From: Prochlorococcus sp. AG-355-O17
Lineage (GTDB): Bacteria > Cyanobacteriota > Cyanobacteriia > PCC-6307 > Cyanobiaceae
Assembly (NCBI GenBank): GCA_003280655.1
Contig: QCEK01000013.1
Span: 1-39,522, forward strand
DNA: 39,522 nt
Direction: 5' to 3'
Under the pieces are notes generated by a model. It ran no database searches, was not told the origin of the DNA, and worked only from the letters and a program-made list of their open reading frames with translations. Below, in pieces: positions 1-39,522 of the stretch. The first letter of the stretch is position 1, and every line of letters begins with the position of its first letter. Made by a program: the position numbers and the translations under genes.

Positions 1-1
1 A

Positions 2-391
2 TTAAAAAAAATTTTGAAAGCAACAGGATCTAACGATAAAGAAATTAGAACAGTTTTAAATAAAGATTTTGAAGTTCCGATTACTATTGCAAGCAAATTA
101 GTATATTCTGAAATAGGAAATGTTTTTTTAACAAGACTTTCATCTATTATTCACCCACCCAGAGCAACTGATGAAAGGACAGGAATGTTGGCCCTCAGGG
201 CAAGCGTAATTCAAGGAATTAATATCGGAAATGGAAAAATAAATCTTATAAATTTTTTTGAAGGATATCCAACTAAAACTGTAATTTTAGATGTCAGCGC
301 TTTGAGCAAAGTTATGAATAAAGTAGAATCGATTTCAGAATTATTAACCTTTTTCACCAATTCTCCTCTAGAAAAAATCAAAACAAATTAA
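2..391 (+). CDS. DUF1400-like protein, C-terminal part (5' end outside window)
   Basis: The frame is open to the left edge, so this is the end of a longer protein; a TTG at position 14 is probably internal. What is visible is about 130 residues with no membrane segment or catalytic motif. The spacing of the segments around IIHPPRATDERTG, ALRASVI and LINFFEGYPTKTV resembles what I remember of the DUF1400 domain, which in cyanobacteria often precedes an alpha/beta-hydrolase fold and follows a signal peptide. In those proteins a stretch of the type 'P.g..n..alRaal..a...g.itl..vl..yPt..v.vd' is typical. The gene ends 6 bp before thrC and may be co-transcribed with it. The family call is from memory and tentative. 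Whether a hydrolase domain exists cannot be seen here. Confidence 0.55.
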   Translation, partial: LKKILKATGSNDKEIRTVLNKDFEVPITIASKLVYSEIGNVFLTRLSSIIHPPRATDERTGMLALRASVIQGINIGNGKINLINFFEGYPTKTVILDVSALSKVMNKVESISELLTFFTNSPLEKIKTN

Positions 392-397
392 ACAATC

Positions 398-1501
398 ATG
401 GTGTTATTAAATAAAATCAAAAATAAACTGCGTATTAATTACCGAAAAAAAAGATGGCCAGGTCTAATAGAAGCTTATAAACAACATCTGCCAGTTACAA
501 AGAAAACTCCTATTATTTCCCTAAATGAAGGAAATACACCACTAATTCTGAGCGAGTCAATTAGTAACTTAATTGGAAATGGAACAAAAGTTTTTTTAAA
601 ATATGATGGCCTTAATCCAACAGGATCTTTTAAAGATCGTGGTATGACTATGGCGATTAGCAAAGCAAAAGAAGAAGGCCGTGAAGCAGTAATTTGTGCA
701 AGTACTGGAAACACCTCTGCTGCTGCTGCTGCATATGCTTCGAGAGGAGGATTAAAGCCTTATGTTCTAATCCCAGAAGGATTTGTTGCACAAGGAAAGC
801 TTGCGCAAGCATTAATGTATGGCGCCGAGATAATATCTATTAATGGAAACTTTGATAAGGCTCTTGAAATTGTTAGAGATTTATCCTCAGAAAATCCTAT
901 AGAACTTGTTAATTCTGTTAATCCATATCGAATACAAGGACAAAAGACTGCAGCGTTTGAGATAATTGATGATTTAGGTCATGCTCCTGATTGGCTTTGT
1001 ATTCCAATGGGTAATGCAGGAAACATAACTGCTTATTGGATGGGATTTAGAGAATATTCAAAAATAAAAAGAAATTTAAAATTACCAAAAATGATGGGTT
1101 TTCAGTCCGAAGGTTCTGCTCCGTTAGTAAAAAATATAATAGTTAATGATCCAGAAACAATAGCAACTGCAATAAGAATTGGAAATCCTGTAAATAGAGA
1201 AAAAGCAAAAAAAGTAAGAAAGGAGAGTAAAGGGGATTTTCAGTCAGTTACAGATAAAGAAATAGTCAATGCTTATAAAATTCTCGCCAAAGAGGGAGTC
1301 TTTTGTGAACCTGCCAGTGCAGCATCAGTTGCTGGACTGATTAAAAATAAAAATAGAATTCAGAAAGAATCTACTATTGTTTGTGTTCTTACTGGAAATG
1401 GATTGAAAGACCCTGATTGCGCAATAAAAAACAATGATGCAATTTTCAGAAAAAATATTGAACCTTCATTAAAAAATATAACTAAAATCTTAGGATACTA
1501 G
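398..1501 (+). CDS. thrC: Threonine synthase
   Basis: PLP enzyme that converts O-phosphohomoserine to threonine, the last step of threonine synthesis in the cytosol. The protein has 367 residues, the usual size of the short cyanobacterial/plant-like class. The PLP-binding lysine is Lys79 in [11 protein letters not shown]. It is followed by the [14 protein letters not shown] phosphate-loop region (about residues 101-115) and the serine/glycine-rich end [12 protein letters not shown]. The ATG start sits 6 bp after the upstream gene, with no convincing ribosome-binding site, as is usual in this genome. It is the last gene before the origin-like gap. The assignment is firm because the motifs span the whole fold. 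Confidence 0.95.
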
Positions 1502-1837
1502 GACCCAAAACAAAAAGTGTCTGTGGAAATCAATTAAAAACAAACATAATTTGTTGAAAAATACATAATAAGTAATCCTGTTTGTTTAATAAATTTTAAT
1601 TTTTCGGATAAAGAAAAAACTACTCAACAAATAAAAAATTTTTTTCACATGTTTTTATGTCCGTAAACTGTTTTGACAAGCTAAATAATTAAAGAATTCC
1701 ACAGTTCCCACAAGAACTACTACTACTAAATTTTTTATTTTTTTATTTAGTTTTATACTAGAAACAAGTAAATAATATATTTATTGAATTTAATTTACGA
1801 AAAAAGTATATTGTATTTGTAAAAGTTCCAAATTCCG
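1502..1837. other. Candidate chromosomal replication origin (oriC)
   Basis: This 336-bp stretch between thrC and dnaN is the longest gene-free stretch in the window. It holds four DnaA-box-like 9-mers compared with TTATCCACA/TTTTCCACA: ATTTCCACA on the minus strand (1522-1530), TTTTTCACA on the plus strand (1641-1649), AATTCCACA (1695-1703) and GTTCCCACA (1704-1712). The first two differ from TTTTCCACA at one position and the last two at two positions. Almost pure A/T tracts around 1728-1757 could serve as the unwinding element. In cyanobacteria the mapped or predicted origin is commonly next to dnaN. No GC-skew calculation was done, so this is an inference from position and motifs. Confidence 0.6.
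1784..1813 (+). promoter_or_regulatory. Putative dnaN promoter
   Basis: A TTGAAT -35-like hexamer (1784-1789) is followed, after 18 bp, by a TATATT -10-like hexamer (1808-1813). This would start transcription roughly 18 nt before the dnaN ATG. A second -10-like TATACT lies at 1754-1759 without a good -35. In such AT-rich DNA these matches arise easily by chance. Confidence 0.35.
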
Positions 1838-2995
1838 ATGGAAATTATTTGTAATCAAAATGAATTAAATAATGCTATACAACTAGTGAGTAAAGCAGTT
1901 GCTTCAAGGCCAACACATCCAATTCTTGCAAATATACTTTTAACAGCTGACGAAGGAACTAATAAAATTAGTATGACAGGCTTTGACCTTAATTTAGGAA
2001 TTCAAACATCTTTTGATGGAACAGTTAAAAATAGTGGAGCTATTACTATACCCTCAAAACTTTTATCCGAAATAGTCAACAAACTACCTAATGAAACTCC
2101 TGTTTCTCTAGAGGTAGACGAGAATTCAGATACTATTCTAATAAAAAGTGATAGAGGCTCTTTTAATCTAAAAGGGATACCCTCTGACGAATATCCTAAT
2201 TTACCATTTGTTGAAAGTGGTACTTCTTTGAATATTGATCCTAGTTCTTTTTTAAAGGCATTAAAATCTACTATTTTTGCCAGTAGTAATGATGATTCAA
2301 AGCAACTCCTCACAGGTGTCAATTTTACCTTCAAACCAAATTATTTAGAATCTGCTTCTACAGATGGCCATAGATTGGCTGTTGCTTTAATTGGTAATGA
2401 AGAACATATTGAAAATAAAGAAAACTTATCTTCAAATGTTGATGATTTATCTGTAACTATCCCAACTAGATCATTAAGAGAAATAGAAAAACTCGTATCT
2501 TTGAGAAGCTCAGAAAATTCAATTAAGCTTTTCTATGACAAAGGACAAGTAGTGTTTATATCTTCTAATCAAATAATTACTACAAGAACTTTAGAAGGTA
2601 CTTATCCTAATTATTCGCAATTAATTCCTGATTCTTTTTCTAAAATTCTAAATTTTAATACAAAAAAATTAATTGATGCATTAGAAAGAATTGCTGTTTT
2701 AGCTGATCAGCAAAGTAGTGTTGTAAAGATTAAATTAGATGATGCAGATTTAGCTTCAATCAGCGCAGATGCTCAAGATATTGGAAATGCAAATGAATCA
2801 ATACCTGTTTCTTATTCTGGAGAAAATTTTGATATTGCATTTAATGTAAGATATCTGTTAGAAGGTTTAAAAGTTATTGCTTCTGAAAATGTACTTTTAA
2901 AGTGTAATATTGCAACTACTCCAGCTGTTTTTGTACCAGAAGATAATCTTAATTCTTTTACTTATTTAGTTATGCCTGTACAGGTTCGTTCTTAA
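1838..2995 (+). CDS. dnaN: DNA polymerase III beta subunit (sliding clamp)
   Basis: Ring-shaped homodimeric clamp that tethers the replicative polymerase to DNA. The 385 residues fit three clamp domains of about 125 residues each. Recognisable elements are the start MEIICNQNELNNAIQ, the first-domain segment SRPTHPILANILL, the STDGHRLA loop (about residue 174), typical of the second domain, EGTYPNYSQLIP in the linker to domain three, and the C-terminal YLVMPVQVR, where the M-P-[VM]-[RQ] end forms part of the partner-binding pocket. Its position beside the origin-like region and its 1-bp gap to the next gene suggest an operon with that gene. Confidence 0.97.
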   Translation: MEIICNQNELNNAIQLVSKAVASRPTHPILANILLTADEGTNKISMTGFDLNLGIQTSFDGTVKNSGAITIPSKLLSEIVNKLPNETPVSLEVDENSDTILIKSDRGSFNLKGIPSDEYPNLPFVESGTSLNIDPSSFLKALKSTIFASSNDDSKQLLTGVNFTFKPNYLESASTDGHRLAVALIGNEEHIENKENLSSNVDDLSVTIPTRSLREIEKLVSLRSSENSIKLFYDKGQVVFISSNQIITTRTLEGTYPNYSQLIPDSFSKILNFNTKKLIDALERIAVLADQQSSVVKIKLDDADLASISADAQDIGNANESIPVSYSGENFDIAFNVRYLLEGLKVIASENVLLKCNIATTPAVFVPEDNLNSFTYLVMPVQVRS

Positions 2996-2996
2996 T

Positions 2997-3704
2997 TTGA
3001 AATTACCTAAAGAAATTTTATTAAGTGAATTACTAAATTATAGTGTTAAGGGTAATATGGTCCTTAATTATGGAAATGGTGAAAATGTTTGGATGCACCC
3101 TCCAGTTCACCGGATTCTAGGATGGTACTCTCGTCCTTCAAATTTTGATCTAAAAAGAAATGTTTGGCGATTAAATCAAATTACTCAGATAATAGATAAT
3201 GAAATTTATGTCAAGGGTGATCCAGCTATTTCGGATCTAGCAACTTTAAATAGGTTCCCAACTTTAATAGAAGCTAATCTTATAAATATAAATGGGTCAA
3301 AGATAGGGGTCATTGCAGATTTTTTATTTGAAATGAAAACGGGGAAAATTAAATATTACTTAGTTTCTAGATCTAATCCTAAGATTCCAGGTTCTAGTAG
3401 ATGGAAATTAACTATTGATAATATCAATGACCAACAACCGGGATTGGTATTTTGTGAAAGTAATTCTTTAGAAGATTTATCTTTAATAAAATCAAGTATT
3501 AAAAATGAATTTATGCAAAAAGGAAAAAAAATATTTGATAGATTTGATGATATGAAAAATATTGCTTCTAATAGATTAGAGGAATGGCTTGAAGAAGATG
3601 AAGATATTAGCCAAAACTTAGATTTTAAACAAAAAAGTTTTTATAATAAAGATAGAACATCTATACCGTTTAGTGAAAAAAAAGAAGATGACCCTTGGAT
3701 ATAA
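2997..3704 (+). CDS. PRC-barrel-like domain protein of unknown function
   Basis: A 235-residue protein starting at a TTG immediately after the dnaN stop (1-bp gap), so it is very probably translated from the same mRNA. The central segment, about residues 90-125 (EANLININGSKIGVIADFLF and the following K-I-K-Y-Y-L-V-S), looks like a PRC-barrel: a small beta-barrel found in RimM and photosynthetic reaction-centre H subunits, often RNA- or protein-binding. The C-terminal quarter is charged and probably disordered, ending in a DDPWI motif. There is no catalytic signature. Prochlorococcus homologues are sometimes labelled RNA-metabolism or methyltransferase-related, which I cannot support from motifs. 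Its conserved location next to dnaN is the main clue. Confidence 0.75.
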   Translation: MKLPKEILLSELLNYSVKGNMVLNYGNGENVWMHPPVHRILGWYSRPSNFDLKRNVWRLNQITQIIDNEIYVKGDPAISDLATLNRFPTLIEANLININGSKIGVIADFLFEMKTGKIKYYLVSRSNPKIPGSSRWKLTIDNINDQQPGLVFCESNSLEDLSLIKSSIKNEFMQKGKKIFDRFDDMKNIASNRLEEWLEEDEDISQNLDFKQKSFYNKDRTSIPFSEKKEDDPWI

Positions 3705-3707
3705 ATA

Positions 3708-6053
3708 ATGATAAATCAAGAAAATAATGATCTATATGATCTTAATGAAGCACTACAAGTTGAAAATTTAACACTTAATGATTACGAAGAAATTTGCAAA
3801 AGATTGAAGAGAAAACCTAATAGAACGGAATTAGGTATGTTTGGCGTTATGTGGTCCGAACATTGTTGTTATAGAAATTCAAAACCTTTATTATCTAAGT
3901 TTCCCACTAAAGGTAAAAATGTTTTAGTTGGACCTGGAGAAAATGCTGGCGTTATTGATGTTGGAAATAATCAAAAACTTGTTTTTAAAATAGAAAGTCA
4001 TAATCATCCTTCCGCTATTGAACCTTTTCAAGGCGCAGCAACAGGTGTTGGAGGAATTTTAAGAGATATATTTACAATGGGTGCAAGGCCAATTGCAGTC
4101 TTGAATTCATTGAGATTCGGCAACCTTGATAAATCATCAAATGTTGATTTACTACGAGGAGTTGTATCCGGTATTGCACACTATGGAAATTGTGTAGGTG
4201 TTCCGACTGTTGGAGGTGAAATTGACTTCGATGATAGTTACTCTGGAAATCCTCTTGTGAATGTTATGGCTTTAGGACTTTTAGAGACTGAGGAAATCGT
4301 TTGTTCTGGAGCTAAAAATGTAGGATCACCAGTTTTATATGTTGGTAATACAACTGGCAGAGATGGTGTTGGTGGGGCTAGTTTTGCTAGTTCAGAATTA
4401 ACTATAACTTCATTGGATGATAGACCTGCAGTTCAGGTAGGTGATCCATTTGTTGAGAAAAGTCTTATTGAAGCTTGTTTGGATGCTTTTAAGACAGGGG
4501 ATGTAATTGCAGCTCAAGATATGGGTGCTGCAGGTTTAACATGTAGTAGTGCAGAAATGGCCGCAAATGGAAATTTAGGGATATCTATTGATTTAGATTT
4601 GGTCCCTTCTAGAGAAGATGATATGTCCTCATACCAATATTTACTATCTGAATCGCAAGAAAGAATGTTGTTTGTCGTCAAAGAAGAAAAAATTAGTGAT
4701 CTTATTGAAAAATTTAATAAATGGGGATTATATGCCAGCGTTATTGGTGAAGTGATAGGAACTAATGAGGTAATTATTTCTCATAAAGGTAAAATTGTGG
4801 CCCAAATACCTACTTCTGCCTTATCTGATGATACTCCTGTAAATTTTCACAATGTGATGAATAATCCACCCGATGATCTTTTAAATAAATGGGAATGGAA
4901 AGAAAATGATTTACCAGAAATACATGAGCAAAAAATATTTTCATTAAAGGATAATAAGAATTTTTCTTTTTCAGAAATAATTTTAAAACTACTCTCTAAT
5001 CCATCAATAGCTTCTAAACGATGGATTTATAAACAATATGACTCTCAAGTACAAGCAAATACAGTATTTACACCTGGAAAATCAGACGCAGCTGTAGTAA
5101 GACTAAGGGAACAAAATAAAAAATATAAAAGTAAAAGTAAAGTATTTTCTGGTGTCGCTGCTTCAGTTGATTGCAATAGTAGATGGGTTGCGCTTGATCC
5201 TTTTAGAGGATCTATAGCTGCAGTTGCAGAGTCCGCTAGAAATGTTAGTTGTGTTGGTGCTGAACCAGTAGCAATTACAAATAATTTAAATTTTTCTTCC
5301 CCTGAGAATGAAATAGGATACTGGCAACTTTCATCCTCATGTAATGGAATTGCTGAAGCCTGTAAAGCTTTAGAAACTCCTGTCACAGGAGGTAATGTAT
5401 CACTATATAATGAATCTAAATATAAAGATAATCTAATTTCGCCTATAAATCCTACTCCAGTTATTGGAATGGTTGGAAGGATAGATAATGTCGAAAAAGC
5501 TATAAGTAGTGAATGGAAAAATATTGAAGATCAAATCTGGTTAATTGGTTCTTCCAAATCAGAGATAAAAATTGCAGCTAGTTCTTATCTGGAATATTTT
5601 CATGGAGAAATTACAGGTCGGCCTCCAAAAATAGATTTGTTGGATGAAAAGTTTTGCCAGAGTTTTTTAAGAAATGCGATTTTAAACAGTCTTGTAGTTT
5701 CTTCTCATGATATAAGCGACGGAGGTTTAGCCATAGCCTTAGCAGAGTCCTGTATTTTGTCTGAAAAGGGTGCAACTATAGAATTAGAGAAAGATCTAAA
5801 AAGAGTTGATAATTTATTATTTGCAGAAGGAGGTTCTAGAATAATTTTTTCAATTAATAAAATAAAACAAAATGAATGGTTTAATTATTTAAAACAAAAT
5901 CAAATAAATTTCCCATCAAGTGTTTATGTAAAAAAAATAGGATACGTATCTAGTGATACGCTTAAGATAAAAATCAACGAAAAAAATATTTGCAATATTA
6001 GGGTTGAGGAATTAACCGAAAAATTTAATAATAGTATTTCAGATTACTTTTAA
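3708..6053 (+). CDS. purL: Phosphoribosylformylglycinamidine synthase subunit PurL
   Basis: Synthetase subunit of FGAM synthase, step four of purine synthesis: FGAR plus glutamine-derived ammonia plus ATP gives FGAM. At 781 residues this is the short PurL that works with separate PurQ (glutaminase) and PurS, unlike the fused enzyme of about 1300 residues in Escherichia. The ATP/metal-binding segment [20 protein letters not shown] starts at residue 96. Later come [13 protein letters not shown] and a second-half pseudo-repeat, including [13 protein letters not shown] and [18 protein letters not shown]. PurQ and PurS are not in this window. The ATG start is 3 bp after the preceding gene, and purF follows after 47 bp, giving a dnaN-purL-purF run on one strand. 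Confidence 0.97.
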
Positions 6054-6100
6054 ATATGAAAAACATTTCTCGACTATTAATTATTTTAAGATATTAAGTT

Positions 6101-7561
6101 ATGTGCGGAATAGTTGGAATCGTTTCTTCAAATGATGTAAATCAACAAATTTACGATAGTCTTTTGCTTTTGCAGCATAGAGGTCAAGATTCAACAGGTA
6201 TAGCAACAATGGAAAATACCTTTTTTCATATACATAAGGTTAAAGGTCAAGTTAATACTGCTTATAGAACTAGAGATATGAGGAATTTAATTGGTAAAAT
6301 TGGATTGGGTCATGTTAGGTATGCAACAAAGGGATCAGCAGAAAGTGTAGAAGAAGCACAGCCTTTTTATGTTAATGCTCCTTATGGAATTGTTTTGATA
6401 CATAATGGAAATTTGACTAATACAAGAGATTTAGAAAAACAGTTATTTAATGTTGACAAGCGGCATACAAATTCTTCAAGTGATACTGAAATGTTGTTAA
6501 ATGTATTTGCGACAGAATTACAAGAACAAATTCATAATCAAGAATTAGAACCTGATATTATTTTTAATGCGGTCAAATCTTTACATAAAAGAATTCAGGG
6601 ATCATATGCTTCAATCGCGTTAATTTCAGGACATGGTTTATTAGCATTTAGAGACCCTTTTGGTATTAGGCCTTTAGTCATAGGAAAAAGACTTTCATTA
6701 ACCACAAAAAAAGAAGAATGGATGGTTGCAAGCGAATCTTTAGTACTTGAGAATAATGATTATGAAGTAGTGAGAGATGTAGATCCAGGAGAAGCTGTTT
6801 TTATAAATCTTGATGGGGAGTTTTTCTCTAAGCAATGTTCTGAAAATCCAATGTTATTTCCCTGTGCTTTTGAATATGTTTACTTAGCTAGGCCAGATTC
6901 AATTATGAATGGAATTTCCGTCTATAAAGCTCGTTTAAAGATGGGAGATTATTTAGCAGAAACAATAAAAGAAACAATCAATTCTGGAGATATTGATGTA
7001 GTTATGCCTATTCCTGATTCTTCTCGACCTGCGGCAATGCAAGTTGCAAGACAGTTAGGCATAGAATATAGGGAAGGTTTTTTTAAAAATAGATATGTTG
7101 GCAGAACATTTATAATGCCTGGTCAACAGAAACGTAAGAAATCTGTAAGGCAAAAATTAAATGCCATGAGTGCAGAGTTTAAAAATAAAAATGTATTAAT
7201 TGTTGATGACTCGATAGTAAGAGGTACTACTTCAAAAGAAATTGTCCAGATGGCTAAACATGCAGGAGCAAATAAAGTTTTTTTTTCATCAGCAGCTCCT
7301 CCTGTTCGTTATCCTCACGTTTATGGAATAAATATGCCTAATAGAGATGAATTAATAGCTCATAATAGGACAATAAGTGAAATCGCCGATAAACTTGAAA
7401 TTAATAGCCTTGTTTATCAAAGTGTTGAAAGTTTGCGTAAATCTATAATTGGTGATTCTTCTATAAAAGGTTTAGAGATGAGTTGTTTTACTGGTGATTA
7501 TGTAACTGGAACAGTAAATCAAGAATACTTAAATTGGGTTGAAAATGAATATAAATCTTAG
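6101..7561 (+). CDS. purF: Amidophosphoribosyltransferase, Escherichia-type
   Basis: First enzyme of purine synthesis: PRPP plus glutamine gives 5-phosphoribosylamine. It starts MCGIVGIV, so the glutaminase nucleophile Cys2 is exposed by removing Met alone and there is no propeptide. The PRPP-binding loop [13 protein letters not shown] is near residue 365. The protein resembles Escherichia PurF as I recall it, especially around [25 protein letters not shown] and ELIAHNR. The Bacillus-type [4Fe-4S] ligand positions are not all met: His stands in the YPxxYG segment where Bacillus has Cys, and the C-terminal site reads [12 protein letters not shown] with one Cys instead of CxxC. An iron-sulfur cluster is therefore unlikely. 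The 3' end overlaps the convergent gyrA-like gene by 4 bp. Confidence 0.96.
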
Positions 7562-9999
7562 TCGAGAAAGTTTTCAAGTCGGAAACAATTTTCAAGGTAT
7601 TCGTCATTATCTAATTTTAAAAAATCAATTATAAAGTTTGATTTATTGGATTTGAAATTTAATTTATTTAAGTTTAATCTTGCAGATTTATTTTTATTAG
7701 TTTCAATATCAAGGTAATGGTTACTTGCCATTATTTTGAGGAAGTAATCTTTTTTAAGTTGGGATTTTTCATTCAAATATCCCAAACTGAATTCATTTGA
7801 GCAGTAAATTTGATTACTATTTATGCAAAAGATTTTTCCTTGTTTAGATATTAAAAAAATATTTTCTCCATCATGAAATGTACAACAAGAAACGATTTTT
7901 TCAGTTGGTAAAAGTTTTACAATTATGAATCCTTGAGATTGTTTAGAAGTTGGCGTTAAAAATTTATTTGATAAATTAAATTTAAAAATTCTTCCTATCG
8001 AGGTTAATATTATTAAATCTTTGCTTTCATTAGAAATAAAAGAATCAATTGTTTTTAAATTATTTTTTAATTTTGTAATAGTGAAAGATCTATTGCTTTT
8101 AATCATATCTTCATCAAATAAAACTTTTTTAAATCTTCCATCTGAATTTAATATGCATAAATAATTTCTAGTTTCTTTTTTAATTGAATGAAAATTTATT
8201 ATTTCATTAGGATGAATATTTCCAAGAATTTTATTATCTAATTTATAGTCTTTATTAATACTTGATTCCCAATCAATATTAAATACTTTTCCCGTATTTG
8301 TTATTCCAATTAATTTTATATTTTTTTCAATATTGCATATAAATTTTAGAATATTTTTATTATCTATAATTTTATTTGCAACCTCAAATGATTTTTTGTA
8401 ATTTCCTAAAATCATCCTTTTTAAATAAAATCTATTATCTATAAATATTTTTGTTTTTTTATTTATAAGGTCTTCTAATATCTGATTATTAAGCGTTTCT
8501 AATTCTTCATTTTGATTTATATTTTTAATTATTTTCGTTTTACGTATAACATTGTATTTTTTCTTTAATATTAATAATTCTTCCATGAGTAATTTAAGTA
8601 ATAATTCTCTTTCGTTCAATAATTGTTGAAAATAATTCTTTTTTTCTTCTAAATTTTTTATATCATTATCAATTTGATTTTTTTCTAGATTTGTTAATTT
8701 TTTTAGCGGCATATCCAAAACTGAATTTGCCTGTTTTTCACTTAATAAAAAATTTTTTACTAATTTTGATCTAGCTTGCTCAGAATTTTCTGATTCTTCA
8801 ATAAATGCGATAACTTTTTTTATGTTTTTTGTGGCTTTAGATAAACCTTCTGCTATTTCCAGTTTATCAAGGGTGTTTTTTAGAAAATAAAAAGTTCTTT
8901 TTCTAATTGTTTCTTCTCTAAATTCAAGAAAATAATTAAGATATTTTTTCAGATTTAGTTGTACAGGCTTGCCTTTAATTAAAGCTAAGAATATTGCGCC
9001 AAAGTTTGTTTGGAGAGTTGTTTTTTTATATAAATTAGAAATAACAAGTTCAGAATTAGAATCTTTTTTTAGTTCTATTACAATTCTCATTCCATCTCTG
9101 TCGCTCTCATCCCTAATATCAGAAATGCCAATAATCTTGCCTGAATTAACAAGTTCTGCGAGCTTTTCAATCCAACCTGCTTTATTAATTTGGTAAGGAA
9201 GTTCAGTAATGATTATTGCATTCTTTTTATGTTTACCTTTACCTAAATTTACTTCTTCCGTATTGACAACTCCTCTTATCGTTATAGATCCTTTTCCAGT
9301 TTGATAAAGTTCTTCTATTGCACGACTATAAATTAATTCTCCGCCTGTAGGAAAATCAGGTCCTTTGATAATGTTAGAAAGTTTTTTATCGCTAATATCT
9401 TTATTTTTAACTAAGGCAACTAAGCCATCTACAATTTCGCCTAGATTGTGAGGCGGAATATTTGTTGCCATGCCAACAGCAATACCCGATGAGCCATTCA
9501 ACAATAAAAATGGAAGTTGGGCTGGAAGAACATCTGGTTCTTTTTGAGAACCGTCAAAGTTATTCGAAAAGTTTACTGTTTCTGATGCAATTTCTTCAAG
9601 AAATCCTTTATGAGCTATTGGAGCTAATCTAGTCTCTGTATACCTCATTGCTGCTGGCGGATCATTATCCACAGATCCAAAATTCCCATGGCCGTCAAGA
9701 GTAGGATATTTAGTTGAGAAATTTTGTACTAGCTTTACTAATGCATCGTAAACTGCTTGATCTCCATGAGGATGGTATTTTCCAAGAACATCTCCAACAA
9801 CTCTTGCACACTTCCTAAATGGTTTGTCAGGCGTTAAACCTAATTCGTGCATCGCAAATATGATTCTTCTTTGTACAGGCTTAAGACCATCTCTTGCATC
9901 AGGCAATGCACGTCCAACTATGACGCTCATCGCATACTCCAAATAAGAACGTTGCATTTCTTCTTGAAGCGAGATGGAAGTGAAGTTTTTCTTATCCAT
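7558..9999 (-). CDS. Type IIA topoisomerase subunit A, GyrA/ParC-like, without clear GyrA box
   Basis: DNA-breaking and rejoining subunit of a gyrase or topoisomerase IV, working with a GyrB/ParE ATPase not encoded here. It has 813 residues. The winged-helix breakage core is well conserved: [24 protein letters not shown], and the active-site Tyr120 in [10 protein letters not shown] long coiled coil rich in Lys, Asn and Glu follows (about residues 330-500). The C-terminal beta-pinwheel region is strongly diverged and Asn/Lys-rich. Around residue 630, where gyrases have QRRGGKG, the sequence reads [15 protein letters not shown]. Loss of that box fits a topoisomerase IV-type or wrapping-deficient subunit. 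It may be annotated gyrA or parC elsewhere; I leave the symbol open. It is the last gene of a minus-strand run. Confidence 0.88.
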
Positions 10000-10046
10000 T
10001 AGAGCTCAAAATTGAATAATTATTAATTAACTAAATTAAGACTAAT

Positions 10047-10066
10047 AGGTAAAAGAATATTTACCA
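10047..10066 (-). promoter_or_regulatory. Inverted repeat upstream of the gyrA/parC-like gene
   Basis: GGTAAA and TTTACC form a 6-bp inverted repeat around a 6-nt loop (10048-10065), in the 77-bp gap between the TPR gene stop and the topoisomerase start. There is no T-run after it on either strand, so it is not a standard terminator. It could be an mRNA hairpin or a protein site, or chance in AT-rich sequence. Confidence 0.25.
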
Positions 10067-10076
10067 GTATTGAACA

Positions 10077-10940
10077 TTAAGATGATTCACTTATTTTGGA
10101 TTTTGCAAGTATTACATCTTTTTTTAGTTGTTCATTTTGTAAAAGAATTTCTGTAGAGGCTTGTAATTTTTCCCCCCATAACTGTTCTTTTCTATAATCA
10201 TAATTAACATATTTGGGATCTTTATCCAAAGCTTTTTTTGCTAGCTGAATTGCTAATTTATTATCTTGGAGATTTATACATGAGGCTAGCCCTAGTAATG
10301 GTTCAGCATTCTCCTCGATTGAGATTGCACTTTCAAAAAGTTTGATTGCGAGATTCACTTTGTTTTTTTCGAAATAAGCTAAACCTTGATTATTTATTGC
10401 TTGCCAGAAATCAGGCTTGATTTTTATAGATTTTTCAAACAATGTGATAGCTCCCAAATAATTTTTTTCCATTAATAAAATATTTCCTAATTGAAAAATA
10501 GCTTTGTGGTTATTAGGCTCAATCTTTATGCCTTTTTCTAAAGCATTCTTTGCTTTAGTCTGTTGTGAAATTTTTAAGTAAACATTACTTTTAGCAAAAT
10601 ATATTTCGCTAAGATTTGAATTGATCTGTTCTGCTTTATATAGAGAACTTAATGCGTTTTTGTATTTTTTGTTAGCTATTTGTGCTTCAGCCAAAATCAA
10701 CCATAGTTTTTCATCTTTTGAATTTATTTTTACTGCTAATTTGGCTAAGTTAAGACTGTCTTCATATTGACCAAAATAAAGTAGTTGATATGCATTTTTG
10801 CCAATATATAAACTTTGCTTTTGTAAATTTTTTATTGTTGGGAAATAATAATAGGGAACTATTGCTCGAACTATTTCTATTTGAAAAAAATAAAAACAGA
10901 TCATGGAGATCCAGATTGTTTTTTTTAAAAACGACTTCAT
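10077..10940 (-). CDS. Exported TPR-repeat protein
   Basis: A 287-residue protein with a hydrophobic N-terminus (about residues 8-26, after a basic MKSFLKK), which looks like a signal peptide or membrane anchor. From about residue 45 to 245 it consists of 34-residue tetratricopeptide repeats. Telling segments are ALSSLYKAEQINSNLSEIYF, AKNALEKGIKIEPNNHKAIF and AITLFEKSIKIKPDFWQAIN. TPRs form helical solenoids that bind proteins, so it is probably a scaffold facing the periplasm or thylakoid lumen. No partner can be inferred. Its ATG overlaps the queG stop by 4 bp, indicating translational coupling, and it is followed after 77 bp by the topoisomerase gene. Confidence 0.85.
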   Translation of the reverse strand: MKSFLKKTIWISMICFYFFQIEIVRAIVPYYYFPTIKNLQKQSLYIGKNAYQLLYFGQYEDSLNLAKLAVKINSKDEKLWLILAEAQIANKKYKNALSSLYKAEQINSNLSEIYFAKSNVYLKISQQTKAKNALEKGIKIEPNNHKAIFQLGNILLMEKNYLGAITLFEKSIKIKPDFWQAINNQGLAYFEKNKVNLAIKLFESAISIEENAEPLLGLASCINLQDNKLAIQLAKKALDKDPKYVNYDYRKEQLWGEKLQASTEILLQNEQLKKDVILAKSKISESS

Positions 10941-11893
10941 ATTTTAATTTTTTTATTTTTTATATTTGCTTGTATATTTCTTTTCCACATCCATGGTTTA
11001 ATTCTTTTTAAAGTAGTTCCTTTAAGATTTTCTTGCCACGTTTTATCGTCCCAATTGAGGGACTCAATATCAAGATTTTTAATCCATTCTTTCGGCATGG
11101 TTTCATGATTATCGTTGTACGGCACTGATTTATTCCATGGACAAACATCTTGACAAATATCACATCCTGCAACCCATCCACCTAAATTTTTTTCTATTTT
11201 CTTTGGAATATTTTTATCTCTGCTCTCTATTGTGTGATACGCAATGCATAAATCTGACTGTATTACAAATGGTTCTACAATTGCCTTTGTGGGACAATGT
11301 TCAATACAAATATCACATTTTCCACAAAGTGATTGATGAGGTTTATCTGGCGTTAAATCTTTTGTGAGAATCATAAAACCCAAAGTAAACCAAGAACCAT
11401 TTTTTTTGCTGATTAAATTACTATTTTTACCTATCCAACCAATCCCTGCTTCCTCTGCCCATGCTTTTTCAAGGAAAGGAGAGGTATCAATACATATTTT
11501 CCATTTGCAATCAGGGATTTCTATGTTGATCCATTTACCAATATTCTTTAATTTTTTGTGAATAACTTTGTGATAATCCTCACCTTGGCTAAATTTAGCT
11601 ACCTTGAGGAAATTGTTGTTGATGTTTTGTGAATTAATGTAAGTAAATCCAACGCTTAAAACACTTTTTGCATTTTCAAAAAGTGATTCTATATTTTTTC
11701 TTTTTTCTGCTTCCATCCATTTCATTTCAGCATGATAATTATTTGATAACCATCTTTCTAATGCATTAGTTCTTAATTTTACGCGCGAACTGCCAGGGAT
11801 TGAAGCTATTCCGGCAACTGTAAAACCCTCAAAAATAGCTCTCTCTTTTAATTTTTTACTTATTTCTTTTTTGTCTTGAATCGTATCAATCAT
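10937..11893 (-). CDS. queG: Epoxyqueuosine reductase, cobalamin-dependent
   Basis: Final step of queuosine synthesis: reduces epoxyqueuosine to queuosine in the wobble position of GUN-anticodon tRNAs. It uses cobalamin and two [4Fe-4S] clusters. The 318 residues show the ferredoxin-like cysteine set C190-x2-C193-x2-C196-x3-C200-P and a second set C244-x2-C247-x3-C251-P. DTSPFLEKAWAEEAG (from Asp136) holds the conserved acidic residue of the active site, and GWIGKNSNL follows. The length is near that of Bacillus and Streptococcus QueG. It opens a minus-strand run queG, TPR gene, gyrA/parC-like. The requirement for a B12-type cofactor links it to cbiD at 35201. Confidence 0.94.
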   Translation of the reverse strand: MIDTIQDKKEISKKLKERAIFEGFTVAGIASIPGSSRVKLRTNALERWLSNNYHAEMKWMEAEKRKNIESLFENAKSVLSVGFTYINSQNINNNFLKVAKFSQGEDYHKVIHKKLKNIGKWINIEIPDCKWKICIDTSPFLEKAWAEEAGIGWIGKNSNLISKKNGSWFTLGFMILTKDLTPDKPHQSLCGKCDICIEHCPTKAIVEPFVIQSDLCIAYHTIESRDKNIPKKIEKNLGGWVAGCDICQDVCPWNKSVPYNDNHETMPKEWIKNLDIESLNWDDKTWQENLKGTTLKRIKPWMWKRNIQANIKNKKIKI

Positions 11894-12037
11894 TTCTTTT
11901 TCTTTGTAGATTTCTTTTAAAAGTTATGTTTGGGAGAAAAAACTTATAAATAAAATAGATATATTTAAAAAAAATATATCCTAACTTAGTAAAAACAGTT
12001 AAATTATTAGTAAAGTTAATATAGTTAAAAAGTTATT

Positions 12038-12772
12038 TTGGTTGAATCTAATCAAAATCAAGATTCGAATTTAGGATCTAGGCTGCAACAAGATCTCAAA
12101 AATGATCTTATAGCTGGGTTGTTAGTTGTAATACCCTTAGCAACAACAATCTGGCTATCATCATTAGTTAGTAAATTTGTTTTAACGTTAGTTACTTCAG
12201 TCCCAAAGCAATTAAATCCTTTTATTACTTTAAATCCTTTATTACAAGATTTAATTAATCTCACCTTAGGTTTAACTGTTCCTTTATTAGCTATTTTGCT
12301 TATAGGCTTGATGGCGAGAAATTTTGTAGGCAGATGGTTATTAGAATTTGGAGAGGGTACTTTATCAAAAATCCCAGTAGCTGGAGCGGTTTATAAAACT
12401 CTTAAACAATTGCTAGAAACTTTTTTAAGTAATAAATCTAATAGATTTAGACGAGTTGTTTTAGTTGAATATCCTCGTGAGGGACTGTATAGTGTAGGCT
12501 TTGTAACTGGAGATGTAGGACCTTCTCTACAGCCAGAATTGGAAGAAAAGTTACTTAGTGTTTTCATTCCTACAGCACCAAACCCTACCACTGGCTGGTA
12601 TACACTTGTTCCTGAGTCTTCTGTTAAGGATTTGGATATTTCTGTTGAAGATGCTTTTAAAACAATAATTTCTGCTGGGATAGTAAATCCAGATGAGAAA
12701 AATAACACCACAAATCCAACATTTTCAAAATTGTTTTCCCAATTACGAGCTTCTACTAATACTTCTTCTTAA
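12038..12772 (+). CDS. DUF502 membrane protein
   Basis: A 244-residue protein starting at TTG. Two membrane segments are visible, about residues 24-46 and 74-94, followed by a soluble part. The pattern GLLVVIPLATTIWL, then LLIGLMARNFVGRW, IPVAGAVYKTLKQLLETF and PNPTTGWYTLVPES is typical of the DUF502 family, widespread in cyanobacteria, other bacteria and plants (plant members are called LIKE COV). The biochemical role is unknown. The plant link to vascular patterning does not transfer. nusB follows with a 3-bp gap, so the two are probably one transcript. The 144-bp divergent gap to queG should hold the promoters of both directions; I could not pick one convincingly. Confidence 0.88.
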   Translation: MVESNQNQDSNLGSRLQQDLKNDLIAGLLVVIPLATTIWLSSLVSKFVLTLVTSVPKQLNPFITLNPLLQDLINLTLGLTVPLLAILLIGLMARNFVGRWLLEFGEGTLSKIPVAGAVYKTLKQLLETFLSNKSNRFRRVVLVEYPREGLYSVGFVTGDVGPSLQPELEEKLLSVFIPTAPNPTTGWYTLVPESSVKDLDISVEDAFKTIISAGIVNPDEKNNTTNPTFSKLFSQLRASTNTSS

Positions 12773-12775
12773 TTG

Positions 12776-13393
12776 ATGCATAATAGATCCCTTTCAAGAG
12801 AATTATCTTTAATTTCTCTTGGCCTTATAAAAGATAAAGGTGATTTTAAATTAAATAAATTTCAGATAGAAGAAATTTTTGAATCTGCATTAAATTCTCT
12901 AATAAACCATTGCAGAGAGGAATTAGATAATTGTGAGTCAGAGTTAGAAAATGCTTCACAAAAAATATTAGAAAGTGAATTGCAAGAGGGTGTTGATTCC
13001 TCTTATTCAAATGTTCGAGATGAGTTAAAAAAATCTTTAACAAAAATTGAAACCGTAATGAATACACTTTCTGTCATTTTAGATTTTCCAAAATTAATTG
13101 TTTCTAGCGGTCAAATTGATATTAAAGAGGATGTAAATCTAAGGATTTTTAATATAATTAATAATCTTAAAAGTATTGATTCTGATATTGATCAAGTAAT
13201 GGACGGTTGGAGATTAAAAAGATTACCAAGAATTGATAGAGATATTCTACGTCTAGCTTACGTGGACATCAATTTTTTGAACACTCCCGTCGCCGTTGCT
13301 TGTGATGAGGCGGTTAATTTAGCTAATAAATATAGTGATTTGCAAGGAAGAAAATTTATTAATGGAGTTTTAAGGAGATTACAAACAATTTAA
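12776..13393 (+). CDS. nusB: Transcription antitermination factor NusB
   Basis: RNA-binding factor that, with NusE (ribosomal S10), binds boxA in rRNA leaders and supports rRNA transcription. An in-frame TTG directly precedes the ATG at 12776; the ATG is preferred because MHNRSLSRELSLI gives a normal NusB start with an arginine-rich, RNA-binding N-terminus. At 205 residues it is longer than Escherichia NusB (about 140) because of an inserted helical section (about residues 35-105), as usual in cyanobacteria. The C-terminal core is typical: RLPRIDRDILRLAYVDI, NTPVAVACDEAVNLANKYS, and the ending FINGVLRRL. It lies 66 bp upstream of ftsY. Confidence 0.92.
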   Translation: MHNRSLSRELSLISLGLIKDKGDFKLNKFQIEEIFESALNSLINHCREELDNCESELENASQKILESELQEGVDSSYSNVRDELKKSLTKIETVMNTLSVILDFPKLIVSSGQIDIKEDVNLRIFNIINNLKSIDSDIDQVMDGWRLKRLPRIDRDILRLAYVDINFLNTPVAVACDEAVNLANKYSDLQGRKFINGVLRRLQTI

Positions 13394-13459
13394 TTCTCAT
13401 AATTATTTGATATAAATAAATAGTATTTAGAAAAATTTTATTACGAACTAAATATAAAA

Positions 13460-14764
13460 ATGACAAATACTGATTCCGATAATTCTCGTGAATGGGCTGC
13501 ACAAGCTTATGCACTTTTAAAAAAGCGACAGGAAGAGCAAAAGAAGGAATTACAGAAACAGGAAGAGCAAAAGCAGGAATTACAGAAACAGGAAGAGCAA
13601 AAGCAAGAATTACAGAAACAGGAATTACAGAAACAGGAAGAGCAAAAGCAAGAATTACAGAAACAGGAAGAGCAAAAGCAAGAATTGATTGATAGTGCTA
13701 ATAAAGAAAATATTCCTGAACTGTCTAAAACCATTGCTGAACCTGAATTAGGAGAATTTGATGATAATTTTACTTGGTCTGCAATGGTATTAGCTGCTCA
13801 AGGAAAAAAAATAAATCAAATATCGATTGATGAAATTGATTGGTTAACCAAATTACGAAGAGGATTAGAAGAAACCCGAAAAGGATTTGTTACTGAATTA
13901 TTGGATAAGTTGGGAGATGATCCTCTTACTGCAGAATCTCTTGATGATTTAGAGACTCTATTAATTAGAGCTGATGTAGGTATTGATTCAACTGATAAAG
14001 TTATAAGTTCTCTCAGAACAAAATTAAACGAGGAAGTAGTGGGTGGAGAAGAAGGAATAAAATTTTTGAAGAAGGAATTAAAATTAATTATCGATAAACC
14101 AATAAAAAATTCCGGAACTGATCTTTTAGTTCCCAAAAAGGGTAAGTTAAATGTCTGGTTACTTGTAGGAGTTAATGGTGTGGGTAAAACCACTACATTA
14201 GGAAAATTAGCCTACTTGTCTTCTAATAGTAATTATAAAACTTTGATAGCTGCGGCTGATACTTTTAGAGCTGCCGCAGTAGAACAACTTAAAGTGTGGG
14301 GAGAAAGAAGTAATGTTGACGTTATATCTAATCAATCAAAAAATGCTGATCCAGCTGCTGTAGTTTTTGATGCAATTAATTCTGCAAAAAAAAGAGATGT
14401 TGATTTATTACTTGTTGATACAGCGGGTAGATTGCAAACAAAAAATAATTTGATGGATGAATTGGCAAAAATAAAAAAAATTATTGATAAAAAGGTTCCA
14501 GATGCAATTGTTGAATCATTATTAGTTTTAGATGCAAGTCAGGGCCAAAATGGATTAAAGCAAGCAAAAAGTTTTGCTAAATCAGCAGATTTAAGTGGAG
14601 CAATTATTACTAAATTAGATGGTACTTCCAGAGGAGGAGTCTCTTTAGCTGTATCTGAAGAAGTAAATTTGCCTATAAGATTTATTGGAGCTGGAGAAGG
14701 TATAAAAGATTTGAGACCATTTAATAGTTATGAATTTGTAGAAGCTTTGCTCGCAGATAAATAA
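13460..14764 (+). CDS. ftsY: Signal recognition particle receptor FtsY
   Basis: SRP GTPase that receives ribosome-nascent-chain-SRP complexes at the membrane. The 434 residues comprise an acidic/glutamine-rich A domain (1 to about 120) and the NG domain. Visible GTPase elements are the G1 loop NGVGKTTTLGKLA (about 238), DTFRAAAVEQL, G3 DTAGRLQTK (residue 320) and G4 TKLDGTSRGG (384). The N-terminal domain contains an in-frame tandem repeat with core unit QKQEEQKQEL (five near-complete copies plus a half copy), giving an extended coiled-coil or disordered arm. The repeat is annotated separately. The ATG start fits the leader MTNTDSDNSREWAAQAY. Confidence 0.96.
   Translation: MTNTDSDNSREWAAQAYALLKKRQEEQKKELQKQEEQKQELQKQEEQKQELQKQELQKQEEQKQELQKQEEQKQELIDSANKENIPELSKTIAEPELGEFDDNFTWSAMVLAAQGKKINQISIDEIDWLTKLRRGLEETRKGFVTELLDKLGDDPLTAESLDDLETLLIRADVGIDSTDKVISSLRTKLNEEVVGGEEGIKFLKKELKLIIDKPIKNSGTDLLVPKKGKLNVWLLVGVNGVGKTTTLGKLAYLSSNSNYKTLIAAADTFRAAAVEQLKVWGERSNVDVISNQSKNADPAAVVFDAINSAKKRDVDLLLVDTAGRLQTKNNLMDELAKIKKIIDKKVPDAIVESLLVLDASQGQNGLKQAKSFAKSADLSGAIITKLDGTSRGGVSLAVSEEVNLPIRFIGAGEGIKDLRPFNSYEFVEALLADK
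13523..13687 (+). repeat. In-frame 30-bp tandem repeat (minisatellite) in ftsY
   Basis: Five units of 30 bp and one 15-bp half unit: 13523-13552 (most diverged), 13553-13582, 13583-13612, half unit 13613-13627, 13628-13657, 13658-13687. The half unit is CAGAAACAGGAATTA; a full unit adds GAGCAAAAGCAA-type sequence. Units differ mainly by CAG/CAA and GAA/GAG. All lengths are multiples of 3, so gain or loss of units keeps the frame open. This also opens false reading frames on both strands. Confidence 0.95.
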
Positions 14765-14831
14765 ATATTTAATTAATTTTTTTTAAAAATTTAAATTTAA
14801 TGTTAAAACATATTTATATATTAAATTTGTT

Positions 14832-16175
14832 TTGACAAATAATCAAAAAGAAAAAATATTTTCGAACAAATTTATCCAAAATTTTTTAGAAAATGAATCT
14901 ACAGTAACTATAAAAAATAAATATAAATTTGCTGAAATCGCATCTTCACTAGCATATTATTTAAAATCATTTTCCAATATAAATAATTTACTGGAATATA
15001 TAAGCTTAATTTTTAAACATATTTTTTCTGAGCATATTATCTTAATCATTCCTTTAAATTATGATGGGGAGATATGGAACGAAAATATAAAAATCTCTAT
15101 CAATGATGAATATTTAACAATTCAAGAGGAAATTAATAGTTTTTTGAATCAATTTCATTTCTCAAAAAATTTTAAAATAAAAGAAATTTTAACTTTTGAA
15201 AATGCTCTAAAAAATAATTTTAAAGAATATAAAATCGAAACAAAAAAAATATTATCTAGAGGCAAATGTAGAGGATTTATTTACATTTTTAGTAAAGATA
15301 CTTCCAAGCAGTCTATTACTGGAGATAATAGTTTTAATTTTATTGAAAATTGTTTAGCTGTTGGATTAGAAAATCACTTTCTAATCAAAACAAAGAAAAA
15401 GCATGAAAACGTAGATAGAGAAATTTCCACTGGTGCTGAAATTCAATCTCAATTACTCCCGGATTATTGTCCAATTATCCATGGTATAGACCTAGCTGCA
15501 CATTGTAGACCAGCTTTGCAGCTCGGAGGGGATTACTATGATTTTATGTGCTTAAAGACGAATATTTCTGAAAAAAGAAAAGAAAAATCAAGATGGGCCA
15601 TTGTAATAGGTGATGTGATGGGTAAAGGGATTCCAGCTGGTCTTTTAATGACTATGTTAAGAGGTATGTTACGTGCAGAGGTTCTAACAGGTTTGCCTCC
15701 AGATAGAATTTTGCATGATTTGAATCAACTAGCAATAAATGATTTAGATCAATCGCATAGATTTGTGACTTTATTTTACTCAGACTATGATCCTAGAACT
15801 AGAAAATTGAGATTCGCTAATGCAGCACATAATCCTCCTTTGCTTTGGAAAAGTTCAGATCAGAAAATTATTAAATTAGATGCAGAAGGATTTGTACTTG
15901 GACTACAAAAAGATGCTGAATATCACTGTGGTGAAATTAAGCTTAATCAAAATGATCTGGTTCTTTACTACACAGATGGAGTAATTGATACTTCTAATTC
16001 TCTAGGGCAAAGATTTGATGAGGAAAGATTAATTAAAACTCTCACAAAATTATGCAAGCAATCTTATAAATCCCAAGAAATTTTAAATAAAATATTTAAA
16101 AAGTTAGATGATTTCACAGGGCAAAATAGAAATCTGGAAGACGATGCCTCAATGGTTATTTTTCAACTGAAATAG
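14832..16175 (+). CDS. RsbU-type PP2C serine phosphatase with N-terminal sensor-like region
   Basis: A 447-residue protein. The first 190 residues resemble a divergent GAF-type sensor fold; the rest is a PPM/SpoIIE phosphatase. The metal-binding aspartates are visible: Asp234 in GGDYYDF, Asp261 in GDVMGKGIPAGLLM and Asp382 in YYTDGVID, with DDASMV near the C-terminus. Such enzymes usually dephosphorylate an STAS-domain anti-anti-sigma factor in partner-switching pathways. No STAS protein or anti-sigma kinase is in this window, so the target is unknown. The start is TTG at 14832, with no ATG for a long stretch downstream; it is the best available but not certain. It is flanked by ftsY and argH with no functional link. 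Confidence 0.88.
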   Translation: MTNNQKEKIFSNKFIQNFLENESTVTIKNKYKFAEIASSLAYYLKSFSNINNLLEYISLIFKHIFSEHIILIIPLNYDGEIWNENIKISINDEYLTIQEEINSFLNQFHFSKNFKIKEILTFENALKNNFKEYKIETKKILSRGKCRGFIYIFSKDTSKQSITGDNSFNFIENCLAVGLENHFLIKTKKKHENVDREISTGAEIQSQLLPDYCPIIHGIDLAAHCRPALQLGGDYYDFMCLKTNISEKRKEKSRWAIVIGDVMGKGIPAGLLMTMLRGMLRAEVLTGLPPDRILHDLNQLAINDLDQSHRFVTLFYSDYDPRTRKLRFANAAHNPPLLWKSSDQKIIKLDAEGFVLGLQKDAEYHCGEIKLNQNDLVLYYTDGVIDTSNSLGQRFDEERLIKTLTKLCKQSYKSQEILNKIFKKLDDFTGQNRNLEDDASMVIFQLK

Positions 16176-16236
16176 AAATTTTTGTCACTTATATAAAAAA
16201 ATGCTTTATTAGAGATACTTAAAGTTACTAATTGAT

Positions 16237-17616
16237 ATGGCAAAAGTTTGGAGTAAAAGGTTTGATAATGAACTTGATCCTTTTATTGAAAAGTTTAATG
16301 CTTCAATTGGTTTTGACAGAAAGCTTATTTTAGAAGATTTAGATTGCTCTATTGCTCACGCAAAAATGCTTGGAAAAACTAAAGTTTTATCCTCTTCTGA
16401 AGCTTTGCAAATTATTAATGGCTTAGAGTCAATAAAAGTTGAATATCTGGAGGGTAAATTTTCTCCTAGTCCACCATCCGAAGATATTCACTATTGCATA
16501 GAAGAAAAGTTGATAAGCTTAATTGGTGAAACTGGAAAAAAATTACATACAGGTAGAAGTAGAAATGATCAAGTTGGCACAGATATAAGATTGTGGCTAA
16601 GAAAAGAGATTGACAATATTGAAATTTTAATAACTGATTTGCAAATATCCTTTTTAAATCTTGCGAAATCTAATATTTATACCTTAATTCCTGGATATAC
16701 CCACATGCAAAGAGCTCAACCATTATCTTTAGCGCATCATTTACTGGCTTATATAGAAATGTTCCAAAGAGACCGTGAAAGATTTAAAGAAGTACGCTCT
16801 AGAGTTAATATTTCTCCGTTAGGAGCTGCAGCATTAGCTGGAACAAAAATAAAAATAGATAGGCAATTTACAGCTTTAGAATTGGGTTTTGAAAAGATTT
16901 ATAAAAACAGTATTGATGCAGTTAGTGACAGGGATTTTTGTATAGAGTTTGTTTCTGCATCTGCTTTGTTGATGTCTCATTTAAGTAAAATTTCAGAGGA
17001 AATAATTTTGTGGGTAACTGATGAATTTTCTTTTGCAAAATTAACAGATAAATGTGCTACGGGAAGTAGCTTAATGCCGCAGAAAAAAAATCCTGACGTT
17101 CCTGAACTGATAAGAGGTAAGACTGGAAGAGTGTATGGACATCTCCAGTCATTGTTAACGATGGTCAAGGGAGTACCTCTTTCATATAATAAAGATTTTC
17201 AAGAGGATAAAGAGCCAATTTTTGATACTGCAGAAACAATTTCTTCTTGTATTAAAGCAATGATTATTCTAATTAATGATGGTATTGAGTTTAATATCAA
17301 AAACCTATCTGATTCTGTAGAAAATGACTTTTCTAATGCTACTGATTTGGCAGATTATTTAGTTGGTAAAGATGTTCCTTTTAGGACCGCCTATCAAGTT
17401 GTTGGTGAAATAGTTAAATATTGTCTAGACAGAAAATTATTATTTAAAAATCTTAAAATTGATGAATTTAAAAAATTTCATCCAGAATTTGATGAGGATG
17501 TTTTCGTGGATCTTAAACCCCTTAATGTCGTTAAATCTAGAAATAGCGAAGGTGGTACAGGTTTTGTGCAAGTAGAAAAAGAGGTAAATAATTGGCAAAA
17601 ACAATTGTTACTTTGA
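16237..17616 (+). CDS. argH: Argininosuccinate lyase
   Basis: Last step of arginine synthesis: argininosuccinate gives arginine and fumarate. The 459 residues match the homotetrameric fumarase/aspartase superfamily. The three conserved regions are seen: [12 protein letters not shown], the catalytic-histidine region [12 protein letters not shown], and the signature [15 protein letters not shown] (from Gly276), whose loop holds the catalytic serine. The start [15 protein letters not shown] is normal. It ends about 115 bp before the RNA-binding protein gene. Identification is firm. Confidence 0.97.
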
Positions 17617-17643
17617 ATCTCAATTATTTTTCTACAACAAGGG

Positions 17644-17649
17644 TATACT
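17644..17649 (+). promoter_or_regulatory. Putative -10 element for the RNA-binding protein gene
   Basis: TATACT at 17644-17649 would give a start near 17656 and a leader of about 75 nt containing the hairpin at 17681-17701. A competing candidate is TTGAAG (17650-17655) and TATTAT (17672-17677) with a 16-bp spacer, which would start inside the hairpin. The sequence alone does not decide between them. Confidence 0.3.
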
Positions 17650-17680
17650 TTGAAGTAGAATAGTAAAGCAATATTATGGG

Positions 17681-17701
17681 ACTACTCATTGTAGTTTTTT
17701 T
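17681..17701 (+). terminator. Small hairpin with T-run upstream of the RNA-binding protein gene
   Basis: ACTAC and GTAGT form a 5-bp stem around TCATT, immediately followed by seven T residues. This is the shape of a weak intrinsic terminator. It is 65 bp after argH and 31 bp before the RRM gene start, so it may end argH transcription or act in the leader of the RRM gene as an attenuator. Confidence 0.4.
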
Positions 17702-17731
17702 ATAAGGTAATTTTTCTTTGTTGAGTTTAAA

Positions 17732-18235
17732 GTGAGTATTTTTGTTGGCAATTTGCCGTTCCGCGCAGAGCGCGAAGACATTGTTGAGTTGTTTGCACCT
17801 TTTGGTGAGGTTTCAAATTGTTCTCTTCCCTTAGAGAGAGATACTGGAAGAAAAAGAGGATTTGCATTTATTGAAATGGCAGATGAAGCGATTGAGTCAA
17901 CAGCTATTGATGGTTTGCAAGGCGCTGAACTTATGGGTAGGCCACTAAGAATTAATAAAGCTGAGCCAAGAGGTTCTGGTGGATCTCGTAGAGGAGGCAG
18001 AGGCGGAGGTAATAATGGTGGCGGCTATGGTGGTGGCGGCTATGGCGGCGGAGGTAATAATGGTGGCGGTAATTCTGGATCTAATAGCTCTTACGCTAAT
18101 AGATCTTCTGGAGCAGAAGGTTGGGAAGACAGAAGTTATGGAAATTCTTCTGAAAATGATGCATACGAAAATGGTAGGAGCAGGAGAAAAAGGGGAGTGT
18201 CCAATGAGAGCAATGCTTCAAACGAGACAAATTAG
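17732..18235 (+). CDS. Glycine-rich RNA-binding protein (RRM)
   Basis: A 167-residue protein with a single RNA-recognition motif and a Gly-rich tail, the Rbp family of cyanobacteria, whose members are often cold-induced and, in some species, bind mRNAs. RNP2 is IFVGNL (residues 3-8) and RNP1 is KRGFAFIE (42-49). The tail (about 81-114) alternates RGG/GGY-type runs and then becomes Ser/Asn- and charge-rich. Translation starts at GTG 17732; an upstream TTG is out of frame and quickly stops. The Gly tail DNA is GC-rich and internally repetitive in an otherwise AT-rich window. The stop overlaps the convergent dus gene by 4 bp. The leader hairpin suggests post-transcriptional control but does not prove it. 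Confidence 0.93.
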   Translation: MSIFVGNLPFRAEREDIVELFAPFGEVSNCSLPLERDTGRKRGFAFIEMADEAIESTAIDGLQGAELMGRPLRINKAEPRGSGGSRRGGRGGGNNGGGYGGGGYGGGGNNGGGNSGSNSSYANRSSGAEGWEDRSYGNSSENDAYENGRSRRKRGVSNESNASNETN

Positions 18236-19236
18236 TAACCCATTTCTTTAAGCTCTCTTGTTAATTTAGATAGATATTCAATATTTAATTCTTTTTTTAT
18301 AGATTTATTTGAAATTTGATTCCTCCAAATTTTAGCTGTTGGTATACTTTCAACTAAATTTATAAGATGTTTACAAATATCCCATGATTTTCCACCATTA
18401 CTTAAATGCTCTTCTATGTATGGGATTAATGAGAATATAATATTTGAAGCAGATTTCGGTTTTTTATTAATCCCATAAATCTTTTGATCAATTTCAGACC
18501 ATCTCAAGGGATGTTTGTAAATTGATCGTCCAATCATGACTCCATCAAAATCATTCAAGGCTTTTAATGATTCATCGATATTTGTTAAACCCCCATTAAT
18601 TTCAATTAATAATTCTGGATTTGAATTTTTTAATTTTTTTACTACATCAAAATTTAGCGGAGGTATGGTCCTATTTTGTTTTGGATTTAGACCTTTTAAT
18701 ATGGCTTTCCTTGCATGAACTGTAAATCTGTCTGCACCAGCTTTTGCGATAATTCTTACGAAATTATTTAAGTTAACGAAACTATCATCATTATCTACAC
18801 CGATTCTGTGTTTGATCGTAACCGGTAAGGTGCAGTTATTTTTTAAGGATTCTATACATTGTGCTACTTTTTCAGGTTCTTTCATAAGTGAGGCGCCAAA
18901 ATTTCCAGAACAGACCCTTGGACTTGGACAACCAACATTAAAGTTTATTTCGTCATAACCCCAGTCTTCAGCCATTTTCGCAGCCTCTTTAAGGATTTCA
19001 GGATCGTCTCCACCAAATTGAATTGATATTGGGTGTTCTTCATTATTAAAATCTAAAAATTTTTCTTTTTTATCCGTATGAAATAAACTTTGAGCTACAA
19101 TCATTTCCGTATACAAGAGAGCTTTAGAACTTATTTTTCTCATTATCATTCTGAAATGTTTATCAGTACAATCCATCATTGGAGCAATACTTAATTTGTG
19201 AATATTTTTAATAGAATCAGGATGTAAGGAACTCAT
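18232..19236 (-). CDS. tRNA-dihydrouridine synthase, DusA-type
   Basis: Flavin enzyme that reduces uridines in the tRNA D-loop. The 334-residue TIM barrel starts LSIAPMMDCTDKHFR. The substrate loop NFNVGCPSPRVCSGNFGASL contains Cys103 in GCPS, the likely general acid, and is of the DusA subfamily, so U20 is the expected target. KHRIGVDNDDS and FTVHARKA follow, then the phosphate-binding INGGL and VMIGRS. The DusA subtype is inferred from the NVGCPS...FGASL pattern. The gene is divergent from msrB with only 10-22 bp between the starts, so the promoters must lie inside one another's coding sequence. Confidence 0.93.
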   Translation of the reverse strand: MSSLHPDSIKNIHKLSIAPMMDCTDKHFRMIMRKISSKALLYTEMIVAQSLFHTDKKEKFLDFNNEEHPISIQFGGDDPEILKEAAKMAEDWGYDEINFNVGCPSPRVCSGNFGASLMKEPEKVAQCIESLKNNCTLPVTIKHRIGVDNDDSFVNLNNFVRIIAKAGADRFTVHARKAILKGLNPKQNRTIPPLNFDVVKKLKNSNPELLIEINGGLTNIDESLKALNDFDGVMIGRSIYKHPLRWSEIDQKIYGINKKPKSASNIIFSLIPYIEEHLSNGGKSWDICKHLINLVESIPTAKIWRNQISNKSIKKELNIEYLSKLTRELKEMGY

Positions 19237-19246
19237 TACTTTTTAT

Positions 19247-19753
19247 GTGAGTAAATATATGAATCAATTTTTATCAAGAAGAACTTTTATTCTAATTCCT
19301 ACTATGTCAATACTAAAAACATTTTTTAAGCCTATGCAAGTTTTAGCTTCTTCTATTGCTTCTAAAGAGGAGTGGAATTTATCAAAAGAAGAATGGAAAT
19401 CTAGGCTAAGTCCAGAATCCTATTATATTTTGAGGGAGGAAGGGACTGAAAGAGCTTTTAGCAGCCAATTAAATAATGAGAAAAGAAAAGGGGTTTTTCA
19501 CTGTGCAGGATGTGATTTACCACTTTTTCTCTCAGATAAAAAGTTTGATAGTGGTACTGGATGGCCAAGTTTTTGGGATCCAATTCAAGGATCAGTTGAA
19601 ACAAAAGTTGATTTTAAGTTAATTGTTCCAAGAACCGAATATCACTGCTCTAGATGCGGAGGTCACCAAGGACATGTTTTTAATGATGGACCACTTCCTA
19701 CAGGCAAAAGATACTGCAATAACGGATTAGCATTAAGGTTTGTTCCTGAGTAA
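19247..19753 (+). CDS. msrB: Peptide-methionine (R)-S-oxide reductase with Tat-like leader
   Basis: Reduces the R-epimer of methionine sulfoxide in oxidised proteins. From the GTG start the protein has 168 residues; an in-frame ATG at 19259 is equally possible. The leader has twin arginines (Arg11-Arg12 in SRRTFILI), then a moderately hydrophobic stretch to about residue 35, resembling a Tat signal and suggesting transport to the periplasm or thylakoid lumen. The catalytic domain has zinc cysteines C86/C89 and C134/C137, the substrate motif SGTGWPSFW, and the catalytic Cys157 in RYCNNGLALRF. No obvious resolving cysteine is seen beyond these. The Tat reading is an inference because the hydrophobic core is not long. 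Confidence 0.92.
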   Translation: MSKYMNQFLSRRTFILIPTMSILKTFFKPMQVLASSIASKEEWNLSKEEWKSRLSPESYYILREEGTERAFSSQLNNEKRKGVFHCAGCDLPLFLSDKKFDSGTGWPSFWDPIQGSVETKVDFKLIVPRTEYHCSRCGGHQGHVFNDGPLPTGKRYCNNGLALRFVPE

Positions 19754-19760
19754 AAATTTG

Positions 19761-19774
19761 TGCGGCCTTCCGCA
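19761..19774 (+). terminator. Hairpin after msrB
   Basis: TGCGG-CCTT-CCGCA forms a perfect 5-bp GC-rich stem with a 4-nt loop, 8 bp after the msrB stop. It is followed by ACTTGTTTTG rather than a clean T-run. It stands out because GC-rich stems are rare here. It could be a weak terminator separating msrB from the grpE-dnaJ operon. Confidence 0.4.
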
Positions 19775-19828
19775 ACTTGTTTTGTGCATCACTTTATTGG
19801 AAAATAGTCTTATTAAATTTTTAGAAAA

Positions 19829-20548
19829 ATGATTGAAAATCAATCAGACAATATTGATATTAAAGAAAATGATGTTTCTAATCAGGATAATGCCCCTGAG
19901 GATACTTCATCTGTTGAAGATAAAATAATCGAAAATGATAAATTGTCTTCTCAAAAAACAGAAGAAATAAACACCGAAGAATTAAAAAATACCATTTCAA
20001 ATAATGATGCAAGGTTAGAACAATTAGAAAAAGAGCACGAAACATTAAAAAATCAATATGTAAGGATTTCAGCAGATTTTGATAATTTTAGAAAAAGGCA
20101 GTCTAGGGATCAGGATGATTTAAAAGTCCAACTTGTTTCTAAAACTTTAACTGCAATACTCCCAATCGTTGATAATTTTGAAAGAGCAAGACAACAACTA
20201 AAACCAGAAAGTGAAGAGGCTCAAGCCCTTCATAGAAGTTATCAAGGATTGTATAAACAATTGGTAGAAGTTTTAAAACAACAGGGAGTATCGCCAATGA
20301 GAGTTGTTGGTCAGCAATTTGATCCAAATTTGCATGAAGCTGTATTAAGAGAGCCGAGTGAAGAGTTTGAAGAGGATTTTATTATTGAAGAATTACAGCG
20401 AGGATATCATTTAGAGGGAAAGGTTTTGAGACATGCATTGGTTAAGGTCTCTATGGGACCTGGTAAACAAAATTCACAAGAGGAAGTAGAAAAGGATACA
20501 GTTGAAGAGAGTATTGATTCAGAGGAAAATACTTCTGAAGATGTATAA
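19829..20548 (+). CDS. grpE: Nucleotide exchange factor GrpE
   Basis: Exchanges ADP for ATP on DnaK. The 239 residues comprise an acidic, probably disordered N-terminus (1 to about 60), a long coiled coil (about 60-110, including [18 protein letters not shown], the hallmark of the family) and the beta domain with [20 protein letters not shown] and [13 protein letters not shown]. The C-terminal tail is acidic. dnaJ follows after 29 bp, a classic chaperone pair; dnaK is not in the window. No CIRCE-type inverted repeat is seen upstream. Confidence 0.96.
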
Positions 20549-20577
20549 ATTCCAAATTTTTAATTGAGCGTTGTTTA

Positions 20578-21705
20578 ATGGCTGATTTTTATCAAATACT
20601 TGGAGTTTCACGAGATGCTGATGCTGATACCTTAAAAAGGGCTTATAGAAAATTAGCAAGACAATATCATCCTGACGTTAATAAAGATCCTGGTGCTGAA
20701 GATAAATTTAAAGAAATTGGTAAGGCTTATGAAGCATTAGCTGATCCTGAAACTAGAGCAAGATATGACCAATTTGGGGAAGCTGGCCTTGGAGGTGCAG
20801 CTGGAATGCCTGATATGGGCGATATGGGTGGGTTTGCAGATTTATTTGAAACCTTTTTTAATGGTGGCTTCGGTGGACAAAGTCCACAGGGAGGAAGAAC
20901 TCAAAGAAGAGGTCCTCAACAAGGAGATGATTTAAGATATGATCTTAATGTTGATTTTAAAGATGCAATATTTGGCCAACAAAGAGAAATTACAATTCCT
21001 CATCTTGAGACATGCGAAGTTTGTAGGGGAACAGGTGCCAAGCCAGGAACCGGACCAAAAAATTGCACAACTTGTGGAGGAAGTGGACAAGTTAGAAGAG
21101 CCACGAGAACGCCTTTTGGGAATTTCACACAAGTAGCTGAATGTCCTTCGTGTAATGGAACTGGTCAAATAATCTCAGATCCATGTACAAGTTGCGGTGG
21201 TAATGGAGTAAAGCAAGTCAGGAAAAAATTACGAATTAATATTCCTGCAGGAGTTGATACTGGTACTAAATTAAGAGTTTCCGGAGAGGGAAATGTTGGT
21301 TTGAAAGGAGGCCCACCTGGGGATCTTTATGTTTTTATCAAGGTGAAGAATGATTCGAAATTAAAAAGAGATGGCGTGACTATTTACTCAGAAATAGCCG
21401 TTAGTTATTTACAGGCAATTTTAGGAGATACTGTTGAAATTACTACAGTTGATGGCAAAGTTAATTTAAAAATTCCGAGTGGTACTCAACCAAATACAAC
21501 TCTTTTACTTGAGAATAAAGGGGTACCTAGACTTGGTAATCCAGTTGCCAGAGGAAATCATGAAGTTCTAGTAAAGGTAAAATTGCCAACTCGTATAACT
21601 GATGAAGAGCGAAATCTTTTAGAGGATTTAGCTTCTCAGTATTCAGATAAAAATATCAATTCCAGTAGTGGACTATTTAGTAAATTATTTGGTAAAGAAT
21701 CTTAA
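20578..21705 (+). CDS. dnaJ: Chaperone protein DnaJ (class A)
   Basis: Hsp40 co-chaperone of DnaK. The 375 residues show a J domain with His31-Pro32-Asp33, a Gly/Phe-rich linker (about 70-115), a zinc domain with four CxxCxGxG-type motifs (C146/C149, C163/C166, C189/C192, C203/C206) and the client-binding C-terminal domain. The full class A architecture is present. It has a 1-base stop/start overlap (TAATG) with the next gene, indicating translational coupling, and is preceded by grpE. Confidence 0.97.
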
Positions 21706-21935
21706 TGACTTTTTTAAAGTATTTGGATCTGAAATCTGTTCCATGTCCTTTAAATGTCGTCAAGATAAAATTGGCTTTAGAGAAGTTATCCAAAAATGAA
21801 CAACTTATTATTGAATTAGATAAAGGTGAACCAGAAGAAATGGTATTAAAAAATCTAAAAGAGATGGGATGTTTCTATGAACAAATCAATGAATATGAAA
21901 AATTTTTAAAAATAAAAATTCTTAATGAAAACTAA
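21705..21935 (+). CDS. TusA/SirA-like small protein with altered CPxP motif
   Basis: A 76-residue protein of the TusA (sulfurtransferase/SirA-like) fold. Cys14 lies in DLKSVPCPLNVVKIKLALEK. The usual Cys-Pro-x-Pro becomes Cys-Pro-Leu-Asn, keeping the sulfur-carrying cysteine but losing the second proline. Family members relay persulfide sulfur for tRNA thiolation, molybdenum cofactor and other pathways; which one applies here is unknown. The start overlaps the dnaJ stop by one base and the end overlaps rsgA by 11 bp, so it sits inside a tight dnaJ/tusA-like/rsgA transcript. The context suggests a translation or protein-quality role, which is only inference. Confidence 0.85.
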   Translation: MTFLKYLDLKSVPCPLNVVKIKLALEKLSKNEQLIIELDKGEPEEMVLKNLKEMGCFYEQINEYEKFLKIKILNEN

Positions 21936-22842
21936 TAGTAAACATTTAGGTTTAGTTACGAAAAAATTTAATGAATTTTTCTTTGTTGACCTAAAAAATA
22001 AAGAAAACTTTGGAAATAGCGAAAGATTTTTATGTAAGGTAAGAAAGTCTATAAATTTTAAAGATCAATTTATTTATGTTGGAGATGAAGTAGAAATTGA
22101 TAATATTGATTTAACAAGCAAACGGGCAGTAATAGCAAGTCTAAAAAAAAGACAAAATTTATTAAATAGACCATCAGTTGCAAATATTTCTAACATATAT
22201 ATTATTTTTTCCGTAGAAGAGCCAGAATTAAATTTATCTCAAGTTAATAGGTTTTTGATATCAGCAGAATCTATGGGGGTAGAAGTGTCATTAGTTTTGA
22301 CAAAGTGTGATTTAATATCAGACAAAAAACAGATTTTTTTAATTGATAAATTCAAGAAATGGGGTTATGAAGCAATTATTTTAAATTTATATAAATCTGA
22401 TCACTTTGAAGATTTATTAGCTCAGTTAAAGAAAAAAAAGTGTTCGATTTTTATGGGCCCATCCGGTGTTGGTAAAACTACTTTGCTTAACAAGATAATT
22501 CCAGGTCTACAAAACTCTACTGCTCCAGTTTCCAATAAAATTAAGAGAGGAAAAAATACTACTCGAAATGTTGAGTTATTTTCTATATCTAATCAAAGTT
22601 ATATTGTAGATACTCCTGGATTTAATATGCAGCCTCTAAAGTTTGATATTAAGTTGTTACCAAATCTTTATCGAGAAATATATAAACAGGTAATCGAAGA
22701 AGGGATTAAGTGTAAATTTCGGGACTGCTTACATTTAGAAGATGAGGGCTGTAATTTAAATAAATCCTTCGAAAGATATTCTTTTTATAAAGAAATGATT
22801 GAGTCTTCTAAGAGTCACTATTATCAAAACCAGGAAGATTAA
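21925..22842 (+). CDS. rsgA: Small-ribosomal-subunit biogenesis GTPase RsgA
   Basis: Circularly permuted GTPase that helps late 30S subunit maturation. The 305 residues have an N-terminal OB fold (to about 75), then the GTPase motifs in permuted order: G4 TKCD (126-129), G1 [10 protein letters not shown] (178-187), G3 DTPG (229-232). A C-terminal zinc-binding site follows: C263, C268, H270, C276 in [14 protein letters not shown]. The start ATG lies within the preceding gene. The 3' end overlaps the convergent ybaB gene by 35 bp. Confidence 0.96.
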
Positions 22843-23158
22843 GATTTAATCCACCAGTCAAATCATTCATCCTTTCTTTCATAGTTGAAGTAGATAATTC
22901 ATGAGCTTTTTGAATAGCTTGTAAAATGTTTTGCTCTATTTTTTCTTTATTTGCATTTAAGATACTTTCTTGAACCTCTACCTTCAAAGGAAGTTGATTT
23001 CCACTTATCCAAACTTTTATCATCTCATCATCACTTTTTCCTTCAATCTCCATATTCTCAAGTTCATCTTGTAATTTTTGAGCATCTTGCTGAATTTGTT
23101 TTGCTTTTTTAAAAGCTTCTGTAAGTTGTCCAAAGTTAGGAAGTCCAAAACCCGCCAT
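22808..23158 (-). CDS. YbaB/EbfC family DNA-binding protein
   Basis: A small nucleoid-associated protein that in other bacteria binds DNA as a dimer. I use the ATG at 23158 ([20 protein letters not shown], 116 residues) rather than an upstream start that would extend into murB, because this is the family's normal N-terminus. A central helical region ([20 protein letters not shown]) and a short beta segment follow, then another helix; the tail [11 protein letters not shown] ends the protein. It lies 16 bp downstream of murB and probably shares its transcript. The convergent overlap with rsgA is 35 bp. Confidence 0.9.
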
Positions 23159-23174
23159 TTTAAAAAAAGTTTCT

Positions 23175-24068
23175 TTAATTAGGATAGTCAAAACCAATCA
23201 TTCTTACTTCCGGTTGTAGATAAATTCCTTTCTTTTGTAGTACTTTTTGTTGAATTAAAGTTATTAATTCATAAATATCTTTTGAACTTGCTGAAGAATT
23301 GTTAATTATAAAATTTGAATGCATTGTAGAAATTTCAGCACCGCCAATTCTATATCCCTTTAAACCCATATCATCAATTAATTTCGCTGCATAATTATTT
23401 TCAGGATTTTTAAAAACACTACCAAAACTTGGGAGATGATATGGTTGCGTTTCCGTTTTTACTTTAAGGTTATTTTTGGTTGTTTGAATTATTTGTTCGA
23501 GATCTCCATTAGGCTCAAAATGTAGTCTTGCACTAATAATTGTCAAATCATTAATTTGAAAAGAGCTAAATCTATACTCAAAAGTGATATCTTTTTTTTT
23601 AATTTCAAGTTCTTCATTAGTTTTATTATTTATAACTTTTACGGAAATAAGGTTTTTTGCAAGAGATATGTTACTTGTACCAGCATTCATATAAATTGCC
23701 CCTCCTAATGTTCCTGGAATTCCGACAGCCCATTCACCTCCTTGCAGCCCATTTTTAGCAAGAGCATTAGATAATGTTGGAAGCATAACTCCTGCTTCTG
23801 CCTCAACAATTCCTGAATATGGATCTATCTTTAATGATTTCAATTTTTTCGTACACATAACTAAGCCTTTGATGAAAGTATTATTTATTAATAGATTGGA
23901 ACCTGCCCCAATTATTTGACATCTTTGTTTGTTTAAATTAGCCCATTTCATTAGATATGAAAGTTCTTCAATGCTTTTTGGCTCTGCAAAATATTCAGCT
24001 ACTCCTCCCACTTTTATACTTGTATAACTACTTAAATTACAGTTTTCAGAAAAAATCTTTTTATTCAT
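23175..24068 (-). CDS. murB: UDP-N-acetylenolpyruvoylglucosamine reductase
   Basis: FAD/NADPH enzyme forming UDP-MurNAc from enolpyruvyl-UDP-GlcNAc, the second committed step of peptidoglycan synthesis. The 297 residues show the FAD-binding pattern [24 protein letters not shown] and [20 protein letters not shown], then the catalytic region [20 protein letters not shown], whose Ser is the proton donor of the type II (Bacillus-like, shorter) MurB class. murC is directly upstream with 3 bp between. It is the middle gene of murC-murB-ybaB. Confidence 0.96.
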
Positions 24069-24071
24069 AAA

Positions 24072-25478
24072 TTAATTTTTTTCATTTAAAATTGGCCAGA
24101 AATTATGACAATCACCAGCTCCCATATTTAAAATTAAATCCCCTTTTTGAGTTAATTCGTAAAAATTCTTTGTAAGTTCATAATAATTATTTATGTAACT
24201 AACATTTTTATTGTTTTTATAAATCAGATCAGTGATAATTTTCGAAGTAATTTTATCTTCATTTCCTTCTCCTGCTCCATAAATACTGGTTACATAAATA
24301 ACATCTGCTTTTGATAATTCTTCAGCGAATTCTTTAGAAAATTGCTTTACGCGAGAGTATCTATGAGGTTGAAATATAGCTATTAATCTACTTTTTTGAC
24401 ATTCATTATTATTTTTTTGCTGGATAAATAATCTTCCTAATTTAATCGTTTCTTTTATTTCGTTTGGATGATGCGCATAATCATCATACAAACTTCTTTC
24501 ATCTATTTGGCCTCTGAATTCAAATCTTTTTTTTGGTAGTTTTAGATATTTTATATTTTTCTTAATTTCTATAAAATCTACTCCTATCATTCTTGAAGCT
24601 GCTATTGCTGCAGTGATATTAGATAGATTGTGTAATCCTGGAATTGGAATATTTAAACTACTAATAAAACTTCCATTTTCATAATATTTTCCAATTGTAT
24701 ACTTTGAATTAATTTCAGTCGGAATTATTGCATAAGTTACTTTTTTAGCCGTAGTGTTTGACCACTTACAATTAGTTTCAAAATTATTTCTTGAGGTTTC
24801 ACAATCAAAATTAAGTAGTAATTTTTTAGAGTTTTTAGCAAAACTTTTAAAAGAAGATATGACTTCATTTAAATTAGAAAAATGATCGCAATGATCAAAA
24901 TCAACGTTATTGATTATTCCGATATCAGACTTATATTTGCTAATTGTTCCATCAGATTCATCAACTTCAGCTACTAAGTATTTTGTATTTTCTAAATGAC
25001 AATTAGAGTTGTAAATAGGAATTATTCCTCCAGTTATTGAAGAAGAATTATGTGTACATAACTCAAGTATTGTAGATAGAAATGTACTGGTTGATGTTTT
25101 TCCGTGGCTGCCTGCTACCGCCAATGCAGTATAAGTTTGCATCAGCATTGCAAGTATCTCTGAACGATGTTTTATTGATAAATTTTTTTCTTTGCAGTAC
25201 GAAAATTCTTCGTTTTCTGGTTTAATCGCGGAGCTTACAACAAAATTAATCAATTTGTTGGTAAATTTTGAAATAACAAAATCAATATTTTGTCGAACTT
25301 GAGAATTAAAGATGACTACACCTAATTGCTCTAATTTATTAGTTTCATTGTTCTTAACTAAATCAGATCCTGAAATTGAACAACCTTTTTTAAGTAAACC
25401 CATTGCTAATGCTGACATTCCAATACCTCCGATCCCAATAAAATGAAAATGACTTTTCAACAGTAATTCTTTATCCAA
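24072..25478 (-). CDS. murC: UDP-N-acetylmuramate--L-alanine ligase
   Basis: Adds L-alanine to UDP-MurNAc using ATP, the first amino acid of the peptidoglycan stem. The 468 residues begin with a Rossmann-like domain (HFIGIGGIGMSALAMGLL), then the ATPase loop AGSHGKTSTSTFL (about residues 118-130), DESDGTISKYKSD, DFDHCDHF, and the C-terminal domain with YDDYAHHPNEIK and FQPHRYSRVK. This is the full three-domain Mur ligase architecture. It heads the minus-strand murC-murB-ybaB run. A 192-bp divergent gap separates it from gap2. Confidence 0.96.
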   Translation of the reverse strand: MDKELLLKSHFHFIGIGGIGMSALAMGLLKKGCSISGSDLVKNNETNKLEQLGVVIFNSQVRQNIDFVISKFTNKLINFVVSSAIKPENEEFSYCKEKNLSIKHRSEILAMLMQTYTALAVAGSHGKTSTSTFLSTILELCTHNSSSITGGIIPIYNSNCHLENTKYLVAEVDESDGTISKYKSDIGIINNVDFDHCDHFSNLNEVISSFKSFAKNSKKLLLNFDCETSRNNFETNCKWSNTTAKKVTYAIIPTEINSKYTIGKYYENGSFISSLNIPIPGLHNLSNITAAIAASRMIGVDFIEIKKNIKYLKLPKKRFEFRGQIDERSLYDDYAHHPNEIKETIKLGRLFIQQKNNNECQKSRLIAIFQPHRYSRVKQFSKEFAEELSKADVIYVTSIYGAGEGNEDKITSKIITDLIYKNNKNVSYINNYYELTKNFYELTQKGDLILNMGAGDCHNFWPILNEKN

Positions 25479-25605
25479 TGTTTATCTTTTACTTAAATCA
25501 AAATAACTTCTAGATAAAATTTTGCTATTTTTTCTTAAAAAAAAATGTTTTTTTCCTTGAATTAATACAAAACTAGACTTATTTGCTTAATAAATCAAAA
25601 AAAAC

Positions 25606-25634
25606 TTACGTTATTGCACAAAATTCAGTATGAT
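25606..25634 (+). promoter_or_regulatory. Putative gap2 promoter
   Basis: TTACGT (25606-25611), a 17-bp spacer and TATGAT (25629-25634) form a plausible housekeeping-sigma promoter. Transcription would start near 25641, about 30 nt before the gap2 ATG. The spacing is ideal and the gene is expected to be strongly expressed, but it is a visual match only. Confidence 0.4.
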
Positions 25635-25670
25635 CAGCAACTTAGGTTAATCATTTAGAAATTATTAGTT

Positions 25671-26693
25671 ATGACTTTGCGTGTTGCAATTAACGGCTTT
25701 GGCAGAATTGGTCGAAACTTTATGCGTTGTTGGCTTAGTAGAGGGGCTTACACCAATATTGAAGTTGTTGGAATTAACGTTACCTCTGATCCTAAGACAA
25801 ATGCTCATCTATTAAAGTACGACTCAGTCCTTGGTCAACTTGATGGAGTTGATATTCAATATACTGATGATACTTTTGTAATTAATAACAAGACAATCAA
25901 GTGTTTCTCTGATAGAAACCCAATGAATCTTCCTTGGAAAGACTGGGGGGTAGATTTGGTTATTGAATCTACTGGAGTTTTTAATACAGACGTAGGTGCA
26001 AGCAAGCACTTAGAGGTGGGAGCAAAAAAAGTCATCTTAACTGCTCCTGGTAAAGGTGATGGCGTTGGTACTTATGTAGTTGGAGTTAATGCTGATAAAT
26101 ATAAACACAAAGATTTTGATATATTGAGTAACGCTAGTTGTACAACAAACTGTTTGGCTCCAGTGGTTAAAGTTTTAGACCAGACTTTTGGTATTAACAA
26201 AGGGTTGATGACTACTATTCATAGCTACACAGGTGATCAAAGAATTTTAGATAATAGTCATAGAGATTTAAGAAGGGCTAGAGCTGCTGCCACAAATATC
26301 GTTCCTACTTCTACAGGTGCTGCAAAAGCAGTAGCACTAGTATACCCAGAAATGAAAGGCAAACTAACAGGAATTGCAATGAGAGTTCCAACTCCTAACG
26401 TTTCAGCAGTAGATTTCGTTTTTGAATCTTCTAAATCTGTTACTAGCGAAGAAGTCAATAATGCTCTTAAAGAAGCATCTTTAGGTTCAATGAAAGGTAT
26501 AATTAAGTATGGAGATGAACCATTAGTGTCAAGCGATTACGCAGGCACTAATGAATCATCAATTGTAGATAGCGACCTCACTATGTGCATCGGAGATAAC
26601 CTTGTAAAGGTCCTTGCATGGTACGACAATGAGTGGGGTTATAGTCAGAGAGTTGTAGATTTAGCAGAGATTGTTGCTAAAAATTGGGAATAA
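25671..26693 (+). CDS. gap2: Glyceraldehyde-3-phosphate dehydrogenase, photosynthetic type
   Basis: Interconverts 1,3-bisphosphoglycerate and glyceraldehyde 3-phosphate. In cyanobacteria the Gap2 form accepts NADPH and serves the Calvin cycle and gluconeogenesis. The 340 residues start with the Rossmann motif [13 protein letters not shown]. The active site is [13 protein letters not shown] with Cys157, and the C-terminal [17 protein letters not shown] is typical. The Gap2 subtype is inferred from the [21 protein letters not shown] start and cyanobacterial context. It stands alone on its strand. Its stop abuts the convergent thiL stop with no spacer. Confidence 0.95.
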
Positions 26694-27680
26694 TTAAAAG
26701 TGTTTGAAAGGTGTGTTTTCTAATAATTTGTTTTTTTTATTATCTTTAAATTCAATTGATGGCTCACCATCTGCAAAAAAACCAATTTCGTTGATATTTT
26801 TAATACGTTTGGATAAATTTTTTGCCCATTTTTTTGGTAATGAGAAAACTAATTCGTAATCTTCACCTCCAAAAAAATAATATTCATCCCATTTTTCTCC
26901 TTTAGGCCAATTCTTATCTTTAGGGATTTCGTCATAATTTATGATGGCTCTACAGTTGCTAGCTATTGCTAAATCTTGTAAGGCTTGAAATAGACCATCA
27001 CTGCTGTCAGTACATCCTATTCTCTTTAATTTTTTATTGGAGCGAGTTTTAAGAAGATGATTTAGAAAATTTGGGTAAATTTTAGGGCGACAAAAATGTT
27101 CGATGGACTTACTGATTAATCTTTTATTAAGAGAAAATCTTTCATCAAAATGAATTTTATTTTGTATCAAAAATCCTAGTTTGCTAAGACCATGAATTCC
27201 TGTAGTTAGTATTATGTCTCCTGGTTTACAAGCGTTTCTTCGTAATTCAAGTTCACCTTGAATGCCAAAGGCCGTAATTGAAATGATTTTCCCCTCCCCC
27301 TTTGAGCAATCTCCCCCTAGAATTATTCCTCCATATTTTTTCAATGCTTTATTTATTCCTTTGTATAAGCTTTCAACCCAAAACCACTCAGTTCTAGCAG
27401 GCAGAACTAGGCTTATTGTGATACCTATAGTTTTCTTGCTTCCACTGGATAATAAGTCAGAGATGTTGCTAACAACTGCTTTCCATCCAAGGTCCTCAGG
27501 ACAAATAGTAATGTCATTGAAATGAACATTTTCTACCAAAGAATCAGTATTAATAAGTAAATTTTCATTTTTAGTTTTGATTAAAGCGCAATCATCTGAA
27601 ATTTGGTTTTTAGGCATAAATTTTCCTAGCCTATTTATTAATTCTTTTTCCCCTATATCTCTTAATATTTCTTTATGCAT
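26694..27680 (-). CDS. thiL: Thiamine-monophosphate kinase
   Basis: ATP-dependent phosphorylation of thiamine monophosphate to thiamine diphosphate. The 328 residues belong to the PurM/AIR-synthase-like superfamily. Seen are the N-terminal GEKELINRLGKFM, the metal/ATP-site SDDCALIKT, LLINTDSLVENVHF, ISDLLSSGSKKTIGITI, GGDCSKGE, CTDSSDGLFQAL and FFGGEDYELVFSL. The order and spacing are those of ThiL. Its start overlaps the end of the cyclophilin gene by 8 bp, so the two are probably co-transcribed. Confidence 0.95.
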   Translation of the reverse strand: MHKEILRDIGEKELINRLGKFMPKNQISDDCALIKTKNENLLINTDSLVENVHFNDITICPEDLGWKAVVSNISDLLSSGSKKTIGITISLVLPARTEWFWVESLYKGINKALKKYGGIILGGDCSKGEGKIISITAFGIQGELELRRNACKPGDIILTTGIHGLSKLGFLIQNKIHFDERFSLNKRLISKSIEHFCRPKIYPNFLNHLLKTRSNKKLKRIGCTDSSDGLFQALQDLAIASNCRAIINYDEIPKDKNWPKGEKWDEYYFFGGEDYELVFSLPKKWAKNLSKRIKNINEIGFFADGEPSIEFKDNKKNKLLENTPFKHF

Positions 27681-28764
27681 TTAATTTGAGGTTATCAATC
27701 CCTTCTAAAACATCAATTGAAATTATTGTGTCATCTTTAGTAAGCTCTTCTAATACATCAAATCCATCTACAACGTAACCAAAGGCAGCATTCCTTCCGT
27801 CAATTAAATTACGACCTGCTGGATTTAGTTCTGCTTCATACAAAAAGAAGAAAAATTGCGATGAGCCGTCATCAACAGCGGTATTGGAATGGGACCATCC
27901 TAGAGTTCCAAGTGTCGCAAAGGGTAATGTTGGCGTCTCTGTGTAAAGACCTAAATCTTCAAAAGTTTGATTATAAAAAGTATCTTTTTCATCGGGAATT
28001 CTAATTTCTAGGGGAACGTGACGTTCTTCGTTTGTTTCAGGATCTATGTAACCAATATCTTCACCTATTGGATCACCTGTTTGTAGTACAAAAAATTCTT
28101 CTGCTCTATTAATAGGTAAATCTTTGTAGAAGTTTTTTGAAGATAAATCAATAAATGCTCCTGCAGTAAGTGGGGCGTTAAATCCATCCACGATAGCTTG
28201 CATATCTCCTTTGGAGGTTTTTATGTTGACTTTTGCTCTGCCTAGTAACCTTGGTAAACTATCAAATTCTTGGGGAATAGAGTATGGAAATTCATTTGGT
28301 AGAAAATATTCTTCTAATCCACCTATTTTTTCTAAAGCATCTCTTCGGGTCGCTATAAAAGAGTATTTATCTTTTGATTTAGTGTAATCTTGAAGACTAT
28401 CAAAGTTTTCTTTGAGCTCTAAAAATGTTTTTTCGGCAATTTTCTTTTTATCTTTTGGTAATTCTTGAATAATTTTACTTTGGTATTTTTTTAGTAAAGA
28501 TTGACATTTTGTAACAGTTTTCGTAAGAGCGGGCCATCTTCCTCCCCTTACAAGGTCACTAGTTTCTTCCAATTTGTGTTGAAGTTCTTGTAACTCAATT
28601 TGCTTGATAGGGAGCGCGTTTCTGAGGATTGCACTAGGGTCTTTTACTGCATTTCCAGTAGGTAAATCAGCTAGCACTTGAATTGGTTTAAAGAGAAAAA
28701 CCTGTAAAGTTACAATTGATAGAATTAAGAAAAGTTTGTTCTGATTTGATAAGAATTTTTGCAT
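27673..28764 (-). CDS. Cyclophilin-type peptidyl-prolyl isomerase, CYP38/TLP40-like
   Basis: A 363-residue exported protein. The leader [18 protein letters not shown] with a hydrophobic core ends around VLA-DLP (about residue 32), a likely signal-peptidase site to the lumen or periplasm. A helical region (about 45-150) resembles the N-terminal helical bundle of plant CYP38/TLP40. The cyclophilin domain follows (about 170-360) with [40 protein letters not shown] and [15 protein letters not shown]. The last two correspond to the catalytic-core segments, though the canonical residues are altered, so isomerase activity may be low, as in CYP38. The plant proteins assist photosystem II assembly; a similar role here is inferred. 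Confidence 0.87.
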
Positions 28765-28807
28765 AGCACTCTTGCAGGTTTATGATCCTTGGGGATGTAA
28801 TACAGGA

Positions 28808-29368
28808 ATGATTTCCAGTAACGATTTTCGCACAGGTACTACCATCGAACTAGATGGACAAGTTTGGCGTGTTGTAGAATTTCTACATGTCAAGCCTGGC
28901 AAGGGTTCTGCTTTCGTGCGAACAAAATTAAAATCAGTTCAGAGCGGCAACGTGGTTGAAAAAACTTTTCGAGCCGGAGAATCTGTACAACAGGCTATCC
29001 TTGAGAAGTCTAACCTGCAGCATACTTATGTGGAGTCCGGTGATTATGTTTTTATGGATATGACAAGTTTTGAAGAAACTAGACTAACCTCGGAACAAAT
29101 CGGTAAAGGCGCAAAGTATTTGAAAGAGGGCATGGAGGTTAATGTAATTTTCCACAATGGTAAAGTTTTAGAAGTCGAACTTCCAATATCTATTACTTTG
29201 AAAGTTACAGAGACTGATCCTGGAGTAAAAGGTGATACTGCTAGTGGGGGCACGAAACCAGCTATTCTAGAAACTGGTGCTCAAGTTATGGTTCCTTTAT
29301 TTATTTCTGTGGGAGAAATGATTAAAGTTGATACTCGTAATGACAGTTATCTTGGACGTGAAAATTAA
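28808..29368 (+). CDS. efp: Elongation factor P
   Basis: Relieves ribosome stalling at polyproline. I choose ATG 28808 ([20 protein letters not shown], 186 residues, the normal EF-P size) over an upstream in-frame ATG at 28772, which would add 12 unrelated residues and nearly meet the divergent cyclophilin start. AGGA just upstream is one of the few Shine-Dalgarno-like sites here. Domain I carries the conserved tip lysine Lys32 in [11 protein letters not shown], equivalent to Lys34 of Escherichia. The C-terminal motif [11 protein letters not shown] is typical. The stop overlaps the accB start by one base (TAATG), so the two are translationally coupled. Confidence 0.96.
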
Positions 29369-29874
29369 TGGCTATGAAATTAGATCATGAAGACTTAAAT
29401 CGCTTAATAGAGAAAATCTCTACAAGTGACATACAAGAGTTCTCGCTAGAGGGAGAAGATTTTAAACTCGAAATAAAAAGGAATTTATTTGATCAGAACC
29501 AAGTTATCAATAATCTAGTTTCTAATACTTCATTAGAAAATCAAACAATTGCTAACCCAAAAACTATTAATGATAATATCCCTGTTGTTAATGAGCCTGA
29601 AGTGCCTCAGGTTGCACCCCCAGGACGCTCTGATCTTATTGAAATTACTTCCCCTATGGTTGGTACATTTTATAGGGCTGCAGCCCCTGGTGAGGATCCT
29701 TTTGTCGAAGTAGGAAATAACGTAAAGATCGGTCAAACTATTTGTATTTTGGAAGCAATGAAGTTAATGAATGAAATTGAATCTGAATTTAATGCTGAAA
29801 TAGTGGAGATTCTCGTTGAAAATGGGACACCAGTTGAATTTGGTCAAGTTTTAATGCGTGTTAAGCAGTCTTGA
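29368..29874 (+). CDS. accB: Biotin carboxyl carrier protein of acetyl-CoA carboxylase
   Basis: Carries CO2-loaded biotin between the biotin carboxylase and carboxyltransferase for malonyl-CoA synthesis. The 168 residues comprise an N-terminal alpha/beta segment ([15 protein letters not shown]), a Pro/Asn-rich linker (about 45-88) and the biotinyl domain with Lys132 in EAMKLMNEI. The DNA continues 24 bp into the convergent pdxA. ATG 29368 overlaps the efp stop; a second ATG two codons later is an alternative start. efp-accB linkage is common in cyanobacteria and other bacteria. Confidence 0.97.
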
Positions 29875-30888
29875 ATTGTTAGTCATTTCTACAGCAGTCT
29901 TTATAGCTTCAATCATGCTTTGAGATTGAGCAATTCCTTTACCAGCAATATCAAATCCAGTTCCATGATCCGGGGATGTTCTTATAAAAGGTAAACCGAT
30001 TGTGGTATTAACTGAGTAATTAAGAGCTATCACTTTCATTGGTATTAAACCTTGATCATGATACATAGCAAGAATGCCATCATGCTTTTCAGCATTTTTG
30101 TCATTCCAAGCTTTTGCGGATGAATTCCAGCAACTATCTGGTGATAAAGGGCCTAATAATTCAATATCTCTATTCTTTTTATTCCAAGTAATTAATGCAT
30201 TATTGAGCCAATCTTTTTCTTCATTACCTAAAATTCCATCTTCTCCAGCGTGAGGGTTTAATCCTGCTACTCTTAAATTAGGATTATCAGTGTAGGTATT
30301 ACAAAAATCTTTGAAGAGATCCAATTTTGAGTGGATTAATTCTGTAGTTAATTTCTTGGGAACCTCACAAAGGGCTATATGGGTTGTAGCAAGTAAAGTA
30401 TTAAATCTCCAACCTGTAATTGGTGATTTCGCTGTGAATAACATTCCAACGTTTTTTACTCTACATGATTTCGCTAGTACTTCAGTCTGTCCTGAGAAAT
30501 AATGACCTGCTAATGACCATGATTTCTTACAGATTGGGCCAGTGACAAGTGCTGAATTAGGAGATTGCCTTACAATGTCTATTGCTTTTGCTAAGTAATA
30601 GAAACTTGAATTCCCAAAACTTGATTTAGATTTTTCATCAGATACAGAAATTTCGAGATCATAAATTTGTAAAGAATTTGGATTCGCTAGTTTTTTCAAA
30701 CCAAGATCCTTGAGGTGTCTATATGTATTTAATAAATGTTTTTTGGAACCTACTAATGTAATGTCAATGTTTTGTGGTAACTCATCAGAACAAAGAGCTT
30801 TTAAAATTATTTCGGGACCTATACCAGACTCATCTCCAACGCTTAATACGACTTTAATATTATTATTAGTTTTTTTATTATTCATCAA
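29851..30888 (-). CDS. pdxA: 4-hydroxythreonine-4-phosphate dehydrogenase
   Basis: NAD-dependent oxidation and decarboxylation in the DXP-dependent route to pyridoxal phosphate. The 345 residues show the start [20 protein letters not shown] (family GDPAGIGPE, here Glu-Ser at the Pro-Ala positions), the metal-binding [12 protein letters not shown] and LNPHAGEDG segments, and the C-terminal [11 protein letters not shown] and [20 protein letters not shown]. Histidines in all three are the expected metal ligands. It lies 12 bp downstream of the epimerase-like gene on the same strand. Confidence 0.95.
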
Positions 30889-30900
30889 GAGTTTTTAAAT

Positions 30901-31785
30901 TTATTTTTTAACTTTTAAAAAGCAGTTTTTTAAGCCTAGTTTATAGTTTTTATAAATTAGTTTATATCCAAGAGTTTCGCATAATAATTTATTAGAAACT
31001 CTTCTATTTTCCATCCAAAACGATTGAGCAATAGGCGACAATTCCTTTTTTGCATCTTCAAATAATATTGGATTTGGCATTTTTAAACCAAGCAGATCGT
31101 AACAATATTGAATTACTTCTATTTGAGAAGTGGGCTCATCGTCTGCAATATTAATAATTTGGTGAAACTTTAAATAATCTTTATTTTGTAATAAGTAAAT
31201 GATCGCATTGGTAATATCAGCGACATGAATTCTTGAAAATACTTGAGCTTTTTTTAAAATAACTCGTACTTTTTGATTTTTGATTGCTTCAAACGTAGAT
31301 CTTCCAGGTCCATAGATGCCTGGCAATCTAAAAATTTGCACAGGCAAATTGGATTCAATCCATTTATTTTCGCAATTCAATCTATTATGACTTCTTTTTT
31401 GAAAAGGATTAGGCTGATCTATTTCCGAAACCCAACCACCTTCAGTGTTTCCATAGACTCCTGTGGTAGATAAATATCCAACCCATTCAAGGGATAAATC
31501 TTCTAATTTACTTTGAAGGCTTTCTAATACGGGATCATTTCCATTTTTGTCAGGAGGTATGCAACTAAGAATATGCGTTACTCCATCAAAAATTTTTTCA
31601 TCAGGAATTACTCCTTTTTCACTGTTGAAAATAAAACTATTTGGATCTTTGCTAGCAGATCTTGAGCTTGTTAAAACAGTGCAACCGAATTTTCTAATAG
31701 TCTTTGCAAAAAAACTACCGCTGAAACCACACCCTAAGATTAAAAATTTATTTTTATTTCCTATAAAACTTGCAGTTTTTTTCAT
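30901..31785 (-). CDS. NAD-binding epimerase/dehydratase-like protein
   Basis: A 294-residue Rossmann-fold protein of the extended SDR type, similar in layout to the YeeZ group. The nucleotide-binding loop is ILGCGFSGSFFAKTI (about residues 14-28), followed by LTSSRSASK. YLSTTGVYGNTEGGWVSE contains the SDR-type Thr/Tyr pair, but the usual YxxxK is replaced by a more distant pattern. FRLPGIYGPGRS is the typical substrate-side segment and RIHVADITNAI the conserved domain closer. The substrate is unknown. It is followed after 12 bp by pdxA and is divergent from the small gene at 31821. Confidence 0.8.
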   Translation of the reverse strand: MKKTASFIGNKNKFLILGCGFSGSFFAKTIRKFGCTVLTSSRSASKDPNSFIFNSEKGVIPDEKIFDGVTHILSCIPPDKNGNDPVLESLQSKLEDLSLEWVGYLSTTGVYGNTEGGWVSEIDQPNPFQKRSHNRLNCENKWIESNLPVQIFRLPGIYGPGRSTFEAIKNQKVRVILKKAQVFSRIHVADITNAIIYLLQNKDYLKFHQIINIADDEPTSQIEVIQYCYDLLGLKMPNPILFEDAKKELSPIAQSFWMENRRVSNKLLCETLGYKLIYKNYKLGLKNCFLKVKK

Positions 31786-31820
31786 GCTGGGGTAAAGTAG
31801 TACATATGTATTAATTGATC

Positions 31821-32048
31821 ATGAAGACAGTTCTTAAGCCTGATTTAAAATTAAAAACTTTTTGTATTAGCAAAAGTTATTCCCGTCCTATAGATAGAGA
31901 GATAAGTCTAGTTAATTCCAAATTCTATCAAAAATTATTTGTCTTTATTATTTCATTTTCGACAATTTTAATAATCCCAGAATCGCCAAGAGAATTAGAA
32001 AATATATGTGAAAGCTATAATTCTAGAAAAATATGTAATGTATGGTAG
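31821..32048 (+). CDS. Small orphan protein with hydrophobic segment
   Basis: A 75-residue protein from ATG 31821; an in-frame TTG at 31815 is an alternative. A hydrophobic segment at about residues 39-52 (KLFVFIISFSTILIIP begins it) could be a signal anchor. The rest is a short charged tail with two cysteines (Cys62, Cys72) that could form a disulfide if exported. No family is recognised. Its stop abuts the HNH gene stop. A perfect palindrome, TACATATGTA, lies at 31801-31810 in the divergent gap. It might be a picocyanobacterial conserved short protein, but the evidence that it is real is only its length and fit. Confidence 0.55.
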   Translation: MKTVLKPDLKLKTFCISKSYSRPIDREISLVNSKFYQKLFVFIISFSTILIIPESPRELENICESYNSRKICNVW

Positions 32049-32450
32049 TCAAGCGGCTTTATATTCTGATTCATCTTTTGCATAATTTTTATTTTTTACC
32101 TTAAAGTAAGGGTTTGCCCATTGCAGTAGTCTAATAGCTAATCTTAAATCCCCTTCTAGCCAAGCTCTTATAGCCATTGCTCTTCGAGGATCATAAAATT
32201 TTTGCCTTCTATACCAGTACAAAGCATTTTCATCTGATTTATCTCCATTACAGGAAAGACATGCAGGGACACAGTTTTCTGTTGTACTTAAGCCTCCTTG
32301 GCTTCGTGGTATTACATGGTCAATAGATTCAGATGGTTTTCCGCAATATATACAAGTTTTTCCTGTAAGCCTATGAATAGATTTTCTCCATTGTCTAAAT
32401 CTGAACTTAGGACATAAATCCTCTAAAAACACCGCATCGTTAATATGCAT
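32049..32450 (-). CDS. HNH endonuclease-domain protein
   Basis: A 133-residue HNH protein. Two zinc-knuckle pairs (C33-x2-C36 and C64-x2-C67) flank the betabeta-alpha core: Asp44-His45 in SIDHVIPRSQGG, Asn59 in the helix-preceding loop, and Asn68 in CLSCNGDKSD, matching the H-N-H/N pattern. The C-terminal half is helical and basic. Homologues are standard in cyanobacterial chromosomes and mostly uncharacterised. There is no restriction, phage or intron partner nearby, so a housekeeping DNA or RNA role is more likely than mobile DNA. It ends flush against the convergent small gene. Confidence 0.88.
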   Translation of the reverse strand: MHINDAVFLEDLCPKFRFRQWRKSIHRLTGKTCIYCGKPSESIDHVIPRSQGGLSTTENCVPACLSCNGDKSDENALYWYRRQKFYDPRRAMAIRAWLEGDLRLAIRLLQWANPYFKVKNKNYAKDESEYKAA

Positions 32451-32610
32451 TCAGAATATTTAGTTAAATAAATAATCGCTTGAATATATTAAAAGTCAAC
32501 ATTTATTGATGCTTTTAGACTTAAATTTGCCAGTAAAAAAATGATTTAGTGTGCGTAGATACAAAATAGTAATTATTTAATTCAGAAAAAATTATCTTCT
32601 GAAACCTTGA

Positions 32611-33075
32611 TCAATAACTATATCTATCAAGTATTTCATCAGACAATTCATCAGACAATTCTTTATTAGTTTTTTCTAATTCTTTTTCTAATTGTTTTCT
32701 TTTGTTCTCTCTATCTTTTGCTTCTTTTTCTTTTCTTTTTTCTTCTTTTTTTAATTCTCTTTCTAGTTTTCTATTGGGATGAAGATTCTCTAAGTATTCA
32801 ACGCAATAACTAAATTTTTCATTTTCTCTTATAACTGTTTCAGTAATTTGGGATGCTGCTCTTTTAGGCGATACTTTGAAAATCCCTCCTTTTTGTTGTT
32901 TGATATAGGTATATGCTGCTTCCCAACTACTTTCATGGTCATTTCCACCATCTCTCATGGTACAAAAAATTTCTGCTCCAAATGTGCTTGCATTTACTTT
33001 CGATATCGTAATTGTTAAAGGAGTAAAAATTCCCACAGTCAGTAATATTAGTTTTTGATAGTTGAGTCTTTGCAT
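32611..33075 (-). CDS. Exported coiled-coil protein of unknown function
   Basis: A 154-residue protein with a signal peptide (hydrophobic about 8-24, likely cleavage after VNAS near residue 30). A small domain with two cysteines (about 38 and 93) and conserved-looking EIFCTMRDGGNDHESSWEAA follows. The C-terminus (about 102-146) is Lys/Glu-rich and predicted to be a charged helix or coiled coil. No function is recognised. The two Cys could form an extracytoplasmic disulfide. It is downstream of the membrane gene at 33132-33644 on the same strand, 56 bp away, and a 160-bp gap without a clear feature separates it from the HNH gene. Confidence 0.75.
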   Translation of the reverse strand: MQRLNYQKLILLTVGIFTPLTITISKVNASTFGAEIFCTMRDGGNDHESSWEAAYTYIKQQKGGIFKVSPKRAASQITETVIRENEKFSYCVEYLENLHPNRKLERELKKEEKRKEKEAKDRENKRKQLEKELEKTNKELSDELSDEILDRYSY

Positions 33076-33131
33076 TTAACTTTTTTCCTCTATTTAAAAA
33101 TATCTTTTATTAATAATATGTCTATAGAAAT

Positions 33132-33644
33132 TTAAGATTTTATAATTCCAAATAAGTTCAAGCATTTAACAACTAAAGGCAGAATTAGAAGAACAGTTAT
33201 CAACCTCACTGCGTGGAGAGTTGCGACTGCAGCTCCTACTCCATATTCTGACCCCACAAGACTCATGCCGCTAATACCTCCTGGAGCAGCCCCTAGAATT
33301 GTTGTTATAACATCTATATTAAGTAATCTACTTGTCCATAATCCAATCGCTAATCCTGTAATAACTAAAGTAAAAGTAATTAAGATAGCCGGTCTCCATA
33401 AGTTTTGAAGATCGACTAATGAATCTTGAGTTAACGATGTGCCAATTACTGTACCAATTCCAATTTCTAATACTGTTCTCGTGCTAATTGGCCAATCTGC
33501 AATACCCACTTTGCCGCTTATGCTAAGTATGCTTGCTCCTATTAAAGCGCCTGCAAGAGGCGCTGCTGGGATACCTGTTTTTAGAGCTAATGTTCCAAAA
33601 ATGGCACCAGCAATTAGATAATAAATTAAATTTATGTTCAGCAT
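33132..33644 (-). CDS. Half-size AbrB-family membrane protein
   Basis: A 170-residue, strongly hydrophobic protein with about five membrane segments. It has the sequence pattern of the AbrB-type integral membrane domain (PF05145, not the DNA-binding AbrB): GIPAAPLAGALIGASIL, EIGIGTVIGTSL and the diagnostic ILGAAPGGISGMSLVG, then AVATLHAVRL. Most family proteins have two such halves (about 350 residues); this has one, so it would need to dimerise or pair with a second half-size protein. Some family members are annotated as ammonia monooxygenase, which I consider unsupported. The transport substrate is unknown. Confidence 0.8.
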   Translation of the reverse strand: MLNINLIYYLIAGAIFGTLALKTGIPAAPLAGALIGASILSISGKVGIADWPISTRTVLEIGIGTVIGTSLTQDSLVDLQNLWRPAILITFTLVITGLAIGLWTSRLLNIDVITTILGAAPGGISGMSLVGSEYGVGAAVATLHAVRLITVLLILPLVVKCLNLFGIIKS

Positions 33645-33777
33645 AAATATTAAAGATGTTTGGTCATAATATTAGAAAATATTTTTTTTGCTTGGGTTTA
33701 TAGTCAAATTATATTTTTCTTTTCCTCTCGTAATGTCCCCTTTTTTTGGCATAATATTATTTAAAGCATGAATTTTT

Positions 33778-33975
33778 ATGTCTTCACGAATTTCATACAA
33801 AGATAATAAAAACCGCATAAAGAAAAAATTATCTTTTTTTGAGGGTGGCCATCAGCTCGAAAAATTAGAGTTTGCCCTTGCAATAGCACAAACTAATGGT
33901 GATGAAAAAAAATCAATCGTTCTTAGGAAAAAGATTGTTGAATTAGGCGGAAATGTTGAAGAGCCAGGAACCTAA
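33778..33975 (+). CDS. Small conserved-looking soluble protein
   Basis: A 65-residue basic/acidic protein beginning MSSRISYKDNKNRIKKKLSF from ATG. The C-terminal half (KLEFALAIAQTNGDEKKSIV) looks like a short helical hairpin. No family is recognised. AT-rich upstream DNA includes ATAATATTAT at 33751-33760, 18 bp before the ATG, a possible -10 region. It ends one base before the convergent aminotransferase stop. I think it is real because the frame is clean and it sits exactly between the flanking genes, but its function is unknown. Confidence 0.6.
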   Translation: MSSRISYKDNKNRIKKKLSFFEGGHQLEKLEFALAIAQTNGDEKKSIVLRKKIVELGGNVEEPGT

Positions 33976-33976
33976 C

Positions 33977-35140
33977 TTAATCTCCCTCAAGATATCTAGA
34001 TGCTATAACTAATGCTTCACCAGCTTGTTGGGCCGTAATTTTACCAAGGCTGAGAAGAGTATGACTTATAGCAGAAATTACCGTAATAATATCTCTATCA
34101 TTAACATAACCTAAGTGTCCTACTCTAAATATTTTCCCCTTTAAATGATCTTGACCACCAGCAAGTAAAATATCAAAATTATTTTTTATTGTTTTTCTAA
34201 ATTCTTCAGCATCTACTTCTCCTGTTTTTATTGCAGTAATTGAAGGGCTTAAATAATTTTCATCAGCAAATAATTGTAGATTTAAAGCCTTTACAGCATT
34301 GCTCATTGCTAGTTTATGTCTATTGTGTCTGAGGAAAATGCTATCTAAGCCCTCTTCTCTCATCATTTTTAAAGCTTCATCTAAAGCAAAAACTAAATTA
34401 ACTGCTGGAGTATATGGATTACTGTTACTTAAAAGACTTTTTCTGTAGGATTTTAAATTTAAATAAAATTTTGGTAAATTAGATTTTTCTGCAGCTTTCC
34501 ATGCTTTTTGGCTCATTGCTATAAAACTAAGCCCTGGAGGTATCATGTATCCTTTTTGTGAACCTGAAGCAACTACATCTAATTCCCATTGATCTACCGG
34601 TACATTGCAAGCACCAAGACTTGTAACGCAGTCAACAATTGATAAAGCTGTCTCGTGTTCGCGAATATATGAACTTATAGTTTCTAGATCATTAATTACA
34701 CCTGTTGAGGTTTCAGAATGAGTTAAAATAACTGCCTTTATTTCTTTTCCTTTATCGTCCTCTAATAACTTTTTGAATTCTATGGGATTAAGTGGAGTTC
34801 CCCATTCGGAATCAATTTTTATTACCTCTAAACCAAATTCTTTAGCAACTTTTACCCATCTTTCGCCAAATTTTCCATTTTCTCCACAAATTACTTTATC
34901 CCCTCTACTTAAGGTATTTATTATTCCAGCCTCCATCGCGGCTGTCCCACTACCTGTGATTGTTAGAACATCATTTTGAGTTTGATGAAGCCACTGTAAA
35001 TTTTTAGTAGTACTCTCTACAAGATCTTGGAATTCTTTACTGCGATGGCCTATTGGATGCTTACTTAATGCTTGTAAAACTTTTTCTGGAACTGGTGTAG
35101 GTCCAGGAATCATCAATGATAATTTTTGTTGTATGGCCAC
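33977..35140 (-). CDS. Class V aminotransferase, alanine/serine-glyoxylate type
   Basis: PLP enzyme of the small aminotransferase V group, 387 residues. The start MIPGPTPVPEKVLQAL is the family's substrate-side motif. ITGSGTAAMEAGI and HSETSTGVINDLE are cofactor-contact regions, and the Schiff-base Lys196 is in SGSQKGYMIPPGLSF. RVGHLGYVNDRDI near the end is typical. The likely reaction transfers an amino group to glyoxylate (alanine- or serine-glyoxylate), part of photorespiratory glyoxylate handling in cyanobacteria. The preferred amino donor is not deducible. It is divergent from cbiD with a 60-bp gap. Confidence 0.9.
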   Translation of the reverse strand: MAIQQKLSLMIPGPTPVPEKVLQALSKHPIGHRSKEFQDLVESTTKNLQWLHQTQNDVLTITGSGTAAMEAGIINTLSRGDKVICGENGKFGERWVKVAKEFGLEVIKIDSEWGTPLNPIEFKKLLEDDKGKEIKAVILTHSETSTGVINDLETISSYIREHETALSIVDCVTSLGACNVPVDQWELDVVASGSQKGYMIPPGLSFIAMSQKAWKAAEKSNLPKFYLNLKSYRKSLLSNSNPYTPAVNLVFALDEALKMMREEGLDSIFLRHNRHKLAMSNAVKALNLQLFADENYLSPSITAIKTGEVDAEEFRKTIKNNFDILLAGGQDHLKGKIFRVGHLGYVNDRDIITVISAISHTLLSLGKITAQQAGEALVIASRYLEGD

Positions 35141-35200
35141 TTTTTGTTAAATAGGTCATTCTTAGATTAGTTCTCATTAAACATTTTTCAATTACTTGAT

Positions 35201-36313
35201 TTGAAAAAAGGATTTTCTTTACCTTTGTGGGTTGCTGGAGCTGCTAGGTCAGCATTAAAAAAACTAGTAGGGTTACCATTTGAGAATTATGAACTAATAA
35301 AAATTCCTAATGGAAAAAAAGAAATAAAAATTGAGATTCATTCTGTTGGTTTATTGAAAGATGACTCGCATGCATTAGGAATAACCTTTGCAAAGTCAGG
35401 CTTAGATCTTGACATTACACAAAACTTAGAAATATGGGCAATAGCCTCTTTAGAAAAAATTTCTTTTAATAATCCTGTTCAAACAATTCCAATAAATATT
35501 ATTGCAGGATCTGGTGTAGGTATAAAAGAAGATACATCAGAGATATGCATTTCTAATTTTGCAAAAGAAGTTTTATATGAAAATTTATTAGATAGTATTC
35601 CTGAGGGATTTAATTTGCAATTAGAAATTATTTTCCCAAAGGGAGCATTTTTAGCTGAAAGAACTAGTAACAAGTCATTTGGCATTGTTAATGGATTATC
35701 TATTATTGGTACTTCTGCTGAGACTTTTTCGAGTGCTTCACCTGATCAATTAGAGGAAGCTAAAACTAATCTAGAAAAGTTAATGCAGAATGATTTTAAA
35801 GGGGAAGTTGTTTTTGTTATTGGCGAAAATGGGTTAAATTTGGCCAAAAGTTATAATGTTAATCTGCCAATTATCAAAATTGGAAATTGGATAGGACCAT
35901 TATTAGTTGATGCAGCAATAAAAAAAGTTAAAACTGTAATTTTATTTGGTTATCACGGAAAATTAATTAAATTAGCAGGTGGTATTTTTCATACACATAA
36001 TCATTTAGCTGATGCAAGAATTGAGATTCTTGTTTATTTAGCCGTTCAACAAAAGGTACCACCAGAGATAATAGTTGAATTATCTCAGTTAGATAATCTT
36101 GAGGATGCATTACTACTTCTTGAAAGATTGAATAAATCATTAGCTGATAAATTATTCAAGAATTTATCAAAGACGATTGAAAAGCGTTCTTTTACTTATG
36201 TAAATAGGTATGTGAAAACCGATATGGAAATTGCATCAATCATTTTTGATAGAAAAAGGCAAATAAGGTGGGCTGGAAATTATGGTAATAGGTATGTTTC
36301 TTATTTTCAATGA
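35201..36313 (+). CDS. cbiD: Cobalt-precorrin-5B C1-methyltransferase
   Basis: Anaerobic-route cobalamin (or pseudocobalamin) synthesis: methylates C1 of the corrin precursor with SAM. The 370 residues begin at TTG 35201 with KKGFSLPLWVAGAARSALK, where family members carry the 'G.TtG.cA.AA.kAa' motif, here altered. NIIAGSGVGIK and FPKGAFLAERTSNKSFGIVN, then IIGTSAETFS and LFGYHGKLIKLAGGIFHTHN are the CbiD landmarks. The lost N-terminal Cys-Ala motif agrees with marine picocyanobacterial CbiD as I recall it. Cobalamin from this pathway is the cofactor of QueG in this window. guaA follows after 54 bp. Confidence 0.92.
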   Translation: MKKGFSLPLWVAGAARSALKKLVGLPFENYELIKIPNGKKEIKIEIHSVGLLKDDSHALGITFAKSGLDLDITQNLEIWAIASLEKISFNNPVQTIPINIIAGSGVGIKEDTSEICISNFAKEVLYENLLDSIPEGFNLQLEIIFPKGAFLAERTSNKSFGIVNGLSIIGTSAETFSSASPDQLEEAKTNLEKLMQNDFKGEVVFVIGENGLNLAKSYNVNLPIIKIGNWIGPLLVDAAIKKVKTVILFGYHGKLIKLAGGIFHTHNHLADARIEILVYLAVQQKVPPEIIVELSQLDNLEDALLLLERLNKSLADKLFKNLSKTIEKRSFTYVNRYVKTDMEIASIIFDRKRQIRWAGNYGNRYVSYFQ

Positions 36314-36367
36314 GATTAATTTGTGATTCATTATGCTTTTGTAAATAAATTGAGCTAACTTTTATAC

Positions 36368-37954
36368 ATGAGTCAAACATCTTTAAAAAAAGAACGAGAT
36401 CCTTCAATATTAATTTTAGATTTCGGATCTCAATATTCTGAATTGATTGCAAGAAGAATTAGAGAAACTAATGTTTTTTCTGTTGTAGTAAGTAATTGTA
36501 TTTCAATTGAGGACATTAATGGTATTAAACCTAAAGGGATCATTTTGAGTGGAGGCCCAAATTCTGTATATGAACAAAATGCTCCAAAATGTGATGAAAA
36601 AATTTTTAATTTAGGAATTCCTATTCTTGGTATATGCTACGGAATGCAATTAATGGTCAAAGAACTTGGAGGAACTGTTATTTCAGCAACCAAAAAAGCT
36701 GAATATGGTAGAGCACCAATAAATATAGATCAAGAATCTGACCTTCTTTATGATGTAGAAGATAAATCTATAATGTGGATGAGTCATGGCGATTCAATTA
36801 ATTGTTTGCCTGATGGATTTACTAAGATTGCTCATACCGAGAATACGCTCCATGCAGCAATTTCAAATGATGTAAAGAAATTATTTGGTGTACAATTTCA
36901 TCCTGAAGTTATTCACTCAGAGTTTGGGATGACTGTTATAAAAAATTTTGTTTATAAAATTTCTCATTGTGCAGCTGATTGGACAACCGAAACCTATATA
37001 GAGGAAGCTATTCCGAGGATAAGAGAGCAAGTTGGTAATAAAAAAGTTTTGCTCGCCTTGTCAGGAGGAGTTGATTCCTCAACTCTTGCTTTTCTTCTAA
37101 ATCAAGCAATTGGCAACCAGCTTACATGCATGTTTATAGACCAAGGTTTCATGAGGAAAGATGAACCAGAATTTTTAATGAATTTTTTTGATAAGAAATT
37201 TCACATTAAAGTTGAATATATTAATGCCAGAGAAAGGTTTATTGCCAAATTAAAAGGGATTACTGATCCAGAACAAAAAAGGAAAATCATAGGTGAAGAA
37301 TTTATTAGAGTATTTGAAGAAGAAAGCAATAGATTGGGACCTTTTCAGTATTTAGCCCAAGGTACTCTTTATCCTGATGTTATTGAAAGCGCTGGTACTA
37401 ATATTGATCCTAAGACCGGTGAAAGAATAGCTGTAAAAATAAAGAGTCATCATAACGTGGGTGGATTACCAAAAGATTTACAATTTAAATTGGTTGAGCC
37501 ATTAAGAAAACTTTTTAAGGATGAAGTTCGAAAAGTGGGAGCTGCTTTAGGTTTGCCGGATGAAATCATCAAAAGACATCCATTCCCAGGACCGGGATTG
37601 GCTATAAGAATTTTGGGAGAGGTAAATAATGAAAAACTTGATTGTTTAAGAGATGCAGACTGGATAGTAAGAGACGAAATTAAAAAAGCAGGTCTCTACA
37701 ATGATATTTGGCAAGCTTTTGCAGTATTGCTACCGGTTAAAACTGTAGGAGTTATGGGAGATAAAAGAACTTATGCATGGCCAATAGTTTTACGTTGTGT
37801 ATCAAGTGAGGATGGCATGACAGCGGATTGGTCAAAAATCCCTTTTCAGATTTTGGAGAGGATTGCAAATAGAATCGTAAACGAAGTAGATTCAGTTAAT
37901 AGAGTTGTTTATGATATTACAAGCAAACCTCCAGGAACTATTGAGTGGGAATGA
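36368..37954 (+). CDS. guaA: GMP synthase (glutamine-hydrolysing)
   Basis: Converts XMP to GMP with glutamine and ATP. The 528 residues hold a class I glutaminase domain with Cys90 in GICYGMQLM, the histidine/glutamate pair in [12 protein letters not shown], the ATP-pyrophosphatase P-loop [15 protein letters not shown] (about residue 232) and the C-terminal dimerisation domain with [14 protein letters not shown]. The end [14 protein letters not shown]-stop is the universal guaA terminus and is intact. The final 23 bases reappear at 38072-38094 (see repeat). Third purine gene of the window, apart from purL/purF. Confidence 0.97.
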
Positions 37955-37955
37955 C
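37933..37955 (+). repeat. Proximal copy of a direct repeat at the guaA 3' end
   Basis: The 23-bp sequence covers the last seven codons of guaA and one following base. It matches 38072-38094 at 20 of 23 positions. The three differences fall at third codon positions of Thr and Glu and inside the stop codon (TGA versus TAA). It is the first arm of a 139-bp period and a candidate attachment-site half. Confidence 0.85.
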
Positions 37956-37992
37956 GGAAAATTGCTTGATTTCATCAAAAATGGAACTAATA

Positions 37993-38014
37993 GGTTTGTC
38001 ACCGGTTTGTCACG
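37993..38014 (+). repeat. Tandem 11-bp repeat between the guaA end copies
   Basis: GGTTTGTCACC (37993-38003) is followed directly by GGTTTGTCACG (38004-38014), so ten of eleven bases repeat. A further ACGGAAA occurs both at 37954-37960 and 38012-38018. Short tandem sites next to a duplicated gene end are the shape expected of recombinase arm sites, but no binding protein is known here. Confidence 0.7.
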
Positions 38015-38071
38015 GAAATTTTACTTTATAGAAGTCAATGATACCAACGACTTTGAAGCATCAAAATTGGG

Positions 38072-38094
38072 AGGAACCATTGAGTGGGAGTAAC
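38072..38094 (+). repeat. Distal copy of the guaA 3' end
   Basis: It again encodes Gly-Thr-Ile-Glu-Trp-Glu-stop in a different frame from guaA (offset 139 bp, not a multiple of 3). It sits at the end of a 62-codon open frame (37905-38093) that overlaps the guaA end, which I regard as non-coding apart from this fragment. It is probably the displaced original 3' end of guaA or an attachment-site copy. Confidence 0.8.
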
Positions 38095-38152
38095 TTAACA
38101 AATTTTTTAGAAAATTTATTATTTTTATTTTATGTAAGAAATATTTATTGTA

Positions 38153-38866
38153 ATGAGCGAGATTATTAAATTAAGTAGATCTACTGTCGAGAAGTATCTT
38201 AGTTGTCCAAGATGTTGTGTACTTGACAAAAAATATAAAATAAAACCGCCATCACTACCATTTACTCTAAATATCGCCGTAGATAATTTGTGTAAAAATG
38301 AATTTGATTACTATAGGAAAATTCAGGAGCCGCATCCTTTATTTATTGAATATGGTATAGATGCTGTTCCTTTTCAACACGAAGATTTAGAACGTTGGAG
38401 AAGTAATTTTCAAGGGATAAGATATAGGTCAATAGAATATAATTATGATTTTGGTGGCGCTGTGGATGATATATGGCAGAAAAAAAATGGTGATCTTATT
38501 ATCATTGATGTGAAGGCAACATCTAGAAATAATTTTGATTGGTCTGAGACTTTTCATAAATACGAATATGCAAAAGCTTATAAAAGACAATTAGAAATGT
38601 ATCAGTGGTTATTTAAACAAAACGGTTTTCAAGTAGCTAAGGAAGCTTATCTTTTATATTTCAATGGAAAGAAAAATGAAGAGTTATTTAATTACCAATT
38701 AAATTTTGATGTTCATCTAATTAAATTAGATTGTTCTACTTCATGGGTAGAAAAAAAGATAATTGATACAGCCAATTTATTACGTTCGGATAATTTTCCC
38801 AAACCCTCTTTAAATTGTGAATACTGTAATTATTTAAAGAAGCGTTGGCAGTTATCTATAAATTAA
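38153..38866 (+). CDS. PD-(D/E)XK nuclease, Cas4/RecB-like with Fe-S-type cysteines
   Basis: A 237-residue predicted nuclease. The N-terminal LSRSTVEKYLSCPRCCV holds Cys18, Cys21 and Cys22. The catalytic core has Asp105 in FGGAVDDIW, then Asp119-x-Lys121 in GDLIIIDVKATS, and the Gln146-x3-Tyr150 motif in KRQLEMYQWL. The C-terminal CEYCNYLKKRW adds Cys222 and Cys225. This Cys-core-Cys layout is that of Cas4 and the AddB nuclease, where four cysteines hold a [4Fe-4S] cluster. No cas genes, CRISPR array, helicase or AddA partner are nearby, so a CRISPR role is not supported. It lies just downstream of the guaA duplication. Confidence 0.83.
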   Translation: MSEIIKLSRSTVEKYLSCPRCCVLDKKYKIKPPSLPFTLNIAVDNLCKNEFDYYRKIQEPHPLFIEYGIDAVPFQHEDLERWRSNFQGIRYRSIEYNYDFGGAVDDIWQKKNGDLIIIDVKATSRNNFDWSETFHKYEYAKAYKRQLEMYQWLFKQNGFQVAKEAYLLYFNGKKNEELFNYQLNFDVHLIKLDCSTSWVEKKIIDTANLLRSDNFPKPSLNCEYCNYLKKRWQLSIN

Positions 38867-38947
38867 TATTGATAGGATAATTTTTTCAAAATTCTGGAAA
38901 AATAGTGAATAGAAGATAATCTTTAATTAGATTATTAATTTAGGCTT

Positions 38948-39522
38948 TTGATAAAATCGAAAAATTCTGAAAGAAAGATAACTAATCATCTGCAACAAGA
39001 TTTAGTTAAGGTATCTGGTAAAACAATTTTTATTAATCCTTTTTTATATTGGAGAAGATTTGACGAGAACACTAACAGATGGCTTAGAGAACCTGGTCAA
39101 ATGTCAGAGAATCAAATTTCACCAAACAGGAACCGTTTTTATCCAGAGTTAGAGTGGGCTGATTTAAGTCATGAGCAAAAGCTCATAAAAGATGCAACTG
39201 TTGAGATGTTTTTAAAAACTCTTGAATTGATAAGTACATTTCATCCGGATCTTAGTTCCGGACAATTATTAGAAGTGGAGAGAAAAATGGCGATTGTAAA
39301 AAAGATCCCTTTCGAAAGGTGGGTAACAAAGTCTTTCGACAAAAAAGCAAGATTATTAGAAAATGAAAAAAGAAAATTCCAAAGAGAAAGATTTTTTAGA
39401 AGCTGGAGGGAATGGTTTAGTCTTGCAAATACTCAACAAGCCATTTTGCCGTTAATCGTCACGATATTTATTTCTTCATTTATTGGATGGTCTTTAGGGA
39501 TATCAAAGAATAGTTGTAATCC
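38948..39522 (+). CDS. Membrane-anchored protein of unknown function, 3' end outside window
   Basis: An open frame of 191 codons runs from TTG 38948 through the right edge. An upstream in-frame stop (TAA, 38936-38938) means the start lies between; TTG is the only good start there. The N-terminal 165 residues are soluble, with WRRFDENTNRWLREPGQM, NRFYPELEWADLSHEQKL and a charged helical region. A hydrophobic segment follows (about residues 167-187, ILPLIVTIFISSFIGWSLGI), after which the frame continues. I do not recognise a family. The layout suggests a cytoplasmic domain followed by a membrane span. Confidence 0.7.
   Translation, partial: MIKSKNSERKITNHLQQDLVKVSGKTIFINPFLYWRRFDENTNRWLREPGQMSENQISPNRNRFYPELEWADLSHEQKLIKDATVEMFLKTLELISTFHPDLSSGQLLEVERKMAIVKKIPFERWVTKSFDKKARLLENEKRKFQRERFFRSWREWFSLANTQQAILPLIVTIFISSFIGWSLGISKNSCN

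Follow-up and report, generated by a model that had tools for sequence, protein, structure and literature searches.

A gene-less 139-base stretch behind guaA in Prochlorococcus is most likely a miniature mobile element at an integration hotspot

The 139-base gene-less stretch behind guaA in the Prochlorococcus genome examined here is most likely a miniature mobile element, located at a hotspot that is occupied in relatives by small cargo units, defence genes or integrase-bearing elements. The window, i.e. the whole stretch of DNA that was analysed, comprises 39,522 nucleotides of Prochlorococcus sp. AG-355-O17 (contig QCEK01000013.1), whose genome assembly (G000) amounts to 1.59 Mb in 32 contigs. 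The locus is very probably a guaA site for tyrosine recombinases. Our full model, which we regard as probable, is that positions 37933-38093 are an integrated mini-element without genes and that it belongs to a guaA-targeting tyrosine-recombinase family of picocyanobacteria. For the window copy, a non-autonomous mini-element that was acquired horizontally is a better reading than a scar in decay.

Results

The guaA end is duplicated in the window

In the window, guaA (36368..37954, on the forward strand as are all features below) is an open reading frame for a GMP synthase of 528 aa with matches to PF00117 and PF00958, and its 3' end is the attachment site. The sequence at 37933-37955, AGGAACTATTGAGTGGGAATGAC, which includes the final 22 bases of guaA and one more base, is found again at 38072-38094 as AGGAACCATTGAGTGGGAGTAAC, with 20/23 identity and a start-to-start distance of 139 bp. 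Sequence comparison thus confirmed what an earlier, sequence-only reading of the window had claimed. That reading also held that the differences between the copies are silent and that about 116 bp with a tandem 11-bp repeat lie between them. Both points were verified: the copies differ at ACT/ACC (Thr), GAA/GAG (Glu) and TGA/TAA (stop), all three changes being silent, and GGTTTGTCAC occurs at 37993 and 38004, which gives an 11-bp period. The 116 bp between the repeats leave no room for integrase or transfer genes, and both att sites are kept.

Chance was rejected as the origin of the repeat because a 21-base degenerate form of it, with at most 3 mismatches, has two sites in the window, which are the two copies, against an expectation of 0.01. 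When no more than one mismatch is allowed, the core ATTGAGTGGGARTRR has two sites in the whole genome G000, again the two copies; a reversed control pattern has one site.

The proximal core, or left attachment site (37933..37954), is recognised by its sequence and the repeat match as the guaA end ...GGAACTATTGAGTGGGAATGA. It is followed by the left end of the mini-unit (37955..37974), which is kept among mini-units and is unlike those left ends of larger inserts with which it was compared. The next 98 bp or so (37974..38071) recur at the right end of certain gene-bearing inserts of relatives, as judged by blastn (cassette positions 20-117) and insert tails. They contain the two tandem 11-bp repeats, GGTTTGTCACC GGTTTGTCACG (37993..38014), which were identified by their period and by comparison with shuffles and are candidate arm-type recombinase sites. 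The distal core, or right attachment site (38072..38093), carries the chromosome's original guaA end ...GAGTAA, as indicated by the repeat match and the polarity counts given below. The sequence at 38094..38152 is the original downstream sequence of guaA, since its homologue lies directly 3' of guaA in empty-site relatives. The right border of the hotspot is g1 (38153..38866), a conserved PD-(D/E)XK nuclease-like gene (PF12705 at 1.3e-10).

No tRNA was found in the window. A 62-aa open reading frame at 37905-38093, which ends with the distal GTIEWE and stop, is unlikely to be coding, since the mini-units vary by single-base length differences and by 10-11 bp deletions.

The site is empty, cargo-filled or integrase-bearing in relatives

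A 251-base query spanning the repeat had matches in 168/200 genomes of the genus. We classified 128 genus genomes, the window genome included, by the region downstream of guaA. This sample is non-random in that 15 compact query matches and further left-end carriers were taken on purpose; the share of window-type units in it is therefore inflated, and their frequency is better taken from the 27/265 genomes described below. The site is empty in 33/128 genomes, with 49-79 bp between guaA and g1. Inserts without an ORF of 90 aa, here called gene-less, were found in 20/128, 11 of which begin with a window-type unit while the other 9 are of other kinds. Cargo without a guaA-type integrase, as judged by tblastn with three integrases at E up to 1e-20, is present in 56/128, with a window-type unit first in seven. 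An insert with a guaA-type integrase is present in 5/128, and the remaining 14 sites, in which g1 was not reached, form the unresolved class. At the occupied sites where g1 was reached, guaA and g1 are 0.1-13 kb apart. The g1 gene lies downstream of guaA in 111/128 genomes and was not reached in the 14 unresolved and 3 of the integrase-bearing ones.

The claim of the sequence-only reading that the guaA 3' end is a target for tyrosine-recombinase integration thus holds in Prochlorococcus, where relatives have empty, cargo-filled and integrase-bearing sites. The comparison of guaA downstream regions that it had proposed yielded both alleles it had named, i.e. single-copy empty sites (33/128) and integrase-bearing ones (5/128). 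Because empty, cargo and integrase-bearing alleles all exist, the results speak against both an arrangement fixed in every related genome and a conserved functional RNA, the two outcomes which that reading had set against itself.

The stop codons reveal the polarity of insertion. AGTAA is present at the core end in 29/33 empty guaA ends, in 5/41 occupied guaA ends and in 29/41 last cores (Fisher 2.5e-11 and 9.6e-8), where the 41 occupied loci are those with g1 and with the last core within 130 bp of it. In the window, GAG-TAA is found in the distal copy and GAA-TGA in the proximal one. The shift of AGTAA from the guaA end to the last core indicates that the chromosome's own end was moved distally and that the element supplies a new one. 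These counts agree with the earlier proposal that such an element brings a replacement gene end and leaves the original as a repeat.

Window-type units are related across divergent flanks

The left end of the unit, with at most 2 mismatches, is present in 27/265 genus genomes; a reversed control gave 0. Of these carriers, 26 were examined, including the window and leaving out G081. A second core within five mismatches was found in 24/26, and the cores are spaced 139-140 bp start to start in 20/24, the other four spacings being 128, 130, 138 and 151 bp. No gene is enclosed in any of these 24. While 20/26 copies adjoin guaA, those of G034, G178, G200 and G187 are the last before g1 and those of G261 and G078 are located in the middle of an array. 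The second core of the G167 copy is damaged. In G187, only the left part of the unit is found (L217, near 784-856), followed directly by the g1 spacer with neither repeats nor a second core; from its sequence, this remnant is an apparent true scar of a window-type unit.

The alignment of unit and flanks with G213 is the single strongest test of movement. Over the 117 bp between the cores, the window unit and that of G213 (L212) are identical at 113 positions (97%), and the flanks are identical at 82% for guaA, 54% for the spacer and 80% for g1. The units of G188 (L003) and G167 (L010) each match that of the window at 113/117 positions as well, next to guaA identities of 89% and 87%, respectively; their right sides are not comparable because another insert follows the unit. 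In L004 and L007, unit identity falls below that of guaA (92 vs 94% and 88 vs 92%). In all, the unit is the more similar part in three of the five alignments that included flanks, and guaA in the other two. Altogether, 19 units showed 64-97% identity to that of the window, above 92% in three only. The mean identity over 20 units is 0.80, below the 0.89 for guaA, which suggests recent transfer of some copies rather than a general constraint. The window unit and its closest copies are thus related horizontally. The high identity of the unit with 80-82% in the guaA and g1 flanks, together with the scattered lineages of the copies and their first, middle and last places in arrays, agrees with a mini-element that is moved or exchanged whole.

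The distribution of inserts was mapped on a flank tree with 101 rows, for which guaA ends and g1 were used and the inserts omitted. The empty/occupied label requires 30 changes (mean of shuffled labels, 28.1) and the window-type label 8 changes for 8 rows (shuffled labels, 7.8), on a tree in which 48/97 inner branches are open, i.e. poorly supported, and to which flank recombination could add changes. L099 and L108 have identical flanks in the tree columns, yet the former is occupied with a 7854 bp gap and the latter is empty with a gap of 71 bp. The 7.8 kb insert of L099 consists of restriction/helicase-type genes, and the two loci form a natural pair for comparison.

It is conceivable but unlikely that the stretch is a decaying scar, the 139-bp remainder of a larger element that entered the guaA site in an ancestor and lost the rest of its sequence there by deletion. 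The right 98 bp are indeed equal to the right ends of gene-bearing inserts, the gene-less inserts L098, L136, L120 and L085 look like ends fused by deletion, and the G187 remnant with its left part only demonstrates that decay in place happens. On the other hand, movement of the mini form agrees with the presence of the same left end in 27/265 genus genomes with 20/24 two-core copies of 139-140 bp, with the 97% identity of the window copy to that of G213 despite 80-82% in the flanks, and with eight changes for eight rows on the tree. For the same uniform length and high identity, and for the varied positions of copies in arrays, the "ancient insertion mostly lost" of the sequence-only reading is not the best account of the window. 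The first origin of the mini form may well have been a deletion of this kind.

The unit could also have spread when strains exchanged their guaA regions by ordinary homologous recombination rather than by a site-specific process, as the conserved flanks in guaA and g1 could provide homology and the scatter of occupancy equals that of shuffled labels. We consider this a little less likely still, for the 97% stretch stops at the cores with only 54% in the adjacent spacer, copies are found inside arrays between other units (L214, L216), and the exchange of the stop codon takes place inside the core. Finally, it is highly improbable that a conserved functional RNA, a terminator or a guaA regulatory element includes the distal copy: the unit is more alike than the guaA flank in three of the five aligned pairs, but its left end is present in only 27/265 genus genomes, the site is empty in 33/128, the mean identity of the units is lower than that of guaA, and an RNA element or terminator was rejected since no Rfam family matched in the window at gathering scores, the folding of 140 nt of the window unit (RNA parameters, one unit) was not better than that of shuffles (z +0.8), and no terminator-like site was found around the repeat stretch.

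The first 20 bp of the window unit are conserved among mini-units, including those with TTTTACGTG-class repeats (L211, L213, L215), and no larger insert with the left end of the window unit was found among the left ends compared or the 26 carriers examined. To judge from these sequences, the mini-unit likely represents an internal deletion of a larger element, a parent since lost. An origin in which a left and a right end were fused at the 11-bp repeats was rejected for the window unit because its first 20 bp differ from the compared left ends of larger inserts. Such a fusion fits the other gene-less inserts L098, L136, L120 and L085.

Tandem 11-bp repeats are frequent at the two ends of inserts

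Paired 9-mers with a period of 11 bp and at least 8/9 identity were found in the left ends of 38/73 non-mini inserts, compared with 0.6% of shuffles and 1/33 empty sites. These left-end pairs start mostly 36-41 bases past the guaA stop. The 11-bp pair is present in 10/15 window-type units and in 46/65 right ends, for which cores with 3 mismatches or fewer were accepted (shuffles, 0.8%). The remaining 35/73 left ends and 19/65 right ends are below the threshold. The sequence of the repeat varies by element (TTTGTCACG, TTTGTTGCG, TTTCCCTCA, TTTCACGTG, TTACACGTG, GATCACACAC and others) and the two copies within one pair mostly agree.

By their likeness to those of lambda-type integrases, the 11-bp repeats are perhaps arm-type recombinase sites. 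The similarity of repeats was compared with that of integrases for 13 integrases, giving an r of 0.58, and two control stretches gave 0.62 and 0.34. Since one control stretch reached 0.62, co-variation does not single out the repeats and lends no support to binding. Certain left-end classes are common to cargo-only units and integrase-bearing elements (L050 with L055; L125 and L082 with L155), which leads us to infer help in trans.

guaA-type integrases are encoded close behind guaA in relatives

Tyrosine recombinases of 454-491 aa are encoded downstream of guaA in G027, G009 and G096. PF00589 was detected in the two of these proteins that were scanned together and in that of G096 by a separate Pfam search; in G009, two small ORFs are ahead of the integrase. 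An alignment of the three integrases gave hits in 7/266 genomes of the genus (E up to 1e-20). The five strong matches (G009, G096, G027, G228 and G021) are all located 0.2-1 kb downstream of guaA on the same strand. The two weak ones are about 23% identical and have no guaA in the flanks examined, guaA being about 15 kb away on the same contig in G054 and on another contig in G088. Among 400 family genomes from 59 genera, there were 14 integrase matches at E up to 1e-30. Of the 11 that are 36% identical or more, 10 are closely preceded by guaA, G228 being included in both the genus and the family counts; a broken copy at this level of identity in G349 has no guaA in the flank examined, nor do the three matches at about 25% identity. 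The 10 guaA-linked integrases include a broken one in G475 and one with an internal stop in G341.

No guaA-type integrase was detected in the window genome with the integrase alignment at E up to 1e-20, and present mobility of the window unit would therefore need a helper. Likewise, none was found beside the TTTGTCACG repeats of the window unit. A 389-aa protein with PF00589 occurs in many of the 200 genus genomes, among the matches listed, and in G000 at C5:65330-65752. It resembles a core tyrosine recombinase and might conceivably act on the units. A small serine recombinase (PF00239) is encoded in L052 and L053; tblastn with that of L052 detected a relative in L189, L218, L220, L222 and L223, with no match in L219, L221 and L224.

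Viral sequences were searched as well. Alignment and degenerate peptide patterns, by which distant relatives can be missed, identified no relative of the integrases in viral contigs. The core pattern occurs in 24 viral contigs, none of which has guaA, g1 or an integrase in the stretch examined by tblastn, and its surroundings there resemble unrelated coding sequence. Two exact patterns specific to the unit had 0 matches in viral contigs, and phage records contained no copy of the unit. Because neither viral contigs nor phage records hold a copy and viral contigs hold no integrase relative, we know of no vehicle for the unit.

Cargo includes defence-type genes and extra MreB genes

The inserts contain 201 ORFs of at least 90 aa, among which a guaA-integrase profile matched only the 3 known integrases. 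A single-linkage cluster holds 40 ORFs from 25 loci, in which TPR-type and exported-looking proteins are mixed; its sole member scanned, from L121, has TPR and methyltransferase domains. Related exported-looking proteins that start like MKKRTAFIGAILSLIPLGQP were seen in L035, L037, L038, L069 and others, several of them as tandem one-gene units. Pfam was scanned with 137 ORFs, leaving out the 40-ORF cluster and the 24 ORFs of three integrase loci. These ORFs matched 81 families, and PF00589 is not among the 25 families listed, where a single member could be missed. The families listed include MreB in 5 ORFs, the EPSP-synthase family in 4 and sulfotransferases in 4. The EPSP-synthase-family proteins are presumably MurA-like. 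Extra MreB genes are present at guaA in L047, L069, L096, L142 and L143, and EPSP-synthase-family genes in the same loci except L142; both are odd cargo for a mobile site.

Restriction-modification genes at guaA are of type I (L104), type IIG (L049, L099) and type III (L138), and type II methyltransferases are found in the inserts of L118 and L142. A DISARM-like helicase is encoded in L099. An insert protein of L096 matches the MkoA/MkoC models and is, we assume, Mokosh-like. There was no match for L074 or for two of the ten candidates picked, L102 and the first ORF of L142. The proteins in these scans were picked for length or look and thus give no frequency.

Discussion

We propose that the element is composed of a short left end, the pair of 11-bp repeats and a right end, together with a core that matches the end of guaA. 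Recombination within ATTGAGTGGGA would provide guaA with its last codon and stop from the element and would leave the chromosomal GAG-TAA behind as the distal core. The repeats, as probable arm-type sites, would bind the integrase, and an integrase from elsewhere would move the units. A 139-bp circle would be an unusually small recombinase substrate, which speaks against the model, and the mini-unit offers a concrete minimal substrate for asking how small tyrosine-recombinase elements can be.

If the stretch is a miniature mobile element at a hotspot, it indicates an overlooked route of gene exchange. Prochlorococcus would gain a site of gene exchange besides tRNA genes, one with precise boundaries at which a genome can be scored as empty, mini, cargo or integrase. 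As restriction-modification and other defence genes are present there in some genomes, the site bears on the gain and loss of phage resistance in streamlined ocean bacteria.

Integrons hold gene units, many of them small, in tandem at a single location of the chromosome, and these units have a recombination site in common. The guaA arrays resemble them in their small tandem units and shared site at one place. They differ in that the site is the end of guaA, repeats are found near both ends of a unit, no resident integrase was found in most arrays with the guaA-type searches and among the Pfam families listed, and the window unit (one unit, RNA parameters) shows no folded attC-like structure. 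We tentatively entertain, with somewhat less than even confidence, a double-stranded integron-like system, in a genus whose genomes are reduced, in which small units, often of one gene and alike in their ends, stand in tandem, rare full elements provide the recombinase in trans, gene-less 139-bp units cross divergent lineages as minimal tyrosine-recombinase elements and the site also collects anti-phage systems.

Targeting of guaA and elements without integrase are both of already known kinds. According to the parts of the sources consulted, the guaA 3' end is a known integration site with the consensus GAGTGGGA (PMC7775301; PMC5704250; PMC8138268); genomic islands at this end are attributed to Song et al. 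2012 (as cited in PMC7775301), guaA IMEs are listed in PMC5704250 and an epsilon15 integrase cluster is given in PMC8138268. In these same parts, the islands share with the present locus the site and a tyrosine integrase in full elements, and the 8-bp GAGTGGGA lies inside the direct repeat here. The window unit has the direct repeat and the empty allele of such islands and lacks their integrase. The present system is distinct in that most of the occupied sites classified have no guaA-type integrase, short units are often in tandem and a unit can be as small as 139 bp. Among 10 proteins scanned from each of two full elements, which are part of their ORFs, there were no conjugation or mobilisation genes. 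CIMEs, as described in the part of PMC5704250 consulted, are devoid of integrase and transfer genes, retain the att site on either side and accrete in tandem at a gene end; the window unit likewise has neither kind of gene and has both att sites. In contrast to CIMEs, many units here have one gene or none and share their ends, and both an ICE/IME parentage and movement in cis are hypothetical.

A family of picocyanobacterial elements was reported by authors whom we take to be Flamholz et al. Its tyrosine recombinases are found at tRNA-Phe or tRNA-Cys, often with a small serine recombinase near, in the portion of the report available (PMC10187409). To that extent, it is alike in its Prochlorococcus/Synechococcus host, tyrosine recombinase, variable islands and nearby small serine recombinase, whereas the guaA-type integrases are located behind guaA. 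In the literature searched (titles and abstract openings, with few subscription papers), we found no report of guaA elements in Prochlorococcus, nor of integrase-poor guaA arrays or the mini-unit, and the part of PMC2784084 consulted held no mention of guaA or GMP synthase.

Tycheposons, as far as the consulted text of PMC10872708 goes, are tyrosine-recombinase elements of Prochlorococcus with cargo that use 7 tRNA genes and measure 4-200 kb. They share the genus and the cargo-bearing, tyrosine-recombinase nature of the elements described here and differ in that the present site is guaA instead of a tRNA gene and the window unit is 139 bp instead of 4-200 kb. Six other large tyrosine recombinases of the genus (L054 and L056-L060) were compared with the guaA-type profile, with a weak match for L054 and no match for the rest. 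The stretches of L056, L057, L058, L059 and L060 contain tRNA-Ser or tRNA-Asn, and these five recombinases may be tycheposon-like.
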